NCBI GenBank assembly: GCA_902795065.1
Contig: CADBJR010000004.1
Location: forward strand, 62,001-126,000
Source of the DNA: an uncultured Coriobacteriaceae bacterium
GTDB lineage: Bacteria > Actinomycetota > Coriobacteriia > Coriobacteriales > Atopobiaceae
DNA length: 64,000 nucleotides
Direction: 5' to 3'
Below are positions 1-64,000 of this stretch, in pieces. The position numbers and the translations under genes were made by a program. The notes under the pieces are model-generated. The model made no database searches and was not told the origin of the DNA. It saw only the letters and a list, made by a program, of their open reading frames with translations. Position 1 is the stretch's first letter. Every line of letters begins with the position of its first letter.

Positions 1-73
1 TTCCCTTTTTGACGTTAGCCTCACCTGCTTCAGAAAGGGCGTATTTCTTGCGGAACTACTCTCCGAAGATCAT
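1..73 (-). pseudogene. 5' end of a second ABC exporter subunit, interrupted by an amber codon at codon 6
   Basis: An ATG at 73 follows a strong Shine-Dalgarno (AAGGAGG, 83-89, 9-nt spacing) just past the stop of the upstream exporter gene. The frame reads MIFGE, then TAG at 58-56, then continues in the same frame as FRKKYALSEAGEANVKKG to the window edge. That continuation looks like the N-terminus of half-size ABC exporters that pair with the upstream gene. No other start codon lies between the stop and the window edge. A nonsense mutation, a sequencing error or amber readthrough would each explain it. Only 24 codons are visible, so the family assignment rests mainly on position. Confidence 0.5.
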
Positions 74-74
74 C

Positions 75-1874
75 TCAAGCCACCTCCTTCTGGATCTTCC
101 ACTGGGCAGCTGTCTGATAGTCGGCCCACATGCGTGCATACAGGCCGCCTGCGGACACCAGCTCGGCATGTGCGCCCTGCTCCACCACATGCCCCTGGTC
201 GAGCACCACGATCTTGTCCGCACCCACCACAGTGGAAAGCCGGTGCGCGATCATGATGACGGTGCGGCCCTCCATGAGGCGTGCGAAAGCCTTCTGGATG
301 AGGGCCTCGTTCTCGGGGTCGGCAAAGGCCGTGGCCTCGTCGAGCACCACGATGGGAGCGTCTTTGAGGATGGCGCGGGCGAGGGCGACGCGCTGCTGCT
401 CGCCGCCGGAGAGGTAGGTGCCGTCGCTTCCCATCTTGGTATCCACGCCGTCGGGAAGCTTGGCCAGGATGTCGTCGCACTGCGCCGCATGAAGGGCGTC
501 GAGCACCTGCTCGCGCGTGGCGTCGGGACGTGCCGCACGCACGTTCTCCAGGATGGACGTCGAGAAGAGCCGCGTGTTCTGGAACACGAAGGCCACACGA
601 TCCATAAGCTCATGCGGGTCGATATCGCGCACGTCGACGCCGCCCACGCGCACCGAGCCGGCATCTGCATCCCAGAAGCGCGGGACAAGGCTTGCAGCGG
701 TTGTCTTCCCGCCGCCGGACGGTCCCACCAGAGCCACGGTCTTCCCAGGCTCCACGGAAAAGCTCACGCCGTCCAAAGCCGGTTGCTCGGCACCATCGTA
801 GGTGAAGGTCACATCATCGAACTCCACGGAGTTGTCCGCAGGCACCTTCGGGTCATCCGTCACGGAAAGCGTGGGAGCGGAGAGCACCTCGTTGATGCGC
901 TTGAGGGCATCCCCCGCCTGGGTGAGACCGCCGGCTGCGAACATGATCTTCGCGAGCGCCGTAGAGAGCACCGCCGAGAACACCGCGTAGAACGCGAAGT
1001 TGGTCACGAACAGGGCGAAGTTGCCCGATGCCAACGCGCCTGGGGCTATGAGCAGCGCCGCAGGAACCAAGAAGATGAAGGCCCCCTCGGTAACGGTGAG
1101 GTTGACGGCCTGCGGGCCCTTGCACACCACGCCCTGATAGTGCGAGGCCCGCTCGGAATAGGCGTCGATGGCCTCCTTGAACGCACGGAACGAGTAGACC
1201 GTCTGCTGGAACACCTTGACCACGGGGATGCCGCGCACGTACTCGGTTCCAGCCTTGCTGGCATGGTCGAGCGCGTCGTAGTACTCCGCCATGAGGTTGG
1301 CATTCTTTCCGCCCATCATGGTGAAGAGCGCACCGATGGAGATAACCGCAGCCAGCATGCAGGCGGCGCCCATGCGCCAATCGAACACGAAGAGCAGCAC
1401 GAGCAGCGTGATGAACATGGCAGCGGTGCCCGTGATGTCGGCGAGGTTATGGGCGAGGAGCGTCTCGGTCTGAGCAGCGGCACCGTCGATGCGGCGGCGC
1501 AGGAGTCCGGAAGCGTGCGTGTCGAAGTAGCCCAGCGGAGCCTTTGCAAGATGCTCCATGCAGCGCTTGCGGATGTTGGTAGCCGTGCGGAAGGCCGCGA
1601 GGTGCGTGCACATGAGCGCCGCGAAATACACGATGATGCCGCCAACCGCAAAGCCGAACGCCGCCCAGCCGTAACCGGCGACGTCCGTGGCCTCGGTCCA
1701 GTTGGGAGACACGGCTATAAGGCCTCGGATCACCAACCAGACGCACACGTAGGGCACCATGTTCACCGCCATTGCAAGGGCTGAGAGAACGCAGCCCGCG
1801 ATGGTGAGGCTGCGCCGCTCGCCTGCAAACTCAAGCAGGCGCGATACCGTGCCCCGCTTCTTCCCCTCCGCCAT
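75..1874 (-). CDS. ABC exporter, fused permease/ATPase half-transporter
   Basis: This 599-residue protein has an ABC-exporter layout: about six membrane helices in the first ~320 residues, then a nucleotide-binding domain. Visible motifs are Walker A (GPSGGGKTT), signature LSGGEQQR, Walker B VVLDEA and the switch histidine in IAHRLST. It starts at an ATG after AAGGAGG. It is the first gene of a two-gene unit with the interrupted partner at 73, as in heterodimeric exporters such as the YbtPQ/IrtAB type; that subfamily comparison is from memory. Two GTTA-N8-TAAC boxes lie upstream (1892-1947). It probably moves the product or substrate of the neighbouring methyltransferase/ATC-hydrolase-like genes across the membrane. 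The direction is not proven. Confidence 0.88.
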   Translation of the reverse strand: MAEGKKRGTVSRLLEFAGERRSLTIAGCVLSALAMAVNMVPYVCVWLVIRGLIAVSPNWTEATDVAGYGWAAFGFAVGGIIVYFAALMCTHLAAFRTATNIRKRCMEHLAKAPLGYFDTHASGLLRRRIDGAAAQTETLLAHNLADITGTAAMFITLLVLLFVFDWRMGAACMLAAVISIGALFTMMGGKNANLMAEYYDALDHASKAGTEYVRGIPVVKVFQQTVYSFRAFKEAIDAYSERASHYQGVVCKGPQAVNLTVTEGAFIFLVPAALLIAPGALASGNFALFVTNFAFYAVFSAVLSTALAKIMFAAGGLTQAGDALKRINEVLSAPTLSVTDDPKVPADNSVEFDDVTFTYDGAEQPALDGVSFSVEPGKTVALVGPSGGGKTTAASLVPRFWDADAGSVRVGGVDVRDIDPHELMDRVAFVFQNTRLFSTSILENVRAARPDATREQVLDALHAAQCDDILAKLPDGVDTKMGSDGTYLSGGEQQRVALARAILKDAPIVVLDEATAFADPENEALIQKAFARLMEGRTVIMIAHRLSTVVGADKIVVLDQGHVVEQGAHAELVSAGGLYARMWADYQTAAQWKIQKEVA

Positions 1875-1891
1875 GTATCCTCCTTGTATTT

Positions 1892-1947
1892 GTTAACTTT
1901 ATCTAACTAATTGAACATGATATCGATATTTGTTAGATATGTCTAAC
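1892..1947 (-). promoter_or_regulatory. Promoter region of ABC exporter unit with two GTTA-N8-TAAC boxes
   Basis: Box 1, GTTAACTTTATCTAAC, is at 1892-1907. Box 2, GTTAGATATGTCTAAC, is at 1932-1947 and is a perfect 6-bp inverted repeat around a 4-nt centre. Read toward the exporter gene, box 2 (GTTAGACATATCTAAC) followed by AAATATCGATATCAT closely matches the module upstream of the 7873 gene (GTTAGACAATTCTAAC, AAATAGAGATACCAT). Box 2 could therefore overlap a -35 element. Binding by a dimeric repressor is inferred; none is encoded in the window. Confidence 0.65.
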
Positions 1948-2014
1948 CTTGAGACTGCGCCAGACGCTCTGACGCGCGACATGCGGCGCAGCCCGCCACC
2001 CCTGCGCGGCAGCC

Positions 2015-3346
2015 TCACTTCACGCAGACAAAGCACGCCATGGACTTGTGGGTTTCGACATGAACCTGCGAATACATGCCGCGCAGACGCTCCTCCAAGC
2101 TCGCCGCCGTCTCGTAGGGCGGCGTGAAGAAGCCGCGCGGTTCGTGGAAACGCCGTATCCATCCGTCGGTAAGCGCTATCTCACCCTGTACGTAGAAGCA
2201 GCCGCAGAAGGTCCCGCCGGGCTTGAGGACGCGAAGGGTCTCGGCGTAGGCTGCCTCCTTGTCGGGGAAGGCATGGAAGCCGTTGAGCGACATCACGATG
2301 TCGAAGCTCCCGTCGTCGAAAGGCAGGGCTCCGACGTCTCCCTGCACGAAGCTCACGTTGGACAGGCCGTCGCGCTCTGCGCGCTCCCGTGCCGCCGCCA
2401 TCATGTCCGGCGAGTAGTCGAGGCAGGTCACCTGCGCTTCCGGCAGCGTCCGGTAGAGCGGCATCGTGAGCACGCCGGTTCCCACGGGTACCTCGAGCAG
2501 GCTTCCCGAAAAACCTTCGGGCACGCCTGACATCGCAGCCTCCAGGTACGCGGCGTTCTCCCGGGGCCCGATGAGCCAGACCACCCAGCTCATGGCCACA
2601 CCGAGCGGCGTTCCGCAGGTCATCATGGCATCATAGACCGTTGCTGAATCTCCCAGCGCCTTGTAGGCGCCTTTGATCGCGTCCTCGCGCGTGTGCACCT
2701 CTCCCCCGACGGTGCCCCGGTCGCCCTCGATGAGATAGTCGCAGAACGCACCGCCCTGTGCCAGCGTGTGCTCGCGCGTGAGCCGCCCATGTGCGAGACG
2801 CACCGTCACGTGGTCTATCTCGCACATGACGGGCAGCACGTCCAACAGATCCTGCTCGCGGCAGAAATCGTTGAGGGGGCAGCGTGTGAAGTGGTAGCAA
2901 ACGCGCGTATCGTCCTCGCTGTCACCAAAGTTGAAGTCCCAGGAATAGGGAGCCTCGTCGGGGTGCTCGTCCGCCCAGCGGGCACGGGAACGCAGCAACT
3001 CATTCATGTGGCGCATGTCGGCAGCACGGTTGAGGTCTCCCGAGAGTCCGATGGCGCCCTTGACCACGGGCAGATCGAAGAGGTCGCCCACCACCGCACG
3101 CAGCATGTCGGGCGTGAGCTCGCCAGCAGCCGCCCGGTACATCGCAAAGAATACGAGCGACTCGTAGGCATTGTCGGCCATGGGGTTGTCCGCTCCGATA
3201 GAGGGAAAGTCGGCAAGCATCTGCCGGTAGATAGGGCGGGCACCGTTGTACGCCTTGGCCGCCAGCTCGTAGCCGTAGCGCTTGCGGATGATCCTGCGCA
3301 GCAGGGGGGCGATGATGTTGAAGTAGCGCGAGACATAGACGAGCAT
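2015..3346 (-). CDS. Fusion of ATC-hydrolase-like domain and class I SAM methyltransferase
   Basis: The protein has about 443 residues. The N-terminal half resembles the L-2-amino-thiazoline-4-carboxylate (ATC) hydrolase family, with the spaced motif TRC, then MCEIDH, then a Cys-Asp pair in GGAFCDY. The C-terminal half is a methyltransferase: motif I LLEVPVGTGVLT, motif II TCLDYSP, motif IV region FDIVMSLNGFHA and LKPGGTFCG. Two ATGs lie six bases apart. AAAGGAG touches the first (3352), so the second, at 3346 with a 6-nt spacing, is the better start. It is the last gene of the unit that begins at 5778. Four ATC-hydrolase-like domains occur in this locus; only this one is fused. The substrate is unknown. 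Confidence 0.75.
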   Translation of the reverse strand: MLVYVSRYFNIIAPLLRRIIRKRYGYELAAKAYNGARPIYRQMLADFPSIGADNPMADNAYESLVFFAMYRAAAGELTPDMLRAVVGDLFDLPVVKGAIGLSGDLNRAADMRHMNELLRSRARWADEHPDEAPYSWDFNFGDSEDDTRVCYHFTRCPLNDFCREQDLLDVLPVMCEIDHVTVRLAHGRLTREHTLAQGGAFCDYLIEGDRGTVGGEVHTREDAIKGAYKALGDSATVYDAMMTCGTPLGVAMSWVVWLIGPRENAAYLEAAMSGVPEGFSGSLLEVPVGTGVLTMPLYRTLPEAQVTCLDYSPDMMAAARERAERDGLSNVSFVQGDVGALPFDDGSFDIVMSLNGFHAFPDKEAAYAETLRVLKPGGTFCGCFYVQGEIALTDGWIRRFHEPRGFFTPPYETAASLEERLRGMYSQVHVETHKSMACFVCVK

Positions 3347-3369
3347 AGCCATCTCCTTTCGATCGTTGG

Positions 3370-4125
3370 CTATGAGCGAGTGGCGAGTCTTGCCCGGAAC
3401 TCCTCGAAGCGCTCCTCGCTGGGAAGCGTAGCCAGAAGCCCGCCAAAGGTGACGGCATTTCCCACCGAGAGGAACATCGTGCCGATTCCGCCGCCGAGCG
3501 CCGTATCTGCACCGAGGAGCAAAGCCACGACCAGCGTCGGAACGGCACCCGTGGCGAGCGTGAACCACTTGGCCCGCGTGGGATACGGGGTTTTGCCCTG
3601 CGCGAACGCCTTCCACTGCGCCACAAGCATGGGAACCCACCCCACCACGAGCAGCGCGTACAGCGGAATGCAAAATGCGCAGTACATGGGCGTCACCGCC
3701 GCGTTGGCCGCCTCGGGGCTGACAAGCCAGAGCTGCTTGTAGGCATAGTTGAGCAAGCCCACATTCATGTGGCAGCCCACAGGCGCCAGCCACAGGTAGA
3801 AGAAGATGCCGGAGCGGTACGTATGCGCCAAGCGCGGCGCCGCGTCTGCCATGAGACGCCACACGCCGAAGAACGAGAGGCCCTCGATGAAGAGTCCGAT
3901 CATTCCCAGGAGCCCTCCCGCGAAGAGTGCCCCGTCCGAGAGGTTTGGTGCCGTAGAGAGCATCGCATCAAAGGCGCCGCCGCCCACGTCTACAGGCGTC
4001 GCGTAACCCAAAAGGAAGTCTCCCGCTCCCGTGAGAACGCATCCAAGAAGCCCTGTTGCCAGCAGCTTCCTGATCCGGGCGCGATCGAGGTTGTTTTCGA
4101 TGCCAATAGCGTTCATGCGCGGCAT
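3370..4125 (-). CDS. Multi-pass membrane protein, DUF6796-like
   Basis: This 251-residue integral membrane protein has roughly six hydrophobic segments, starting with LLATGLLGCVLTGAGDFLLGYA and ending before a short charged tail. The start at 4125 is set by GGAGG with a 5-nt spacing; an upstream in-frame ATG lies inside that ribosome-binding site. It resembles uncharacterised DUF6796-type proteins, but I recognise this only by overall pattern. It lies between a methyltransferase and the ATC-hydrolase-like/methyltransferase fusion, separated by 23 and 28 bases, so it is surely co-transcribed. It could be a membrane anchor or transporter for the cluster product. No catalytic motif is visible. 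Confidence 0.7.
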   Translation of the reverse strand: MPRMNAIGIENNLDRARIRKLLATGLLGCVLTGAGDFLLGYATPVDVGGGAFDAMLSTAPNLSDGALFAGGLLGMIGLFIEGLSFFGVWRLMADAAPRLAHTYRSGIFFYLWLAPVGCHMNVGLLNYAYKQLWLVSPEAANAAVTPMYCAFCIPLYALLVVGWVPMLVAQWKAFAQGKTPYPTRAKWFTLATGAVPTLVVALLLGADTALGGGIGTMFLSVGNAVTFGGLLATLPSEERFEEFRARLATRS

Positions 4126-4153
4126 GATTCCCTCCATTTGGCAGGCCGGGCGT

Positions 4154-4984
4154 CTATGCCGGCAGCTTGAGACGGAGAATGAGCACCTGCCTCTTACTCT
4201 CTGCGACCCTCATGGACACCCTGGTCACAAGGCTCAACCGCTTTCCGAGCATGCGCAGGGCATCTGGGAAGAATGTGCGCTCCTCCAGCAGTTCAGCCCC
4301 GCACTTCTTGGCAAACGCCCTGGCATCGTCAACCCCGAAGTACATGAGGGCGTTCGCGTTACCCGTACGTTTGATGAACCAATTCGTGAACCTGAGCCCG
4401 CTTGTGCTCGTGGCATCGAAGATTATCTCCGCCTCTGGAAACACCTTGCCGCAGGACCGGATGAAGTCCGTGACCTGCTCCTCGTGGAAGTACTGGAAGA
4501 CCCCCGAGACGACCAGCAGCGTGGGAAGGGAGGCGTCGACTTCCCGAGCCCAGCCCATGTCGAACATGTCGCCCGGAATCGTCACCTCCCGCTCCCGGGT
4601 ACCAAAGACCTTCCTTCTCGCCTCGATCACCTCGGGCAGGTCGACCTCGTACCAGCAGACGCCAGAGAGCCTGCTGCTCAACCGGTCGTAGGCGGTTTCG
4701 AGGCCCGCGCCCAGATAGACGACGTTGCATCTCTCGTGTGCGCCTGCAAACGCCGAAACCATCTGATCCATGTTGTGGTAGCGCGCCACGGACGCCATGT
4801 TGGTGTACTGCGAGGAGCCCTTGGCGGCATCGTCAGGCAGGTACTGTTCGAGTTCCAGAGCCTTCTTGTCCACGAAGTACTCCGGAAACTCCTTCGATAT
4901 GGATATACGCGCCGTAAGCGGCACAAACAGGGTGTTGGCAACACCTTCGAATCTTTCCATGCTCTCCACTACTTCCTTGCCCAT
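4154..4984 (-). CDS. LCM/PPM-type SAM-dependent methyltransferase (second of a tandem pair)
   Basis: The protein has 276 residues and the layout of leucine-carboxyl-methyltransferase-like enzymes (PF04072 type): N-terminal segment VANTLFVPLTARI, SAM-binding motif VVYLGAGLETAYDRL, acidic loop CWYEVDLPEVIEARR, and LLVVSGVFQYFHEEQV. These families methylate carboxyl or hydroxyl groups of small molecules or peptides. The target here is unknown. ATG 4984 is preferred; a GTG at 4999 would overlap the upstream stop. It is about 9 bases downstream of a related methyltransferase, which suggests duplication and translational coupling. Confidence 0.82.
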   Translation of the reverse strand: MGKEVVESMERFEGVANTLFVPLTARISISKEFPEYFVDKKALELEQYLPDDAAKGSSQYTNMASVARYHNMDQMVSAFAGAHERCNVVYLGAGLETAYDRLSSRLSGVCWYEVDLPEVIEARRKVFGTREREVTIPGDMFDMGWAREVDASLPTLLVVSGVFQYFHEEQVTDFIRSCGKVFPEAEIIFDATSTSGLRFTNWFIKRTGNANALMYFGVDDARAFAKKCGAELLEERTFFPDALRMLGKRLSLVTRVSMRVAESKRQVLILRLKLPA

Positions 4985-4992
4985 GAACGCCG

Positions 4993-5778
4993 CTACCACC
5001 TGAACACGGCGATGCGGTTGTTGACGTTTCTTCCAAGCGTTGCCGCAAAGAGCTTGCCGCGCAATGTGTGCTTGCGCATCTCCTCGTTGTAGCTGTGCTC
5101 GGAGAGCAGGGTCATGCGCGGCTCAAGCTCCACGAACTCCGCCCCGCTCTTTGTCCCCCACTTGAAGGTGGCATTGGTGTTCTTTATGGCATCGTGCTGT
5201 TTGGAGTGCTTGACCATGAACATGGAGTTCATCTCGGCGACGAGAAATCCGTGCGCAAAGGAGTCGCAGAGCATGTGCAGGCAGGTTGCCGTCTGTTCTT
5301 TGGTGAAGTACTCCAGCACGCCCTCCATCACGATGATGTTGGTGGAGCGGTCCTGAGGCAGCGCAGACATCCACGCGCCGTCGAGCGCGTCTCCATCGAG
5401 CATCGTGCAGCGTGGACGGTCCTCATAGACCTTGCGGCGCACAGCGATCTGGTCGGGCAGATCCACGTCGTACCACTCGATCTTCCCGTTATCCACCTGG
5501 GAGAACTTGTCATCGAAACCGCAGCCGAGGTTGACGCACAGGGCATCGGGATACTGGGCGATAAGCCCCCGGAGCGTGTTGGCGAACATGATGGTGCGTG
5601 CGACAACCCCCTCATGCGAGAGGAAGGGGTCGTACTTGCTCACGTCGACGCCCAGCGTGTCGATGATCTCCTTGGCTTTCTTGTCCACGATACGCGGGTT
5701 GGGACGGGCCGTCTCGCTTGCCCGGATGGCCAGCGTCACGAGCGCGGTCTCCTGGATATCGCCAAATCGCAGATCCAT
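4993..5778 (-). CDS. LCM/PPM-type SAM-dependent methyltransferase (first of a tandem pair)
   Basis: The protein has 261 residues and belongs to the same family as the next gene: ARTIMFANTLRGL, SAM motif CVNLGCGFDDKFSQV, IEWYDVDLPDQIAVRR, and IIVMEGVLEYFTKEQT. The start ATG has GGAAGGAG 5 bases upstream. It opens a four-gene unit: methyltransferase, methyltransferase, membrane protein, ATC-hydrolase-like/methyltransferase fusion. A GTTA-N8-TAAC box sits 21 bases upstream of the start (5799-5814). The two tandem copies are clearly diverged, so they probably act on different positions or substrates rather than being redundant. Confidence 0.83.
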   Translation of the reverse strand: MDLRFGDIQETALVTLAIRASETARPNPRIVDKKAKEIIDTLGVDVSKYDPFLSHEGVVARTIMFANTLRGLIAQYPDALCVNLGCGFDDKFSQVDNGKIEWYDVDLPDQIAVRRKVYEDRPRCTMLDGDALDGAWMSALPQDRSTNIIVMEGVLEYFTKEQTATCLHMLCDSFAHGFLVAEMNSMFMVKHSKQHDAIKNTNATFKWGTKSGAEFVELEPRMTLLSEHSYNEEMRKHTLRGKLFAATLGRNVNNRIAVFRW

Positions 5779-5798
5779 GAATCTCCTTCCGAATAAGT

Positions 5799-5814
5799 GT
5801 TAACTAATACTAAC
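5799..5814 (-). promoter_or_regulatory. GTTA-N8-TAAC box upstream of the methyltransferase unit
   Basis: The sequence GTTAACTAATACTAAC matches the 16-bp box seen upstream of the other units in the cluster. It lies in the only intergenic gap upstream of the gene at 5778. I could not assign a convincing -35/-10 pair. Confidence 0.6.
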
Positions 5815-5897
5815 TCTTTTGCGCAGGGATGTCTCCTCTCTGCGGAGAGCGTCACGGAGTTGCCCCTCGAAGCACCTCGTGAAAACTCGACTCCTCC

Positions 5898-6392
5898 CTA
5901 CAGAAGCCGGGCGGCAAACCAGAAGAGGCCTGCCAGCACGAAAGCAAGAGGAATCCCACCCAGATAGATGCGAGGCACCTTGATGCGCATGCGGGCGCGC
6001 CAGTCCTTATAGCTCGAGCGCAGGTCCTCGGTACCGGGAATGTCCCACCACCCGGAAAGCGCCACCCACCACGTGTCGACAACCACGCAGTCGAAGGTCT
6101 CCATGAGGGCGAAGAGCACGTAGGTCTGCCAGACGATGCCGAGGTATCCCCGCATGCCGTTGACCACGCAGATGCACACGAAAAAGGCCGCCAGCACTGC
6201 AGCCAAGCCAGCAGCAAGCGCTACGCGCCGCCGGCGCGAGATACACTCGCGCGTGATGAGCCCCAGCTCGACGAAGCGATCCTGGATGTCCTGCGTATAG
6301 AAGAATGCCCCGCCCACCGGGCCCAGCGGCACGGTGCAGAGCCACACGTAGAGAAGGAACAGCACCCAAATGATTAACGTCTCTACCAGCAT
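5898..6392 (-). CDS. Small integral membrane protein, unknown function
   Basis: This 164-residue protein has about four hydrophobic segments: an N-terminal helix (LIIWVLFLLYVWLCTV), two in the middle (VALAAGLAAVLAAFFVCICV; WQTYVLFALMETFDCVVV) and one at the C-terminus. ATG 6392 is preferred over a TTG at 6404. It lies 18 bases downstream of a methyltransferase and ends the minus-strand unit that begins at 7873. I do not recognise the family. Conserved Trp-rich stretches (DTWWVALSGWWDIPG) suggest a membrane enzyme or carrier, but no function can be named. Confidence 0.7.
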   Translation of the reverse strand: MLVETLIIWVLFLLYVWLCTVPLGPVGGAFFYTQDIQDRFVELGLITRECISRRRRVALAAGLAAVLAAFFVCICVVNGMRGYLGIVWQTYVLFALMETFDCVVVDTWWVALSGWWDIPGTEDLRSSYKDWRARMRIKVPRIYLGGIPLAFVLAGLFWFAARLL

Positions 6393-6410
6393 CTTCGCAA
6401 GCAAAGCACG

Positions 6411-7022
6411 TCACCGCCCGGGTTTCTCGGCCACGCAGAGGAAGGTCCACGGCGTGATCTTGTGGTAGCTCAGGATGTCGAAGCCCGCCGCCGTAAGCAG
6501 CGTGCGGATCTCTTTTTGGGAATACATCTTGACATCCCCGCCCGGCAGAAGCGGAAACACCACGTTCGCCGCCGCTCGGATGGGCGGAATGCAGTCCATG
6601 TCCTCCAACAGCAGGTGCCCTCCCGGCGTCAGGATGCGGAATACCTCGTTGATTCCCTCCTGCGGGTGCGGCCAGTGATGGATGCTCATGTTGACCGACA
6701 CCGCATCGAAGGCGTCGCTCTCGAGCGGCATGTGCTCGGCATCGCCCACGACGGCCTCGACCGTTCCGCCAAAACGCTCGCGCACCTCTTGGACCATGCC
6801 TTCGGAGAGGTCCATGGCCGAGAGCCGTAGATGCGGCAACGCCTTCTGAACACGCGCGAGAAAGCCTCCCGGACCACAGCCGATATCTATGAGGTTGGCA
6901 GGTCGAAGCAGCTCGAGCGCCTGGATGGAGCGCTTATAGTCGAAGCTCCAATAGCCCTCGCGCGCCCATCGCGAGGCATGGTGTAGGTTGAAATAGTTGC
7001 GTGAACGCGTCTTGGCATCCAT
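6411..7022 (-). CDS. Class I SAM-dependent methyltransferase (UbiE-like)
   Basis: The protein has 203 residues. SAM motif I is LIDIGCGPGGFLARV; other motifs are LSAMDLSEGMV, VVGDAEHMPLE, the post-II segment FDAVSVNMSIHHWPHP, and LTPGGHLLLED. This is the Methyltransf_11/UbiE fold that acts on small molecules. The ATG is preceded by GGAGGGGAGGG. A 155-bp gap separates it from the upstream ATC-hydrolase-like gene, and the gap shows no clear gene or terminator. It differs from the LCM-type pair, so this locus encodes at least three unrelated methyltransferase subfamilies. Confidence 0.85.
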   Translation of the reverse strand: MDAKTRSRNYFNLHHASRWAREGYWSFDYKRSIQALELLRPANLIDIGCGPGGFLARVQKALPHLRLSAMDLSEGMVQEVRERFGGTVEAVVGDAEHMPLESDAFDAVSVNMSIHHWPHPQEGINEVFRILTPGGHLLLEDMDCIPPIRAAANVVFPLLPGGDVKMYSQKEIRTLLTAAGFDILSYHKITPWTFLCVAEKPGR

Positions 7023-7177
7023 GTCCGCCCTCCCCTCCAGGCATTGCCCGTAGCCTCCCCTGTACAGAGCCTGCGAGCCAGTGCCTCACGTAACCCTTTG
7101 CAATGCTAGGCGTCCCACCGCGCATCCCCCGATGAAGGCGCGCTGGAAGGCCGCCCGCACAACGCAGAGCCGATGCA

Positions 7178-7873
7178 TCACGGCTCGACGGTCCGCCCGC
7201 CCCGCAGCGCCTCGCGGCGCTTATCGTCCTGCGACTTCGCCCACTCCTCCTTCGTGGCTGCAGACTTGCGCACGTAGTGGCAGTCGCATACGGCACCGCC
7301 CGTGGCCAGCGTGGAGTCGCGCAAGAAGAGGTGGTTGCTGATCTCGCCCATGTCGTAGTCGATAGCGCACATGGCCGGCACGATATGCGCCATGCCGCGG
7401 CTCTTGAGGTAGTCGTAGATACCGCAGCGGGTGAACGTGGCCGTGAAGCGGTCTGCATCCTCAACCTCGACAGAGAACTGCCAGGTATAGGGGTGGGTGG
7501 CACGTTGGCTTCGCTTTCCAACGTCAACCTGTCGCTGTACTTCGCGCGGAGCCAGCATATCGCGCCTCCCCATCAGCTTGCGCAAGAAGGCAGGATACGT
7601 GAGGAACTCGTGGTAGAAGCGCGTGAGCGTGTCGATGTCCGGCTTGGGGTCGCACGCCTCGTAGATGGCACCGAGCATCACGGCCTGCGCAAGGTTCAGC
7701 TTGAGCACGTCGCCCTCGCCGTACTCGGGCAGGCGTTCCATCTCGCGCCTATAGATTGCCAGCGCCTTCTTGTAGAACGCACGCGGATCCGTCACGCCCA
7801 GGATGGGCAGCGCCGCGAGCATCGAACCTTTGAGAAGCTTCCACGAAGCGGAGATGACAATGCCTTCCTTCAT
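7178..7873 (-). CDS. ATC-hydrolase-like protein
   Basis: This 231-residue stand-alone member resembles the L-2-amino-thiazoline-4-carboxylate hydrolase family (PF14196 type). It carries the pattern shared with its three relatives here: FTRC, then MCAIDYD about 20 residues on, then RDSTLATGGAVCDC. The N-terminus (SASWKLLKGSMLAALPIL) is amphipathic and may touch the membrane. The start ATG 7873 has AAGGAGG at a 9-nt spacing; a longer reading frame upstream lacks a ribosome-binding site. It is divergent from the gene at 8042 across a shared promoter with two boxes. In pseudomonads the named enzyme opens a thiazoline ring on the way to cysteine. That activity is not established for this branch. 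Confidence 0.72.
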   Translation of the reverse strand: MKEGIVISASWKLLKGSMLAALPILGVTDPRAFYKKALAIYRREMERLPEYGEGDVLKLNLAQAVMLGAIYEACDPKPDIDTLTRFYHEFLTYPAFLRKLMGRRDMLAPREVQRQVDVGKRSQRATHPYTWQFSVEVEDADRFTATFTRCGIYDYLKSRGMAHIVPAMCAIDYDMGEISNHLFLRDSTLATGGAVCDCHYVRKSAATKEEWAKSQDDKRREALRGGRTVEP

Positions 7874-7964
7874 GCGATTCAACCTCCTTGGCTTTCCCTG
7901 CCCGTGTGGCCGGATGTGGATGACGAGGAAGGTATGCACGCTATCCCCTCTGGCATCATAAAGA

Positions 7965-8003
7965 GTTAGCCTATGGTATCTCTATTTGTTAGAATTGTCT
8001 AAC
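7965..8003. promoter_or_regulatory. Divergent promoter with one perfect and one degenerate GTTA box
   Basis: GTTAGAATTGTCTAAC (7988-8003) is a perfect 6-bp inverted repeat with a 4-nt centre. GTTAGCCTATGGTATC (7965-7980) is a degenerate copy. Its core, GTTA(A/G)CCTATGGTA, recurs in the feoA promoter at 18631. The region lies between genes starting at 7873 (minus) and 8042 (plus), so one regulator could control both directions. The perfect box would cover a minus-strand -35 (TTAGAC), with TACCAT as a possible -10. Confidence 0.65.
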
Positions 8004-8041
8004 TGTCATGTTCGAGCGCGGTACTGCGCGAGGAGAGGATC

Positions 8042-8668
8042 GTGGACAGAAGAGTCGCACAATACGCGAAGGTATTCAGGAAGGCGGTGGCGCACGCGGC
8101 AATCCCCGATGCGGACGAGTGCGTGACATCCTTCGCTCGCCGTCTCGAAGAGATGTATGCCTCTGATCTTTTCACCGAGCACAGCGTGTATCCCACCATA
8201 AACGTGGGGCATGTCTATGCCGTCATCGCGATGTGCCTCGAGCTTCGCGAGCACGGCCTCGCGGATGAGCAGGTCATCGCCTGTGTGAATGTTGCCTTCG
8301 CCGCAAGAATCCGGGCGTTCGACACGCTGTTGGGAGCAATCGACCTTTTACCCAACTGCTACGCCATCGCACGGCGCTGGAACATCGGCGACCACGGCAA
8401 ACGCATGGCGGACGGCAGCATCGACTACGACATCTTCGAGGTTCGCGAGCATTCGATCGAATACGCCATCAGTGGCTGCAGGTACGTGGACATGTTCGAA
8501 GCATGGGGCATCAGGCGGCTCTGCAAGATCTTCTGCGAAACCGACACGCGATCGTACGCCCGCCTCACACGACACGTGGAGTTCGTGCGGCACTCCGACC
8601 TCTCGGATGGGCCGAGCTGCCACGACGAGATCATCGAGAGGAACCACCGAAAGAGAGATGCATCGTGA
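8042..8668 (+). CDS. ATC-hydrolase-like protein, divergent member
   Basis: This 208-residue protein starts at GTG 8042 after GAGGAGAGGATC. It belongs to the same broad family as its neighbours but is the most diverged copy. The conserved C-terminal part reads SGCRYVDMF, then LCKIFCETD, then DGPSCHDEI, keeping the spaced Cys, Cys-x-x-Asp and Gly-Cys-His-Asp pattern. It is the first gene of a four-gene plus-strand unit, and its stop overlaps the GTG of the next gene (GTGA). Overlap of two family members implies coupled translation, and perhaps a heteromeric enzyme. The function is inferred only at family level. Confidence 0.68.
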   Translation: MDRRVAQYAKVFRKAVAHAAIPDADECVTSFARRLEEMYASDLFTEHSVYPTINVGHVYAVIAMCLELREHGLADEQVIACVNVAFAARIRAFDTLLGAIDLLPNCYAIARRWNIGDHGKRMADGSIDYDIFEVREHSIEYAISGCRYVDMFEAWGIRRLCKIFCETDTRSYARLTRHVEFVRHSDLSDGPSCHDEIIERNHRKRDAS

Positions 8669-9336
8669 AAAACGGATTCATGGGAGCGTTCGTCAAGCTT
8701 GCCTTTGCCAAGACGGCGTTCTCCTACCTTGAACAGCAGCTTCCCAACCTCGATATGGCCAGCTACAGTCGCCGCGTGCTCGCGGAGTACAAGGCCATCG
8801 TGGCGCGCACGCCTTCCGTCGGCACCATGCGCGACAACATGTTCGCCATGACCATGTATGCGGGCGCCTTCTTCATCGCCCTCTATAAGACCGAGCCCGA
8901 GCTCTTCACGTCCGAGATAATCCAGGGTCTCGTGAAGGAGGTCTCATATTGCCCGCTCATGCGCATGGCAAAGGAGGGCAAGAGCGCCTTCACGGAGAAG
9001 GAGGTGCAGACGCGCGCCACTCAAGCCGCCTGGTCTCGCAAGCATATCGACGACTACCCCATGAACTGGTACTGGTTCTTCGAGAAGGTGCCGGGAAAGG
9101 ACGAGTATTTCATCACGCACAAACAGTGCGGCATCTGCAAGCTTGCCCAGCAGGAAGGGGTCAGCCACATCATGCGCTATCTCTGCGCCATGGACTACTA
9201 CACCTTCGAGATGCAGGGCGCGGTGCTCGACCGCACCAAGACGCTGGGCTACGGCGATGACGAGTGCAACTTCCATGTGATGAGCGCCGAGCGCGCTGCG
9301 GAAATCGGCTTCGTGAAGAGCGCGGACGCCAAGTAG
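8665..9336 (+). CDS. ATC-hydrolase-like protein
   Basis: The protein has 223 residues and starts at GTG 8665 (VKNGFMGAF), overlapping the previous stop by 4 bases. A longer frame from 8503 lies wholly inside the upstream gene and is rejected. Family signature: ITHKQCGICKLA, then LCAMDYYTFE, then LDRTKTLGYGDDECNFHV. A predicted amphipathic N-terminus (FVKLAFAKTAFSYLEQ) resembles that of the 7178 gene. It lies between a divergent family member and an alpha/beta hydrolase. Confidence 0.73.
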   Translation: MKNGFMGAFVKLAFAKTAFSYLEQQLPNLDMASYSRRVLAEYKAIVARTPSVGTMRDNMFAMTMYAGAFFIALYKTEPELFTSEIIQGLVKEVSYCPLMRMAKEGKSAFTEKEVQTRATQAAWSRKHIDDYPMNWYWFFEKVPGKDEYFITHKQCGICKLAQQEGVSHIMRYLCAMDYYTFEMQGAVLDRTKTLGYGDDECNFHVMSAERAAEIGFVKSADAK

Positions 9337-9371
9337 GGCTTACGCGGCACCGAGAAGGGATGTGGAACACC

Positions 9372-10175
9372 ATGCAGTTCACCGAGATGGGCCGTGAGGA
9401 CGGCAAGACGCTCGTGCTGCTCCCGGGAACGGCCTGCACCTGGCAGGTCAACTTCATGCGCGTCATCGACGCGCTGGCCGAGCGCTACCACCTGGTCTGC
9501 GTGAACTACGACGGTTTCGAGGGCGATCCGTCAATCTGCTTCACGAGCGTCCCCGAGGTCTGCGCCAAGATAGAGGACTACCTCATCGAGCGCCATGGCG
9601 GCCGTGTGGACGGCGCGTACGGAAGCTCTTTGGGAGGCAGCTTCGCGGCGCTGCTCGTCCAGCACGGGCGCGTGCACGTAGACCACGCCTTCATCGGCAG
9701 CTCCGACCTCGACCAAGGCTCCCCCATCGTGGCGCGCATCGCCACATGGATCGTGGGGCCCATGCTCTCGGGCGCCGCCAAGAGCGAGAAGAAGCGGCAG
9801 AAGCTTGTGAAGAAGCTCGGCGATGCGCTCTATACCGGAAACGACGCCGAGGAGCTGCAGACCTTCCTCGACGGATTCTCCCGGAGCTTCGCGAGCATGC
9901 ACCCCAAGACCATCGAGCGCGAGTTCTACTCCGACTACGTGACGCCGCTGGCAGACGGCATCTGCGCCGACGGCACCGCCATCCACGTGATCCACGCGCT
10001 CAAGATGGACCCCAAGGGCGAGTACCTGCGGCGTTACCGGCAGCACTTCGCCGAGCCCGACATCATGGACTTCGACATGCAGCACGAGGAGTGGCTCTTC
10101 GGCGGCGCATGGACGGATGAGGTGCTCGCCGCCATCGACGAGCGGATGGGCATCTCGGAAGGAGCGCTTGCATGA
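9372..10175 (+). CDS. Alpha/beta-fold hydrolase
   Basis: This 267-residue protein has the alpha/beta-hydrolase layout. LVLLPGTACTWQVNF gives the oxyanion-hole strand region, and the nucleophile elbow is GAYGSSLGGSFAA (G-x-S-x-G, Ser near 90). The C-terminal His in MQHEEWLFGG is a plausible third catalytic residue. The ATG could be 9360 or 9372. I chose 9372, which leaves about 11 bases to the purine-rich GAGAAGGGA. It ends with an ATGA overlap with the dehydrogenase gene. Likely roles are ester, thioester or lactone cleavage in the pathway, for example release of a finished product; this is inference. Confidence 0.78.
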   Translation: MQFTEMGREDGKTLVLLPGTACTWQVNFMRVIDALAERYHLVCVNYDGFEGDPSICFTSVPEVCAKIEDYLIERHGGRVDGAYGSSLGGSFAALLVQHGRVHVDHAFIGSSDLDQGSPIVARIATWIVGPMLSGAAKSEKKRQKLVKKLGDALYTGNDAEELQTFLDGFSRSFASMHPKTIEREFYSDYVTPLADGICADGTAIHVIHALKMDPKGEYLRRYRQHFAEPDIMDFDMQHEEWLFGGAWTDEVLAAIDERMGISEGALA

Positions 10176-11152
10176 AGACGGTGGTGTTCGGCGCGGGCTC
10201 GCTGGGCTGCTATCTGGCGCACGCGCTGGTCAAGGCGGGAAACGACGTCACCGTGGTGGCGCGCGGCGCGTGGGGCGAGACAATCGCGAAAAACGGCATC
10301 ACCATCCGCCATGTGCTGCAGCGCAGGACCACGTGCGACCATGTGCGTGTGGTAGGCACGCTCACGGAGGCGGGAGCCGCAGACGTCGTGTTCGCCGTGA
10401 TGCAGCAGGGCCAGATGCTCGCCGTGCTGCCCGACATCGCAGCGGCCGATGCGCCGCTCGTGGTGCTTGTAGGCAACAGCCTTCACGTGGACGGGGAGCT
10501 CGCCTATCTTGAGGAACATGCGCCCCAGAAAACCGTGCTCTTCGGCTTCCAGGCAACTGCGGGCAGGCGCGAGGCCGACCATGTGGAGTGCGCCCGTGCA
10601 GGTGCGTCGGGCCTGACGGTGGGAGCCGCGCAGGGCGAGGCACCCGCGGCCGCGCGCGCGACGCTCGACCGCGTGTTCGCCGAGGGCAGCTACAAGCCCA
10701 GCTACCAGGCAGACATGCGCGACTGGCTGGTATGCCACGCAGCCGCCGTGCTTCCCTTCTGCTACGTGGCCTATCGGCGCGACTGCGACCTCACGCAGGC
10801 AACACCCGATGAGTTGGCCGACCTTATCGACGCCACGGGCGAGGCGTACAACGTGCTCTCGACGCTCGGCTACCGCATCCTGCCTGAGGACGAGGAGGGC
10901 TTCTACAAGCCGGGAGCCAAGCACGCCCTGTGGTACCTCATCCTGCGGATCATCTCGAAAACGGCCGTCGGGCGCCTCTGCGTGACCGACCATTGCCGCG
11001 CCGGCACGCACGAGATGCGCGAGCTCGACCGCGACTTCATGTCGCTGGTCGATGCGCTGCCGCACAGGCACATGCCCACATGGGACGCCCTGCGCGCGGC
11101 CATGCCGAGCTGGGACGAGCTGGAGGAGCGCTGGAACAGAAAGGCCAACTAA
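10172..11152 (+). CDS. Ketopantoate-reductase-fold NAD(P)-dependent dehydrogenase
   Basis: The protein has 326 residues. It opens with a Rossmann motif, VVFGAGSLGCYLAHAL, followed by VTVVARG, as in ApbA/PanE 2-dehydropantoate 2-reductases. Further family features are VVFAVMQQGQM and VVLVGNS. The C-terminal helical half is lengthened and diverged, with YKPGAKHALWYLILRII. No pantothenate genes are nearby. It closes the plus-strand unit, overlapping the hydrolase by 4 bases. The KPR fold is shared by opine-type dehydrogenases, which reductively join amino acids and keto acids, so a tailoring reduction in a small-molecule pathway is plausible. True PanE function is the simple alternative. Confidence 0.75.
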   Translation: MKTVVFGAGSLGCYLAHALVKAGNDVTVVARGAWGETIAKNGITIRHVLQRRTTCDHVRVVGTLTEAGAADVVFAVMQQGQMLAVLPDIAAADAPLVVLVGNSLHVDGELAYLEEHAPQKTVLFGFQATAGRREADHVECARAGASGLTVGAAQGEAPAAARATLDRVFAEGSYKPSYQADMRDWLVCHAAAVLPFCYVAYRRDCDLTQATPDELADLIDATGEAYNVLSTLGYRILPEDEEGFYKPGAKHALWYLILRIISKTAVGRLCVTDHCRAGTHEMRELDRDFMSLVDALPHRHMPTWDALRAAMPSWDELEERWNRKAN

Positions 11153-11161
11153 CGTCCTAGT

Positions 11162-11187
11162 GACGCTGAGGGGTACCCCCCAGCGTC
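11162..11187. terminator. Hairpin between convergent genes
   Basis: GACGCTGAGGGG-TA-CCCCCCAGCGTC pairs over 12 bases with one mismatch. It lies in the 38-bp gap between the dehydrogenase stop (11152) and the convergent fusion gene stop (11191). No long T-run follows on either strand, so it may act as a bidirectional block. Confidence 0.6.
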
Positions 11188-11190
11188 AAG

Positions 11191-12684
11191 CTACCCCTTC
11201 TCGCCAACCCGACAGATAGCGACGCAAAGGGGTTGCTTGGCATCGAAGCTGCGATGCTCCACCACCCGCATGCCGTTCTCCTCGAGGAAGGCGAGGAAGC
11301 CCCGCTCGTCCCACTCGTGCACAGGCGAGAAACCCGCAGCGCCTATGAGCTTGAGGAAGGTGCGGTCTTGAGCCTCCGCGTTCACGTAATTGGGGATGGC
11401 GACGAGCCCGCCCGGACGGACCACACGAGAAAGCTCCTCAAGCGCCGTCTGCGGGTCGTCGAGCAGGTGCAGCACGTTTCCTGCAATCGCCGCATCGAAG
11501 CTGTCATCCGAGAAGTCGAGCGCGCAGATGTTGCCGACGGAGCACGCGACGCTCTCCAATCCCAGGCGCTGTATCTTCTTCTGGGTAGCTGCAACCATCT
11601 TGGGCGCATAGTCGCATGCTGCGACAAACCCCACGTGCGGGGCGATACTGCAGGCGAAGGCGCCGGTTCCGCACGCTGCGTCGAGCACCACGTCGTGCTC
11701 GTCCAAGAATTCCGCGATGTAGTCGGCAGCTTGCCCGAGGCCCGTGTTTCCCGAGCTCGTGGCCACATCATAGATGCCCGCAAACCGATTCCAGAACGAG
11801 GGGTCATCCGAAGGGGCTATGCGACGCACGGGCCCGAGCAACCCCGCTCGAGCCGCCTTTTCGGTGTCATCGTCCTCCACATAGGCATCGTAGGGGGCGG
11901 ACGGGTCGTGCGGCTTCTGGCGGTAGAGCGAATGGCACACCTCGTCGGTGTGCGCGAAGGCGAAGTCGATATCATCCGTCCAGCCCGTGTGGCCGGTGAT
12001 CACCTTGGGATAGATGCCGCGCTCGCGCAAAAGTGCCTCAAGACGTGCGAGCGAGCGAACGGCCAGCTTGTTGTCCTCGGCCAATCCATTGAGGAAGCTC
12101 TTTCCTCCATCGGGACCGAACCAGATGGTGTCGCCCGTAAACAGATAGGAATCGTCCACCAGATACACCATGTGGCCCCATGTGTGACCGGGCACGAGAA
12201 GCGCCTCCACCTTGATGTCCCCCACATAAAACGTCTGGCCATCCTCGAGGAGCACCTTTTCGTTGTCGATGTAGACCTGCGGGAGCTTATAGGCGCCCCA
12301 TGAGACGCGGCGCCTCACCTCGCCGGTGAGGTAGCGGTTCTCCACGCCGCCCACGTAGATCGTTGCCTTGCGGAACAGCCCCGGCGCGTCGCGCTCGATG
12401 GCGCCCACGTGGTCGGTATCCTGGTGCGTGATGAGGATGTCGTGCACGTCTGCGGGGTCGATGCCGAGCCAGCGCATCTTCTCCCCCAGCCGATCGTAGT
12501 TGTAGCCAGCGTCAATCATCAGCAGGTCAGAACCCTTGCGGTAGAAAAAGATGTTGGCCACAAACTCGCGCACACACGCCACATGCTCGTCAATCCAACC
12601 CGTGTTGAGCGGCTTGAAAATCTCTTTTCCGCGATACATAAGCGACATCGCCTTGTATTGGAATTCCGAAGCTTGACGTGACAT
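11191..12684 (-). CDS. Fusion of metallo-beta-lactamase-fold hydrolase and SAM methyltransferase
   Basis: The protein has 497 residues. The N-terminal ~270 are a metallo-beta-lactamase fold: metal motif THQDTDHVGAIE (Hx-D-x-DH, with Asp in place of the usual second His), a later metal His in VPGHTWGHMVY, Asp in LFTGDTIWF and a final His in VITGHTGWTDD. The C-terminal ~200 are a methyltransferase (VVLDAACGTGAFACSI, AACDYAPKMV, IAGNVLHLLDD, VRPGGLVAIPN). ATG 12684 has GAGG 9 bases upstream; an upstream GTG is less likely. It is a single-gene unit with its own box-bearing promoter. It probably hydrolyses and methylates the same intermediate. The substrate is unknown. Confidence 0.82.
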   Translation of the reverse strand: MSRQASEFQYKAMSLMYRGKEIFKPLNTGWIDEHVACVREFVANIFFYRKGSDLLMIDAGYNYDRLGEKMRWLGIDPADVHDILITHQDTDHVGAIERDAPGLFRKATIYVGGVENRYLTGEVRRRVSWGAYKLPQVYIDNEKVLLEDGQTFYVGDIKVEALLVPGHTWGHMVYLVDDSYLFTGDTIWFGPDGGKSFLNGLAEDNKLAVRSLARLEALLRERGIYPKVITGHTGWTDDIDFAFAHTDEVCHSLYRQKPHDPSAPYDAYVEDDDTEKAARAGLLGPVRRIAPSDDPSFWNRFAGIYDVATSSGNTGLGQAADYIAEFLDEHDVVLDAACGTGAFACSIAPHVGFVAACDYAPKMVAATQKKIQRLGLESVACSVGNICALDFSDDSFDAAIAGNVLHLLDDPQTALEELSRVVRPGGLVAIPNYVNAEAQDRTFLKLIGAAGFSPVHEWDERGFLAFLEENGMRVVEHRSFDAKQPLCVAICRVGEKG

Positions 12685-12707
12685 GCTACCCACCTCGTTG
12701 AGAAAAA

Positions 12708-12731
12708 GTTTGCTAATTCTAACTCATTATA
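12708..12731 (-). promoter_or_regulatory. TATAAT promoter with GTTA-type box at the start site
   Basis: Read on the minus strand, a consensus -10 TATAAT (12731-12726) preceded by GGG is followed directly by the box GTTAGAATTAGCAAAC (12723-12708), which has one mismatch in the outer arm. A bound repressor would block transcription start. No good -35 is visible at 17-18 nt. Confidence 0.6.
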
Positions 12732-12826
12732 CCCAATCGAGATTCAGGTAATGCCCCTCTCCATCACCTTCGATCAAGCTGACGGCACATGGACAAACGT
12801 GTTTTCAGGCTTGAAGCCGCGTCCTC

Positions 12827-12988
12827 CCACTCGATAGTTGCGCTGGTGCATCAAGATTGCGCCCTACAAAGGGATTGGGTGGATAAACATTGACAGAACA
12901 TCCAATATTCATAGAATCCTATACACTTTTAACCCATGTAGCAGCCTCCACGCCGAAACCTTGATGCACCATAGCAACTATCGAGTGG
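12827..12988. repeat. 162-bp element with 29-bp inverted ends (MITE-like or large hairpin)
   Basis: The ends 12827-12855 and 12960-12988 are inverted copies that match at 27 of 29 positions; each contains CCACTCGATAGTTGC. The ~104-bp interior is much richer in A/T than its surroundings and holds no convincing gene. The gene-free stretch 12732-13057 contains only this element and the terminator at 13000. No obvious target-site duplication was seen. A miniature inverted-repeat element or a remnant of an insertion sequence fits best. Confidence 0.6.
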
Positions 12989-12999
12989 TATACCACGAA

Positions 13000-13029
13000 A
13001 AAGGGCCATCCCAGACGGGACGGCCCTTT
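13000..13029 (-). terminator. Rho-independent terminator of the epimerase gene
   Basis: AAAGGGCCATCCC and GGGACGGCCCTTT pair around AGAC. On the minus strand the stem is followed by a T-rich tract. It lies 28 bases downstream of the stop at 13058. Confidence 0.8.
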
Positions 13030-13057
13030 CCTTGGGGGGTCATGGAAGGTTAGAGCG

Positions 13058-13918
13058 TTATTCCTCCGGCACGCCAAGGACTTCGCGCAGGTAGTTGCAC
13101 GAGCGCTCGTGCGGGCCGTGCGGCTCCTCCCAGTAGATGGAGTCGTTGACTTCGAGGTCGATGCCGTTCTTGAAGTCGTTGGCCTCGAGCACATCGAGCC
13201 AATGGCGCATGAGCTCGGCACCGTACTCGCCCGTGCCCAGCTCCTCGTGGTGCGAATCGGCGTAGTGGATCCACTCCACCTTGTCGCCGAAGAGCTCGAA
13301 GTAATCCTCGATGGTCTCGCCGAACATCACCATGGGGATGACGTCCAGGCAGACGCGCAGGTTGGGGCTGCCCACCTCGTCGAGGACGTACTTCACGTCC
13401 TCCTTGGTGAGCACGAGGTTGCTCTCATAGGGCTGGAGCTGCTCGAGCGGCATGAGGATGCCGGCATCCTCGGCCAGATCCAAAATGGCGCGGTACGTCT
13501 CGATGAGACGCTTCATCGACTCCTCGCGCGGAAGATTGCGCGGGCCGCAGCCGGAGTTGAGGAAGATGCGCGGGCAGTCGAGGATGTGCGCGTCCTCCAT
13601 GCACCACTTGAAATGCTCGATGGTGCGGCGGCGGATCCCCTCGCCCGGATCGGAGAAGTTGAAGGGATATCCCAGCGTCTCGGGCGTGTAAATCGAGACG
13701 GTCTGGTCACGGGCGGCCATCTCGGCCTTCATACGCTTGAGCTCGGCTTCGGCGGCCTGCGGGGTCTCCCAGTCGGCGCGATAGAAGAACGGCTCGGCAC
13801 CCCACAGGTCGACCTTGTGGACGCCGCACTTCTGCAGCGAGTCGAGGAAGAACTCGAAGGGATAGTGGACGTAGGACGGGCCCATGATCGAGATGTCCCT
13901 CATGGTGATCTTTGACAT
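13058..13918 (-). CDS. TIM-barrel sugar-phosphate isomerase/epimerase, FrlC-like
   Basis: This 286-residue protein belongs to the xylose-isomerase-like TIM-barrel family (AP_endonuc_2 type). Metal and substrate ligands are suggested by MPLEQLQPYES, RVCLDVIPMV, WIHYADSHHEE and GIDLEVNDS, which give the Glu, Asp, His and Glu expected of the site. Early motifs are VDLWGAEPFFY and FLNSGCGPRN. The upstream neighbour is a FrlB-like SIS-domain protein, so the likely job is epimerising a fructosamine or related sugar-amine (fructoselysine/psicoselysine type). The exact sugar is not shown. A terminator hairpin lies between the two genes, which would lower expression of this one. Confidence 0.78.
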   Translation of the reverse strand: MSKITMRDISIMGPSYVHYPFEFFLDSLQKCGVHKVDLWGAEPFFYRADWETPQAAEAELKRMKAEMAARDQTVSIYTPETLGYPFNFSDPGEGIRRRTIEHFKWCMEDAHILDCPRIFLNSGCGPRNLPREESMKRLIETYRAILDLAEDAGILMPLEQLQPYESNLVLTKEDVKYVLDEVGSPNLRVCLDVIPMVMFGETIEDYFELFGDKVEWIHYADSHHEELGTGEYGAELMRHWLDVLEANDFKNGIDLEVNDSIYWEEPHGPHERSCNYLREVLGVPEE

Positions 13919-13950
13919 GCTTCCTCCCCTGTTTTCGAAACCCTGGAAAC

Positions 13951-13976
13951 GAAAAGGGGCCGCACATGGCGGCCCC
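13951..13976 (-). terminator. Intergenic terminator/attenuator between SIS and epimerase genes
   Basis: GGGGCCGC and GCGGCCCC pair around ACATG, and TTTT follows on the minus strand. It sits between the stop at 13988 and the start at 13918, inside a likely two-gene unit, so it may set the ratio of the two products. Confidence 0.72.
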
Positions 13977-13987
13977 GGCTGAAATCC

Positions 13988-14983
13988 TTAGTAGTCGAGC
14001 TGACGGTAGTAGCGGCGGATTTCGAGCGGATGGCAGTTGATCTGCTCGATATGCACGTCGATACGGTTGGTGACGGCATGGGTCACGAGGTGCGAGAAGT
14101 ACCCGCGGTACTCGTCGGAGATGCCGGGCATCGGGTAGTCCTTGGAGTCGATGAAGGTGTAGTTGGCGCAGATGCGCGGCAGGAAGTTCTTGACGCGCTC
14201 GGACAGGGGGCGCGAGCTGTCCTCGGCCAGGAACACGGTGACGTTGGTGTCGCGGTCGACGACCTCGAGCATGCCGTGGAAGAACTCGGCCGGCGTGATG
14301 GACTTGGTGCGGATCCAGTGCTGCTCCTCCCAGTAGCACATGGCGTAGGAGTAGGTGGAGCCGCCCTGGACGCCGCCGCCCACGAAGTAGTGGATGGGGT
14401 CGTCATGGTGCTTCTCGGCGAACTCGCGCGCGAAGGCATCGGAGGCCTTGCCCACCTCGACGAGGTCAACGGCGAAGTTGGCGTCCATCTGCGCATAGTA
14501 GTCGTCGTACTGCGGGAACTGGCCGGCGTTCTGCATGAAGCGGTCGGCGACCATGAAGAACTTGAGCTGCTCGTTCTCGGGATAGGTGATGCAGTAGGTG
14601 ACGGCCTTGGCGAGCGGGGCATCGGGGTTGTCGATGAAGCCGATGGAGGTGCAGCCGATCTTGTTGAGGATCTCCATGGACTCGACGATCTCGACGGTGT
14701 TGCCGGAGACGGAGCTCAGCACGATGACGGAGTCCTTGGTGATGCGCTTGTCGCCGCGGGTGTTGTACTCGGCGGCATTGATGGAGTACACGGGGAGATC
14801 GGACAACTCGACTGCATGCGACTCGGCCTGCATGGCGGATGCCCAGGTGCCGCCGATGCCGATGTAAACGATGCGGTCGTAGCCCTTGGCGCAGATCTCG
14901 TCGACGATCTTCTCGATCTCGGGGCGCAGGGCGAGGGCGCCGTTGACGCTGTCGATCTGTTTCTGCTCATCAAACTTCAGCAT
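13988..14983 (-). CDS. SIS-domain sugar isomerase/deglycase, FrlB-like
   Basis: The protein has 331 residues and two SIS domains. The first has IVYIGIGGTWASAMQAES and the Ser/Thr-rich phosphate loop VLSSVSGNTVEIVE. The second contains YFVGGGVQGGSTYSYA and EFFHGMLEVVDRDT. This is the layout of fructoselysine-6-phosphate deglycase (FrlB) and relatives, which split Amadori products into glucose-6-phosphate and an amine. Start ATG 14983 has AGAAAGGA upstream; the longer frame to 15025 lacks one. A kinase or PTS partner, which such a pathway needs, is not in this window. Confidence 0.78.
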   Translation of the reverse strand: MLKFDEQKQIDSVNGALALRPEIEKIVDEICAKGYDRIVYIGIGGTWASAMQAESHAVELSDLPVYSINAAEYNTRGDKRITKDSVIVLSSVSGNTVEIVESMEILNKIGCTSIGFIDNPDAPLAKAVTYCITYPENEQLKFFMVADRFMQNAGQFPQYDDYYAQMDANFAVDLVEVGKASDAFAREFAEKHHDDPIHYFVGGGVQGGSTYSYAMCYWEEQHWIRTKSITPAEFFHGMLEVVDRDTNVTVFLAEDSSRPLSERVKNFLPRICANYTFIDSKDYPMPGISDEYRGYFSHLVTHAVTNRIDVHIEQINCHPLEIRRYYRQLDY

Positions 14984-15136
14984 AGGGGTTCCTTTCTCGT
15001 TGCAACCGATCAAACCTACTGTCACTGTACAAGTTTGCTACATAATTAGACCAATTGCAGTGAGAGTTGCGCAGCCTAGGCGAACCGCCACGTTTTCTCC
15101 GCAAACGGTACAAAAAACCCTGCATGTTGTCTGAAA

Positions 15137-15206
15137 GACCGCGCTTTGGGGACGGTTCCTTTTTCGCGGAAAACCGCGAAAAAGGAACCGTCCCCAAAGC
15201 GCGGTC
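15137..15206. repeat. REP family 1: perfect 70-bp palindrome
   Basis: Two perfect 33-base arms (GACCGCGCTTTGGGGACGGT... and its complement) flank AAAA. It lies 18 bases from the stop of the HMA gene (15224) and near the start region of the SIS gene. It matches the hairpin family at 46108, 53953, 58496 and 59448. It may also terminate the feo operon. Confidence 0.9.
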
Positions 15207-15223
15207 GGGTTGTTGGCCGGAGC

Positions 15224-15475
15224 TCAGAACAGGCCGAATAAGCCCTTCTTCTGATAGGGCTCGGAGGCGAATGAGGTGACGTCGTAGCCGGTCTTCGCGA
15301 TGGCATCGCGTGCCACGGCCTCGTCGAGGGGCTTTTCCGACACCACTACGCACTGCTTCTTGCGCCTATCGGCCTTGGCGCTCTTGACGGAGAAGGTCTT
15401 GCGGATGACGTCGTTGATATGCGCCTCGCACATCTCGCACGCCATGCCCTCGATGCCGATGGTTGTCTGGATCAT
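15224..15475 (-). CDS. Heavy-metal-associated (HMA) domain protein
   Basis: This 83-residue protein has a single HMA/ferredoxin-like fold. The metal motif GMACEMCEAHIN (C-x-x-C) is near residue 12, and the rest of the chain has the usual beta-alpha-beta pattern. The C-terminus (KKGLFGLF) is short and hydrophobic. Its start overlaps the stop of the Cys-rich FeoB-associated gene by 4 bases, placing it as the last gene of the feo operon. HMA domains usually bind Cu(I) or other soft metals, so its presence beside ferrous iron uptake suggests a metallochaperone or sensor role. This is inference from context. Confidence 0.85.
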   Translation of the reverse strand: MIQTTIGIEGMACEMCEAHINDVIRKTFSVKSAKADRRKKQCVVVSEKPLDEAVARDAIAKTGYDVTSFASEPYQKKGLFGLF

Positions 15476-15705
15476 CGCGACACCCCATACTTCCTATCGA
15501 GCTCGTCAAGCTCCTGCAACTGCTGCTTCGAGAGCTTGAGCTGGGGATTCTTGCACGAACCTCCGCACCCGCCGCAATCTCCGTTGCAGGTTGAGCAGTC
15601 GAGCGCCTCTCCCCTGATGACGCTCCGAAGCGCCAAACCCACGGTGACGATGACAAAGAGGAGGGCGGCGATGTTGCCCGCGTTTGCAGTGAGCCAGTCC
15701 ATCAT
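15472..15705 (-). CDS. FeoB-associated Cys-rich membrane protein
   Basis: This 77-residue protein has one N-terminal membrane helix (NIAALLFVIVTVGLALRSV) followed by a cysteine cluster, CSTCNGDCGGCGGSC, and a charged C-terminus. This is the hallmark of the small Cys-rich proteins found with feoB. It lies 35 bases downstream of feoB and overlaps the HMA gene by 4 bases. The Cys cluster could bind Fe(II) or another metal at the cytoplasmic face of FeoB. The family's function has not, to my knowledge, been fixed. Confidence 0.88.
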   Translation of the reverse strand: MMDWLTANAGNIAALLFVIVTVGLALRSVIRGEALDCSTCNGDCGGCGGSCKNPQLKLSKQQLQELDELDRKYGVSR

Positions 15706-15740
15706 CGCCCTCCCCTCTTGTCCGAACCGTTATCCCGACG

Positions 15741-18032
15741 CTACTTCACGAGCAGCTTGTCGGCTTCCTTGTACTTCTTGAAGAACAGCATGTAGCACAC
15801 GAACGCGAGGATCGCGATGGCCGCTGCGAGGCCAACCGGGTTCATGGCGCCGGAGAAGGCGCTGCCCAGCTGGTACACCACGAGGGCGGCGCACCATGCG
15901 AACACGCACATGTAGGCGATGGCGAATGCGGTCCACTTGCCGTTGTTCATCTCACGCTTGATGGCACCCATAGCAGCGAAGCACGGCGCGCAGAGCAGGT
16001 TGAAGATCATGAACGCGAAGGCGGCGAGCTGGCCCTTGCCGTCGGAGAAGGCGTCGAAGTCGGCGGCGACGCGATCCCAAATCTGGTCGCCATTCTCCTC
16101 GAGCTCGGCCTCGCCATCCTGGTCATCGTAGTTGTAGAGGACGCCGAAGGTGCCAACGACCTCCTCCTTGGCAACGAGTCCGGTGATGGTGGCCACGGAT
16201 GGCTTCCAGGAGCCGAAGCCGAGAGGCTTGAAGATGGGCGACAGGATGTTGCCAAGGCCTGCGAGCAGGGAGTCATCCATCGGGGTGACATCCTCGGCGT
16301 CGATGCCCATGCGGGCGGCGACGGATTCGATGTACTCGTCGGTCACGAGAGCCTCGTCCTCGTACAGGTCGTCGACCATGCCGAACTGGCCGTTGACGGT
16401 GCCGAAGCTGGAGAGCGCCCAGATGATGACGGAGGACAACAGGATGACGGTTCCGGCCTTCTTGATGAACGACCAGCCACGCTCCCAGGTGCTGCGGAGC
16501 ACGTTGCCGAGGGACGGCACGTGGTACGCGGGAAGCTCCATGACAAAGGGAGCAGGGTCGCCCGCGAACATGCGGGTCTTCTTGAGCATGACGCCGGAAA
16601 TGATGATGGCCGCGACGCCGATGAAGTAGGCGCTCGTGGCGATCCAGGTGCTGCCGCCGAAGAGGGCGCCTGCGATGAGGCCGATGATGGGCATCTTGGC
16701 ACCGCAGGGGATGAACGTGGTGGTCATGATGGTCATGCGGCGGTCACGCTCGTTCTCGATAGTGCGAGAGGCCATGATGCCGGGGATGCCGCAGCCAGTG
16801 CCCACGAGCATGGGGATGAAGCTCTTGCCGGACAGTCCGAAGCGACGGAAGATACGGTCCATGATGAAGGCGATGCGGGCCATGTAGCCGCAGTCCTCGA
16901 GGATGGCGAGCATCAGGAACAGGACGAGCATCTGCGGCACGAAGCCCAACACGGCGCCAACGCCGGCGCAGATGCCGTCGGAGATGAGGCCGGTGAGAAC
17001 CTCGTTGACACCCCAACCCTCGAGCAGGGCACGCGAGCCATCGGTGAGCCACTCTCCGCCGAGGACGTCATTCGCCCAGTCGGTGAGGTAGGTGCCGATG
17101 GAGATGCCGCCGTCGCCGATGGGGGCGCCCATCGCCAGCGCGTACACCACGAACATCACGAGGACGAAGATGGGGATGGCGAGGATGCGGTTGGTGACGA
17201 TCCTGTCGATCTTGTCGGAAGCGGTGAGCTCGCCGTGGCTGGCGCGACGCAGGCATCCGCCGATGATCGAGGTGATGTAGTCGTAGCGCTGCGAGGTGAT
17301 GATGGACTCGGCGTCGTCGTCGAGCTCCTCCTCGCAGGCGGCGATGTCCTTCTCGATATGGGCGAGGGTGTCGGCGGAGAGGCCGAGCTTGGCCTGGACC
17401 TTCTCGTCGCGCTCGAAGAGCTTGATAGCGTACCAGCGCTGCTGCTCCTCGGGAAGGCCGTGGACGGAGACCTCCTCGATGTGAGCTATGGCATGCTCAA
17501 CGGAGCCTGCGAAGCGGTGCTGCGGGATGGGTTTGACGCCGGAGCGTGCAAGCGCAAAAGCCTCCTCGGCGGCCTCCTTGATGCCCGTGCCCTTGAGGGC
17601 GGAGATGGAGACGACCTTGCAGTCGAGTGCACGGGAGAGCGCCGCGAGGTCGATCACGTCGCCGTTCTTCTCGATGACGTCGGCCATGTTGACGGCCACG
17701 AGCACGGGGATGCCCAGCTCGACGAGCTGGGTGGTGAGGTAGAGGTTGCGCTCGAGGTTGGTGCCGTCGACGATGTTGAGGATGGCATCGGGTCGCTGAT
17801 CGGTGAGGTAGTCGCGCGCGACGACCTCCTCGAGGGTGTACGGAGAGAGCGAGTAGATGCCCGGGAGGTCGGCGATGGTGACGTCGGAGTGGCCCTTGAG
17901 CTTGCCGTGCTTCTCCTCCACCGTGACGCCGGGCCAGTTGCCCACGTACTGGTTGGAGCCGGTGAGGGCGTTGAAGAGGGTGGTCTTGCCGCAGTTGGGG
18001 TTGCCGGCAAGCGCGATGGTGATGTTTGCCAT
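15741..18032 (-). CDS. feoB: Ferrous iron transport protein B
   Basis: The protein has 763 residues. The N-terminal GTPase has G1 GNPNCGKTT, G3 DLPGIYSLS and G4 NMAD, followed by a helical GDI-like domain. The membrane domain has about 8-10 helices and two Gate regions, including FIPCGAKMPIIGL (family usually C-S-A-R/K-x-P) and, near the C-terminus, LCAPCFAAMGAI. It sits in the cytoplasmic membrane and imports Fe(II) under anaerobic conditions. It is 5 bases downstream of feoA. The operon order is feoA-feoA-feoB-Cys-rich-HMA. The start ATG 18032 gives the standard family N-terminus. Confidence 0.97.
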   Translation of the reverse strand: MANITIALAGNPNCGKTTLFNALTGSNQYVGNWPGVTVEEKHGKLKGHSDVTIADLPGIYSLSPYTLEEVVARDYLTDQRPDAILNIVDGTNLERNLYLTTQLVELGIPVLVAVNMADVIEKNGDVIDLAALSRALDCKVVSISALKGTGIKEAAEEAFALARSGVKPIPQHRFAGSVEHAIAHIEEVSVHGLPEEQQRWYAIKLFERDEKVQAKLGLSADTLAHIEKDIAACEEELDDDAESIITSQRYDYITSIIGGCLRRASHGELTASDKIDRIVTNRILAIPIFVLVMFVVYALAMGAPIGDGGISIGTYLTDWANDVLGGEWLTDGSRALLEGWGVNEVLTGLISDGICAGVGAVLGFVPQMLVLFLMLAILEDCGYMARIAFIMDRIFRRFGLSGKSFIPMLVGTGCGIPGIMASRTIENERDRRMTIMTTTFIPCGAKMPIIGLIAGALFGGSTWIATSAYFIGVAAIIISGVMLKKTRMFAGDPAPFVMELPAYHVPSLGNVLRSTWERGWSFIKKAGTVILLSSVIIWALSSFGTVNGQFGMVDDLYEDEALVTDEYIESVAARMGIDAEDVTPMDDSLLAGLGNILSPIFKPLGFGSWKPSVATITGLVAKEEVVGTFGVLYNYDDQDGEAELEENGDQIWDRVAADFDAFSDGKGQLAAFAFMIFNLLCAPCFAAMGAIKREMNNGKWTAFAIAYMCVFAWCAALVVYQLGSAFSGAMNPVGLAAAIAILAFVCYMLFFKKYKEADKLLVK

Positions 18033-18037
18033 TGCCG

Positions 18038-18289
18038 TTACGCCTCCTTGGGTGCGAGCTCGGGCTTGAGCAGCTCGACCTCGACCATCTCGCAGTCCGC
18101 CTTGCGGACCGACAGCTCGTAGTTGCGGATCGTGATCTCCACCGGATCGCCGAGCGGGGCGACCTTGCGGACGTAGATCTGCTGCCCCTTGGTGATGCCC
18201 ATGTCCATGATGCGACGGCGGACCGGACCCTCACCGTGGACCTTGACCACCTTGACGGTCTCCCCCACGCGGGCCTCTCTCAGGTTCAT
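18038..18289 (-). CDS. feoA: FeoA domain protein (second copy)
   Basis: This 83-residue SH3-like FeoA protein contains VKVHGEGPVRRRIMDMGITKGQ and VEITIRNYELSVRKADCEMV, the family pattern. ATG 18289 has GGGAG at 9 nt; a longer start at 18307 would swallow that ribosome-binding site. It lies directly before feoB and is probably the FeoB partner. A separate FeoA protein is encoded 75 bases upstream. Confidence 0.92.
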   Translation of the reverse strand: MNLREARVGETVKVVKVHGEGPVRRRIMDMGITKGQQIYVRKVAPLGDPVEITIRNYELSVRKADCEMVEVELLKPELAPKEA

Positions 18290-18364
18290 TGCATGTACTC
18301 CCTTCATAACACGTGCGCTGCACTGTGTTGGATAACCGATGCTTCCGCGGCGCCAGGCATGCTC

Positions 18365-18580
18365 TTAGACGAAGATCTTCTGCGCCATCCCCTTGCTGAC
18401 GGCGACGCGGGTGTCCTTGATCGAGCAGATGATGTTGCCGTCGATCTCGCTCACCACGGTGACGGGCGTGCCCACGACGAAGCCCAGTCCCTCGAGGAAC
18501 TGGCGCGTCTCGGGTTTGCCTCCGATGCGGGTGATAAGGCTGCTCTCACCGGTTCTGAGCAGCGAAAGCGGCATTCCCAT
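18365..18580 (-). CDS. feoA: FeoA domain protein (first copy)
   Basis: This 71-residue FeoA-type protein contains MPLSLLRTGESSLITRIGG, RQFLEGLGFVVGTPVTVVSE and DTRVAVSKGMAQKIFV. It is the first gene of the feo operon. It is shorter than the second copy and diverged from it. Two FeoA proteins with one FeoB are seen in several anaerobes; the split of roles is unknown. Confidence 0.92.
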   Translation of the reverse strand: MGMPLSLLRTGESSLITRIGGKPETRQFLEGLGFVVGTPVTVVSEIDGNIICSIKDTRVAVSKGMAQKIFV

Positions 18581-18615
18581 GGCAGCTCCAATCGACGGGG
18601 CGGATACGGCATAAA

Positions 18616-18672
18616 GTTAACAGTATCTAAGTTAACCTATGGTAATTTACTCTGTCAGAGGATAAAAGTCAA
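18616..18672 (-). promoter_or_regulatory. feo operon promoter with overlapping GTTA-N8-TAAC-type boxes
   Basis: On the minus strand, -35 TTGACT (18672-18667) and -10 TAAATT (18649-18644) are 17 bases apart. Just downstream lie two abutting boxes: GTTAACAGTATCTAAG (18616-18631) and GTTAACCTATGGTAAT (18631-18646). Their pattern and the core CCTATGGTA match boxes at 7965 and elsewhere in region 1. A repressor sensing iron or another metal would fit the operon. Confidence 0.68.
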
Positions 18673-18720
18673 CCATTTATAACTTGCTCTGGATGCGCTA
18701 TGGCTAACGGCAATCTTAGG

Positions 18721-18776
18721 CGTTCTGTCAAAGGGACAGGTTATTTGACAGGATCAGTCAGACGTTCTGTCAAAGG
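18721..18776. repeat. Repeated CGTTCTGTCAAAGG with inverted partner
   Basis: CGTTCTGTCAAAGG occurs at 18721-18734 and again at 18763-18776, the second copy spanning the apbE stop. CTGTCAAA (18725-18732) pairs with TTTGACAG (18744-18751) across 11 bases. It could be a terminator for apbE or a fragment of a dispersed repeat. Confidence 0.5.
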
Positions 18777-19750
18777 AGGGTGAACGGGGCGCCTGGTGTG
18801 GAGAGCATGGTTCCGTCGGCCCGGACGATGAGCCCATGGAGACCGCGGGCGGCAAGATCGGCCAGCCCCGATTCGGGATCGTTGAAGAAGAGCTGCTTGG
18901 TGAAGCCGTCGCCGTCGATCGAACGCTCGGAGAGGACGCTTGCGGAGACGATGTCGGTTTCGACGGGATAGCCCGTGCGCGGGTCGAGGATGTGCCAGTA
19001 GCGGCGCCCACCCTGCTCGAACGCGCGCTCGTAGAGGCCGCTCGTGACGAGCGAGCCGTCCGCGATATCCGTCCGCGCGATGATCGACGCGCCGCGCTCG
19101 GCGAACGGATCCTGGACGCCCACGCGCCAGGGGGTTCCATCGGGTTTGGAGCCGAGCACGGCGACATTGCCGCCGAGGTTCACGCAGGCGCTCTCCACGC
19201 CCTCGCCGACAAGATAGGAGATCAGCGCGTCGGCTATCCAGCCTTTCGCGATACCGCCCAGGTCGAGGGCTGCAGCAGGGTCGTCGAGCCGCACGGTCGC
19301 ACCGTCCACGTGCACGGTCCGCCAACCCACATGGGGAAGGGCCGCCGCGACATCCTCCTCCGACGGTACGATGCCGTTGCGGAAATCCCAGAGCGAGGAA
19401 ACGGCACCGATGGTGATATCGAAAAGGCCGCCGCTCTCCTCGCAGTAGCCGAGCGCTTTGGAGATGAGGTCGGACGTCTCGGGCTCGACCACGACGGGCT
19501 CGCCTCCCGCATCGTTGATGCGCGCGATATCGCTCGTGGCGATGGTCCGCGAGAAGAGCTGCTCGAAGCGCTCGCAGAGCGTGACCGCGCCGTCGAGCAC
19601 CTCCTGGCCCATCGCACCGCGCAGCTGGCAGACCGTGTCGAAGCAGAAGACCGTGGTCGAGAGCTCCTCGGCGGGTCGAGGAGCGCATGCGGTGAGCGCA
19701 CCGGCTCCGAGGCCGAGCGCGCCGATGAGGAGCTGCCTGCGCGTGATCAT
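18770..19750 (-). CDS. apbE: FAD:protein FMN transferase, ApbE family lipoprotein
   Basis: The protein has 326 residues. The N-terminus has a twin-Arg-like MITRRQLL, a hydrophobic stretch and the lipobox LTAC, so it is exported and lipid-anchored. ApbE motifs are FDTVCQLR, RINDAGGEPV, GLFDITIGAVSSLWDF, DLGGIAKGWIADAL, CVNLGGNVAVLG and HILDPRTGYPVETD. It attaches FMN to Thr/Ser of extracytoplasmic redox proteins. It lies downstream of a Gx transporter and a NusG-II protein in a 3-gene operon (ATGA overlap). No FMN-binding acceptor protein is encoded in the window. Confidence 0.95.
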   Translation of the reverse strand: MITRRQLLIGALGLGAGALTACAPRPAEELSTTVFCFDTVCQLRGAMGQEVLDGAVTLCERFEQLFSRTIATSDIARINDAGGEPVVVEPETSDLISKALGYCEESGGLFDITIGAVSSLWDFRNGIVPSEEDVAAALPHVGWRTVHVDGATVRLDDPAAALDLGGIAKGWIADALISYLVGEGVESACVNLGGNVAVLGSKPDGTPWRVGVQDPFAERGASIIARTDIADGSLVTSGLYERAFEQGGRRYWHILDPRTGYPVETDIVSASVLSERSIDGDGFTKQLFFNDPESGLADLAARGLHGLIVRADGTMLSTPGAPFTLL

Positions 19751-20856
19751 GGTTCTCCTCTCCCATCCGAGGAGGCGAGGGTGCGGGCGAGGCCCTCCGC
19801 ACGCCCGTAGGCGTCGGCGATGGTTGCCGAGAGGTTCTGCCCGAACAGCCGCGCGTCACCCGCGTCGAGCCCCGTCGCGAGCACGGGGATCGTCTCGAGG
19901 CACACGTTGAGCGCAAGGAGCGGACCCTGGGTGTCGATGCCGCGGCTCTGGAGCCTTCGGGCGGTGCCCGCCGTGAACGCGAGGAGGTCGTCGGTGGAGA
20001 CGAAGCCCATCACAGCGACGCTCGCCGCCATGACCGCTCCGAGCCTGAGGGCCATGACGAAGACCGCGCGCCATGCCTCATCCGGCGGGCTGCCCAGGAA
20101 GGCGGCGACGGCGCTCACGGCGAGCAGGACGACAAACGCGCGGAGTCCGCGCGAGAAGGTAGAGAGGGCAACGCGGGAGACAAGACATGCCGCAACGGCT
20201 GCAGCGAAGAGGATGGCGAGCGGGACGGGGTCGCCCTGTGCGAGCACCACCACCGCGAACACGGCGAACGCGGCGAGGATGGGACCGACGGGGCGGGACG
20301 GTTGCCCGGGAAGCTCGCCGAGCTCGAGAGCCTGCGCATCCTGCGAAACCGTCTCCCCCTGATCCGCGATCGCACGGTCGAGGCGCATCGTGAGGAAGCC
20401 GCAGATAGCGCCCGTGACGATGGCGGCAACCAAAAGGACCGGTGCGGCGAGCCAGACGAAGCGCGTGCCGAGCAGGGCTGCGGCAACGAGCATCTGGCCC
20501 GCGGTATGGCCGACCGCGCCGCAGACCGACACCATAGCCGGATGCATGGTGGGCAGCTTGACCAGCACGGCCATGATGCAGAACGCGAGGAGCGAGCCCG
20601 TGAGCGAGTAGGCGAAGGTGAGGGGCGAGCCGAAGAGCAGGCCCTGCGCGAGCACCTTCGTGAGGGTCACGAAGAAGGCGGCGCGCACGTCGAGGCGCAT
20701 GAACGCGAGGAGGATCGCGATGTTCGCAAGACCGAGCTTCACGCCCGGGATGGGGATGGGGATGAACGTCTCGAGATAGCCCAGCACGAGCGCGAGCGCG
20801 GCGAGCACGCCCACACGCGCCCAGAAGAGCAGGTCGTCTCCCGTGAGCCCTGCCAT
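19747..20856 (-). CDS. Gx transporter family membrane protein with an extra C-terminal membrane domain
   Basis: The protein has 369 residues. The N-terminal ~180 match the Gx_transp/HepI-like family: YLETFIPIPIPGVKLGLANI, LLFGSPLTFAYSLTG and VGHTAGQMLVAA. The C-terminal ~180 add about four helices with SRGLRAFVVLL and MGFVSTDDLLAFT, loosely recalling ECF-T/CbiQ transmembrane proteins. ATG 20856 is preceded by a weak AGGG. It overlaps apbE by 4 bases. In related operons such proteins accompany flavinylated redox chains, perhaps supplying flavin or quinone precursor. The fusion-like length is unusual. Confidence 0.75.
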   Translation of the reverse strand: MAGLTGDDLLFWARVGVLAALALVLGYLETFIPIPIPGVKLGLANIAILLAFMRLDVRAAFFVTLTKVLAQGLLFGSPLTFAYSLTGSLLAFCIMAVLVKLPTMHPAMVSVCGAVGHTAGQMLVAAALLGTRFVWLAAPVLLVAAIVTGAICGFLTMRLDRAIADQGETVSQDAQALELGELPGQPSRPVGPILAAFAVFAVVVLAQGDPVPLAILFAAAVAACLVSRVALSTFSRGLRAFVVLLAVSAVAAFLGSPPDEAWRAVFVMALRLGAVMAASVAVMGFVSTDDLLAFTAGTARRLQSRGIDTQGPLLALNVCLETIPVLATGLDAGDARLFGQNLSATIADAYGRAEGLARTLASSDGRGEP

Positions 20857-20860
20857 AGCC

Positions 20861-21274
20861 CTACCCCGCCACCGTGTCGACATCATCGGGATACGAGACG
20901 GCGTCCTCGTCGAGCATCCCCGAGGATGCGCCGTCCTCCGGCACGATCTCGATCCAGAGCTCATGCGGCAGGCAGATGATCTGCTCGCCGGGACGGGAGA
21001 TGGGCCGCTGGCGCAGGCAATCGCCGTGGGGGCAGTCAGCTGCATCCATGCGGACTGAGCCTCCCTCCACGACGACCGTGTTGGTGCCGAGCGGCGTCGC
21101 CACCTCGAGCACCGCATCCTCATCGAGCGGAAGCTCATGGACAGCCCCGTCGCCGCCGTGCACGAGCGCGATAAGGCGCCCCGACGCTCCGCGGGGCAAC
21201 GCGAGGAGGAAGAGGACCGCCGCGAGGACGGCGAGGACGACGGCGGCGATGATCGTCGCACGGTAGCGTTTCAT
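20861..21274 (-). CDS. NusG domain II-containing anchored protein
   Basis: This 137-residue protein has one N-terminal membrane helix (TIIAAVVLAVLAAVLFLLAL) and an extracytoplasmic NusG-II-like domain. The domain contains VRMDAADCPHGDCLRQRPIS and QIICLPHELWIEIV, with a C-x4-C pair plus a third Cys. It lies 4 bases upstream of the Gx transporter gene. Proteins of this type occur with ApbE and Rnf-like or flavinylation systems. The ATG 21274 start is used; GTG 21295 is possible. Confidence 0.82.
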   Translation of the reverse strand: MKRYRATIIAAVVLAVLAAVLFLLALPRGASGRLIALVHGGDGAVHELPLDEDAVLEVATPLGTNTVVVEGGSVRMDAADCPHGDCLRQRPISRPGEQIICLPHELWIEIVPEDGASSGMLDEDAVSYPDDVDTVAG

Positions 21275-21430
21275 GAATCCGGCCAAGCAACCCACCCCCT
21301 CAGACGGCGCACGTGCAGCATATCCGACCTATCGTCGCACAAAACGCTCCCCGTGTTGGCGTTGCAGCGTATTAAGTCCATCGTGCGGGGTAAAATCTAT
21401 CACGTGAAATCTCGACGATAGGAGCGTTCC

Positions 21431-23905
21431 ATGGCTTCTGGCAACAGCGGCTGCCTGAAAGTGGTTCTCGTCAGCATCGGTGTCATCGTGTCCATCTTCG
21501 GCGCGTTGTTCCTCATCGCCGCGATCATCGTCGCCACGGATGGGGACCCCGCTGCCGCCATCGTCGGCCTCGTCATCGCCGCGATCGACGCGGCCATCGC
21601 CTTCACGCTCTTCAGGGTCGCCGCCAAGCAATCCGGAAACTCGGGGTCGATGATATCCGCTCCCTTCGATGCCGATGAGCATCAGGTCGTCTCGGTCGAG
21701 ACCATCGCGGGCACTGTGCCTCCCGAGTACGAGATCGTCAACGCGCAGACCGAGACGGTTCCCGTGCCGTCCCCCGTCTCCGCACCTGCTCCTGTTCCGC
21801 CTGCTCCCGCGTCCGTCCCAGCACCCGCGCCGGCACCCGCTCCCGCAGCGCCTGCCGTCGCAACCCCCGCGCCATCGCGCACGGGCCTCTACGGTCCGGA
21901 GAGCTCCGCCGGGGCGAGCCCGCTCGAAAAATCCATCGTGCGCTCGACCGATGTGTTCGCCACGCTCAAGGACATCGCCCGCCATCCGCAACAGGATACC
22001 TATGACGCCGCGCTCGCCTCGATGATCGGCGCCATCGGCCTCGAATCGTGGACGGATGCCCCGAAGATCGAAGCGGTCAAACTGGGGCGCTCCAACAGCT
22101 TCTGGCTCGGCTCGAACACCGAAAACCTATCCGACGAGGAATTCAACCGATTCCTGGGGATCGAGTGCGCCCTCAACGTGTACCAGGCCATGCGCACGCG
22201 CGGCATGACCGCAACCGAGGTCCTGCGCTCCATCGCCACGCTCGAGCCGCGGCCCTCCAAGCGCTCGCTTCCCAGCGTGCTCGAGGGCGCCGAGGAGCAG
22301 GGCGAGTGGATGTGCCGCCTCAGGTTCGCGGAATTCGCCGAGAACACGCCGGTGCCCTTCCGCCTCGCCTTCAGCATGCAGGCCAACGTTGCCGAGCGCC
22401 TCATGGTCATCGACCTGAGCATCCCCCACCCTGAATCGATGGCGTTCTACGCCACCAACCGCACGGGATGCATCGTGACGGCACGCGCCTACGCCCTGCG
22501 CAGCGCGCTGCTGTGCGGACGCAAGGCGCTCGAGCTCAACCCGCAGCTCCAGCGCGTCATCGTCAACTGCGGCGTGTTCCGCGGCACCGAGACGCTGCTC
22601 TCGTTCGACCTCGACCGTGCGGCGCTCGCCCGCCTGCTCCCCACCTGCTCCGATAGCGTCATCGACGAGAGCGGTTTCCCCTCGGATCCCGCGGTACGCG
22701 CCTCATTCGACGAAGAGGGCTGGTTCCAGGGCATCGAGCCCTTCCTCGCCATCGACAACCCGTCCGTCGCACCCATGTGGCGCTATGAGCCCGTCGAGCT
22801 CATCGACAGCGCCGCCACGCCCGCCGTCGCGGAAGCCTGCGGCATCCGCATGGTCTCGGAGATCGGCATCAACGAGAGCGCGGGCCGCATCGGCGCTTGG
22901 AACGATCTCACGGATCATCTGGGCGATTCGACTGCAGAGGCTGTGAGCCAGCTCGTCGCCCTCCGCGATGCCACGCAGGACGTGAGCGTCGCAGAGGCAG
23001 CCGACCGTGTAAGCAAGGCGCTCGTCGAGGGCACGATCGACATCTCGGACAAGCGCGGCATCGGCAGGCTCTTCGTCGATGGAGGCTCGCTCGACACCGT
23101 CGCGCTGCGTGCAACCGAGGCGCTCGACGACCCCGACGGCGCCGATCTCGAGGCCGTGCTCTCCTCGCTCGAGGATGCCCTCTCCCCCATCACCGGCATG
23201 GGCGTCTACCTCGACGACAGCGACCAGATCTACCGCTACTTCAACTCGCTCGCCGAGCGCGTGCTGTTCAACCGCGAGCTCGACGACCACAGCCGGACGG
23301 TGCGCCTCGTGCCGGACGCGTACTACAACGCCCATTCGTGCGCCGCGCGCATCCTCTCCATGCTCGACCGCGGCGAGGAGGCCCTCGCCCATACCGACGA
23401 GCTCCTGCGCATCGCCCCCGCCACACCCGACGCCGCGCTCGTCCGCGTGCGCGTGCTCGAGAACATGTCGCGCATCTACGATGCCGCCGACTTGCTCATG
23501 GAAGCCATCAGCCGCTGCTCGACCATACGCGACCTGGCCGTCTGCCTCTACCGTCTCGCCTACATGGAGTGGAAGCTCGGCCGCAACGACCTCTCGGCCG
23601 CATGCTACGAGCGCGCGATCCAGCTCAAGACCAACATCACGCAGCAGGCCGAGGACGAGCTCGTCGACCTGCTGGCCTCCGACGAGAGCTTGAAACGCCT
23701 CTCCCCGCAGGAAACGGTGGACATCCTGAAGGCGGCCCGCATCCCCGTCGGCGATCCCGACGAGATGAGCATGCGCGTCGCCCGCGCCGCCATCGCGACA
23801 ACGGACGCGAACCTCCACAGCATCGCGGCGCCCCTCACGGGAACGCTCATCGACATGGGACGCGACGACGTGCTCGTCGACGTCTATCACTCGCTGAAGG
23901 CGTAG
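21431..23905 (+). CDS. Large membrane-anchored protein with Pro/Ala linker and helical repeats, unknown function
   Basis: The protein has 824 residues. Two membrane helices lie near the N-terminus (LVSIGVIVSIFGALFLIAAI; PAAAIVGLVIAAIDAAIAF). A Pro/Ala/Val linker occupies about residues 110-150, and a long soluble region follows. The C-terminal ~200 residues look like TPR-type repeats (AARILSMLDRGEEALAHTDE; YRLAYMEWKLGRNDLSAACY). The middle region (MQANVAERLMVIDLSIPHP; VIVNCGVFRGTE) matches no family I know. It stands alone, and its end overlaps the convergent transglycosylase gene by 19 bases. A lineage-specific envelope or scaffold protein is likely. Confidence 0.72.
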   Translation: MASGNSGCLKVVLVSIGVIVSIFGALFLIAAIIVATDGDPAAAIVGLVIAAIDAAIAFTLFRVAAKQSGNSGSMISAPFDADEHQVVSVETIAGTVPPEYEIVNAQTETVPVPSPVSAPAPVPPAPASVPAPAPAPAPAAPAVATPAPSRTGLYGPESSAGASPLEKSIVRSTDVFATLKDIARHPQQDTYDAALASMIGAIGLESWTDAPKIEAVKLGRSNSFWLGSNTENLSDEEFNRFLGIECALNVYQAMRTRGMTATEVLRSIATLEPRPSKRSLPSVLEGAEEQGEWMCRLRFAEFAENTPVPFRLAFSMQANVAERLMVIDLSIPHPESMAFYATNRTGCIVTARAYALRSALLCGRKALELNPQLQRVIVNCGVFRGTETLLSFDLDRAALARLLPTCSDSVIDESGFPSDPAVRASFDEEGWFQGIEPFLAIDNPSVAPMWRYEPVELIDSAATPAVAEACGIRMVSEIGINESAGRIGAWNDLTDHLGDSTAEAVSQLVALRDATQDVSVAEAADRVSKALVEGTIDISDKRGIGRLFVDGGSLDTVALRATEALDDPDGADLEAVLSSLEDALSPITGMGVYLDDSDQIYRYFNSLAERVLFNRELDDHSRTVRLVPDAYYNAHSCAARILSMLDRGEEALAHTDELLRIAPATPDAALVRVRVLENMSRIYDAADLLMEAISRCSTIRDLAVCLYRLAYMEWKLGRNDLSAACYERAIQLKTNITQQAEDELVDLLASDESLKRLSPQETVDILKAARIPVGDPDEMSMRVARAAIATTDANLHSIAAPLTGTLIDMGRDDVLVDVYHSLKA

Positions 23906-24480
23906 GGATAGGAAGCCCGATAACCCTCGTAGGACACGAGGACGCGCGCCACATAGGCCCGGGTCTCCCGATACTCGATTGCGTCGAGGAAGCCGGTATC
24001 CGCATCCGCGCTGTTGGCAACCCACAGGCGCACGGGCATCTGCCCGGCGTTGTATGCCGCGATGATCTGCTCGTCCGTCTCGAACTCATCGGCGAGATAG
24101 CCCAGGTAGGCGCACCCGTACTCGATGTTGACGGCGGGATCGGAGAGCGCATCCATGGGATAGCGCTCGGGGTCGACGAGCCCGAAGTTCACCATGGTCT
24201 GGGCGGTCTCGGGCATGATCTGCATGAGCCCCTCGGCGCCCGCATGCGACATCGCCTGCTCGTTCCAGCCCGACTCGCACCTGATGACGGCACAGGCGAG
24301 GTAGGGGTCGACACCATGGCGCTCGGATGATTCCCTGATCTCGGACTCATGCTCGAGAGGGTACAGGAAGGCGTTCGAGACGCGCGGCATGACGAACGGC
24401 ACGGCCACGATGAGCGCCGTGAAAACGGCGACCAGGATGAGCGTGCGGAGAGCGGAGTGCGTCTCGGTACGGTTTGCCAT
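23887..24480 (-). CDS. Lytic transglycosylase (SLT/goose-lysozyme-like fold)
   Basis: The 197-residue protein has an N-terminal membrane helix (TLILVAVFTALIVAVPFV) that anchors the enzyme outside. The SLT domain has the catalytic Glu in VIRCESGWNEQAMS, the GLMQIMPETAQ motif, and NIEYGCAYLGYL and AYNAGQ. It cleaves peptidoglycan glycan strands to 1,6-anhydro-muropeptides. Start ATG 24480 has AAGGA at 5 nt. It lies 14 bases downstream of coaE and is probably co-transcribed with it. Confidence 0.92.
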   Translation of the reverse strand: MANRTETHSALRTLILVAVFTALIVAVPFVMPRVSNAFLYPLEHESEIRESSERHGVDPYLACAVIRCESGWNEQAMSHAGAEGLMQIMPETAQTMVNFGLVDPERYPMDALSDPAVNIEYGCAYLGYLADEFETDEQIIAAYNAGQMPVRLWVANSADADTGFLDAIEYRETRAYVARVLVSYEGYRASYPYAFSE

Positions 24481-24494
24481 GGGTTCCTTCCGGA

Positions 24495-25103
24495 TCAGCT
24501 GCTCGGAGCGTGCTGCGCGCGGCTCTCCCACCAGCGCAGGACGGCATCGGCGAGCTCGTCGGGAGTTCCGCTGTTATCCAGTATGGTGTCGGCATGGGAG
24601 AAAAGATAGTCCTCGGACGGCTGGCGGGCATCGCGGGCATCGAAATCCTCGCCGTGCATGCCGCGTCCGATCGCCCTCGTGCGGCGGATCTCGCGCGGAG
24701 CATGGACGTAGACGACCTCATCGGACATGTCGAGCATGGTGCCGAGACGGTCCAGCAGCGGCACCTCGACGATGGCGATCCCCTCCTGCTGGGAGAGCGC
24801 GTCGAGACGCTCGAGGAGGAGCGTCCTGATATAGGGCAGCTCGATGGCCTCGAGGAGCTCGGTCGCTGACGGCGTCGCAAAAGCGCGCTCGGCGAGAAAC
24901 GCACGGTTCAGCCTGCCGGTAGATCCATCGAGGATATCCGCGCCGAAGGCTTCGGCGAGGGCGAACGTGCAGGGCATGCCCGGCTCGAGCACCTCGCGCG
25001 AGAGCGCATCGAGATCGATGCGCGTGCAGCCCAGCTCTTCGAGGGCGCGCGCGACGCTCGACTTGCCCGAAGCGATGCCTCCTGCCAGAAACACGATGTA
25101 CAT
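24495..25103 (-). CDS. coaE: Dephospho-CoA kinase
   Basis: This 202-residue P-loop kinase has Walker A GGIASGKSSVA at the N-terminus, IDLDALSREVLEPG, the lid/CoA region VEVPLLDR and VYVHAPREIRRTRAI. It phosphorylates the 3'-OH of dephospho-CoA in the last step of CoA synthesis. ATG 25103 has AGGGGG upstream, better placed than GTG 25109. The gene is 32 bases downstream of a possible PBECR4-like gene. Confidence 0.95.
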   Translation of the reverse strand: MYIVFLAGGIASGKSSVARALEELGCTRIDLDALSREVLEPGMPCTFALAEAFGADILDGSTGRLNRAFLAERAFATPSATELLEAIELPYIRTLLLERLDALSQQEGIAIVEVPLLDRLGTMLDMSDEVVYVHAPREIRRTRAIGRGMHGEDFDARDARQPSEDYLFSHADTILDNSGTPDELADAVLRWWESRAQHAPSS

Positions 25104-25135
25104 GCGCACCCCCTATCCGCGACTACCGTAGCACA

Positions 25136-25780
25136 TCAGGCACCTTCGTCCGCGTCGAGCGAGAGGTACGAAAGCGACGGCGGGAGCTTCGCGACGATCT
25201 TCTCCCAGTTGTCGCCGTCCTTGAGGGCAACCTTGGACGGAGCGCCGTAGCAGCTGTCGCCCACGCCCTTCGGGAACACGGCGACGACACGGAACCTGCG
25301 CTGCTTGAGCGTCTCGTCGCCGATGGGTGAGCTCAGGATCGTGACCGGATCGAACCACTCATGGTCCTCGGTGAAACCGAGGGACGCGCATGAGTTGCCC
25401 GCGAACTCATCCACCTCGACGTGCAGGCGCGCGCCGGACGGCTCGCCGAACGCGGTCACCGCGAGGTCGGGTTTGAACATGAATCCCGCCGCCTTGAGCT
25501 TGAGCTCTGCGAACCCGCTCTGGTCGGGCATGATCTCGTCCTCGGGAAGACGGCCCTCCATAGCGCGGTTGAAGAAGTCGTTGGCGAGGATCTTGGTGCG
25601 CGTGCGCACGCCGGTCAGATGCTTGAAATGGCGCATGAGGAACCTGAGCTGGACCGCTCCGACGGCACCGTCGCGGTTGACGCCGATGGGGAGGATGTTC
25701 CGGTTGAGCAGGTTGTCGCGATAGCACTGCGCGGCCTTGACGATCGCACCCATTCTGGGCTTCCTCGCCATCTTCTGCAC
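25136..25780 (-). CDS. Hypothetical protein, possible PBECR4-type nuclease-like domain
   Basis: The 214-residue protein starts at GTG 25780, with GGAGG at a 7-nt spacing; the next in-frame ATG (25771) is too far from that site. The central motif LMRHFKHLTGVRTRTK and the FFNRAMEGRLPEDEI region recall PBECR4 domains, which are toxin-like nuclease folds mostly found in phage and mobile-element proteins. The similarity is from memory and weak. There is no signal peptide and no obvious partner or immunity gene. It may be co-transcribed with coaE and the transglycosylase. Two tandem structured repeats lie in its 5' leader. Confidence 0.45.
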   Translation of the reverse strand: MQKMARKPRMGAIVKAAQCYRDNLLNRNILPIGVNRDGAVGAVQLRFLMRHFKHLTGVRTRTKILANDFFNRAMEGRLPEDEIMPDQSGFAELKLKAAGFMFKPDLAVTAFGEPSGARLHVEVDEFAGNSCASLGFTEDHEWFDPVTILSSPIGDETLKQRRFRVVAVFPKGVGDSCYGAPSKVALKDGDNWEKIVAKLPPSLSYLSLDADEGA

Positions 25781-25861
25781 CGGTCCACCTCCCCTGAAAA
25801 CAAAGCGGGCGCACCGCATCCGCAGCACGCCCACGCCGCATCCTTAAGTGGTGGTTTTAAT

Positions 25862-25964
25862 GTCGCCCGCCGACATGAAGACTCATACGTCTCACTTTTG
25901 CTCGGGATTTTCCGTCGCCCGCCGACCCGTGGGCTCATGCGTCCCACTTATCTATCGGGTTTTA
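25862..25964 (-). repeat. Two tandem 52-nt structured repeats in a leader region
   Basis: GTCGCCCGCCGAC occurs at 25862-25874 and 25914-25926. Each is followed by a matching second part (CTCATACGTCTCAC, CTCATGCGTCCCAC) and then a TCGGG-TTT end. On the minus strand each unit folds as GUGGG/CCCAC or equivalent around ACGYAUGAG, then GUCG-GCGGG-CGAC. Base changes between the copies largely keep pairing. It lies about 82 nt upstream of the start at 25780. I recognise no known riboswitch. Confidence 0.55.
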
Positions 25965-26022
25965 GATGCCACCACACCGCGGATCGAGTCCGCATAAGCA
26001 GTATACCGCGTTGCAGGCGCGT

Positions 26023-26625
26023 TTATACGGGAATCTTCCCCATCTTGCCGAGCTCCACAACCTCATAACCGGTGAACGAGCGGCGTTCGTCCGTGTCGTG
26101 GGTGACCCAGAGGACAGCCTTCCCTGCAAGCTCGCCGCGCACGACCTCGACGGCACGGTCGCGGCTCGCTTCGTCGAGGCCCGTCATGGGCTCGTCGAGC
26201 AGCAGGACGTCGCACGTCGCCGCAAGGGCTCGCGCGAGGGCGACGCGGCGCCGCTCGCCGCCCGAGAGCTTCTTCGCTGCGATATCGGAGCGGTCGCCGA
26301 TGCCGAGGGCGTCGAGCAGCTCCTCGGGACGGCAGCTCCTGCGATCGGCGCAAACCAGGCGCACGTTGGCCGCCGCAGAGAGGTTCTCGCAGAGCCGATC
26401 CTCCTGGAACGCATAGGAGAAGCGCAGGTCGCCCGCGCGCTCGATACTGCCCCCATCGGGCATCTCGAGGCCGCAAGCGAGGCGCAGCAGCGTGGTCTTG
26501 CCGGCACCCGAGGGACCCTCCACGAAGGTGAGCGTATCGCGCGCGAACGCATGTGAGAACCCGTCGAGCACCGGTGCGCCCTCAAAGGCCTTGGAGACGG
26601 AGTCGAAGAGGATGAGCGTCTCCAT
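26023..26625 (-). CDS. ABC importer ATP-binding protein (NitT/TauT type)
   Basis: This 200-residue ATPase has Walker A EGPSGAGKTTLLRLA, Q-loop FQEDRL, signature LSGGERRRVALARAL, Walker B VLLLDEPMTGLDE and the switch His in VTHDTDE. It is shorter than most SsuB/TauB proteins (about 250). ATG 26625 overlaps the permease stop (TGATG). It powers the importer formed with the permease and lipoprotein upstream. The substrate is unknown. Confidence 0.9.
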   Translation of the reverse strand: METLILFDSVSKAFEGAPVLDGFSHAFARDTLTFVEGPSGAGKTTLLRLACGLEMPDGGSIERAGDLRFSYAFQEDRLCENLSAAANVRLVCADRRSCRPEELLDALGIGDRSDIAAKKLSGGERRRVALARALAATCDVLLLDEPMTGLDEASRDRAVEVVRGELAGKAVLWVTHDTDERRSFTGYEVVELGKMGKIPV

Positions 26626-27401
26626 CAGGCATGCGCCTCCACATGGGCGACCGCGCGGGAGATGAGGGCGCGCACGGCCTTCTCGATGATGAGGGAGAGC
26701 ACGATGATGGCGAGCGTCCACGCGAAGAGCGAGGGCGTGTCGAGGTAGATCTTGGCATCGTGGAGATGGTCGCCGATGGTATGGTCGGGCAGGCCGATGA
26801 CCTCGGCGGCGATGCCCGCCTTCCAGCAGAAGCCGAGCGCGAGCGAGCATGCGGCCTCGAAGGAGGGCAGGGCCTGCGAGAGATAAATCGAGCGGATGCG
26901 GTCGGCGACCGAGAGACGGAAGACGTCGGCCATCTCGAGCATGCCCGCATCGGTGGCGCGCAGCGCCTCGAGCACGTTGGTGTACATGATGGGGAAGCCC
27001 ATCAGGAACGAGATGACGAGCGAGAGGTCGCGCGATGAGACCCAGACCAGCACGAGGATGATGAACGAGGCGACCGGCGCGGCCTTGACGGCGCCCACGA
27101 CGGGCGCGAGCAAGCGCCTCACGGAATCGCAGGCGTAGGCGAGCGCCGCGAGGAGCACGCCGAGCGTGCAGGCGAGCACGAATCCCAGCGCGATGCGTCC
27201 GAGCGAGCGGGCGATCGACGACCAGAACTCCCCCGCCATGACGAGCTCGCTCAGACGCCCGAGCGCCTCGAGCGGCGAGGGGAGCAGGACGGGCTGGCCC
27301 AGCAGATGCGCCGCGAGCGCCCAGACCGCGACCCACACGAGGACGGGCCAGAGGCGCTCGACGATGCCGGACGCCGGGGATGTCGGCCGCTTCGGGCTCA
27401 C
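26625..27401 (-). CDS. ABC importer permease (NitT/TauT type)
   Basis: This 258-residue protein has about six helices and is a binding-protein-dependent permease of the SsuC/TauC type. The EAA-like loop is in EALRATDAGMLEMADVFRLS, followed by FCWKAGIAAEVIGLP. It starts at GTG 27401, overlapping the lipoprotein stop (GTGA). It forms the membrane channel of the SBP-permease-ATPase operon. Confidence 0.92.
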   Translation of the reverse strand: MSPKRPTSPASGIVERLWPVLVWVAVWALAAHLLGQPVLLPSPLEALGRLSELVMAGEFWSSIARSLGRIALGFVLACTLGVLLAALAYACDSVRRLLAPVVGAVKAAPVASFIILVLVWVSSRDLSLVISFLMGFPIMYTNVLEALRATDAGMLEMADVFRLSVADRIRSIYLSQALPSFEAACSLALGFCWKAGIAAEVIGLPDHTIGDHLHDAKIYLDTPSLFAWTLAIIVLSLIIEKAVRALISRAVAHVEAHA

Positions 27402-28441
27402 GGCAGGGTGTAGAAGCCCTCGCCGGGCACCGAGCCGCCCACCGCCTCGGGGTTGGCGTCATAGAGCACGTTCAGGTATCCGTCGAGCATGGTGCGCAGC
27501 TCATCGCCGGTGATGCACACGATGTTGCAGTGCGGCAGCGCCTTCTTCGCCACGGGTTCGGCGATGATGTCGTAGCCGCCGATGAGGGCCGCTGCCTCGT
27601 CGGTGTTGGCGTTGACCCAGTCGACCGAGGCGGCATACTGCCCCATGAAGCCGGCGAACGCCTCGGGATGGCCGAAGGCGAACTCGGCACGCACGATGGT
27701 GGCGCCGGTCACGAGTGCGGCATCGGAGCCGGACGACTTCGCGACGGTCGCCCACTCCTCGTTGAGGTCGAGCGCCACCCGGATGCCCTCGTCCTGCGTC
27801 TGCGCGACCGTGACGAAGGGCTGCGGCAGCATGGCGACGCCCGCAGGGTCGTTGGCGAGGGCTGCAACGCACTCAGCATGCTCGCTCTTCCACTCCACGG
27901 GCACGCTGTCGGCGAGGCCGACGCCGTCGAGCACGTACTGCAGGGCGTACTCGGGCGTCGCCCCCTTGCCGCTGGCGTAGATGGTCCTGCCCGCGAGGTC
28001 GGCGACCTCGTGGATGGTGTCGCCCTTCTCGCAGATGTAGAGCACGCCGAGGGTGTTGATGGCGCAGGCGCGCACACCTCCCTCGGTCTTGGAGTACAGA
28101 ACGGCCGCGAGATTGGCGGGAACGCACGCGATATCGACCTCGCTCTTGAACACCTTGGGCGTGAGCTCGTCGGGAGCAGCGAGGATCTCGAAGGAGTACT
28201 CGTTGCCCTCAACGGGACCGGCCATGGCGTCGCACATGAGCTTGACCATGCCCATGGCGGTCGGGCCCTTGAGCGCGGCGACGCGCACGGCCGTGGGTTC
28301 GGCCACCTCGTCGGTGCCGGCAGGCTCGGAATCGCCTTCGGGCTCGACGGGGGCTTCGGATTCCCCTCCTCCGCCTGCGCACCCCGCAAGCACGAGGGAG
28401 CCCGATGCGGATAAGAGCTTCAGAAACAATCGCCTGTCCAT
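27398..28441 (-). CDS. ABC importer substrate-binding lipoprotein (NitT/TauT/THI5-like)
   Basis: The 347-residue protein starts at ATG 28441 (MDRRLFLKLL). It has a Tat/Sec-like start, lipobox LVLAGC and a Gly/Glu/Pro-rich linker. The body resembles NitT/TauT or NMT1/THI5-like binding proteins: VAALKGPTAMGMVKLM, VDIACVPANLAAVLY, and LAGRTIYASGKGATPEYALQ. Such proteins bind sulfonates, nitrate, or pyrimidine and other thiamine precursors; no residue here decides between them. It is the first gene of its operon, about 50 nt downstream of the rpsA terminator, with no clear promoter in the gap. Readthrough from rpsA is possible. Confidence 0.85.
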   Translation of the reverse strand: MDRRLFLKLLSASGSLVLAGCAGGGGESEAPVEPEGDSEPAGTDEVAEPTAVRVAALKGPTAMGMVKLMCDAMAGPVEGNEYSFEILAAPDELTPKVFKSEVDIACVPANLAAVLYSKTEGGVRACAINTLGVLYICEKGDTIHEVADLAGRTIYASGKGATPEYALQYVLDGVGLADSVPVEWKSEHAECVAALANDPAGVAMLPQPFVTVAQTQDEGIRVALDLNEEWATVAKSSGSDAALVTGATIVRAEFAFGHPEAFAGFMGQYAASVDWVNANTDEAAALIGGYDIIAEPVAKKALPHCNIVCITGDELRTMLDGYLNVLYDANPEAVGGSVPGEGFYTLP

Positions 28442-28489
28442 AGGTAGCCCTTTCTTCCCATGTTCCCGTCTCCACGACAGGATAGCGCA

Positions 28490-28527
28490 GCTAACAAAAA
28501 ACGGGGCCGGCAATCGCCGACCCCGTT
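28490..28527 (-). terminator. rpsA terminator
   Basis: AACGGGGCCGGC and GCCGACCCCGTT pair around AATC. On the minus strand the stem runs into TTTTTTGTTAG. It lies 16 bases downstream of the rpsA stop. Confidence 0.88.
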
Positions 28528-28543
28528 ACCGTGCGGAAAAGCG

Positions 28544-29746
28544 TTACTCCTCGACGGGAGCCTCCTCCTCGGCGGGAGCCTCCTCGGCAACCGGCTCCGC
28601 GGGCTTCTCGCCCTCGGGCAGCGGCTTGACCTCGACGTCGAGACCGAGGGTCTCGGCGGCGGCCTTCATGGAGAGGGAGATGCGGCGACGGTCGAGATCG
28701 ATCTCGCGGACCATGACCTTGACGACATCGCCCACGGAGCAGACCTGCGCGGGAGCGTCGACGTGGGTCTTGGCCATCTCGGAGATGTGCACGAGGCCCT
28801 CCACGCCATCGCCAAGGTCGACGAAGGCACCGAAGGTGACGAGCTTGGTGACGGTGCCCTCGACGATGGCGTCGACGGGGTACTTCTTGACGAGGGAACG
28901 CCAAGGATCTTCCTGGGTCTGCTTGAGACCGAGGGAGATGCGCTCGCGGTTGAGGTCGACCTCGAGAACCTGGACCTCGACCTCCTGGCCGACCTTGACG
29001 ACCTCGGAGGGATGGTTGACGTGGTTCCAGGAGAGCTCGGAGATGTGCACGAGGCCGTCGATGCCGCCGAGGTCGACAAAGGCGCCGAAGTCGACGATGG
29101 AGGAGACGGTGCCCTTGAGCTTCATGCCGGGCTGGAGCTTGCCGAGGATCTCCTGGCGCTCCGCCTTGCGGGCCTCCTCGAGGACGATGCGGCGGGACAG
29201 GACGACGTTGTTGCGGTTGCGGTCCATCTCGATGACGCGGGCCTCGACGCGGGTGCCCATGAAGGCGGAGAGGTCCTTGACGCGACGGAGGTCGACGAGG
29301 GAGGCGGGCAGGAAGCCGCGCAGGCCGATGTCGAGGATCAGGCCGCCCTTGACGACCTCGATGACCTCGCCCTCGACGGTCTCGCCAGCGTTGAACTTGG
29401 CCTCGACGGCGTTCCACGCACGCTCGTACTCGGCGCGCTTCTTGGAGAGGACGAGACGGCCTTCCTTGTCCTCCTTCTGGAGCACGAGGGCCTCGATCTT
29501 GTCGCCAAGGCTGACGATCTCGGACGGGTTGACGTCCTTGCGGATGGAAAGCTCGCGAGCGGGGATGACACCCTCGGACTTGTAGCCGATGTCGAGGAGG
29601 ACCTCGTCATGCTCGAGCTTGACCACGGTACCGGTAACCAGGTCGCCCTCATCGAAGTCGGTGACGGTACCGTCGATGAGGTTGTTCATCTCCTCGTCGG
29701 TAATCTCATCCAAGGAGAAGATGGACGAATTCTGAATCTCACTCAA
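28544..29746 (-). CDS. rpsA: 30S ribosomal protein S1
   Basis: The 400-residue protein has four S1/OB repeats, the usual count in Gram-positive and actinobacterial S1; a typical unit is GTVSSIVDFGAFVDLGGIDGLVHIS. The C-terminus is Glu/Pro/Ala-rich. The start is taken as TTG 29746 (SEIQNSSIF) because GGAAGGGG sits 6 bases upstream; an ATG-initiated frame to 29824 would include this ribosome-binding site. S1 binds mRNA leaders on the small ribosomal subunit. Confidence 0.93.
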   Translation of the reverse strand: MSEIQNSSIFSLDEITDEEMNNLIDGTVTDFDEGDLVTGTVVKLEHDEVLLDIGYKSEGVIPARELSIRKDVNPSEIVSLGDKIEALVLQKEDKEGRLVLSKKRAEYERAWNAVEAKFNAGETVEGEVIEVVKGGLILDIGLRGFLPASLVDLRRVKDLSAFMGTRVEARVIEMDRNRNNVVLSRRIVLEEARKAERQEILGKLQPGMKLKGTVSSIVDFGAFVDLGGIDGLVHISELSWNHVNHPSEVVKVGQEVEVQVLEVDLNRERISLGLKQTQEDPWRSLVKKYPVDAIVEGTVTKLVTFGAFVDLGDGVEGLVHISEMAKTHVDAPAQVCSVGDVVKVMVREIDLDRRRISLSMKAAAETLGLDVEVKPLPEGEKPAEPVAEEAPAEEEAPVEE

Positions 29747-30105
29747 AGTGGACCCCTTCCGAAACGGGGCCCCGGTCGCCATGGTCGTCTTCGCAAAACA
29801 GGTGGTTATGCTGGGAACTTGCATGCTCTCGGGGGCCTATAGATACCATGTATGGGCGGGATTGCCCATACGAAGAAACATTGTAGTAGAGGGAATTGCA
29901 GCAATGCAAGGTTTTCGTGCAATTTTACGGCAATTTACGCTTTCGGTCGGCTGCGGGCGCACACCGACGGGCATGCGTTCATCTCGAATGGATACGATTG
30001 CGAATTAGCACGTTATTTTGAGACAGACGCCCCATGAAACGCGTACCATGTCCGTGTTCAAAAGCGTTGATGCTCTTCCAGAAGCACCCGATAGGAGGAA
30101 ACGAC
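29747..30105. promoter_or_regulatory. Divergent intergenic region with perfect 8-bp inverted repeat
   Basis: This 359-bp gene-free stretch separates rpsA (minus) and the membrane protein gene at 30106 (plus). It holds GTATGGGC-N6-GCCCATAC (29850-29871), a perfect inverted repeat that could be an operator or the base of a leader hairpin for rpsA. AT-rich DNA around 29880-29940 probably holds the promoters. I see no gene or RNA family. Confidence 0.45.
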
Positions 30106-31068
30106 ATGACCAACAAGGAAATCTACTCGAAGACCCTCAGCTTCTCCGTCTTCCGCCTGCTCTACGACATCCTGGCGTTCGCGGCCCTCGCGGCCCTGGC
30201 CATCGGCGGCTTCTTCATCGCCGAGATGACCATCAACAACGGCCTGATCGGCTTGGGCATCGGCGCCCTGGTGGGCATCGTCGCCGTCGCCATCATGCTG
30301 CGCTACATCTCCTACACGTTCAAGGCAGGCCAGATCGCCATGATGACCGAGGCCATCACCACAGGCGAGCTTCCCGACGACGTGGTCGGCGCGGGCAGGA
30401 AGGTCGTCAGGGACCGCTTCGCCACCGTGGGCATCTTCTTCGCTGCCACGGGTGTCGTCAAGGGCATCTTCAACGAGCTGGGCAGGGCCATCTCCGGCGT
30501 GGGCAAGGCCGTGGGCGGCGACACCGGCGAGACGATCGGCAGCGTGATCAGCTCCGCGGTCTCAGTCGTCGTCGCCTATCTGTGCGACTGCTGCCTGGGC
30601 TGGATCTTCTACCGCAGAGGCGTCAATGCCGCCAAGGCGACCTGCGAGGGCGCGGTGCTGTTCTTCAAGCACGGCAAGACGCTGGCTAGGAACCTGGGCC
30701 GCGTGTTCGGCATGGGCCTCGTCTCGCTGGTTGCCATCGGAGGCGTGTTCTCCGGGATCTTCTACCTCGTCGCAGCGCAGTTCCCCGCATTCTTCAACGA
30801 GCTAGCCTCGATCATCGCGACCGATGCCGAGAGCTCTGTGGCTCTGTTCCTCTCCGACCCCACCCACCTCGCGATCGCCGCGGCGGTCCTGGGCGGCGTG
30901 ATCGTCTGGAGCATCATCCACGGCGCGTTCGTCCGTCCGTTCGTGCTGACCGGCGTGCTGCGAAACTACCTGGAGTCGGGCATGGCCGACGTCCCCAGCG
31001 AGGCTGCCTTCAACATGCTGGACGGCAAGTCCAAGAAGTTCGCCGAGCTCCACGCGCAGGTTGCATAG
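30106..31068 (+). CDS. Multi-pass membrane protein, unknown function
   Basis: The 320-residue protein starts at ATG 30106, after AGGAGG. It has about six hydrophobic helices, including ILAFAALAALAIGGFFIAEM, AVSVVVAYLCDCCLGWIF, FGMGLVSLVAIGGVFSGIF and LAIAAAVLGGVIVWSIIHG. A Gly-rich soluble loop (ELGRAISGVGKAVGGDTGET) lies mid-chain. The C-terminal tail reads AFNMLDGKSKKFAELHAQ. It resembles uncharacterised membrane proteins of gut actinobacteria and has no catalytic signature I know. It is a single-gene unit followed by a good terminator. Confidence 0.75.
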   Translation: MTNKEIYSKTLSFSVFRLLYDILAFAALAALAIGGFFIAEMTINNGLIGLGIGALVGIVAVAIMLRYISYTFKAGQIAMMTEAITTGELPDDVVGAGRKVVRDRFATVGIFFAATGVVKGIFNELGRAISGVGKAVGGDTGETIGSVISSAVSVVVAYLCDCCLGWIFYRRGVNAAKATCEGAVLFFKHGKTLARNLGRVFGMGLVSLVAIGGVFSGIFYLVAAQFPAFFNELASIIATDAESSVALFLSDPTHLAIAAAVLGGVIVWSIIHGAFVRPFVLTGVLRNYLESGMADVPSEAAFNMLDGKSKKFAELHAQVA

Positions 31069-31093
31069 CGCAAACCTCCCGCTGGGCTGACAC

Positions 31094-31131
31094 AGCGCCG
31101 CGCAACGGACCATCCGCTGCGCGGCGCTTTT
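31094..31131 (+). terminator. Rho-independent terminator
   Basis: AGCGCCGCGCA and TGCGCGGCGCT pair, with CGG/CCG pairing inside, followed by TTTT. It lies 26 bases after the stop at 31068. Confidence 0.85.
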
Positions 31132-31214
31132 CCATGCACCGACGCCACCCGCTGACCTACACTTACAAGACACGTCGTCGAAGAGTATCTGAGGTTAGGA
31201 GGCGGGAAGACCGC

Positions 31215-32033
31215 ATGAGGAGATACATCTGGCCCAACATCTTCCTCGCGGTGTTCGAGACGGTCGCCGTGGTGCTCTGGCTGGCGAAGGGAAATCTCTT
31301 CTACCTGCTCAACTTCAGCTACATCGGCATGTCCATAGCGCTCGGGATCGCCCTGTACATCCGCGGGTACGCGCATGCCCGCCGCGTCGTGCAGCTGCTG
31401 GTAGGCCTCTACATGCTGGTCTACCTGGGCCTCATCTCGGGCGAGAACATGCAGATCGAGGGGTTCTGGTACTACCTGTTCGCCGGCGTGTTCGAGGCTG
31501 CGACCATCCACTACGCGGTGGCGAAGATCTTCGGTCCGCTTCTGTTCGGCCGCGGATGGTGCGGCTATGCATGTTGGACCGCCATGGTGCTCGACTTCCT
31601 CCCCTATCCGGTGCCCCGGCAGCCCGCGAAGCGGCTCGGGTGGATCCGCTACATCACGTTCGCGCTGTCGCTCGCCTTCGTGGCTGCGCTCTTCCTCGCG
31701 CATGTAACCGACATCGAGCGGATCATGTTCTGGGCGTTCATCATCGGCAACGCGATCTACTACGCGGTGGGCATCGCGCTCGCATTCGCGTTCAAGGACA
31801 ACCGCGCGTTCTGCAAGTACATCTGCCCCGTCACCGTGTTCCTGAAGCCCATGAGCTACTACTCGCTGCTACGCATCACCTGCGATCACGACAAGTGCAT
31901 CTCGTGCGGCGCCTGCAAGAGGGCCTGCCCCATGGGCGTGGACATGACCGACAACGCACGCAGCCGTAAGAACGGCACTGAGTGCATCCTGTGCATGGAG
32001 TGCGTCAAGGCGTGCCCGAAGAAGGCGCTGTAG
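31215..32033 (+). CDS. 4Fe-4S ferredoxin-type membrane protein (NapH/CcoG-like)
   Basis: The 272-residue protein has about six membrane helices, then two 4Fe-4S motifs at the C-terminus: CISCGACKRACPMGV and CILCMECVKACPKKA. The membrane part carries GRGWCGYACW and FCKYICPVTVF, the paired C-x3-C elements of the NapH/NosR/CcoG family. It probably passes electrons between membrane quinol or flavin carriers and cytoplasmic ferredoxins. The start ATG 31215 has AGGAGG about 12 nt upstream. It has no operon partners. Confidence 0.85.
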   Translation: MRRYIWPNIFLAVFETVAVVLWLAKGNLFYLLNFSYIGMSIALGIALYIRGYAHARRVVQLLVGLYMLVYLGLISGENMQIEGFWYYLFAGVFEAATIHYAVAKIFGPLLFGRGWCGYACWTAMVLDFLPYPVPRQPAKRLGWIRYITFALSLAFVAALFLAHVTDIERIMFWAFIIGNAIYYAVGIALAFAFKDNRAFCKYICPVTVFLKPMSYYSLLRITCDHDKCISCGACKRACPMGVDMTDNARSRKNGTECILCMECVKACPKKAL

Positions 32034-32055
32034 GAGCAGGCAAAGGCAGGCAGCT

Positions 32056-32532
32056 TCAGCCCTCGAACCCCTCGTCCACAAGCAGGTCCTCCCCGTCGGC
32101 AGCCGTCGTGGCCAGCTCATCGCAGCGCTCGTTGAGCTCCTCGCCCGCATGCCCCTTCACCCAGAGCCAGCGCACCTCGTGCGGCGCAACTGCCACGAGC
32201 AACCGCTGCCAGAGGTCGATGTTCTTGACGGGCTTCTTATCGGCGCCCTTCCAGCCGCGCGCCTGCCAGCCGTCGATCCAGCGCTTGTTGAAGGCATTCA
32301 CCACGTACTGCGAATCGGAATGGACCTCGACGGTGCACGGGCGCTTGAGGGCCTCGAGCGCGGCGATGGGCGCCATGAGCTCCATGCGGTTGTTGGTGGT
32401 AAGGCGGTACCCGCAGCTGAGCTCCTTGCGGTGCTCCTCCCCCTTCGTGTCCACGTAGATGAGCACGGCGCCGAAGCCGCCGGGACCGGGGTTTCCCCGC
32501 GACGATCCGTCGGTGAAGACGGTCACCTTCAT
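32056..32532 (-). CDS. rnhA: Ribonuclease HI
   Basis: The 158-residue protein has the RNase H fold, with catalytic acids in [13 protein letters not shown] (Asp), NRMELMAPI (Glu) and VHSDSQYVV (Asp) and the last Asp in NERCDELA; the His of VKGHAGEE is present. It degrades the RNA strand of RNA-DNA hybrids. ATG 32532 is used; GTG 32547 overlapping the polA stop is an alternative. It follows polA by 14 bases, so the two are probably co-transcribed. Confidence 0.94.
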
Positions 32533-32546
32533 GCGCGGCGCAGCCA

Positions 32547-35234
32547 CTACTTGGCCTCCGCCCACGTGGAGCCGTAGCTCACGTCTGCGATGAGCGGGAC
32601 GCGCAGCTCGGCGACGCCCTCCATCGTCTCGCGCACGAGCGCAGAGAGCACGTCGATCTCGGCCTCGGGCACCTCGAAGTCCAGCTCGTCGTGGATCTGC
32701 AGGATCATGCGGGACGCAAGGCCCTCGGCGCGAAGGCGCTCGGCCACGCAGACCATGGCGATCTTGATGATGTCGGCCGCGGTGCCCTGCATGGGATGGT
32801 TCATGGCCGTGCGCTCGGCAAAGGAGCGCTCCTGGAAGTTGCGGGAGTTGATCTCGCGCGTGTAGCGGCGGCGCCCGTACATGGTCTCGACGTAGCCCTT
32901 GTCGTGGGCGAAGGCCACCTGCGCATCAAGGAATGACCGCACACCCGGATACGCCTCGAAGTAGCGGTCGATCATCTCCTGCGCCTCCCAGCGAGGGATC
33001 TTGAGGCTCGTGGCAAGCCCGTAGGCCTGCTGGCCGTACACGATGCCGAAGTTCACGGCCTTGGCGCGGGCGCGCAGCTGCGGGGTCACCTGCTGCACGG
33101 GCAGGCCGAACACGCGCGCCGCCGTGGCCGCATGGAAGTCGGCGCCCTCGTTGAAGGCCGCCACCAGATGCTCGTCGCCCGAGAGGTGCGCGAGCAGCCT
33201 GAGCTCGATCTGCGAGTAGTCGCAGGCGAGGAAGACCGTGCCCACGGCCGGCGTGAACGCCGTGCGCACGCGGTGGCCGAGCTCGCTGCGCGTGGGGATG
33301 TTCTGCAGGTTGGGGTCGGAGCTCGAAAGGCGCCCCGTGGCCGTGACCGTCTGGTTGAACGTGGTGTGGATGCGCCCGTCGCCTGCGATCAGCGCGGGAA
33401 GCGCGTCGAGGTAGGTGCTCTTGATCTTGGCACGCTCGCGGTACTCGAGCACGCGCGCCACGATGTCGTAGCGCTGCGCGAGGTCCTCGAGCACCTTCGC
33501 ATTGGTGGAGTAGTAGCCGCGCTGCGTCTTCTTGAGGCCCGTCGTGGGAAGCCCCATCACGTCGAAGAGCACGTGCGAGAGCTGCATGGGCGAATCGATG
33601 TTGAACGTCTCGCCCGCCTCTTCGTGGATCGCCGCGACCATGCCGTCGAGCTCGGCTCCGAGCTCGGCCGACTGCTCGGCGAGCCGCGCGGGGTCGACGG
33701 AAAGGCCGATGCGCTCCATCTCTGCGAGCACGGGCAGAAGCGGCATCTCCATGTCGCGGAAGAGCGACGTGGCGCCGATCTCGGCGAGCTTGGCCTCGAG
33801 CGGGGCTTTGAGCAGGCGCGCCGCATGGGCCGCGAGCGCCGTGGCGTCGATCTCCGCGGTTGGTTCGGGAAGCGGCGAGCCGAGATAGGCGAGCGCGAGC
33901 GAGGCGGCGTCGAACGAGGAACGGTCGGAATCGATGAGGTAGGCTGCGATGCCGCAGTCGAAGAGGCGCGTGATGTCGAGCTCTGCGGCGGAGATGCGCT
34001 CCGGCTTCGAGGAATCTGCGGGGCTGAGCACGTGGAAGAGCGCCTTGGCGTCGAGCGCGGAGACCCTGCCCGCGCGGAAGAGCCGCTCGAGCACGGACTG
34101 TGCGTCGTCCCCCTCGAAGGCGAGCAGACCGCGCGTGCAGCTCACGGCGAGCACGCCCTGGGGCGTCTCGTCCAGCGAGAAGAGCGCGAGCTGGCCGGAT
34201 GCCTGGGCACGTTCGGCGTAGGCGGTGCCAAGCCACTCCCCCGCCCCGAGCGCCGCCTCGAGGGCGGCATGCGCCTCGTCGCCGGTGAGCGGCGCCTCGA
34301 GCGCCTGCCCCTCCTGCAGATCATCCGCGACTGTCGCGTCGGGACCCGCCATGCGCACGAGGCGCGCGGTCATGCCCGTGAAGCCGAGCGCGGAGAACGC
34401 ACGCTTGACCTCGGCTGGATCGAACGTGGGGAACTTGGCGTCCGCGAGATCGATGTCGATGGGGGCGTCCGTCATGATCGTGGCGATCTTGCGCGAGAGG
34501 AGCGCATCCTCCTTGTGGGCGCGCAGGTTCTCCCCCATCTTGCCCTTCACCTCGTCGGCGTGCTCGAGCACGGCGTCGAGCGAGCCGTACTCGACGATGA
34601 GGGCGGCGGCCTTCTTGGGACCGATGCCGGGCACGCCGGGGATGTTGTCGGAGGTATCGCCCTTGAGGCCGTAGAAATCGGGCACGAGCTCGGGGATGAT
34701 GCCGTGGTAGAGGTCGTCCACGCTCTCGGGCGTCATGATGGCAACGTCGGAGACGCCCTTCTTGGTTGAGATGATCTTGACGTTGTCCGTCGCCAGCTGG
34801 TACATGTCGCGGTCGCCCGTAAAGAGCAGCATCTCGTAGCCTGCCTCCTCGCCGCGGCGTGCGAGGGTGCCCAGGATGTCGTCGCCCTCCCAACCCTCGA
34901 GCTCGCACACGGGAACGTCGAGCGCATGGAGCAGCTCCTTCACCATGGGGAACTGCGGACGCAGGCGCTCGTCCATGGGCGGACGCTGCGCCTTGTACTG
35001 AGGCAGCATCTCCATGCGCACGAGCGGCTTGCCCTTGTCGAAGGCGCAGATGATGCCGTCGGGTTTGAATGACTCCACAAGCTTGATGAACATGTTGAAG
35101 AAGCCGAAGAGCGCATTGGTGGGCCTGCCGTCCGGAGCGTTCATGGGCTGCATGATGGCGTGGAATGCGCGGTGCATGAGGGAGTTGCCGTCGATGACGG
35201 CGATGGTGCGGCGGGCAGGCGTCTCTTCGGGCAT
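32547..35234 (-). CDS. polA: DNA polymerase I, without a visible 3'-5' exonuclease site
   Basis: The protein has 895 residues. The 5'-3' exonuclease domain covers about 1-290 ([47 protein letters not shown]). The middle domain lacks the Asp-x-Glu of exonuclease motif I and the Asn of motif II, so proofreading is probably lost, as in Taq-like and many Gram-positive enzymes. Polymerase motifs are [30 protein letters not shown] and [11 protein letters not shown]. It acts in Okazaki fragment processing and repair. The ATG has GAAGGAG upstream. Confidence 0.96.
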
Positions 35235-35400
35235 GGATGCTCCTTCTCGCTGGATTCACTGCCTTCGATTGTACCGCGAGGGGGAGACACGCGCCCCGCC
35301 GCAACGTAAACAACTCGCGTCACACCTGCAAGCTCGCATGATTCGTGCAACAATTATGTGGTGTGTTTCTAAAACGCGTTCTTCTCGGAAAGGAGCAGCC

Positions 35401-37491
35401 ATGGCTACAGATCGCGTGACCGCGGAATACGGCAGTCTCATCTTCTCTGAGGCAGTCATGCAGCAGCGGCTGCCCAAACCCACCTACAAGAAGCTCAGGC
35501 GCGTCATGGACGACGGCGAGCCCCTCGACATCGACATCGCCAACGAGGTCGCCCATGCCATGAAGGAGTGGGCGCTCGAGATGGGCGCCACCCACTTCAC
35601 GCACTGGTTCCAGCCCCTCACCGGCATCACCTCCGAGAAGCACGACAGCTTCATCACCCCCAAGGGCGATGGCGGCGTGCTCATGACCTTCTCGGGCAAG
35701 GAGCTCGTGCAGGGCGAGCCCGATGCGTCGAGCTTCCCCTCCGGCGGCATCCGTTCCACCTTCGAGGCGCGCGGCTACACCGTTTGGGATCCCACGAGCC
35801 CCGCATTCATCAAGGACGAGGTGCTCTGCATCCCCACGGCGTTCATCTCCTACACGGGCGAGGCGCTCGACAAGAAAACGCCGTTCCTGCGCAGCCAGGT
35901 GGCGCTCGAGAAGCAGGCCAAACGCCTGCTCGCCCTCTTCGGCCGCCATCCCAACCGCGTGCTCACCAGCATCGGCGCCGAGCAGGAGTACTTCCTCATC
36001 CGCGAGGAGGACTTCCAGGAGCGCCCCGACCTCGTGCTCTGCGGACGCACGCTCTTCGGCTGCGAGCCGTCCAAGGGCCAGGAGCTCGACGAGCACTACT
36101 TCGGCGCCATCCGCCCCACCGTCAACGAGTTCATGAAGGAGCTCGATGACGAGCTCTGGAAGCTGGGCATCCCCGCAAAGACCAAGCACAACGAGGTGGC
36201 GCCCTGCCAGCACGAGCTCGCGCCCATCTACGAGCAGGGCTCTGCTGCCGTCGACAACAACCTCCTCACCATGGAGAAGATGAAGCTTCTGGCCAGCCAC
36301 CACGGGCTCGCATGCCTGCTCGCCGAGAAGCCCTTCGCCTACGTCAACGGCTCCGGCAAGCACAACAACTGGTCCATCTCCTCCGATGGCTACAACCTGC
36401 TGGAGCCGGGTTCCGACCCCGAGCACAACCTGCAGTTCCTCGTCATCCTCGCCTGCCTCGTCGCGGCCGTCGACGAGCATGCCGACCTCATCCGCGCCTC
36501 CGTCGCCTCCGCCGGCAACGACCATCGTCTCGGCGCCAACGAGGCACCGCCCGCCATCGTGTCGGTCTTTTTGGGTGACAACCTCTCCCCCGTGGTGGAG
36601 GCCCTCATCAACGGCACGCATTCCGAGGCGCATGGCAGCGAGCTCATGGATCTCGGCGTCCCCACGCTGCCCGACGTCATCCGCGACAACACCGACCGCA
36701 ACCGCACCTCCCCCTTCGCCTTCACGGGCAACAAGTTCGAGCTGCGCATGGTGGGAAGCCAGCAGAACATCTCCGACCCCAACGTGGTGCTCAACACCGC
36801 CGTGGCCGAGCAGTTCGACCGCTTCGCCACCGACCTCGAGGGCGTACCTGCGGAGAGGTTCAAGGCTGAGGCCATGTCCTGGGCGCGCGCGACCTTCAAG
36901 GCGCACAAGCGCATCATCTTCGAGGGCAACGGCTATTCCGACGACTGGGAGAAGGAGGCCGAGGCGCGCGGGCTGGCCAACCTCAAGTCCACACCCGAGG
37001 CATTGCCCGCCATCATCGCCCCCGCCAACATCGCGTTCTTCGAGAAATACGGCGTCCTCAATGCCAACGAGCTCACCGCCCAGTACGTCTCCAAGTGCGA
37101 GCAGTACGAGAAGCTCCTCAACATCGAGGCCAACACCATGAGCTACATGGTGCGCCATCTCTACCTGCCCGCGCTCATCGACTACTCGGGCAACGTTGCG
37201 ACATCTGTGGCGACCAAGACCGAGATCGGCATCGAGGCGTTCGCCGAGAGGGAGATCGTGCGCACCCTCACCGCCGGCATCGACACCATCTACGCCGCCG
37301 TCTCCGACCTCGAGGCGGAGAACAAGGAGGCGCAGGCCAAGCCCACGCCGCAGGAGCAGTGCAACTACTACCTCGAGGTCGTCATACCCGCAATGGAGCA
37401 CATGCGCCGCACGGTCGATGCCATGGAGCGCCTCTGCGGCAACGACTTCTGGCCTGTCCCGAGCTACAACGACATGCTTTTCTACGTATAA
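35401..37491 (+). CDS. glnA: Glutamine synthetase type III
   Basis: The 696-residue protein is typical of GSIII and far longer than GSI (about 450). Signature regions are [57 protein letters not shown] and [14 protein letters not shown]. It makes glutamine from glutamate, ammonia and ATP. The ATG at 35401 follows GGAAAGGAG; a longer upstream frame lacks support. It is a single-gene unit. A weak GC-rich hairpin without a T-run (about 37526-37546) follows. Confidence 0.96.
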
Positions 37492-37607
37492 AACATCAAG
37501 TTTTTGCTAACAAATGGAAACGAGGGCGCGTCTACGGGCGCGCCTATCCATATATCGGTCTATGGTTGATGAGCACTGCGTACCATAAAGAACGATTGGA
37601 GCCATCC

Positions 37608-38699
37608 ATGGCACGTGTCTACAACTTCTCCGCAGGTCCCGCCGTTTTGCCCGAGGAGGTCCTCGCCGAGTGCGCCTCCGAGATGCTCGATTACAAGGGC
37701 TCCGGCCAGTCCGTCATGGAGATGAGCCACCGCTCCGCCGTCTACCAGGCGATCATCGACGACGCCGAGGCTGACTTCCGCGAGCTTGTGGGCGTGCCCG
37801 AGAACTACAAGGTGTTGTTCCTCCAGGGAGGCGCCAGCCAGCAGTTCTCCGCCATCCCCATGAACCTCTGCGCCCTGCCCGGAGCGTCGCGCAAGGCCGA
37901 CTACATCGTCACCGGCCAGTGGGCCAAGAAGGCCTACCAGGAGGCGAGCCGCTTCATCGATGCCCAGGCAATCGCCAGCTCTGCCGACCAGACCTTCTCC
38001 TATATCCCCGACTGCACCGATCTTCCCGTTCGCGATGACGCCGACTACGTGTACATCTGCGAGAACAACACCATCTACGGCACCGCCTACAAGGAATTGC
38101 CCAACACCAAGGGCAAGGTACTCGTCTCCGACGTGAGCTCCATGTTCCTCTCCCAGCCCCACGACATCACGCGCTACGGCGTCATGTACGGAGGCGTTCA
38201 GAAGAACGTCGGCCCCGCAGGCCTGGTCATCTCGGTCATCCGCGAGGACCTCATCCCCGCCGAGGAGATTCCTAGCTGCCCCACCATGCTCGAGTGGAAG
38301 ACGCAAGCCGACGCCGGCTCGCTCTACAACACCCCCAACTGCTGGGCCATCTACGTGTGCGGCAAGGTCTTCAAGTGGCTCATGAGCAAGGGCGGTCTTG
38401 CGGCCATGAAGGAGTACAACACCGCCAAGGCCCAGATCCTCTACGACTATCTCGACGAGTCGAAGCTCTTCAAGGGCACCGTCCGTACCTGCGACCGCTC
38501 GATCATGAACGTGCCGTTCATCACGGGAAGCAAGGAACTCGACGCAGAGTTCGTGAAGGCCGCCGAGGCTGCGGGGTTCGTCAACCTCAAGGGCCACCGC
38601 TCGGTGGGCGGCATGCGTGCCTCCCTCTACAACGCCATGCCCGTCGAAGGCGTTGAGGCGCTCGTCGCGTTCATGAAGGATTTCGAAGCCAAGCACTAA
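37608..38699 (+). CDS. serC: Phosphoserine aminotransferase
   Basis: The 363-residue PLP enzyme has the standard start MARVYNFSAGPAVLPEEVL, the MEMSHRS motif, FLQGGASQQF and the PLP-lysine region YGGVQKNVGPAGL. It transaminates 3-phosphohydroxypyruvate with glutamate to give phosphoserine. It is 14 bases upstream of serA in a two-gene serine operon. No serB is in the window. Confidence 0.96.
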   Translation: MARVYNFSAGPAVLPEEVLAECASEMLDYKGSGQSVMEMSHRSAVYQAIIDDAEADFRELVGVPENYKVLFLQGGASQQFSAIPMNLCALPGASRKADYIVTGQWAKKAYQEASRFIDAQAIASSADQTFSYIPDCTDLPVRDDADYVYICENNTIYGTAYKELPNTKGKVLVSDVSSMFLSQPHDITRYGVMYGGVQKNVGPAGLVISVIREDLIPAEEIPSCPTMLEWKTQADAGSLYNTPNCWAIYVCGKVFKWLMSKGGLAAMKEYNTAKAQILYDYLDESKLFKGTVRTCDRSIMNVPFITGSKELDAEFVKAAEAAGFVNLKGHRSVGGMRASLYNAMPVEGVEALVAFMKDFEAKH

Positions 38700-38713
38700 G
38701 GCTAGGAGCACCT

Positions 38714-39880
38714 ATGTACAAGATTCATCTGGTCAACAACATCTCGAAGGTCGGAACCGCGCGCTTCGGCGACAACTACGAGTTCGTGGATGACGCTGCG
38801 GATGCCGACGGCGTCATCGTGCGCAGCGCCAACCTCCATGAGGTCGAGATGCCCGAAACGCTGCTCGCCATCGCCCGCGCGGGCGCAGGCGTCAACAACA
38901 TCCCCATCGATAAGTGCGCGAAGATGGGCATCGTGGTTTTCAACACCCCCGGCGCAAACGCCAACGCCGTCAAGGAAATGGTCGTCTCCGGCCTCATGCT
39001 CGCCTCGCGCGACATCATCGGCTCGGTGGAGTGGGTTCGCAGCCACGCAGACGATCCCGATATCGCCAAGACCGTCGAGAAGGTCAAGAAGAACTATGCG
39101 GGCACCGAGGTCGCAGGCAAGACCATCGGCGTCATCGGCCTGGGTGCCATCGGCGCGCAGGTCGCCAACACGTGCCGTCAGCTGGGCATGAAGGTCCTCG
39201 GCTACGATCCATACCTTTCGGTCAACGCAGCTTGGAGCCTCGACCGCCACATCCACCACGTGAGCAAGCTCTCCGAGATTCTGGAGCAGGCCGACTACAT
39301 CACGCTGCACGTACCGGTGATCCCCCAGACCAAGGGCATGATCGGCGCAGCCGAGATTGCCGCGATGAAGGACGGCGTGATCATCATCAACTACGCGCGC
39401 GACCTGCTCGTCGACGAGGAGGCGCTCTACGCTGCACTCGCCTCTGGCCACGTGCGCCGCTACGTCACCGATTTCGCGAACACCACCTCCGTCCAGATGC
39501 AGAACGCCATCGTGACCACCCATCTGGGCGCCTCCACCCGCGAGGCCGAGGAGAACTGCGCGGTCATGGCGGCCAACGAGCTCATGGATTACCTTGAGAA
39601 CGGCAATGTCAACAACTCGGTCAACTTCGGGGGCGTCGATCTGGGCCGCAAGGGCACGGGCGCGCGCATCTGCGTCTTCAACCGCAACGTCCCCAAGATG
39701 ATCGGCCGCATCACCAGCACCATCTCCGAGGCTGGCCTCAACATCGAGAACATGGCCAACAAGGCTTCGGGAGATGTCGCCTACATGCTGATCGAGCTTT
39801 CCGAGCCCTCGTTCGACTCTGCTCTCGTGGACAAGCTCAACGCCATCGACGGCATCATCCGCGTCCGCGCCATCCAGTAG
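38714..39880 (+). CDS. serA: D-3-phosphoglycerate dehydrogenase with ACT domain
   Basis: The 388-residue protein has an NAD-binding Rossmann motif, IGVIGLGAIGAQVAN, the substrate-domain segment ARAGAGVNNIPI, INYARDLLVDE, and catalytic His in TTHLGASTREAEENC. A C-terminal ACT domain follows (ICVFNRNVPKMIGRITSTIS), so serine feedback control is likely. It catalyses the first step of serine synthesis. It lies downstream of serC and ends before a strong bidirectional terminator. Confidence 0.96.
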   Translation: MYKIHLVNNISKVGTARFGDNYEFVDDAADADGVIVRSANLHEVEMPETLLAIARAGAGVNNIPIDKCAKMGIVVFNTPGANANAVKEMVVSGLMLASRDIIGSVEWVRSHADDPDIAKTVEKVKKNYAGTEVAGKTIGVIGLGAIGAQVANTCRQLGMKVLGYDPYLSVNAAWSLDRHIHHVSKLSEILEQADYITLHVPVIPQTKGMIGAAEIAAMKDGVIIINYARDLLVDEEALYAALASGHVRRYVTDFANTTSVQMQNAIVTTHLGASTREAEENCAVMAANELMDYLENGNVNNSVNFGGVDLGRKGTGARICVFNRNVPKMIGRITSTISEAGLNIENMANKASGDVAYMLIELSEPSFDSALVDKLNAIDGIIRVRAIQ

Positions 39881-39927
39881 CTTTTCCAGTTTGGGGAGTA
39901 TCCCTTTTCTGATCCCTTTTCTGAGAA

Positions 39928-39955
39928 AACGCCCCCGGAGAAATCCGGGGGCGTT
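39928..39955. terminator. Bidirectional terminator between serA and the ABC operon
   Basis: AACGCCCCCGGA-GAAA-TCCGGGGGCGTT is a perfect 12-bp stem with a GAAA loop. It has A-rich DNA on one side and TTCT on the other, and lies between convergent genes. Confidence 0.9.
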
Positions 39956-39981
39956 CTGCTTGAAAGCGAAATGCTCGGGAA

Positions 39982-41091
<1,110 letters not shown>

Positions 41092-41094
41092 CGT

Positions 41095-42804
41095 TTAGTC
41101 CTCCTCTTGGGCTTTGCTGGTGCCGAAGTACTTGATGAAGATGTTCATGCCGAGCACGGCGGCGTAGGTGATAAGGATCAGGATCGTCGAGAACGCGCAT
41201 GCGACTGCATACTCGCCACGGTTGGCGTATTCGTTGATCTGGACCGTGATGAGCAGCGTCGCGGGCGTGACGACGAGGATGACCGCCGAGATTGCCGTGA
41301 TCGAGCGCACGAACGCGGTCACGAGGCCGGAGAGGAACGAGTCCTTGATGAGCGGCAGGGTGACCGTCATGAACACCTCGAAGGAGTTGGCGCCCATATC
41401 GTACGCGGACTCCTCGATCGACTTGTCGATCTGGCGTAGCGCCGAGATGCCCGAACGCGTGCCCGTGGGCAGCGAGCGGACAATGAAGACGATGATGAGG
41501 ATGGCCGTGGTGCCGTAGATGAACTGGAGGGCACCGGTGTGGAAGAGGCCGTTGGCGTAGCCGCGGATGAAGCCGACGCCGAGAACCGTGCCGGGCACGG
41601 CCATGGCGAGCATCGACGAGAGCTCGATGTAGCCCTTGAGGGCGAACTTCTTCTTGACGACCAGGTAGGAGATGATCATCGAGAGAAGCGCGGTGAGCGG
41701 TGCGGCGATGAGTGCCATGATGAACGAGTCGGTGAACGCCTGTGCGCCGCGGTACAGGTTGAAGACCTTCTCATACCACTTGGTGGTGAGGGTGTAATTG
41801 CGGCCCCAGGTGGTGATGACGGAGCCGTAGGGCACGCAGATGTACATGGCGATGACGAAGATTGCCACGGCGCTGCAGAGGACGACCAGCGGCACGCGCA
41901 CCGAGCGGTCGGTGATGAGCATGCGCTGGCGGCTCGCCTTGCCGGAAAGCGTGGCCGTTGCCTTGGCCTCGAGGATGTACTTCTGGACGAAGAACATGAT
42001 GAACGTGATGGACAGCAGGACCACTGCCATGGCAGCCGCGCCCTGCTTGTCGTAGTTGCCCGTGATCTGCAAATAGATCGAGGTGGCAAGCGTATCGACA
42101 TTGCCGCCGATCATCATGGGGTTGGCGAAGTCGGCGATGGACTCCATGACCGTGACGAGGAAGGCGTTGCCGATGCCGGGGAGCATGAGCGGCCACGTCA
42201 CGCTGGTGAAGACCTTCCAGCGGCTGGCACCCATGTCGCGGGCGGCTTCCTCAAGCGACGGGTCGATGTTCTTGAGCAGGCCCTTGAGCATCATGTAGCA
42301 CACGGGGAAGAACGTCATCGTCTGGATGATGATGATCGAGCGCATGCCGTAGATGTTGGAATCCTGGATGCCCAGAAGCGTCTTGGAGATGATGCCCGAG
42401 CGTCCGAACAGAAGGATCATCGAGAGCGAGAGCACGAACGGGGGCGACACGACGGGAAGGATCGAGACCACCTTGAAGAGGCCTGCCAGGAACTTGGTCC
42501 TGAGCTTGACGTACACCTCGACATAGGCGAAGAGCAGGCCGATGAGGGTGGAAAGGACACCGGTGACGGCGCCGATGATGAGCGTGTTCGAGATGGCCGT
42601 CCTGAATGCCGGCTTGGCAAGCACGCCCTTGATGATGTCGAACGTGAATCCGTTATCGCTGATGAAGGAGTCAACGAGAAGGATCACGAGCGGGTAGATG
42701 ATGAAGAGTGTCAGGAATACGACAAGAACCACGATGGTGGACACCATGATGGGGTCGGCCATGAGTTTCTTGCGATCCAATGACGCGCCTTGCGCTGTTG
42801 CCAT
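41095..42804 (-). CDS. Fused two-domain ABC importer permease (FbpB/AfuB type)
   Basis: The 569-residue protein holds two copies of the permease domain in one chain, about 12 helices. EAA loops occur twice: EEAARDMGASRWKVFTSV and EESAYDMGANSFEVFMTV. This is the FbpB/AfuB layout. ATG 42804 follows GAGAGAGGA. It forms the channel of the importer with the neighbouring lipoprotein and ATPase. Confidence 0.92.
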   Translation of the reverse strand: MATAQGASLDRKKLMADPIMVSTIVVLVVFLTLFIIYPLVILLVDSFISDNGFTFDIIKGVLAKPAFRTAISNTLIIGAVTGVLSTLIGLLFAYVEVYVKLRTKFLAGLFKVVSILPVVSPPFVLSLSMILLFGRSGIISKTLLGIQDSNIYGMRSIIIIQTMTFFPVCYMMLKGLLKNIDPSLEEAARDMGASRWKVFTSVTWPLMLPGIGNAFLVTVMESIADFANPMMIGGNVDTLATSIYLQITGNYDKQGAAAMAVVLLSITFIMFFVQKYILEAKATATLSGKASRQRMLITDRSVRVPLVVLCSAVAIFVIAMYICVPYGSVITTWGRNYTLTTKWYEKVFNLYRGAQAFTDSFIMALIAAPLTALLSMIISYLVVKKKFALKGYIELSSMLAMAVPGTVLGVGFIRGYANGLFHTGALQFIYGTTAILIIVFIVRSLPTGTRSGISALRQIDKSIEESAYDMGANSFEVFMTVTLPLIKDSFLSGLVTAFVRSITAISAVILVVTPATLLITVQINEYANRGEYAVACAFSTILILITYAAVLGMNIFIKYFGTSKAQEED

Positions 42805-42916
42805 AAGGCTTCCTCTCTCGTCAATGGATAGGTACAAAGAAGCGGGTGGATGGGAGTACCCATCCACCCGCAAGCGCTCACGAACCGCGATGGGTGCAAC
42901 TCAAAACCAGGAATGG

Positions 42917-44059
42917 TTACTCGGTCTTGAAGCGGTCGTCGCCACCGCCGAGGGCGGCCATGATGTCTTCCTTGTACTGGGCGGTGTTGGCCATCATGTC
43001 GGCGAAGTCGAAGTCCATGACGTTGGTGGGATCGACGCCCATGTCGATGGCGATCTGCGGCTGCTCGGCACCCTCGATGACGAGGAACTGATAGGAGCCG
43101 ACCTCCTTGGCCTGGTTGACGCAGGCGGGGGTGAGGACGTACTCGAGCCACAGCTTGGCCGCATTCGGGTGCTTGCAGCCCTCGAAGCCGGCGGAGGCGC
43201 CGACCTCATAGGAAGCACCGGAGCTGGGGGCGACGAGGCCGATGTTGTCATAGCCGTTGTCGACGATCTGGTACACGCCGTCATGCAGGAAGTTGATGCC
43301 GATGGAGCACTCGCCGGGGCCGACCGACTTGGACGGGCCACCGCCGGACTTGGTGTACTGGGCGACGTTCTTGTCGAGGTCGACCAGATACTGGATGCCC
43401 TCATCGTGGCCGTACTTCTGGATGACCGTGTTGAGGATCAGCTCAGCGGTGGAGGCGGTGTTGTAGTTGGACGACCAGATGAGGCCCTTGTAGCCGGGGT
43501 TGAGAAGGTCGGGCCAGTCCTGCGGAGGCTCAAGGCCGCGCTCCTCGAGCTGCTCCATGTTGTAGAGGAAGCCGAGGATGCCGAAGTAGATGCCCACCCA
43601 GGTGCCATCGGTGGAGGTGAAGTTCTTGTTGGTGATGGCGGAGAGGTTTGCGGGCGAGTACTTCATGAGCAGGCCATCGTTGGCAGCCTGGACGTAGGAG
43701 GTGCAGCCGCCGCCGAACCACACGTCGGACGAAGGATTGCCGTTCTCCTCCTGGGCCTTGGCGAGAACCTCGCCGCCGCCGAGGCGCTGGAAGCTGGTCT
43801 TGATGCCGAAGAGCTCGGTGTACTTGTCGCACGCCGCGATGATGTAGGGCTCCTCGCAGGTGCCGATGACGACGAGCTCGCCCTCGGCCTGAGCTGCTGC
43901 AACGAGCTCAGGGTCATAGCCCTCGACGCCGGCAGCGTCGCCGCCGCCACCCTCGCCGCCGCCGCTGTTGCCGCCGCCACCACCGCAGCCGTACAGGCCG
44001 AGGCCGGCGAGGACACCGGACGCCGCAAGGAAGTCCCTACGCGAAAGTGTCTTGCTCAT
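42917..44059 (-). CDS. ABC importer substrate-binding lipoprotein (AfuA/FbpA family)
   Basis: The 380-residue protein starts MSKTLSRRDFLAASG (twin-Arg-like) and has lipobox LGLYGC and a Gly-rich linker. The mature part is a periplasmic-binding-protein fold: LVVIGTCEEPYIIAACDKY, SDVWFGGGCTSYVQAA, LLNPGYKGLIWSSNY and VGPGECSIGINFLHDG. The family includes ferric-ion and hexose-phosphate (AfuA) binders. The usual tandem Tyr ligands of ferric FbpA are not obvious, there is no GTTA-type box upstream, and split transketolase is next door, so phosphorylated sugar is a fair alternative to iron. Undecided. Confidence 0.87.
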   Translation of the reverse strand: MSKTLSRRDFLAASGVLAGLGLYGCGGGGGNSGGGEGGGGDAAGVEGYDPELVAAAQAEGELVVIGTCEEPYIIAACDKYTELFGIKTSFQRLGGGEVLAKAQEENGNPSSDVWFGGGCTSYVQAANDGLLMKYSPANLSAITNKNFTSTDGTWVGIYFGILGFLYNMEQLEERGLEPPQDWPDLLNPGYKGLIWSSNYNTASTAELILNTVIQKYGHDEGIQYLVDLDKNVAQYTKSGGGPSKSVGPGECSIGINFLHDGVYQIVDNGYDNIGLVAPSSGASYEVGASAGFEGCKHPNAAKLWLEYVLTPACVNQAKEVGSYQFLVIEGAEQPQIAIDMGVDPTNVMDFDFADMMANTAQYKEDIMAALGGGDDRFKTE

Positions 44060-44140
44060 ACCACATCCCCTTTTCCCTAGACGATAGGAAAACCGTTCGC
44101 TGGAGCCTGTCTCCAAACGAATACTTGAGAAATTATGTGA

Positions 44141-44177
44141 CAATCCCCGAAACGTTGCTAACGCGTTTCGGGGATTG
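44141..44177 (-). terminator. Perfect 14-bp hairpin downstream of transketolase
   Basis: CAATCCCCGAAACG and CGTTTCGGGGATTG pair around 9 bases. It lies 35 bases past the transketolase stop (44213), upstream of the importer operon. The T-run is poor, so it could also be a leader element or operator of the importer genes. Confidence 0.6.
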
Positions 44178-44212
44178 GTCGCTAAACGGTTTGTATGGAA
44201 ACGTTTACGGAG

Positions 44213-45139
44213 CTATGCGAGCAAGCTGTTGACCTTTTTGACGATATGTGCTGCGGTCAGGCCGTACTCCTCGAAGAGTCCGGGCACGTCGCCCGACTTG
44301 CCGAAGACGTCGTTGACGCCGAGGCGGGACACCGGGACAGGGCACATGCGGGACGTGAGCTCGCAGACGGCGGAACCCAGACCGCCGATGACGGAGTGCT
44401 CCTCGCAGGTGACGATCTTGCCTATGGTGCGGGCGCAGTCGAGCACGAGGTCGTTGTCGAGCGGCTTGATCGTGGGCATGTTGACCACGCGGGCGGAGAC
44501 GCCGTAGCCTGCGAGCTGCTCGGCGGCCTCGAGGGCGATGTTGACCATGAGGCCGCAGGCGATGAGGGCCACGTCGGTGCCCTCGCGCACGATCTCGCCC
44601 TTGCCGATCTTGAAGGTGTAGTCGTCGCCGTGGAAGGTGTTGGTGGCGTAGCGCGAGAAGCGCAGGTACACGGGGCCCTCCATCTCGGCGGCTGCGAAGG
44701 TGGCGGCGCGGGCCTCGGCGTCGTCGGACGGGCAGATGACCGTCATGTTGGGAAGAGCTCGCATGAGGGCCATGTCCTCGATAGCCTGATGGGAACCGCC
44801 GTCGGCACCCACGGAGATGCCGGCGTGCGTGGCGCCGATCTTGACGTTCAGCTTGGGATAGGCGATGGAGTTGCGCACCTGGTCGAAGGCGCGGCCCGCC
44901 GCGAAGACGGCGAAGGTGGAGGCGAAGGGGATCTTGCCGGAGGCAGCGAGGCCGGCTGCGGTGGCCATCATATCGGCCTCGGAGATGCCCATGTCGAAGT
45001 AGCGCTCGGGGAAGGCGGCGCCGAACTTGTTGGTGTTGGTGGCGGCGCCGAGGTCGGCGTCGAGGACGACCACGTCGGGGTTCTTCTCAGCCAGCTCGAC
45101 GAGGGCCTGTCCGTAGGCTACGCGGGTTGCGGAATTCAT
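44213..45139 (-). CDS. Transketolase, C-terminal subunit
   Basis: The 308-residue protein is a pyrimidine-binding plus C-terminal domain of a split transketolase: ERYFDMGISEADMMATAAGLA (catalytic Glu region), THAGISVGADGGSHQAIED and VITCEEHSVIGGLGSAV. It pairs with the N-terminal subunit encoded 37 bases upstream to move two-carbon units between sugar phosphates. ATG 45139 follows AAGGAGC. A longer frame to 45247 runs into the upstream gene and is rejected. Confidence 0.95.
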   Translation of the reverse strand: MNSATRVAYGQALVELAEKNPDVVVLDADLGAATNTNKFGAAFPERYFDMGISEADMMATAAGLAASGKIPFASTFAVFAAGRAFDQVRNSIAYPKLNVKIGATHAGISVGADGGSHQAIEDMALMRALPNMTVICPSDDAEARAATFAAAEMEGPVYLRFSRYATNTFHGDDYTFKIGKGEIVREGTDVALIACGLMVNIALEAAEQLAGYGVSARVVNMPTIKPLDNDLVLDCARTIGKIVTCEEHSVIGGLGSAVCELTSRMCPVPVSRLGVNDVFGKSGDVPGLFEEYGLTAAHIVKKVNSLLA

Positions 45140-45176
45140 ATCGCACGCTCCTTGGATGTCGTGGGTTCGCGGTGGG

Positions 45177-45989
45177 TTACTCGGCGGAGAGCTCTGCAAG
45201 GGCCTCGGCGGCCTGCTCGGCGTTGGGAGCCTTGCCATGCCAGCCAACCTGGTTCTCCATGAAGGAGACGCCCTTGCCCTTGAGGGTCTCGCACACGATG
45301 ACCGACGGACGGCCGGTCTCGGCCTTGGCGGCGTCGATGGCCGCAGAGACGGCCTCGAGGTCGTTGCCGTCGATCACCTGGACGTGCCAGCCGAACGCGG
45401 CGAACTTCTCGTCGACGGGATTGACGGTCATGACCTTGTCGTTGGGACCGTCGATCTGGAGCTTGTTGTGGTCCACGAACGCGATGACGTGGTCGAGCTT
45501 GTAGTGGGCGGAGCTCATGGCCGCCTCCCAAACCTGGCCTTCCTGGATCTCGCCGTCACCGAGGAGGCAATAGACCCAGTAATCCTTGCCGTCGAGGCGG
45601 CCGGCGAGCGCCATGCCGTTGGCGACGGAGAGGCCCTGGCCCAGCGAACCGGTGGACATGTCGACGCCGGGGGTGTCGTTCATGTTGGGATGGCCCTGCA
45701 GATGGGAGTGGATATCGCGCAGGGTCTTGAGGTCCTCGCGCGGGAAGAAGCCGCGCTCGGCAAGGGCGGCATAGAGCACGGGCGCGGCATGGCCCTTGGA
45801 GAGCACGAAGCGGTCGCGGTCGGCCCAGCGCGGATTCGCGGGGTCGACGTTCATCTTGTCGAAGTAGAGCACGGTGAGGATTTCTGCGCTGGAAAGCGAG
45901 CCGCCGGGGTGGCCCGAACCCGCTGCCGCGGTCTCCTCGATGATGTCCCTACGGATTTGCTTTGCCACTGCGGCAAGATCTTGCGCCAT
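45177..45989 (-). CDS. Transketolase, N-terminal (TPP-binding) subunit
   Basis: The 270-residue protein has the thiamine-diphosphate motif LLGDGEIQEGQVWEAA with Asn in VDHNKLQIDGP (GDG-x20-30-N). Other family motifs are AGSGHPGGSLSSAEIL and RFVLSKGHAAP. It starts at ATG 45989 after GGGAGG. It forms one enzyme with the C-terminal subunit downstream and acts in the pentose phosphate pathway. Confidence 0.96.
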   Translation of the reverse strand: MAQDLAAVAKQIRRDIIEETAAAGSGHPGGSLSSAEILTVLYFDKMNVDPANPRWADRDRFVLSKGHAAPVLYAALAERGFFPREDLKTLRDIHSHLQGHPNMNDTPGVDMSTGSLGQGLSVANGMALAGRLDGKDYWVYCLLGDGEIQEGQVWEAAMSSAHYKLDHVIAFVDHNKLQIDGPNDKVMTVNPVDEKFAAFGWHVQVIDGNDLEAVSAAIDAAKAETGRPSVIVCETLKGKGVSFMENQVGWHGKAPNAEQAAEALAELSAE

Positions 45990-46107
45990 CGCGTTCCTCC
46001 CAAAGGATTGGCTGGATACATACCATTTCTAACTGTATCACGCGAGGTTTGGCTCGGTGAGCTTGAAGACGCATCTCACAAGGACACGACACTTCTGCTA
46101 TCTCCGA

Positions 46108-46208
46108 CCTGCAATTGGGGACGGTTCCTTTTTCGCGGTTTTCCGCGCTTTTGGGACGGTTCCTTTTTCGCGGAAAACCGCGAAAAAGGAACCGTCCCCA
46201 ATTGCAGG
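46108..46208. repeat. REP family 1: composite hairpin element
   Basis: The element opens CCTGCAATTGGGGACGG and closes with its complement ending ATTGCAGG. Inside is an extra direct copy of the GGGACGGTTCCTTTTTCGCGG unit, then the inverted half. It ends 3 bases from the stop of the HAD gene (46211). Confidence 0.9.
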
Positions 46209-46210
46209 AA

Positions 46211-46873
46211 TCAGATGGAAGCGGTGAGGAGCGCCTCGAGTTCAGCGACCGTGTCGGCAACGGCAGCAGCATGCGCATCTTCGAGCTCGGCGCGCGGCGC
46301 GGTCCCTCCCCACAGCACGCCCACGCAGGGAATGCCCACATGCCCGGCGGCGATCACGTCGAGGTCGCGGTCCCCCACCATCACGGTGTCGACGACCGAG
46401 CAACCCGTCTGCTCGACCGCGCGCAGGATGGCGGCCTCCTTGGAATCGCCCGTATCGGCGAGCTTCCCGCAGATTGCATCGAACACCTCGGCAAGGCCGT
46501 TGTCGCGCACCTGTCTCATCACGAGGTCGTGGCGCTTCGAGCTGGCGATGGCGACGAGCTTGCCGTACGCGTGGAGCACCTCGAGCATATCGGGAATCCC
46601 CTCGAACAGGGGCCATCCCGCGCCCTCGCCCTCCTCGTAACGGGCACGGTAGCGGCGCGTCACCTCGGCGGCATCAGCCTCTGACAAACCGTAAACCTGC
46701 GAATATGCCTGCGGGAAGGGCGGACCCACGAGACGTGTGAGGTCGCCGAGGTCCTCCTCGGCAATCCCCCACTCCAGAAGCACGGAACGTGCGGTGGCGA
46801 TGATGCCCGACATCGAATCGCAGAGCGTTCCGTCCCAGTCGAACACCACGAGCCTGCGGGCGGCAAGGTCCAT
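46211..46873 (-). CDS. HAD-superfamily phosphatase (Gph/PpaX-like)
   Basis: The 220-residue protein has HAD motif I FDWDGTLCDS, motif II region VAIASSKR, a Lys-containing segment and motif IV VMVGDRDLDVIAA; the cap domain is helical. It resembles phosphoglycolate phosphatase or pyrophosphatase PpaX. ATG 46873 follows the cysK stop by 2 bases, so the genes are coupled. The phosphorylated substrate cannot be told from sequence. Confidence 0.88.
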   Translation of the reverse strand: MDLAARRLVVFDWDGTLCDSMSGIIATARSVLLEWGIAEEDLGDLTRLVGPPFPQAYSQVYGLSEADAAEVTRRYRARYEEGEGAGWPLFEGIPDMLEVLHAYGKLVAIASSKRHDLVMRQVRDNGLAEVFDAICGKLADTGDSKEAAILRAVEQTGCSVVDTVMVGDRDLDVIAAGHVGIPCVGVLWGGTAPRAELEDAHAAAVADTVAELEALLTASI

Positions 46874-46875
46874 CG

Positions 46876-47808
46876 TCAGCCCTCGAACAGCGGCGTTGAG
46901 AAGTAGCGCTCGGCCGTATCGGGCAGGATCGTGACCACGCGCTTGCCCTCGCCCAGCTCGCGCGCCATGCGCAGCGCAGCCGTGACGTTGGTGCCGCTCG
47001 AGATGCCGCACATGAGGCCCTCCTCGCGCGCGAGGCGACGCGCCGTGGTGAGCGCCTCCTCGTCGGTGACGATGACCACGCGGTCGTACACGGCTCGGTC
47101 GAGGTTCTTGGGGATGACGCCGTCGCCGATGCCCATCTGGATATGCGTGCCGATCATGCCGCCCGAGAGGATCGCCGCCTCCTCGGGCTCGACGGCCCAG
47201 ATCTGCATGTCGGGATTGGCGGTGCGCAGCACGCGGCCGACGCCCGAGAGCGTTCCGCCGGTGCCGAAGCCGCTGCAGAAGCCGTCGATGGGACCGTCGA
47301 CGTCGAACAGGATGCGCGCGCCCGTCTCGAGGATGTGGGCCGCGGGGTTGTCGGGGTTGTCGAACTGCTGCGGCACCCACACGTGCTCGGGGTCGGCGTC
47401 GCGCATGGCGAGCGCTGTGTTGAGGCACTCCTCGATGGCCTTGCCGATATCCCCTTCGTCGTGGACGAGCACGACCTCTGCACCGTACGCCTTGCAGAGC
47501 TTGCGGCGCTCCTCGGAGACGGAATCGGGCATGATGATGCGTACCTTGTAGCCCTTGACCGCGCCGACGAGCGAAAGGCCGATGCCCTGGTTGCCGCTCG
47601 TGGGCTCTACGATGACGCTGTCGGGATGCAGCAGGCCGCGCTTCTCGGCGCCGGCGATCATCGCGGCAGCCACGCGCGTCTTGATGGAGCCTCCCACCTC
47701 GAGTCCTTCGAATTTGACGAGGACCTCGGCCATACCGGGCTCCACGAGCTTGTTCAGGCGCACGAGCGGCGTATGTCCGGTGGCATCGATGATGTTCTTA
47801 TAGATCAT
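46876..47808 (-). CDS. cysK: Cysteine synthase A (O-acetylserine sulfhydrylase)
   Basis: The 310-residue PLP enzyme has GHTPLVRLNKL, the PLP lysine in GGSIKTRVA, phosphate loop EPTSGNQGIGLS (usually SGNTG), GFCSGFGTGGTLSGVGR and GISSGTN. It makes cysteine from O-acetylserine and sulfide. ATG 47808 follows AAGGAGC. It is divergent from the oxidoreductase at 47927; the 118-bp gap holds the promoters. Its cysteine could feed any thiazoline-type chemistry encoded in region 1, but no direct link is shown. Confidence 0.94.
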   Translation of the reverse strand: MIYKNIIDATGHTPLVRLNKLVEPGMAEVLVKFEGLEVGGSIKTRVAAAMIAGAEKRGLLHPDSVIVEPTSGNQGIGLSLVGAVKGYKVRIIMPDSVSEERRKLCKAYGAEVVLVHDEGDIGKAIEECLNTALAMRDADPEHVWVPQQFDNPDNPAAHILETGARILFDVDGPIDGFCSGFGTGGTLSGVGRVLRTANPDMQIWAVEPEEAAILSGGMIGTHIQMGIGDGVIPKNLDRAVYDRVVIVTDEEALTTARRLAREEGLMCGISSGTNVTAALRMARELGEGKRVVTILPDTAERYFSTPLFEG

Positions 47809-47926
47809 TGCCAGCTCCTTGGATGGATCGAATCGCATCATAACGATAGCACTGCTTTGTTACCATAAAGTTGTTAATGAGCTGCGCGAGGGGGCGCGAC
47901 CGACGCACTGTTGGAGAGGACGCACC

Positions 47927-50900
47927 ATGGCAGAGATCGCCGGAAACATCATCGAGCTGCGCGAGCAGAAGCGCTTGGAGGCAGGCGGAAAGGCGCCCGA
48001 GCACTGGGCCCAGCCCGTCGTCGGGCCGACGGAGGGCGTCATCAACCCGCCCCGCAACCAGGGCTCGAAGATCGTCGAGGTCTTCGAAGGCCCCGAGACC
48101 GCCAGCTGCAAGGAGGAGTCCGACCATCCCGAGCTCTGGGAGTGGAACCACCAGTTCCGCCCTGCCAAGCCCTACCGCCCCGCAGAGCCCATGGACCCGT
48201 ACGTGCCCGCTCAGGAGATCGACCCCGCCGATCGCCCCGAGACCATGAAGCTCGCCAAGCTCATGATCGACCGCATCCCGCAGAAGGTCGGCATCACCAA
48301 GATCACCCCGGCGGACCCCGAGTACTGGGGCCTCTTCTCGATCTTCACCGAGGAGACCGCCTACATCGCCAACCGCATGGGCATGCGCAACCCCCTCACC
48401 ATGGACCAGATCGTCGAGAAGACCGGATGGCCGCGCGAGCGCGTCGAGCCGCTCGTCAACCACATGGCGCAGGTCGGCAACATCGAGTACAACTGGGAGA
48501 ACCTCGACGGCACGAACCCCAACCATGAGAAGCGCTTCGTCCTGCCCGTCCAGCTGCCGGGCATGGGCGAGTTCTACGCCATGAACGAGGCCGCCCTCGA
48601 GGAGCACCCCGAGATGAGCACCTACTTCGAGCGCATCGCATTCACGGGCCCGTCGCAGGTCGCGCCCATGGTGCCTCCCGGAGGCGGCGGACTCGGCATG
48701 CACGTCATCCCCGTCGAGAAGGCCATCGAGCAGGAGGAGCGCTCCATCCCCGTGGAGCACATCTCCCACTGGCTCGACAAGTACGACCGCTTCTCGAGCG
48801 CCGTCTGCTCCTGTCGCATGTCCGAGACGGTGCGCGGCGTGAACACCGGCGACGACGCCGAGGGCTGGTGCATCGGCGTGGGCGACATGGCCGACTACGA
48901 GGTGCAGACCGGCAAGGGCCGCTACGTCACCAAGGAGGAGGCGCTCGCGATCATCCAGCGCGCCGAGGACCTGGGCTTCGTCCACCAGATCACCAACATC
49001 GACGGCGAGGAGAAGATCTTCGCCATCTGCAACTGCCAGAAGTCCGTGTGCTACGGCCTACGCACCTCGCAGCTGTTCAACACCCCCAACTTCAGCCGCT
49101 CCGCCTACGTGGCGAGCGTCGACCCCGCCAACTGCGTGGCCTGCGGCCAGTGCGTGGAGAACTGCCCCGCCGGCGCCGTGAAGCTCGGCCAGCGGCTCTG
49201 CACCAGCCACGGTGCGATCGAGTACCCGCGCCACGAGCTGCCCGACGATTTGGACTGGGGCCCCGAGAAGTGGGATCCCGACTACCGCGACAACAACCGC
49301 ATCGAGACCTATGACACCGGCACCGCGCCGTGCAAGGTCGCCTGCCCCGCGCACATCGCCGTCGAGGGCTATCTCAAACTGGCGGCGCAGGGCCGCTACA
49401 CCGAGGCGCTCGCGCTCATCAAGAAGGAGAACCCCTTCCCCGCCGTCTGCGGCCGCATCTGCAACCACCGCTGCGAGGACGCCTGCACGCGCGGCCTCAT
49501 CGACGATCCCGTCTCCATCGAGGCTGTCAAGAAGTTCCTCGCGCAGCTCGACCTCGACGCCGAGACGCGCTTTGTGCCGCCCTCGATGCAGCCGTCGCTC
49601 AAGGGGCCGTACCAGCAGAAGGTCGCCATCGTCGGCGCCGGCCCCGCGGGTCTCACCTGCGCCTACTACCTGGCCAACCTCGGCTATGCCCCCACGGTCT
49701 TCGAGAAGAGCGAGAAGCCCGGCGGCATGATGGTCTACGGCATCCCCTCCTACAAGCTCGAGAAGGACGTCGTCAAGGCCGAGATCGACGTGCTCCGCGC
49801 CATGGGCGTCGAGATCCGCTGTCGCATCGAGGTCGGCACCGACGTCACGCTCGATCAGCTGCGCGAGCAGGGCTACGAGGCCTTCTACCTGGCCATCGGC
49901 GCCCAGAAGGGACGTCTCGCCGGCGTCGACGGCGAGGACGGCGAAGGCGTCGAGACTGCCGTGGAGTTCCTCCGCCGCGTGCTCGCCGACGAGGCCACCG
50001 AGCTGCCCGGCACCACCGTCGTGGTCGGCGGCGGCAATGTGGCGATCGATGCGGCGCGCGCTGCCGTGCGCGCCGGCTCCAAGAGCGTCGCCATGTACTG
50101 CCTCGAGCAGCGCGATGAGATGCCCGCCACGCCCGAGGAGCGCGCAGAGGCCGAGGAGGACGGCGTCCAGATCGTGAACGGCTGGGGTCCCGCCGAGGTC
50201 GTCCGCAACAAGAAGGGCAAGGTGACCGGCATCCGCTTCAAGCGCTGCACCAGCGTGTTCGGCGAGGACGGGCGCTTCTCCCCCGTCTACGATGAGGACG
50301 ACACCGTGCTCGTCGCCTGCGACAACGTGGTCATGTCCATCGGCCAGGCCATCGACTGGGGCACGATGCTCGAGGGCGAGGCCGTCGTGCTCGACCGCGG
50401 CATGCGCGCGCAGGCCGACCCCAAGACCTTCCAGACCGCCCAGGCCGACATCTTCGTGGGCGGCGACGCGCTCACCGGCCCGAAGTTCGTCATCGACGCG
50501 GTCGCGCAGGGCCACGAGGCCGCCATATCCATCCACCGCTTCGTGCAGCCCGGCAACTCCCTCACGCTCGGCCGCAACCAGCGCCGCTACATCGAGCTCG
50601 ACAAGACCGACATCGTGCTGAACCCCAACGACTACGACCATGCGGGCCGCCAGCACGAGGGCGTGCGCGAGGGCCTCGACATCCACAAGACCCATCGCGA
50701 CTGGCACCTCACGCTCACCGAGGAGCAGGTGCGCATCGAGACCGCACGCTGCCTCAAGTGCGGCGCATCCATCGTCGATCCCAACAAGTGCGTGGGCTGC
50801 GGCGTCTGCACCACCAAGTGCGACTTCGACGCCATCCACCTCTCCCGCGAGCTGCCCGAGTGCTCCACCATGGGCAAGGTGGACGACAAGCTCAAGGCCA

Positions 50901-50962
50901 TCATCCCCTACGCGCTCAAGCGCAGGGCCAAGATCATCAAGAGGAAGCTCACCGGGAAGTAG
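47927..50962 (+). CDS. 1011-residue iron-sulfur/FAD oxidoreductase (GltD/NfnB-like fusion)
   Basis: The N-terminal ~430 residues carry a winged-helix-like segment (MDQIVEKTGWPRERVEPLVN), Cys motif CSCRMSE, C-N-C-QKSVC and a 4Fe-4S motif CVACGQCVENCPAG. Next comes a GltD-type Cys domain (CKVACPAHI; CGRICNHRCEDACTRG), then FAD/NAD domains (AIVGAGPAGLTCAYYL; VVGGGNVAIDAARAAV; IFVGGDALTGP). The C-terminal ferredoxin part has CLKCG and CVGCGVCTTKCDFDA. It probably moves electrons between NAD(P)H and a ferredoxin or quinone. Such long fusions occur in anaerobic actinobacteria and clostridia; the substrate is not known. Confidence 0.88.
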   Translation: MAEIAGNIIELREQKRLEAGGKAPEHWAQPVVGPTEGVINPPRNQGSKIVEVFEGPETASCKEESDHPELWEWNHQFRPAKPYRPAEPMDPYVPAQEIDPADRPETMKLAKLMIDRIPQKVGITKITPADPEYWGLFSIFTEETAYIANRMGMRNPLTMDQIVEKTGWPRERVEPLVNHMAQVGNIEYNWENLDGTNPNHEKRFVLPVQLPGMGEFYAMNEAALEEHPEMSTYFERIAFTGPSQVAPMVPPGGGGLGMHVIPVEKAIEQEERSIPVEHISHWLDKYDRFSSAVCSCRMSETVRGVNTGDDAEGWCIGVGDMADYEVQTGKGRYVTKEEALAIIQRAEDLGFVHQITNIDGEEKIFAICNCQKSVCYGLRTSQLFNTPNFSRSAYVASVDPANCVACGQCVENCPAGAVKLGQRLCTSHGAIEYPRHELPDDLDWGPEKWDPDYRDNNRIETYDTGTAPCKVACPAHIAVEGYLKLAAQGRYTEALALIKKENPFPAVCGRICNHRCEDACTRGLIDDPVSIEAVKKFLAQLDLDAETRFVPPSMQPSLKGPYQQKVAIVGAGPAGLTCAYYLANLGYAPTVFEKSEKPGGMMVYGIPSYKLEKDVVKAEIDVLRAMGVEIRCRIEVGTDVTLDQLREQGYEAFYLAIGAQKGRLAGVDGEDGEGVETAVEFLRRVLADEATELPGTTVVVGGGNVAIDAARAAVRAGSKSVAMYCLEQRDEMPATPEERAEAEEDGVQIVNGWGPAEVVRNKKGKVTGIRFKRCTSVFGEDGRFSPVYDEDDTVLVACDNVVMSIGQAIDWGTMLEGEAVVLDRGMRAQADPKTFQTAQADIFVGGDALTGPKFVIDAVAQGHEAAISIHRFVQPGNSLTLGRNQRRYIELDKTDIVLNPNDYDHAGRQHEGVREGLDIHKTHRDWHLTLTEEQVRIETARCLKCGASIVDPNKCVGCGVCTTKCDFDAIHLSRELPECSTMGKVDDKLKAIIPYALKRRAKIIKRKLTGK

Positions 50963-50986
50963 GCCCGCAGCTTCAGATCAACAGGA

Positions 50987-51014
50987 GCCGCCCGCATCCG
51001 TGCGGGCGGCTTTC
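50987..51014 (+). terminator. Rho-independent terminator
   Basis: GCCGCCCGCA-TCCG-TGCGGGCGGC followed by TTTCT, 24 bases past the oxidoreductase stop. Confidence 0.9.
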
Positions 51015-51044
51015 TGCATGGACCTTCGGCGCACCGGGTCAGCG

Positions 51045-51770
51045 TCAGGAGCGGCGGTCGACGATGTCTCCCTTGACGGCGAAACCCTCAGCAAGCCGCG
51101 CAGCGCGGTCGGCTGCGGTCTCGGGAACGGCATCCGCCGCCGCATCCTCCTCTGACGATCCGCCGTCGCAGCGCTCTTCGAACCCAGGGTCGTCGAGCTC
51201 CGTCGCGCGCTTCCCGAAGATGTTGACGAAGCGGAACGAGAAGGGGCCCGCCGCCCCGCCGTCGTTCTTAAGGTAGCTCGCATAGACGTCGTAACAGGCC
51301 AGCAGCAGCGCGCGGACCGCCGCATCCTCGTCGAGGGCGATGATCGCGAGGCCGTCAGGGGTGTGGACAGGCTCGCTCGGCCGCTTGGCCAGCGCGATCT
51401 GCCCGCTGTCGCGGTGGATGCTCATGCGCCAGCCGCGCCCGCCTCCGGGATTGGGGTAGCCGCACGATGCAGCCCCCTCCGCTTCCAGAGCGTAGAAGGT
51501 GCACGAGCCGAGCAGGCCGTCCTTCTCACGTCTCGTGGAGATGGTGCCGGGGAAGGATCCCGTGGCAAGCAGCATGCGCGAACCCTGCCCCAGCTGCCGT
51601 GCGCGCTCGAGGGCGTCGGGCTGATGCAGCCCGCAGGAACGTCCGAACACGTCGATCGAGAACGACCCGCGCCCATCCCAGGCAAGCGAGCCAACGACGT
51701 CCTCCCCGCACCGGATGCGGTAGCGGATCTTCCCGGCCGTTCTGGCGTCTGTGAGGATATCCAATCTCAT
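51045..51770 (-). CDS. Uncharacterised soluble protein
   Basis: The 241-residue protein starts at ATG 51770 (MRLDILTDARTAGKI). A longer frame runs through the divergent promoter and is rejected. It has no signal peptide or membrane segment. The N-terminal half is beta-rich (YRIRCGEDVVGSLAWDGRGS; FGRSCGLHQPDALERA), as in Tubby/LURAP-like scaffolds, but I cannot confirm that. The C-terminus is acidic and Ala-rich. It is divergent from the MATE gene with a 76-bp shared promoter. Confidence 0.65.
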   Translation of the reverse strand: MRLDILTDARTAGKIRYRIRCGEDVVGSLAWDGRGSFSIDVFGRSCGLHQPDALERARQLGQGSRMLLATGSFPGTISTRREKDGLLGSCTFYALEAEGAASCGYPNPGGGRGWRMSIHRDSGQIALAKRPSEPVHTPDGLAIIALDEDAAVRALLLACYDVYASYLKNDGGAAGPFSFRFVNIFGKRATELDDPGFEERCDGGSSEEDAAADAVPETAADRAARLAEGFAVKGDIVDRRS

Positions 51771-51846
51771 GGCTCTATCATACCCTTGCGTCCATCGCCT
51801 TCCGCTAGAGTAGCAAAGGGCGAAACCGCACGGCAGGGGATCATCC

Positions 51847-53193
51847 ATGGCAACCGATATGGCGCAGCATTTCACGTACCGCAGGCTCATCCGAGCCACG
51901 CTGCCCGCCATCGGCATGATGCTCTTCAAGTCGCTCTACGTGATGACCGACGGCCTGTTCGTCTCGAACGTCTGCGGGTCCACGTCGCTCGCCGCGACCA
52001 ACTTCGCCTTCCCCCTCACCATGATCCTCGCGACCATCGGCTTCATGCTGGGCACCGGCGGCAGCGCCATCGTCGCACGTACGCGCGGCGAGGGTGACGA
52101 GGAGCTCGCCCGCGAGCGCTTCACCTTCTTCGTCTGCGCCACCATCGCCATCTCGGTCGTGCTCGCCGTCGCGGGACTCGTGGCCATGCGTCCGATCATG
52201 GGCGCGCTCGGTGCCGAAGGAGCGATGCTCGAGGAGGCATGCGTCTACGGCGGGATCCTCCTGGTCGGCCTTCCCGTCGATGCATGCCAGCTGCTCTTCC
52301 AGAACTTCTACGCCACGGCGGGCAAGCCCGGCCTGGGGTTCGCGAACACCGTCGCTGCGGGCGTGACCAACATCGTGCTCGACGCGGTCTTCGTCGCGCT
52401 TCTGGACATGGGGGTTGCCGGCGCTGCCATCGCCACGGTCTCGGGCGAGGCGCTCGCGGCCATCATCCCGCTCGTGTACTTCTCGCGCCCCAACTCCAGC
52501 AGCCTTCGCTTCACGAAGCCCCGCGTCGACCTGGCGATTCTACGAGAGGCATGCTTCAACGGCTCGTCGGAGTTCGTCTCCAACATCTCCTCGTCGCTCG
52601 TCTCGATGGCCTTCAACATGCAGCTGCTCGCATGGCTCGGCGAGGCGGGCGTCGCGGCGTACAGCATCATCCTTTACTTCGGGTTCTCCTTCAACGCGAT
52701 CTTCATCGGCTACTCCATCGGCGCGGCCCCGCTCATGGGCTTCAATTACGGCGCGGAGAACCGCGCGGAGATGCGGAGCCTCTTCAGGAAGAGCCTGGTC
52801 GTCATCGGCTGCACGGGCATCGCGATGTTCGTCTCGACGCAGCTGCTCGCCGACCCCCTGAGCGGCCTGTTCGTACGCGATGAACCCGAGGTGCTCGCCC
52901 TCACCGTCCATGCGTTCACGCTCTATTCGACGGCGTTCCTCGTCATGGGGTTCAACATCTACGGCTCGTCGCTGTTCACCTCGCTTTCCAACGGTGTGAT
53001 CAGCGCGATCATCTCGTTCTTCCGCACCATCGTCTTCGAGATCGGCTGCGTCTTCCTGCTGCCCGCCCTCATCGGTCCGGACGGCATCTGGTATGCGATG
53101 CTGGTCGCCGAGGTCGCCTCGTTCTCGCTCACCGCAGGCTTCGCCGTGCGCTTGGAGCCGCGCTATGGCTATTGGACGGGTGAGGCGCGATGA
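51847..53193 (+). CDS. MATE family efflux transporter
   Basis: The 448-residue, 12-helix protein begins with FTYRRLIRATLPAIGMMLFKS and SLYVMTDGLFVSNVCG; family features include IGFMLGTGGSAIVARTRGEG and FNYGAENRAEMRSLFRKSL. It is a cation-coupled exporter of drugs or metabolites. It overlaps yaaA by 4 bases (ATGA), so the two are coupled. Confidence 0.93.
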   Translation: MATDMAQHFTYRRLIRATLPAIGMMLFKSLYVMTDGLFVSNVCGSTSLAATNFAFPLTMILATIGFMLGTGGSAIVARTRGEGDEELARERFTFFVCATIAISVVLAVAGLVAMRPIMGALGAEGAMLEEACVYGGILLVGLPVDACQLLFQNFYATAGKPGLGFANTVAAGVTNIVLDAVFVALLDMGVAGAAIATVSGEALAAIIPLVYFSRPNSSSLRFTKPRVDLAILREACFNGSSEFVSNISSSLVSMAFNMQLLAWLGEAGVAAYSIILYFGFSFNAIFIGYSIGAAPLMGFNYGAENRAEMRSLFRKSLVVIGCTGIAMFVSTQLLADPLSGLFVRDEPEVLALTVHAFTLYSTAFLVMGFNIYGSSLFTSLSNGVISAIISFFRTIVFEIGCVFLLPALIGPDGIWYAMLVAEVASFSLTAGFAVRLEPRYGYWTGEAR

Positions 53194-53942
53194 GGCTCTG
53201 CCTGGTCCTCTCCCCTGCCAAGAAGATGAACGTGGTCGAAGGACCGCCGTATGCTGAAGGCGTTCCACGGTTCCTCGAAAGGACCGGACGGCTCATGGAC
53301 GCGCTCAGGTCGTTCTCGTACGACGAGGCCAAGGCGCTGTGGAAGACGAGTGATGTGCTCACGGCGCTTAACATGGAGCGCCTGCGCGAGATGGACCTCT
53401 CCCGCGACGTCACGGCTGCGGTCATCGCCTACGAGGGCATCGCCTTCCAGCATCTCGCGGCGGGCGTGATGGACGGTGCCGGACTCGACTACCTGCGCGC
53501 CCATCTGCGCATCCTCTCGGGGTTCTACGGCGTGCTCGCGCCGTTCGACGGCGTCGTGCCCTACCGCCTGGAGATGGGCCAGAAGCTCTCCGTGGACGGA
53601 TTCGCCGACCTCTACGACTTCTGGGGCGACACGCTTCTGCGCTCGCTTGCCGATGAGGGTTTCACCGACATCGTCAACGTGGCGTCGGTCGAGTATTCGC
53701 GGGCGCTTACGGCACACGTCGGCCCCGGCATGCCCGCCATCACGACCTGCCTGTTCGGAGACGTGCGCGACGGACGCCTCATCCAACGATCCACCGAAGC
53801 GAAGGCGGCACGCGGCACCTTCGTGCGCTGGTGCGCCGAGCGTGATATCGAGTCGCTTGAGGACCTGCGCGCCTTCGATGAGCGCGGATACGCATACGAC
53901 GAGCACCTTTCGGATGGGAATACGCTCGTCTTCTCGCGCTGA
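53190..53942 (+). CDS. yaaA: YaaA family peroxide-response protein
   Basis: The 250-residue protein of the YaaA/DUF328 family has LVLSPAKKM at the start, GVLAPFDGVVPYRLEMGQKL, LYDFWGD and VNVASVEYSRAL. E. coli YaaA lowers free iron and protects DNA from peroxide. It is translated from the last codon of the MATE gene. A composite REP element begins 10 bases after the stop. Confidence 0.94.
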   Translation: MRLCLVLSPAKKMNVVEGPPYAEGVPRFLERTGRLMDALRSFSYDEAKALWKTSDVLTALNMERLREMDLSRDVTAAVIAYEGIAFQHLAAGVMDGAGLDYLRAHLRILSGFYGVLAPFDGVVPYRLEMGQKLSVDGFADLYDFWGDTLLRSLADEGFTDIVNVASVEYSRALTAHVGPGMPAITTCLFGDVRDGRLIQRSTEAKAARGTFVRWCAERDIESLEDLRAFDERGYAYDEHLSDGNTLVFSR

Positions 53943-53952
53943 CAGCCTCTCG

Positions 53953-54088
53953 AACCTGTAATTGGGGACGGTTCCTTTTTCGCGGTTTTCCGCGCTTTGG
54001 GGACGGTTCCTTTTTCGCGGTTTTCCGCGCTTTGGGGACGGTTCCTTTTTCGCGGTTTTCAAAAAGGAACCGTCCCCAATTGCAGGTT
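53953..54088. repeat. REP family 1: three-unit composite element
   Basis: AACCTGTAATTGGGGACGG opens the element and its complement CCGTCCCCAATTGCAGGTT closes it. Between them are three direct copies of GGGGACGGTTCCTTTTTCGC at about 44-base spacing and one inverted copy. It follows the yaaA stop. Confidence 0.9.
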
Positions 54089-54094
54089 CATCGG

Positions 54095-54124
54095 AAAAGG
54101 CCAGACCGCGTAGGGCCTGGCCTT
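54095..54124 (-). terminator. Terminator of the DUF1508 gene
   Basis: AAGGCCAG and CTGGCCTT pair around 12 bases; on the minus strand TTTT follows. It lies 37 bases past the stop at 54161. Confidence 0.7.
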
Positions 54125-54160
54125 CTCGTTCAGCTCGATAGCCTCTTGTTCGGGAGGAAT

Positions 54161-54535
54161 CTACTCCTCTTCCTGCACGACCTCGGAATCGACGGCGTTC
54201 TTGCGCACGGACTCGATGCCGTTGAGGCAGCTCTTCTTGGCGGTGTAGCCCTCGGACGCGGCGATGTTCTGGCCGTTCTTGGCGAGCAGGCGGAAGCGGA
54301 ACTCGCCGGCCTTGTCGACGTAGACCTCGAACTTGGGGCACGGCTGCTTCTCGAAGCCCTCGACGGTCTGATCCTCGACGTTGGCCTCGGGCGCATTGTT
54401 CTTGACGGAGGCGACGCCGTTGACGCAGCCGTCCAGAGAGGCATACATCTGGGAGACGGCGATGACCTCGCCGTTGCCGGCCTTGAGCACGAAGCGGGAG
54501 CCCTTCTCGGTGGTGCGGATGACGAACTTGCCCAT
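54161..54535 (-). CDS. Tandem DUF1508 (YegP-like) protein
   Basis: The 124-residue protein has two DUF1508 repeats: KFVIRTTEKGSRFVLKAGNG with QMYASLDGCVNGVASV, and KFEVYVDKAGEFRFRLLAKN with GYTAKKSCLNGIESV. The C-terminus is acidic (EVVQEEE). The family is small, soluble and of unknown role. ATG 54535 follows GAGGAGG. Single gene. Confidence 0.9.
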   Translation of the reverse strand: MGKFVIRTTEKGSRFVLKAGNGEVIAVSQMYASLDGCVNGVASVKNNAPEANVEDQTVEGFEKQPCPKFEVYVDKAGEFRFRLLAKNGQNIAASEGYTAKKSCLNGIESVRKNAVDSEVVQEEE

Positions 54536-54703
54536 GGATACCTCCTCGGTATGGACGGAATAACCTAGCACTAGTGTAGGGTGCCCGCCGCGTCAACCGC
54601 CGTGTTTTCGGTATCCGCGCGATTCAGGCGCTAAACGAGTGCGGCGCGACGCCCATGCGCGCAAACCGTACAATAAGATGGCACGGCAATCCGAGAGGAC
54701 GAC

Positions 54704-55678
54704 ATGGACATCGAATACCTGCTCTGGCTCCAAAGCATCCGCGAGGCGGCCGGCCCCGCAATCGAGATAATCATGAACGTGGTCACCTTCCTGGGCAGCT
54801 CGGCGATGCTCGCAGTCGTCCCATGCATCCTCTATTGGATCGTCGACAAGGAGCTCGGCCTCTTCATCCTGACGAACATCGGGATCGGCAACAACATCAA
54901 CCAGCTCGTGAAGGACACCGCGTGCGTGTACCGCCCCTGGATCCGCGACACGCGCATCGCGCCCTCTCGGATGGCGATGGGCCATGCCACGGGCTTTTCG
55001 TTCCCCAGCGGGCACACGCAGGGATCGGCTTCGGTCTACGGTTCGCTAGCTTGGAGGATCAGGGAGAGGCACCCGCAGGCGATCCTCCTCGCGATCCTGG
55101 TCCTGCTCATCGCCTTCTCGCGCAACTTCCTCGGTGTGCACACCCCGCAAGACGTGCTCGTAGCGCTCTGCATCTCCGCCCTTGCGATCTGGCTCTCGGG
55201 CCTGTTCATCTCATGGGTGAAGCGCGATACGACCAAGGACACCACCGTGCTCGCCGTCGGGCTCGCCGCCATCGCCGCCATCGTGGTCTACACCACGGTC
55301 AAGCCCTACCCCATGGACTACGTGGGCGGCGTGCTGCTCGTCGACCCCGCGGAGATGCGACTCGACGCCTACAGCACCGCGGGCGTCGCGGCGGGGACCC
55401 TCGTGGGATGGTTCCTCGAGCATCGCTACGTGCGGTTCTCCACGGATTGCAGTGCGAAGCGGAAGGCCATCCGGCTCGTCGTGGGCCTGCTCACCGTGGC
55501 GTTGTTCCTCGGACTCGCCCAGCTCATCAAGTTCACGCTGGGAAACGGCATCGCCTATGCGGTCGCGAAAGGGTTATTCGCCGCCTTCTCGGGCGTGTTC
55601 ACCGGTCCCGCTATAGCCCGGTATTTCGAGGATCGCTTCGATCCGTCTGGAACAGGTTCTCGTCGGGAATCTGCGTAG
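54704..55678 (+). CDS. PAP2-family membrane phosphatase
   Basis: The 324-residue protein has about seven helices. The lipid-phosphatase signature is split as KDTACVYRPWIRD, PSGHTQGSASVYG and SRNFLGVHTPQDV, giving the Lys/Arg, Ser-Gly-His and Arg-x5-His active-site set. It probably dephosphorylates undecaprenyl diphosphate or phosphatidate at the membrane. Its last 68 bases overlap the convergent CPBP gene. Confidence 0.92.
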   Translation: MDIEYLLWLQSIREAAGPAIEIIMNVVTFLGSSAMLAVVPCILYWIVDKELGLFILTNIGIGNNINQLVKDTACVYRPWIRDTRIAPSRMAMGHATGFSFPSGHTQGSASVYGSLAWRIRERHPQAILLAILVLLIAFSRNFLGVHTPQDVLVALCISALAIWLSGLFISWVKRDTTKDTTVLAVGLAAIAAIVVYTTVKPYPMDYVGGVLLVDPAEMRLDAYSTAGVAAGTLVGWFLEHRYVRFSTDCSAKRKAIRLVVGLLTVALFLGLAQLIKFTLGNGIAYAVAKGLFAAFSGVFTGPAIARYFEDRFDPSGTGSRRESA

Positions 55679-56861
55679 GGATCGGATTCGCAGGCGGAAC
55701 CGCAGGAGGCTGCTGGACGTACTGCTGCGGCTGGACGTACTGCTGCGGCTGCACGTACTGGGCGGGATAGCCCTGCTGCGTCGGAGCCGCATAGGCCGCG
55801 GCAGGGGCTGCGACGGGAGCGACGGGCGCTGCCGGAGCCGTGGCGACGCCGGCACGCTCGCGGAAGAACGCGCCGCGGTTGGGCACATCGAGATCCCTTA
55901 GCGTATGGGCTGCGCGGACCACAAGCGGGATATAGAGCGCGATGCAGATGGCGTAGACGATCACCGTTGCCCAGCCCTCGTCGACATCGGACGAGACGTA
56001 CTCGGTCACGAGGGAGTCGCCCACGACGAAGGTGAGGACGAAGAGCAGCCAGTCATCGAGACCGTGGAGCAGGGCGGCGGATACGATCTCGCCCGTCTTG
56101 CAGACGACCGCGGCAAGCGCGAAGCCGTACATGCCGGTCTGGAGCACCTTGAGCGCACCCTGCAGGAACTCGAGCGGAGTGACGGAGAACATCTGCGAGA
56201 CGTCGACATGCAGCAGGCCGAAGAACAGCGAGCTCAGGATGCAGGCCCACACGACGCCCTTGCGGTTGGTGCCCATGCGCGAGAGCAGGCCCTGCAGGAC
56301 GAGGCCGCGCGCCATGAACTCCTCGAAGAAGCCGATGGCGATGCAGTAGACGATCGAGAGGAAGAACTGCCAGGGCCAGTCGCGCACGGGGAAGAGGCTG
56401 TCGGTCGAGATGTAGTCGTACAGGTCGAGGATGGCGATGGCCGCGGAGATCGCGATGGACCACCACAGGCCGCGCCATGCCCACTTCCAGGACTTCGCCG
56501 TGATGTTGAGCAGGCTGACGCCGCCGAGGACGCAGCAGAGCACGACCGCGAAGAGCGCGCCGCCGAGCTCCGCGCCGAGATCCTGGCCGAGCACGGTCGC
56601 ATCGCCGGCGTACAGGCCGATGATCTCGCCCACGATGAGCAGCGGCAGGCACGCGAGGGCGGCGAAGAGCTTGCCCCAGCCCTTCTTGGGCTTGACCGCG
56701 GGCTGCTGGACCGGAGCGGGCTGCGCGTAGACGGGCTGCTGGGTCATCGCCTGGGGTGCGTACGCCTGCGGAGCATACGCCTGGGGAGCCTGGGGGGCCT
56801 GGGGGGGCTGAGGCACCTGGGACGGGTACTGCGGCTGGTTCGGCTGCTGGCTATCCATCAT
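55611..56861 (-). CDS. CPBP-family intramembrane metalloprotease
   Basis: The 416-residue protein begins with a Pro/Gln/Ala-rich cytosolic tail (about 60 residues). Eight or so helices follow, with the CPBP (Abi) motifs EEFMARGLVLQGLL (Glu-Glu-x3-Arg), FGLLHVDVSQ and HGLDDWLLF. A second Gln/Pro-rich tail (QPQQYVQPQQYV) ends the chain. Family members process prenylated or membrane proteins; the target is unknown. The tail overlaps the PAP2 gene on the other strand. Confidence 0.85.
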   Translation of the reverse strand: MMDSQQPNQPQYPSQVPQPPQAPQAPQAYAPQAYAPQAMTQQPVYAQPAPVQQPAVKPKKGWGKLFAALACLPLLIVGEIIGLYAGDATVLGQDLGAELGGALFAVVLCCVLGGVSLLNITAKSWKWAWRGLWWSIAISAAIAILDLYDYISTDSLFPVRDWPWQFFLSIVYCIAIGFFEEFMARGLVLQGLLSRMGTNRKGVVWACILSSLFFGLLHVDVSQMFSVTPLEFLQGALKVLQTGMYGFALAAVVCKTGEIVSAALLHGLDDWLLFVLTFVVGDSLVTEYVSSDVDEGWATVIVYAICIALYIPLVVRAAHTLRDLDVPNRGAFFRERAGVATAPAAPVAPVAAPAAAYAAPTQQGYPAQYVQPQQYVQPQQYVQQPPAVPPANPIPTQIPDENLFQTDRSDPRNTGL

Positions 56862-56917
56862 CCACTCTTCCGTACGCGGGATACACCTCTCCCAGTATAC
56901 CCATGGCGCGCAGGTTG

Positions 56918-57601
56918 TTACAACGTCTCCCGCACGGTCTCCTGGCGGGTCAGGGCCACCTCGAGGTTGCCGTTGCGGCAGCGGATCTCGTCGATCATCG
57001 ACTTCTCGTCAGCCTGGTCCGCGATGCCGACCTCGTAGGTCAGCTTGTAGAGGCTGCCCATGTTGGTGGTCTTGACCGAGACGAGCTCGTGGTAGGTGGT
57101 GAAGGACGCGAAGATGTCGGTGAAGAGGCCGGCGTAGTCGAGGTCCTCGGGGATGGTGATCGTGAGGGTGCGGTCGCTGGATCCTTTGCGCGAGCCGAGA
57201 CCCGAGATCTGGTAGAAGGCGAGCACGGCGCCGAGGACCACCGTCACGATGGCCGCGTGGAGGACGTAGCCCATGCCGCAGACGAGGCCGACCGCCATCG
57301 CGAGGAAGATGAAGCAGATGTCGCGCGCGGAGCCGGGCGCGCTGCGGAAGCGCACGAGGGAGAACGCGCCGGCGACGGCGACGCCCGCGCCGACGTTGCC
57401 GTTGACCATCATGATGACCACGGCGACGATGGCGGGGAGGATGGAGAGCGCGAGCACGAAGGAGCGCGTCGCGCGACCGTTCAGGGAATACACCCACGAG
57501 AGCAGAAGGCCGAGGACGAGGGCCGCGGCGATGGCGGCGAGCATCGGGACGATGGCGAGCGAGGTGGTCGTTGAGGTGGTTGCGAACAGGGACTCGAGCA
57601 T
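56918..57601 (-). CDS. DUF4956 membrane protein
   Basis: The 227-residue protein has about four helices in the first 140 residues (LVLGLLLSWVYSLNGRATRS, VAGAFSLVRFRSAPGSARDI) and a cytosolic ferredoxin-like C-terminal domain. DUF4956 proteins are commonly found beside VTC-domain proteins, as here, 18 bases downstream. Start ATG 57601 is used; GTG 57610 is possible. Function is unknown; a role in polyphosphate or an envelope process is inferred from the neighbour. Confidence 0.87.
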   Translation of the reverse strand: MLESLFATTSTTTSLAIVPMLAAIAAALVLGLLLSWVYSLNGRATRSFVLALSILPAIVAVVIMMVNGNVGAGVAVAGAFSLVRFRSAPGSARDICFIFLAMAVGLVCGMGYVLHAAIVTVVLGAVLAFYQISGLGSRKGSSDRTLTITIPEDLDYAGLFTDIFASFTTYHELVSVKTTNMGSLYKLTYEVGIADQADEKSMIDEIRCRNGNLEVALTRQETVRETL

Positions 57602-57619
57602 GTGGATCACGTCTCCAAT

Positions 57620-58429
57620 CTATGCCACATGCGCCTGGGCGGCGTGGCGCGGGGTGCGGATGCGGGCAGGGTACGGGATGGGCGCCGGCGCGTAGACGGG
57701 CTGCGCGGGGCGGAGCGGCACGAGGTTCGTGCGGGGTGCGGTCACATCTGCGCCGGAACGCGCCCATGCGGTGCCGTATTTCGAGAAGGACGTCTTGTAG
57801 AGGCGCATCGCCGAGAGCTCGCGTACAAGCCACAGCGGCATGGCGCCCGCGCACTTGACCTCCATGAGGGACATGCCCGGCTCGAGCAGCTGCTCGCCGT
57901 CGGTGTCCTCCGCGAGCGAGAGGCGCTCGGAACGCCAGCGGATGTTGCGGTCGAAGGTCACGCGGAAGCCGCGGTCGTCCTCGGCGAAGAATGCGCAGCG
58001 GTCGTAGGCGATGTAGCAGGCGGGTGCGAGGCCTTCGTAGCGCGCGACGGTGAAGGCGATCTCGCGCTCGATCTGGCTGGATGGCATGCAGGTGCCGGAG
58101 AGCAGGGCTTCGGCATGCGCGGCGTCCGACGCGATGCGGCGCTTGTACACCACGCCCTTATACTTCTTCTTGAGCTCGACGAACAGCTCGCCGTCCTCGG
58201 AGAGGCGGCCATAGGAGCGGACGCGCACCTTCTCCTTGTAGATGGGCTTCTCGGAGGAGCGGCGGATGAGCAGGTGCGAGGGCGTGTCGTAGTAGACGTT
58301 GCAGATGGTGGACTCGCCGTGCTCGTCCGCGACCATGTGGGGAGCCATGGCGCGCTCGATACGCGCGCGCTGCTCGTCCGTGACGAGGTACTTGACCTCA
58401 TAGCGCTTGAATACGAACTGGTTTTGCAT
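57620..58429 (-). CDS. VTC-domain protein (polyphosphate polymerase-like)
   Basis: The 269-residue tunnel-fold protein has FKRYEVKYLV, CNVYYDTPSHLLI, YKEKVRVRSYG, ELKKKYKGVVYKRRI, VTFDRNIRWR and LMEVKCAGAMPLW, which supply the basic and acidic residues of the VTC catalytic tunnel. It starts at ATG 58429 after AAGGAGG. It lies upstream of DUF4956 in a two-gene unit. It may make polyphosphate from nucleotides, but bacterial members are little tested. Confidence 0.88.
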   Translation of the reverse strand: MQNQFVFKRYEVKYLVTDEQRARIERAMAPHMVADEHGESTICNVYYDTPSHLLIRRSSEKPIYKEKVRVRSYGRLSEDGELFVELKKKYKGVVYKRRIASDAAHAEALLSGTCMPSSQIEREIAFTVARYEGLAPACYIAYDRCAFFAEDDRGFRVTFDRNIRWRSERLSLAEDTDGEQLLEPGMSLMEVKCAGAMPLWLVRELSAMRLYKTSFSKYGTAWARSGADVTAPRTNLVPLRPAQPVYAPAPIPYPARIRTPRHAAQAHVA

Positions 58430-58495
58430 TGCTGGACCTCCTTGAGTGTCGAGGACACTATACGGAGGCGACTTAAAGCAAACCTAAAGCCCCGA

Positions 58496-58566
58496 CCTGG
58501 AATTGGGGACGGTTCCTTTTTCGCGGTTTTCCGCGCTTTTGGGACGGTTCCATTTTCGCGGTTTTC
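58496..58566. repeat. REP family 1 copy upstream of the first RAYT gene
   Basis: CCTGGAATTGGGGACGGTTCC begins one unit and a second slightly degenerate unit (GGGACGGTTCCATTTTCGCGG) follows. It is in inverse orientation to the copy at 59448, so the pair brackets the transposase gene. Confidence 0.88.
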
Positions 58567-58690
58567 TGACACCTAGCTGACGGATATCTGTCGGGTTCAC
58601 GTCAGCTTGATTTCATCACTTTTTGCCTGTTTACCTGCAGGAATATAGAGGATACAATGTGCTCTCAACCATCTGGACAAGGGAGCAGCG

Positions 58691-59440
58691 ATGCCACGCG
58701 TTCGACGTCAGATCAGCGAATCAGGGTACTACCATGTGATGATTCGGGGAAACGCCCGGCAGATTATCTTCGAGTCGGAAGTCGACCGACGGTATTTCCT
58801 CGATCTGCTCAAGAAGAGCATGGAGGGCACCTCCGTTGCGGTTCTCGCCTGGTGCCTGATGGATACCCACGTCCACCTGCTCATCTCAGACCCCGCGCAG
58901 AACCTCAGCCTTGTGATGAAACGCCTGCTCTCGCAGTATGCGCATCACTACAACGCGCTCGCTGACCGCGTCGGCCATGTGTTCCAGGACAGGTTCCTCA
59001 GCATTCCCGTCGAAACCGATCACTACCTGCTCGAAGCCGTCCGCTACATCCATCGCAACCCGGTGAGAGGCTGCCTATGCGCCAATCCGGGCGATTATGA
59101 GTGGAGCAGCTACCGTGAATACCTCGTCGGGCGAGGCTTATCAGAGGTCGACATCGTGCTCGATATGCTGGGAGGCATACGGGAGTTCATCGCCTATCAC
59201 GAGCGCGATGGAATGTACGTGCCCCGCTTCGCAAAACGCATCTCGACGGAAGACATGATCGCGCTCGCGAAGACGATCACGGGACTCGACGATCTGCATG
59301 TGGTCGGAACGCTCACGGTACAGCGGAGGAACCGTTTTCTCGCACTCTTGAGAAGCGCTGGTCTGTCCTGCAAGCAGATCGAGCAACTCACGGGAGTCGC
59401 ACGCGGTATCGTGCAGGACGTGAGACCGAACCCGACTTGA
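58691..59440 (+). CDS. REP-associated tyrosine transposase (RAYT), family 1
   Basis: The 249-residue Y1_Tnp-type protein has N-terminal RQISESGYYHVMIRG, the HUH metal motif in CLMDTHVHLLIS (His-x-His), and the tyrosine helix with FQDRFLSIPVETDHYLLEAVRYIHRNPVRG. The C-terminus is a helix-turn-helix (CKQIEQLTGVARGIVQDV). RAYTs are single-copy domesticated relatives of IS200/IS605 transposases that cut and move REP hairpins. It is bracketed by REP family 1 copies at 58496 and 59448. Confidence 0.93.
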   Translation: MPRVRRQISESGYYHVMIRGNARQIIFESEVDRRYFLDLLKKSMEGTSVAVLAWCLMDTHVHLLISDPAQNLSLVMKRLLSQYAHHYNALADRVGHVFQDRFLSIPVETDHYLLEAVRYIHRNPVRGCLCANPGDYEWSSYREYLVGRGLSEVDIVLDMLGGIREFIAYHERDGMYVPRFAKRISTEDMIALAKTITGLDDLHVVGTLTVQRRNRFLALLRSAGLSCKQIEQLTGVARGIVQDVRPNPT

Positions 59441-59447
59441 TGGATGC

Positions 59448-59500
59448 ACCGTCCCAAAAGCGCGGAAAACCGCGAAAAAGGAACCGTCCCCAATTACAGG
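59448..59500. repeat. REP family 1 copy that includes the kinase stop codon
   Basis: The complement of CCTGTAATTGGGGACGGTTCC ends at 59500. Read on the minus strand, CTG-TAA-TTG places the stop of the histidine kinase (59496-59494) inside the repeat. It lies 7 bases after the RAYT stop. Confidence 0.88.
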
Positions 59501-60792
59501 ATGACGGAGATCTCGATGGAGCGGCCATCCTCGGAATGGGCGGATACGCTGCCGTTGTGCGCCTCGGCGATTGCGGAGACGACCGCCAACCCGATGCCAT
59601 GCCCGCCGGACGACGAGCGCGCCTCGTCGGCACGGTAGAACCGCTCGAAGAACTCGGGGTGGTCGCCCGGTGCGATCTCCGCGACGGTGTTCCACACGTC
59701 GACACGTGCGTGCCCGCGGCGTACGTCGGCCTCGAGGCGCACCTCTCCCCCGTCGTCCGAATGCTTGAGGGCATTGTCGAGCAGCAGCGTGATCGCCTGG
59801 CGGACAAGCGCCTTATCGCCGCGTGCGGTCCGCGCGGGAGCGACACGGGTCACGAGCCGCTTGCCGCTCGCCACGGCCATCGGTTCGAACTCGCGGACAA
59901 CCTCCTCGACCAGTGCCGTGAGGTTGTAGTCCGCAACCTGCATGGTCGCAGTACCCTCCTCCGCCTTGGTGAGGGCCACCAGCTTGGACGTGAGGTCGGA
60001 GAGGCGCGCGACCTGATGGCGGATGCTCTCCACCCATTCGCTCTCGCCGTTCTCGATCTCGATGACGTCGGCGCTCGACGAGATGATGGCGAGCGGCGTC
60101 TTGAGCTCGTGGCTCGCGTCGGTTACGAAACGGCGCTGGCGTTCCTGGCTTTCCTCGATGGGACGGACCACGATCGCCGAGACAGGAACGAGGATGGCTG
60201 CGACAGCGAGCAGCCCCGCAACGCTGGCCACGGCGCTCGCCAGCGCGAACGACCTGAACGACGAGGCGTCGCGCGAGATATCGACGAAGACGATGGCGTC
60301 CTCATCGTCGATCTCGCAGCGCAGGAACCTGAACCCGTCGATGGTGCCGCGCTCGCGGTTCGAACGCCACGCCCGCTCGCCCAAATCGAGCGCCTCGGTG
60401 GCGTCGATCGAGACGATATGGGAAAGGTCCGCGGACACGGCGAGCGCCCCGTCGTCATCGTCGGCGTCGACCCACACGATGAAGTAGCGGGTATCGAAGG
60501 GCGCCTCGCGTCCCAAACCGCTGTCGAGCCCTTGCAGCTCGAACCCCTGTTCCTGCCCCTGGAAGTCGGCGGGCCCGCCGGGGCCGCGTTTCTCCCCAGC
60601 CTCACCGAAGCGATCCCCATCAAGCTCGGCGAGGTCGCCGTCGACCGCGGCGACCAGGTCGGCGCGCGCATCCTCCCGCGACATCACCGCGATGTAGTTG
60701 GAGATGTTGATGCCGCCCACGATCACGAGCAGCACGATCGCGACGCTCGCAAGCGCGATGGCGATGAACTTCCTCCTGAGCTGCTTGATCAT
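59494..60792 (-). CDS. Sensor histidine kinase
   Basis: The 432-residue protein has two membrane helices (FIAIALASVAIVLLVIVGGI; ALASAVASVAGLLAVAAILV) flanking an external sensor of about 140 residues rich in Asp, Glu and Gly. The kinase core has H-box FVTDASHELKTPLAII, N-box LLLDNALKHSDDGG and G-box SGGHGIGLAVV. It phosphorylates the regulator encoded just upstream, overlapping it by 4 bases. The acidic sensor (GEKRGPGGPADFQGQEQGF) could bind cations or cationic peptides; this is a guess. Confidence 0.93.
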   Translation of the reverse strand: MIKQLRRKFIAIALASVAIVLLVIVGGINISNYIAVMSREDARADLVAAVDGDLAELDGDRFGEAGEKRGPGGPADFQGQEQGFELQGLDSGLGREAPFDTRYFIVWVDADDDDGALAVSADLSHIVSIDATEALDLGERAWRSNRERGTIDGFRFLRCEIDDEDAIVFVDISRDASSFRSFALASAVASVAGLLAVAAILVPVSAIVVRPIEESQERQRRFVTDASHELKTPLAIISSSADVIEIENGESEWVESIRHQVARLSDLTSKLVALTKAEEGTATMQVADYNLTALVEEVVREFEPMAVASGKRLVTRVAPARTARGDKALVRQAITLLLDNALKHSDDGGEVRLEADVRRGHARVDVWNTVAEIAPGDHPEFFERFYRADEARSSSGGHGIGLAVVSAIAEAHNGSVSAHSEDGRSIEISVIL

Positions 60793-61466
60793 CCGGTGCT
60801 CTCCTCGAGGAAGTAGCCCACATTGCGCAGCGCCGAGATGCACACGGACGACCCGACCCGGGCGAGCTTCTTGCGCAGGTTCGAGAGGTTCACCCACACG
60901 ACGCTCGTCTCGACATCGGACAGCGAACCCCAGACCTTGCGCATGAAGGCGTCGGTCGAGAGCTTCGAGCCTTTGGCGGTGACGAGCATCTCCATCATCT
61001 GGAACTCGCGGGCCGTGAGGTCGATGCGCTCATCGCCGCAGACCAGCTGGGAGGCACGCTCATCGATCGAGATGTCGCCGAAACGAAGCTCGCGCTTGGC
61101 GACCGTGGGCGTCGTGCGCGTGAGGACGCGGATGCGCGCGAGCAGCTCGCTCGCGGCGAACGGCTTCGTGAGGTAATCGTTTGCGCCGGCGTCGAGCCCC
61201 GCCACGCGGTCGCGGATCTCGGACTTCGCCGTGAGCATGAGCACGGGGAGCACAAGGCCCTTCTCGCGGATGGTCTTGAGCACGGCGAGCCCGTCGACCT
61301 TGGGCATCATGATGTCGAGGATGGCGATGTCGTAGTCGTTGATATCGAGGTTGTAGAGCGCCTCCTCGCCATCGAGGGCGGCATCGACTGTATAGCCCGC
61401 ATGCTCGAGGATCGCGACGAGGGCACGCGACAGCTCGCGCTCGTCTTCTGCAAGGAGGATTCTCAT
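60789..61466 (-). CDS. OmpR-family response regulator
   Basis: The 225-residue protein has a receiver domain with phospho-Asp in AILDIMMPKVDG, Thr/Lys in MLTAKSE and LTKPFAASELLARI, and a C-terminal winged helix (IDLTAREFQMMEMLVTA; SSVCISALRNVGYFLE). ATG 61466 follows AAGGAGG. First gene of the two-component operon. Targets are unknown. Confidence 0.95.
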   Translation of the reverse strand: MRILLAEDERELSRALVAILEHAGYTVDAALDGEEALYNLDINDYDIAILDIMMPKVDGLAVLKTIREKGLVLPVLMLTAKSEIRDRVAGLDAGANDYLTKPFAASELLARIRVLTRTTPTVAKRELRFGDISIDERASQLVCGDERIDLTAREFQMMEMLVTAKGSKLSTDAFMRKVWGSLSDVETSVVWVNLSNLRKKLARVGSSVCISALRNVGYFLEESTG

Positions 61467-61555
61467 GGCACCGTCCCTATCCGTGTAACTGTGGATGCCC
61501 ACAATAGCAGCGTAACCTAAAATGAGGCTAAAGGACGGCGATCAGGGAGGATGCC

Positions 61556-62188
61556 ATGAAGGTTCTCATGTTGAACGGCGGCTGGCGGGCGGAGGGCAAC
61601 AGCGCGTTCATGCTGGAGTACATCGCGTCCGAGCTCGAGAAGGACGGCATCGAGAGCGAGATCGTCAACGTTGGGGCCGCACCCGTGCACGATTGTCTGG
61701 GTTGCGGGAAATGCTCCGAGACCGGACGCTGCATCTTCTCCGATGACGGCGTGAACGGCTTCATCGACAAGGCCGAGGACGCCGACGGATTCATCTTCGC
61801 CACGCCGGTCTTCTACGCGCATCCCGCAGGCCGCGTGCTCTCCTTCATGGACCGCGTGTTCTACGCAGGGTTCCGCAAGGTGTTCGACGGAAAGCCCGCC
61901 GGTGCGATCTGCGTGGCACGCCGTGCGGGAACCACGGCGACGCTCGACGTGATGAACAAGTACTTCGGCATCGCGGGCATGCCCTGCGTGGGCTCCACCT
62001 ACTGGAACGGGCTGCACGGATTCACGCATGAGAATCTGCTCCGCGATGAGGAGGGCATGCAGACGCTGCGCAACCTCGCGCACAACATGGCATGGCTCCT
62101 GCGCTGCATCGAGGCTGGACGCGCGGCAGGCATCGAGCACCCCGAGCCCGAACGCGGCGCACGCACGCACTTCATCATGCCCTCGTGA
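61556..62188 (+). CDS. NAD(P)H-dependent FMN reductase, iron-sulfur flavoprotein-like
   Basis: The 210-residue flavodoxin fold begins with LMLNGGWRAEGNSAFMLEYI (phosphate loop), followed by the compact Cys motif CLGCGKCSETGRC typical of Isf-type flavoproteins, and FIFATPVFYAHPAGRVLSFMDR. It likely reduces quinones or other acceptors in this anaerobe. Its stop codon (62186-62188) is the first three bases of a REP hairpin. It is divergent from the two-component operon. Confidence 0.9.
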   Translation: MKVLMLNGGWRAEGNSAFMLEYIASELEKDGIESEIVNVGAAPVHDCLGCGKCSETGRCIFSDDGVNGFIDKAEDADGFIFATPVFYAHPAGRVLSFMDRVFYAGFRKVFDGKPAGAICVARRAGTTATLDVMNKYFGIAGMPCVGSTYWNGLHGFTHENLLRDEEGMQTLRNLAHNMAWLLRCIEAGRAAGIEHPEPERGARTHFIMPS

Positions 62189-62216
62189 GACACCCCTCCC
62201 CGGGAGCACTGTCTCA
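62186..62216. repeat. REP family 2 hairpin supplying stop codons to both flanking genes
   Basis: TGAGACA...TGTCTCA arms surround CTCCCCGGGAG. The first TGA ends the flavoprotein gene on the plus strand. The complement of the last TCA ends the RAYT gene on the minus strand. A near-identical copy in the same orientation is at 63012. Confidence 0.9.
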
Positions 62217-62954
62217 TTTTATGATGCGGGAGACGGTCGCATGGCCGATTCCGAATGATCGCGCAATCTTCCGCGCGCTGTTCCCCTCGCTTGCAAGTTT
62301 TCGGATCAGCTCATCTCGCTGCCCTTTTTGAAGAGCCCTGAGCTCGTCCGAGGTCTTCACGCCAGCAAGGGCCATCGCCCTCGCAAGCACATCTCCGTCT
62401 TGCGGGACCACGGATGATGCCCTGCTTACAACATCCTTCGGCGACCCTTCGTATGCATCGAACGCCTCGAAACTTCCGAACAATTCGAGCACCGTGCTCG
62501 TGTCGACGGCCCACTGCAGCCCTGCATACTCGCGATAGCTGCTCCACCGATACTCCCGCATGGGTGCGATGCAGGCATTCTCGGGGTTCATATGGACATA
62601 GTAGGTTGTGGCGATGAGCTGGGAGTCATCGATGAGCGGTTTGCTCCAGAACACACTCTGGAACAGGGTGCCCGATCTGCCCGTCTTCGCATTGAAGTAG
62701 CAACTGTAGGGATGATCAATCGAATGCATGAATGCGCTGATATTCTGAGGATTCTCACCGAAATCGACGATAAGGTGCACGTGGTCGGTCATAAGCACCC
62801 AGGCGATGATCCGCGCGTTGTACTTGTCGCGTGCAGCTTTAAGCAAAGAAAGGTACTTCCTGCGATCGTCATCATCTTCGAACAGGGCAATCTGGCCTGC
62901 GCTGCGCATGGTGATGTGGTAGAAGCCCGACTCGCTCAATTGCCGGTGTGCCAT
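62214..62954 (-). CDS. REP-associated tyrosine transposase (RAYT), family 2
   Basis: The 246-residue protein of the same superfamily as the 58691 gene is clearly a different branch: RQLSESGFYHITMRSAGQI, His-x-His in VLMTDHVHLIVDFGE, FQSVFWSKPLIDDSQLIATTYYVHMNP with the nucleophile region, and a C-terminal helix-turn-helix (SARKIARSFGIGHATVSRII). ATG 62954 follows GGGAGG. It is flanked on both sides by direct copies of the TGAGACA hairpin, so this RAYT and repeat form a separate pair. Confidence 0.93.
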   Translation of the reverse strand: MAHRQLSESGFYHITMRSAGQIALFEDDDDRRKYLSLLKAARDKYNARIIAWVLMTDHVHLIVDFGENPQNISAFMHSIDHPYSCYFNAKTGRSGTLFQSVFWSKPLIDDSQLIATTYYVHMNPENACIAPMREYRWSSYREYAGLQWAVDTSTVLELFGSFEAFDAYEGSPKDVVSRASSVVPQDGDVLARAMALAGVKTSDELRALQKGQRDELIRKLASEGNSARKIARSFGIGHATVSRIIK

Positions 62955-63011
62955 GGCGTCCTCCCGATGTTTGATTGGGTCAGAACGATAGCACAATGCG
63001 GCGGTCCAAGG

Positions 63012-63042
63012 TGAGACACTCCTCCCCGGGAGCAGTGTCTCA
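63012..63042. repeat. REP family 2 hairpin at the rsgA stop
   Basis: TGAGACACT and AGTGTCTCA pair around CCTCCCCGGGAGC. The TGA that ends rsgA on the minus strand (63042-63040) lies in the right arm. It is the second of the two copies that bracket the RAYT gene. Confidence 0.9.
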
Positions 63043-64000
63043 AAGCACGATGTCGGGATCGAGCCCGGCGGCGTTGGCGCGCATCTCGGATGCGAGCGCC
63101 ACGTAGGCGCGCACGCGCGCGGGCGAGAACGGCCCTCCGAGGACGGCGCAACCGGGCTCATGCGTATGGGTGCAATCCCTGAACTTGCAGGTCGAAGCCG
63201 CCTCGGCGATGTCGGGGAACACCTTCGCGAGACCGCGCTCATGGCCGACGAGCGGCAGGCTCCTCAACCCGGGCTCGTCCACGATGATGCCCGCATCGTG
63301 AAGCGACACCATACGGCGGCACACGGTCGTGTGACGCCCTGCGTCATCGCGCTCGCGCACCTCGCCCGTCTCGAGCGCCTCCTGGCCGAGCAGCGCGTTC
63401 AGCAGCGTCGACTTGCCCGCACCGCTCTCCCCCAGCACGATGGCGATGGTGCCGGCAGGCACGAGCGCACGCACGTCGTCGATACCGCGCCCCTCCTCGG
63501 ATGAGGTCACGGCGATAGCAGCATTGTCGCCCACGAGCTCGCGGATCTGCGCAACGGCGCTATCGCGGTGGGCGTCATCCACGCGGTCGGCCTTGGTGAG
63601 CACCACGGCGACGTCGGCACCGCAATCGCGCGCGATCACGGCCGAGCGCACGATGCGCTCGGGGTCGAACTCGCCCGGCAGGAGCGCCTGCACCACGATG
63701 ACCACATCCACGTTGGCAGCGAGCGTCTGCTTCTCGCCGCGGGACTTGCCGCGCCACCGCGCGATGTCGCTCTCACGCGGCAGGATCTCCTCGATGAGGC
63801 CCATGTCATGCTCGGCGGGACGGCGCGCGGCAACCCAGTCGCCCACGGCGACGCGGCTGTTGTCGCCCTTGGTGAGCTTCGCCGCGAACTCCGCGCGGAA
63901 GAGCGCGTCGGCGGTCACGAGCGCCGGGAACCCGCGGTCGAGACGGACCACGCACGCGAGCTCGACATCTCCACCCGAGCGCTCCTGCACCCGATCGAAC
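63040..64000 (-). CDS. rsgA: Ribosome small-subunit-dependent GTPase A (5' end probably outside the window)
   Basis: At least 316 residues are visible. It is a circularly permuted GTPase with an N-terminal OB-fold (DNSRVAVGDWVAARR), G4 VVLTKADRVDD, G1 LGESGAGKSTLLNALLG, G3 DEPGLRSLPL and a C-terminal zinc motif CKFRDCTHTHEPGCAV. It helps mature the 30S subunit. GTG 63990 could start it, but the frame stays open to the edge and lacks a clear ribosome-binding site, so the true start is likely beyond 64000. Confidence 0.93.
   Translation of the reverse strand, partial: FDRVQERSGGDVELACVVRLDRGFPALVTADALFRAEFAAKLTKGDNSRVAVGDWVAARRPAEHDMGLIEEILPRESDIARWRGKSRGEKQTLAANVDVVIVVQALLPGEFDPERIVRSAVIARDCGADVAVVLTKADRVDDAHRDSAVAQIRELVGDNAAIAVTSSEEGRGIDDVRALVPAGTIAIVLGESGAGKSTLLNALLGQEALETGEVRERDDAGRHTTVCRRMVSLHDAGIIVDEPGLRSLPLVGHERGLAKVFPDIAEAASTCKFRDCTHTHEPGCAVLGGPFSPARVRAYVALASEMRANAAGLDPDIVL

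Follow-up and report, generated by a model that had tools for sequence, protein, structure and literature searches.

A tyrosine transposase gene in an uncultured Coriobacteriales genome and the coincidence of its REP hairpins with stop codons

The source genome (G000, a 2.24-Mb draft) contained a gene for a REP-associated tyrosine transposase (RAYT) that was located between two copies of a hairpin supplying the stop codons of the adjoining genes. This locus is probably a RAYT/REP unit, the hairpins of which are kept mainly at the 3' ends of genes and take over termination there without shortening the protein. The locus was found in the window, the 64,000-nucleotide stretch that was analysed (bases 62001-126000 of contig C4), with the gene order histidine kinase (-), response regulator (-), flavoprotein (+), hairpin A, RAYT (-), hairpin B, and rsgA (-). 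The closest relative holding the same RAYT was a sister species (G004), an uncultured Coriobacteriales MAG. The features of the locus, in window positions, were as follows.

58691..59440, plus strand: first RAYT (R2 family; PF01797); a TGA of its own ends it roughly 8 nt short of the R2 repeat
59448..59500: R2 REP (GGGGACGGTTCC family) at the histidine kinase end; its edge overlaps the TAA stop
59494..60792, minus strand: histidine kinase (PF02518/PF00512); its TAA stop (59494-59496) overlaps the R2 edge
61556..62188, plus strand: NADPH-dependent FMN reductase-like flavoprotein (PF03358, 1.9e-26), terminated by the first TGA of hairpin A
62186..62216: R1 hairpin A, supplying the flavoprotein stop (plus strand) with its first TGA and the RAYT stop (minus strand) with its last TCA
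62214..62954, minus strand: RAYT under study, 246 aa, terminating in hairpin A
63012..63042: R1 hairpin B, supplying the rsgA stop (minus strand) with its last TCA; left edge 57 nt upstream of the RAYT start
63040..63990, minus strand: rsgA (PF03193), terminated in the minus-strand reading by the last TCA of hairpin B

The RAYT and its hairpin family

The reading frame of the RAYT started at approximately 62954, not at the upstream start given in the raw list of open reading frames. The protein matched Pfam Y1_Tnp (PF01797, 1.4e-10) and, with 71.7 bits against a cut-off of 80 bits, fell below the threshold of NCBIfam NF047646 REP_Tyr_transpos (5.7e-20). It contained the motifs H58-V-H60 and Y119-V-H-M-N-P, in which H58, H60, and Y119 were invariant in six homologues. 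A sequence search of the PDB returned no match at E 0.01; therefore, the fold was compared instead, and the best PDB match of the AlphaFold model (mean pLDDT of 70, low confidence in residues 123-187) was 4er8, the E. coli RAYT bound to a REP hairpin (E 8e-7). The gene was single-copy in each genome holding it, which is not the multi-copy state of IS200/IS605 elements, and its own palindrome occurred on both sides of it and as solo copies elsewhere in G000 and G004, as expected of a RAYT. G000 harbored six different Y1 genes, each with its own flanking repeats, and the other five were at most 38% identical to this RAYT. Its orthologues in other genera were each flanked by a different palindrome.

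An earlier note on this DNA had proposed a second RAYT and a REP family belonging to it, with direct 31-bp hairpins at 62186 and 63012 on either side that provide the TGA stops of the flavoprotein, RAYT, and rsgA genes, and these claims were borne out. Hairpins A and B were 31 bp long, had the same orientation, shared 29 of 31 bases, and read TGAGACA..TGTCTCA. The flavoprotein stop (TGA, 62186-62188) consisted of letters of hairpin A, the RAYT stop was the reverse complement of 62214-62216 in the same hairpin, and the rsgA stop was the reverse complement of 63040-63042 in hairpin B. The palindrome was found twice in the window (0.01 expected from shuffles) and at nine places in G000, as against none for a reversed-pattern control. 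Seven of the nine, namely hairpins A and B and five others, carried a CTCCCSGGGAG core and were assigned to family R1; the remaining two had the core ACCCGGTC, formed a related family, and were located near another RAYT. R1 thus had seven copies in G000, and ten were found in G004. All R1 copies started with TGAGACA and finished with TGTCTCA, and with GTAG or GGAG absent at the edge they do not belong to the GTAG type of REP. The R1 sites of G004 were mostly tandem doublets where G000 had singles, including those on both sides of the RAYT. In another genome, G003, a hairpin with R1 edges (TGAGACA..TGTCTCA) surrounded an R2-like core (GGGGACGGTTCC) and coincided with the stop of a 466-codon frame. 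A separate inverted-repeat pair of 35 nt, 92 nt apart and 89% complementary, was observed at 12827-12988 of the window.

As DNA, the R1 hairpins had folding energies of -6 to -13 kcal/mol with z-scores of -2.0 to -5.7. This good folding and their position at 3' ends would be consistent with ordinary gene-end terminators or mRNA-protecting structures that are not mobile repeats. However, terminator and promoter scans gave no hits, the hairpins had no T-tract, and they were near-identical copies at unrelated places, linked to a RAYT and arranged as tandem doublets in G004, which makes this explanation very improbable. A protecting effect on 3' ends could nevertheless be compatible with mobility. 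An Rfam search of 58-64 kb of the window yielded no match.

Hairpin sites and gene ends

Eight distinct R1 sites (A-H) were read in G000 and G004. The gene maps were obtained with a home-made simple gene caller, several of the genomes compared were fragmented MAGs, and sampling covered the site neighbourhoods and approximately 460 kb of sampled stretches. Among the non-RAYT gene 3' ends adjoining R1 in the two genomes, 7 of 11 took their TGA from the hairpin. The hairpin of site A terminated the flavoprotein as well as the RAYT, and that of site B terminated rsgA. At site F (G000 C10:80230), a POR-family gene terminated in the hairpin; at site G (G004 C217), the outer edges of an R1 doublet terminated both an EF-G-like gene and a tyrosine phosphatase; and at site H (G004 C5), the outer R1 edges likewise terminated both a hypothetical gene and a UvrD-like helicase. 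The POR, EF-G-like, tyrosine phosphatase, and UvrD-like helicase genes were checked and found to be real. At sites D and E, three gene ends kept stops of their own, located 8, 9, and 31 nt outside R1, and at site C, upstream of selD, the hairpin was read through in a stop-free frame. In contig C3 of G000, an R1 hairpin with a duplicated half was read through, so that a 668-codon open frame joined the upstream gene to a selD-like gene; in G004, the orthologue of this upstream frame ended at the second member of a hairpin doublet, with the hairpin in the opposite orientation.

REP ends that merely read TGA could meet stops by chance if REPs pile up between genes, and TGA was indeed a common stop (140 of 416 called genes, in a sample of about 416 stops and 49 kb of non-coding sequence). 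Exact offsets would then be expected at about 1 in 20 to 1 in 60 ends, against the observed 7/11 for R1 and 5/12 for a second family, R6. With all offsets of 0-60 nt equally likely, the chance of these fits was about 1e-10 for R1 and 9e-7 for R6, and with 1 in 20 allowed for exact coincidence it was 2e-7 and 2e-4, in tests that were post hoc and rest on the simple gene caller. A chance fit is therefore hardly credible. A bare TGA target was also considered and was insufficient: only 99 of 1343 extragenic TGA triplets (7.4%) were stops, and with such a target 5 of 8 sites would not be expected (p 1e-4 to 2e-3). R1 is more concentrated on stops than either an any-position or a bare-TGA-target model would predict.

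The earlier note had also suggested a genome-wide map of hairpins against stop codons, and the outcome differed among families. R6 (TGACAA..TTGTCA), found around the RAYT of contig C6, supplied the stop at 5 of 12 non-RAYT ends, or 6 of 13 with the end of its RAYT counted. On the other hand, R4 (TTAAAAAGGGACGGG) supplied the stop at none of 12 gene ends. In a related genus, TGACACA..TGTGTCA had 46 matches in G131, which contained an orthologous RAYT (63%), and 32 in the congener G135. These hairpins crowded gene 3' ends, mostly 3-20 nt past native stops, and supplied the stop at 5 of 43 ends in G131 and 0 of 28 in G135; two of the five were the RAYT and its neighbour, leaving 3 of 69 without them. 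R1 differed from this family (7/11 vs. 3/69 exact fits, p 1e-5), and R1 and R6 fitted far more commonly than it did (p about 1e-6). Since the TGACACA family also has TGA ends yet rarely fits, TGA ends alone do not explain the fit. Closeness to gene ends is general among these families, whereas R1 and R6 are distinguished by taking over the stop exactly. The supply of stops did not hold as a general rule, given the R4 and TGACACA counts and the 4 of 11 R1 ends that behaved otherwise, one of them read through ahead of selD. In G131 and G135, the bases beside TGACACA REPs were often mutually complementary, as if an older palindrome, possibly a terminator, carried the REP in its loop.

The REP at 59448 had likewise been said to hold the stop of the histidine kinase. 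The TAA stop did overlap the repeat edge (CCTGNAATTGGGGACGG), with its AA formed by letters of the repeat; however, this REP belongs to a different family (R2), and the T lies at the repeat's variable base.

An exact fit would also result from in-frame insertion just ahead of an old stop; thus, the argument is carried by comparisons of C-termini, made for a handful of genes, and not by the offsets. RsgA ended in ..LDPDIVL in G000 and G004, where the hairpin provides TGA, and at the same residue in the hairpin-free congeners G001 and G002, which use TAG; this end was kept in the other readable family members with any of the three stops. The phosphatase ended in ..YLE in three genomes, of which G000 and G001 used TAA and G004 the hairpin TGA. 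The EF-G-like gene was of equal length in G004 and in G000, which has no R1 there and stops with TGA. For the RsgA, EF-G-like, and phosphatase ends, the alignment against repeat-free relatives that the earlier note had called for thus gave unchanged ends. The UvrD-like helicase differed by at most two residues among relatives, with TGA in G001 and G002, and the histidine kinase ended at the same residue in three relatives, with TAG or TAA. The POR gene was of equal length in G002 and five residues longer in G001. The POR end of G002 was rejected as an empty site because it already holds another REP family: it sits in a different palindrome (TGACAAG..TGTCA) resembling the REPs that flank the RAYT of G001 and G002. 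The helicase 3' end carried an R1 doublet in G004 and, in G000, an R4 repeat with the R4 RAYT alongside. These two gene ends indicate that the same ends are occupied by different REP families across species. No clean empty site was found for the flavoprotein end, as G001 and G002 lacked both the flavoprotein and the RAYT there. An aminopeptidase-like gene adjoining the R6 RAYT was left out because the G004 contig stops before its 3' end. Where C-termini could be compared, these results support the view that no coding sequence was lost, even where relatives use TAA or TAG. The earlier proposal of insertion precisely at gene ends without coding loss is thus upheld in part: it holds for the proteins that could be compared, and the precision of insertion is read back from present-day sequences.

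Age and movement of the hairpin-RAYT-hairpin unit

Nucleotide identity between G000 and G004 was about 98.5% inside the unit and about 85% outside, rising at hairpin A and dropping at hairpin B. The RAYT differed at 11 of 738 nt (1.5%) and at 7 of 109 four-fold sites (6.4%). In comparison, the flavoprotein differed at 63 of 630 nt and 34 of 102 four-fold sites, and rsgA at 150 of 945 nt and 62 of 179 four-fold sites; neighbouring genes overall differed at 10-18% of nucleotides, and the four-fold value was 31-35% across four neighbours. Judged from these divergences, the hairpin-RAYT-hairpin unit is much younger than the surrounding genes.

Strong sequence constraint on the RAYT is an unlikely cause of the island, since another RAYT pair of the same two genomes (C44/C177) differed at 164 of 708 nt and 45 of 92 four-fold sites (49%) and was less conserved than its own flanks. 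Constraint is further disfavoured by another genus (five genomes), in which the syntenic RAYT occurred in two allelic forms that differed in their REPs. Among RAYTs sharing a REP type, identity was 91-98.5%, compared with 80-91% for the flanks, whereas between REP types the RAYT and its flanks were equally diverged. Because the island ends exactly at the hairpins, the simplest reading is that the unit was recently transferred, re-inserted, or converted between lineages, so that the whole unit would have moved between them. Horizontal transfer of RAYTs has been suggested for isolated cases (PMC3686654).

Origin of the fit and relation to known systems

In the favoured explanation, the locus would consist of a single-copy gene for an HUH/Y1 nuclease, flanked on each side by a copy of the hairpin that this nuclease presumably processes. 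The same RAYT would move the hairpins and scatter the solo copies, which would survive mainly at gene 3' ends. A hairpin placed on a stop codon, or at a spacer from a native stop that was later lost, would then take over termination for a gene on either strand, and the protein would not be shortened because both palindrome ends read TGA (TGA..TCA). The exact fit itself may have arisen from insertion, perhaps with a TGA-containing target or TGA micro-homology, or from later deletion.

Selection and deletion without any targeting would be sufficient if REPs land short distances past stops and the native stop and spacer are subsequently lost, for example by slippage between TGAs; such loss would be harmless because the hairpin has TGA at both ends. 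This is a serious possibility, if somewhat short of probable. It agrees with the spacing of the TGACACA REPs and with the R1 ends at sites D and E, which still keep their own stops 8-31 nt away. Furthermore, at an orthologous gene end, G116 retained a TAG before the REP, and G114 had lost it and ended two residues later in the REP TGA. However, the much lower frequency of exact fits in the TGACACA family, which has the same kind of ends, and the convergent pairs at sites G and H, in which both genes stop exactly at the outer hairpin edges, are not easily accommodated by it.

Alternatively, the RAYT may home to stops through a target motif that includes the stop (TGA or longer), to which the hairpin is joined. 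The exact fits of R1 and R6 point in this direction, as do the TGA stops of several hairpin-free or differently occupied relatives (the EF-G-like gene in G000 and the helicase in G001 and G002) and the GAA or GAAA found in front of TGAGACA at roughly half of the R1 edges. Nevertheless, the relatives of rsgA (TAG) and the phosphatase (TAA) had no TGA, no longer motif was conserved at all edges, and the hairpins concentrate on stops although 92.6% of extragenic TGAs are not stops. Homing of the RAYT to stop codons is rather doubtful. It is less likely still that the hairpins home to stops with single-nucleotide precision and that the RAYT also continues to move between species as a hairpin-bounded unit; if true, this would contradict the view of RAYTs as immobile, vertically inherited domesticated genes.

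Returning to the favoured RAYT/REP unit, the findings bear on how REPs choose insertion sites and whether RAYTs still move. Target choice and mobility are directly testable here because the R1 copies are few, apparently recent, and exact at stops, their positions differ between sister species, and the RAYT unit is young. The findings also give a warning for annotation, as the C-terminus of a protein in these genomes can fall within a mobile repeat. A literature search for RAYTs together with Actinobacteria found no paper within a limited collection and set of terms.

In 2010, REPs were described directly behind the stop codons of rayt genes (PMC2817692), and GTAG REP termini that provide TAG stops were published in 2013 (PMC3733652). 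R1 is a variant of this phenomenon that differs in reading TGA at both ends, in its actinobacterial host, in the comparison of its C-termini with those of relatives, and in the youth of its unit; what is new here is that this unit forms an identity island. The locus resembles the REP/RAYT systems (REPtrons) of gamma-proteobacteria, such as E. coli TnpA-REP (4er8), in its single-copy Y1/HUH gene, its own flanking palindromes, and solo copies that are mostly extragenic. It differs from these systems in that R1 lacks a GTAG/GGAG tag, has TGAG at both ends, and is present in few copies (7-10) in an actinobacterial host. The GTAG REPs that supply stops (Di Nocera et al. 2013, PMC3733652) represent the same general phenomenon, whereas the R1 stop is TGA, comes from either end, and was examined against the C-termini of repeat-free relatives. 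IS200/IS605 elements (IS608, ISDra2) share the Y1 fold, hairpin substrates, and TnpA-like structure; in contrast, the RAYT belongs to a distinct family with a C-terminal extension and an HTH-like end, and its gene is not multi-copy.
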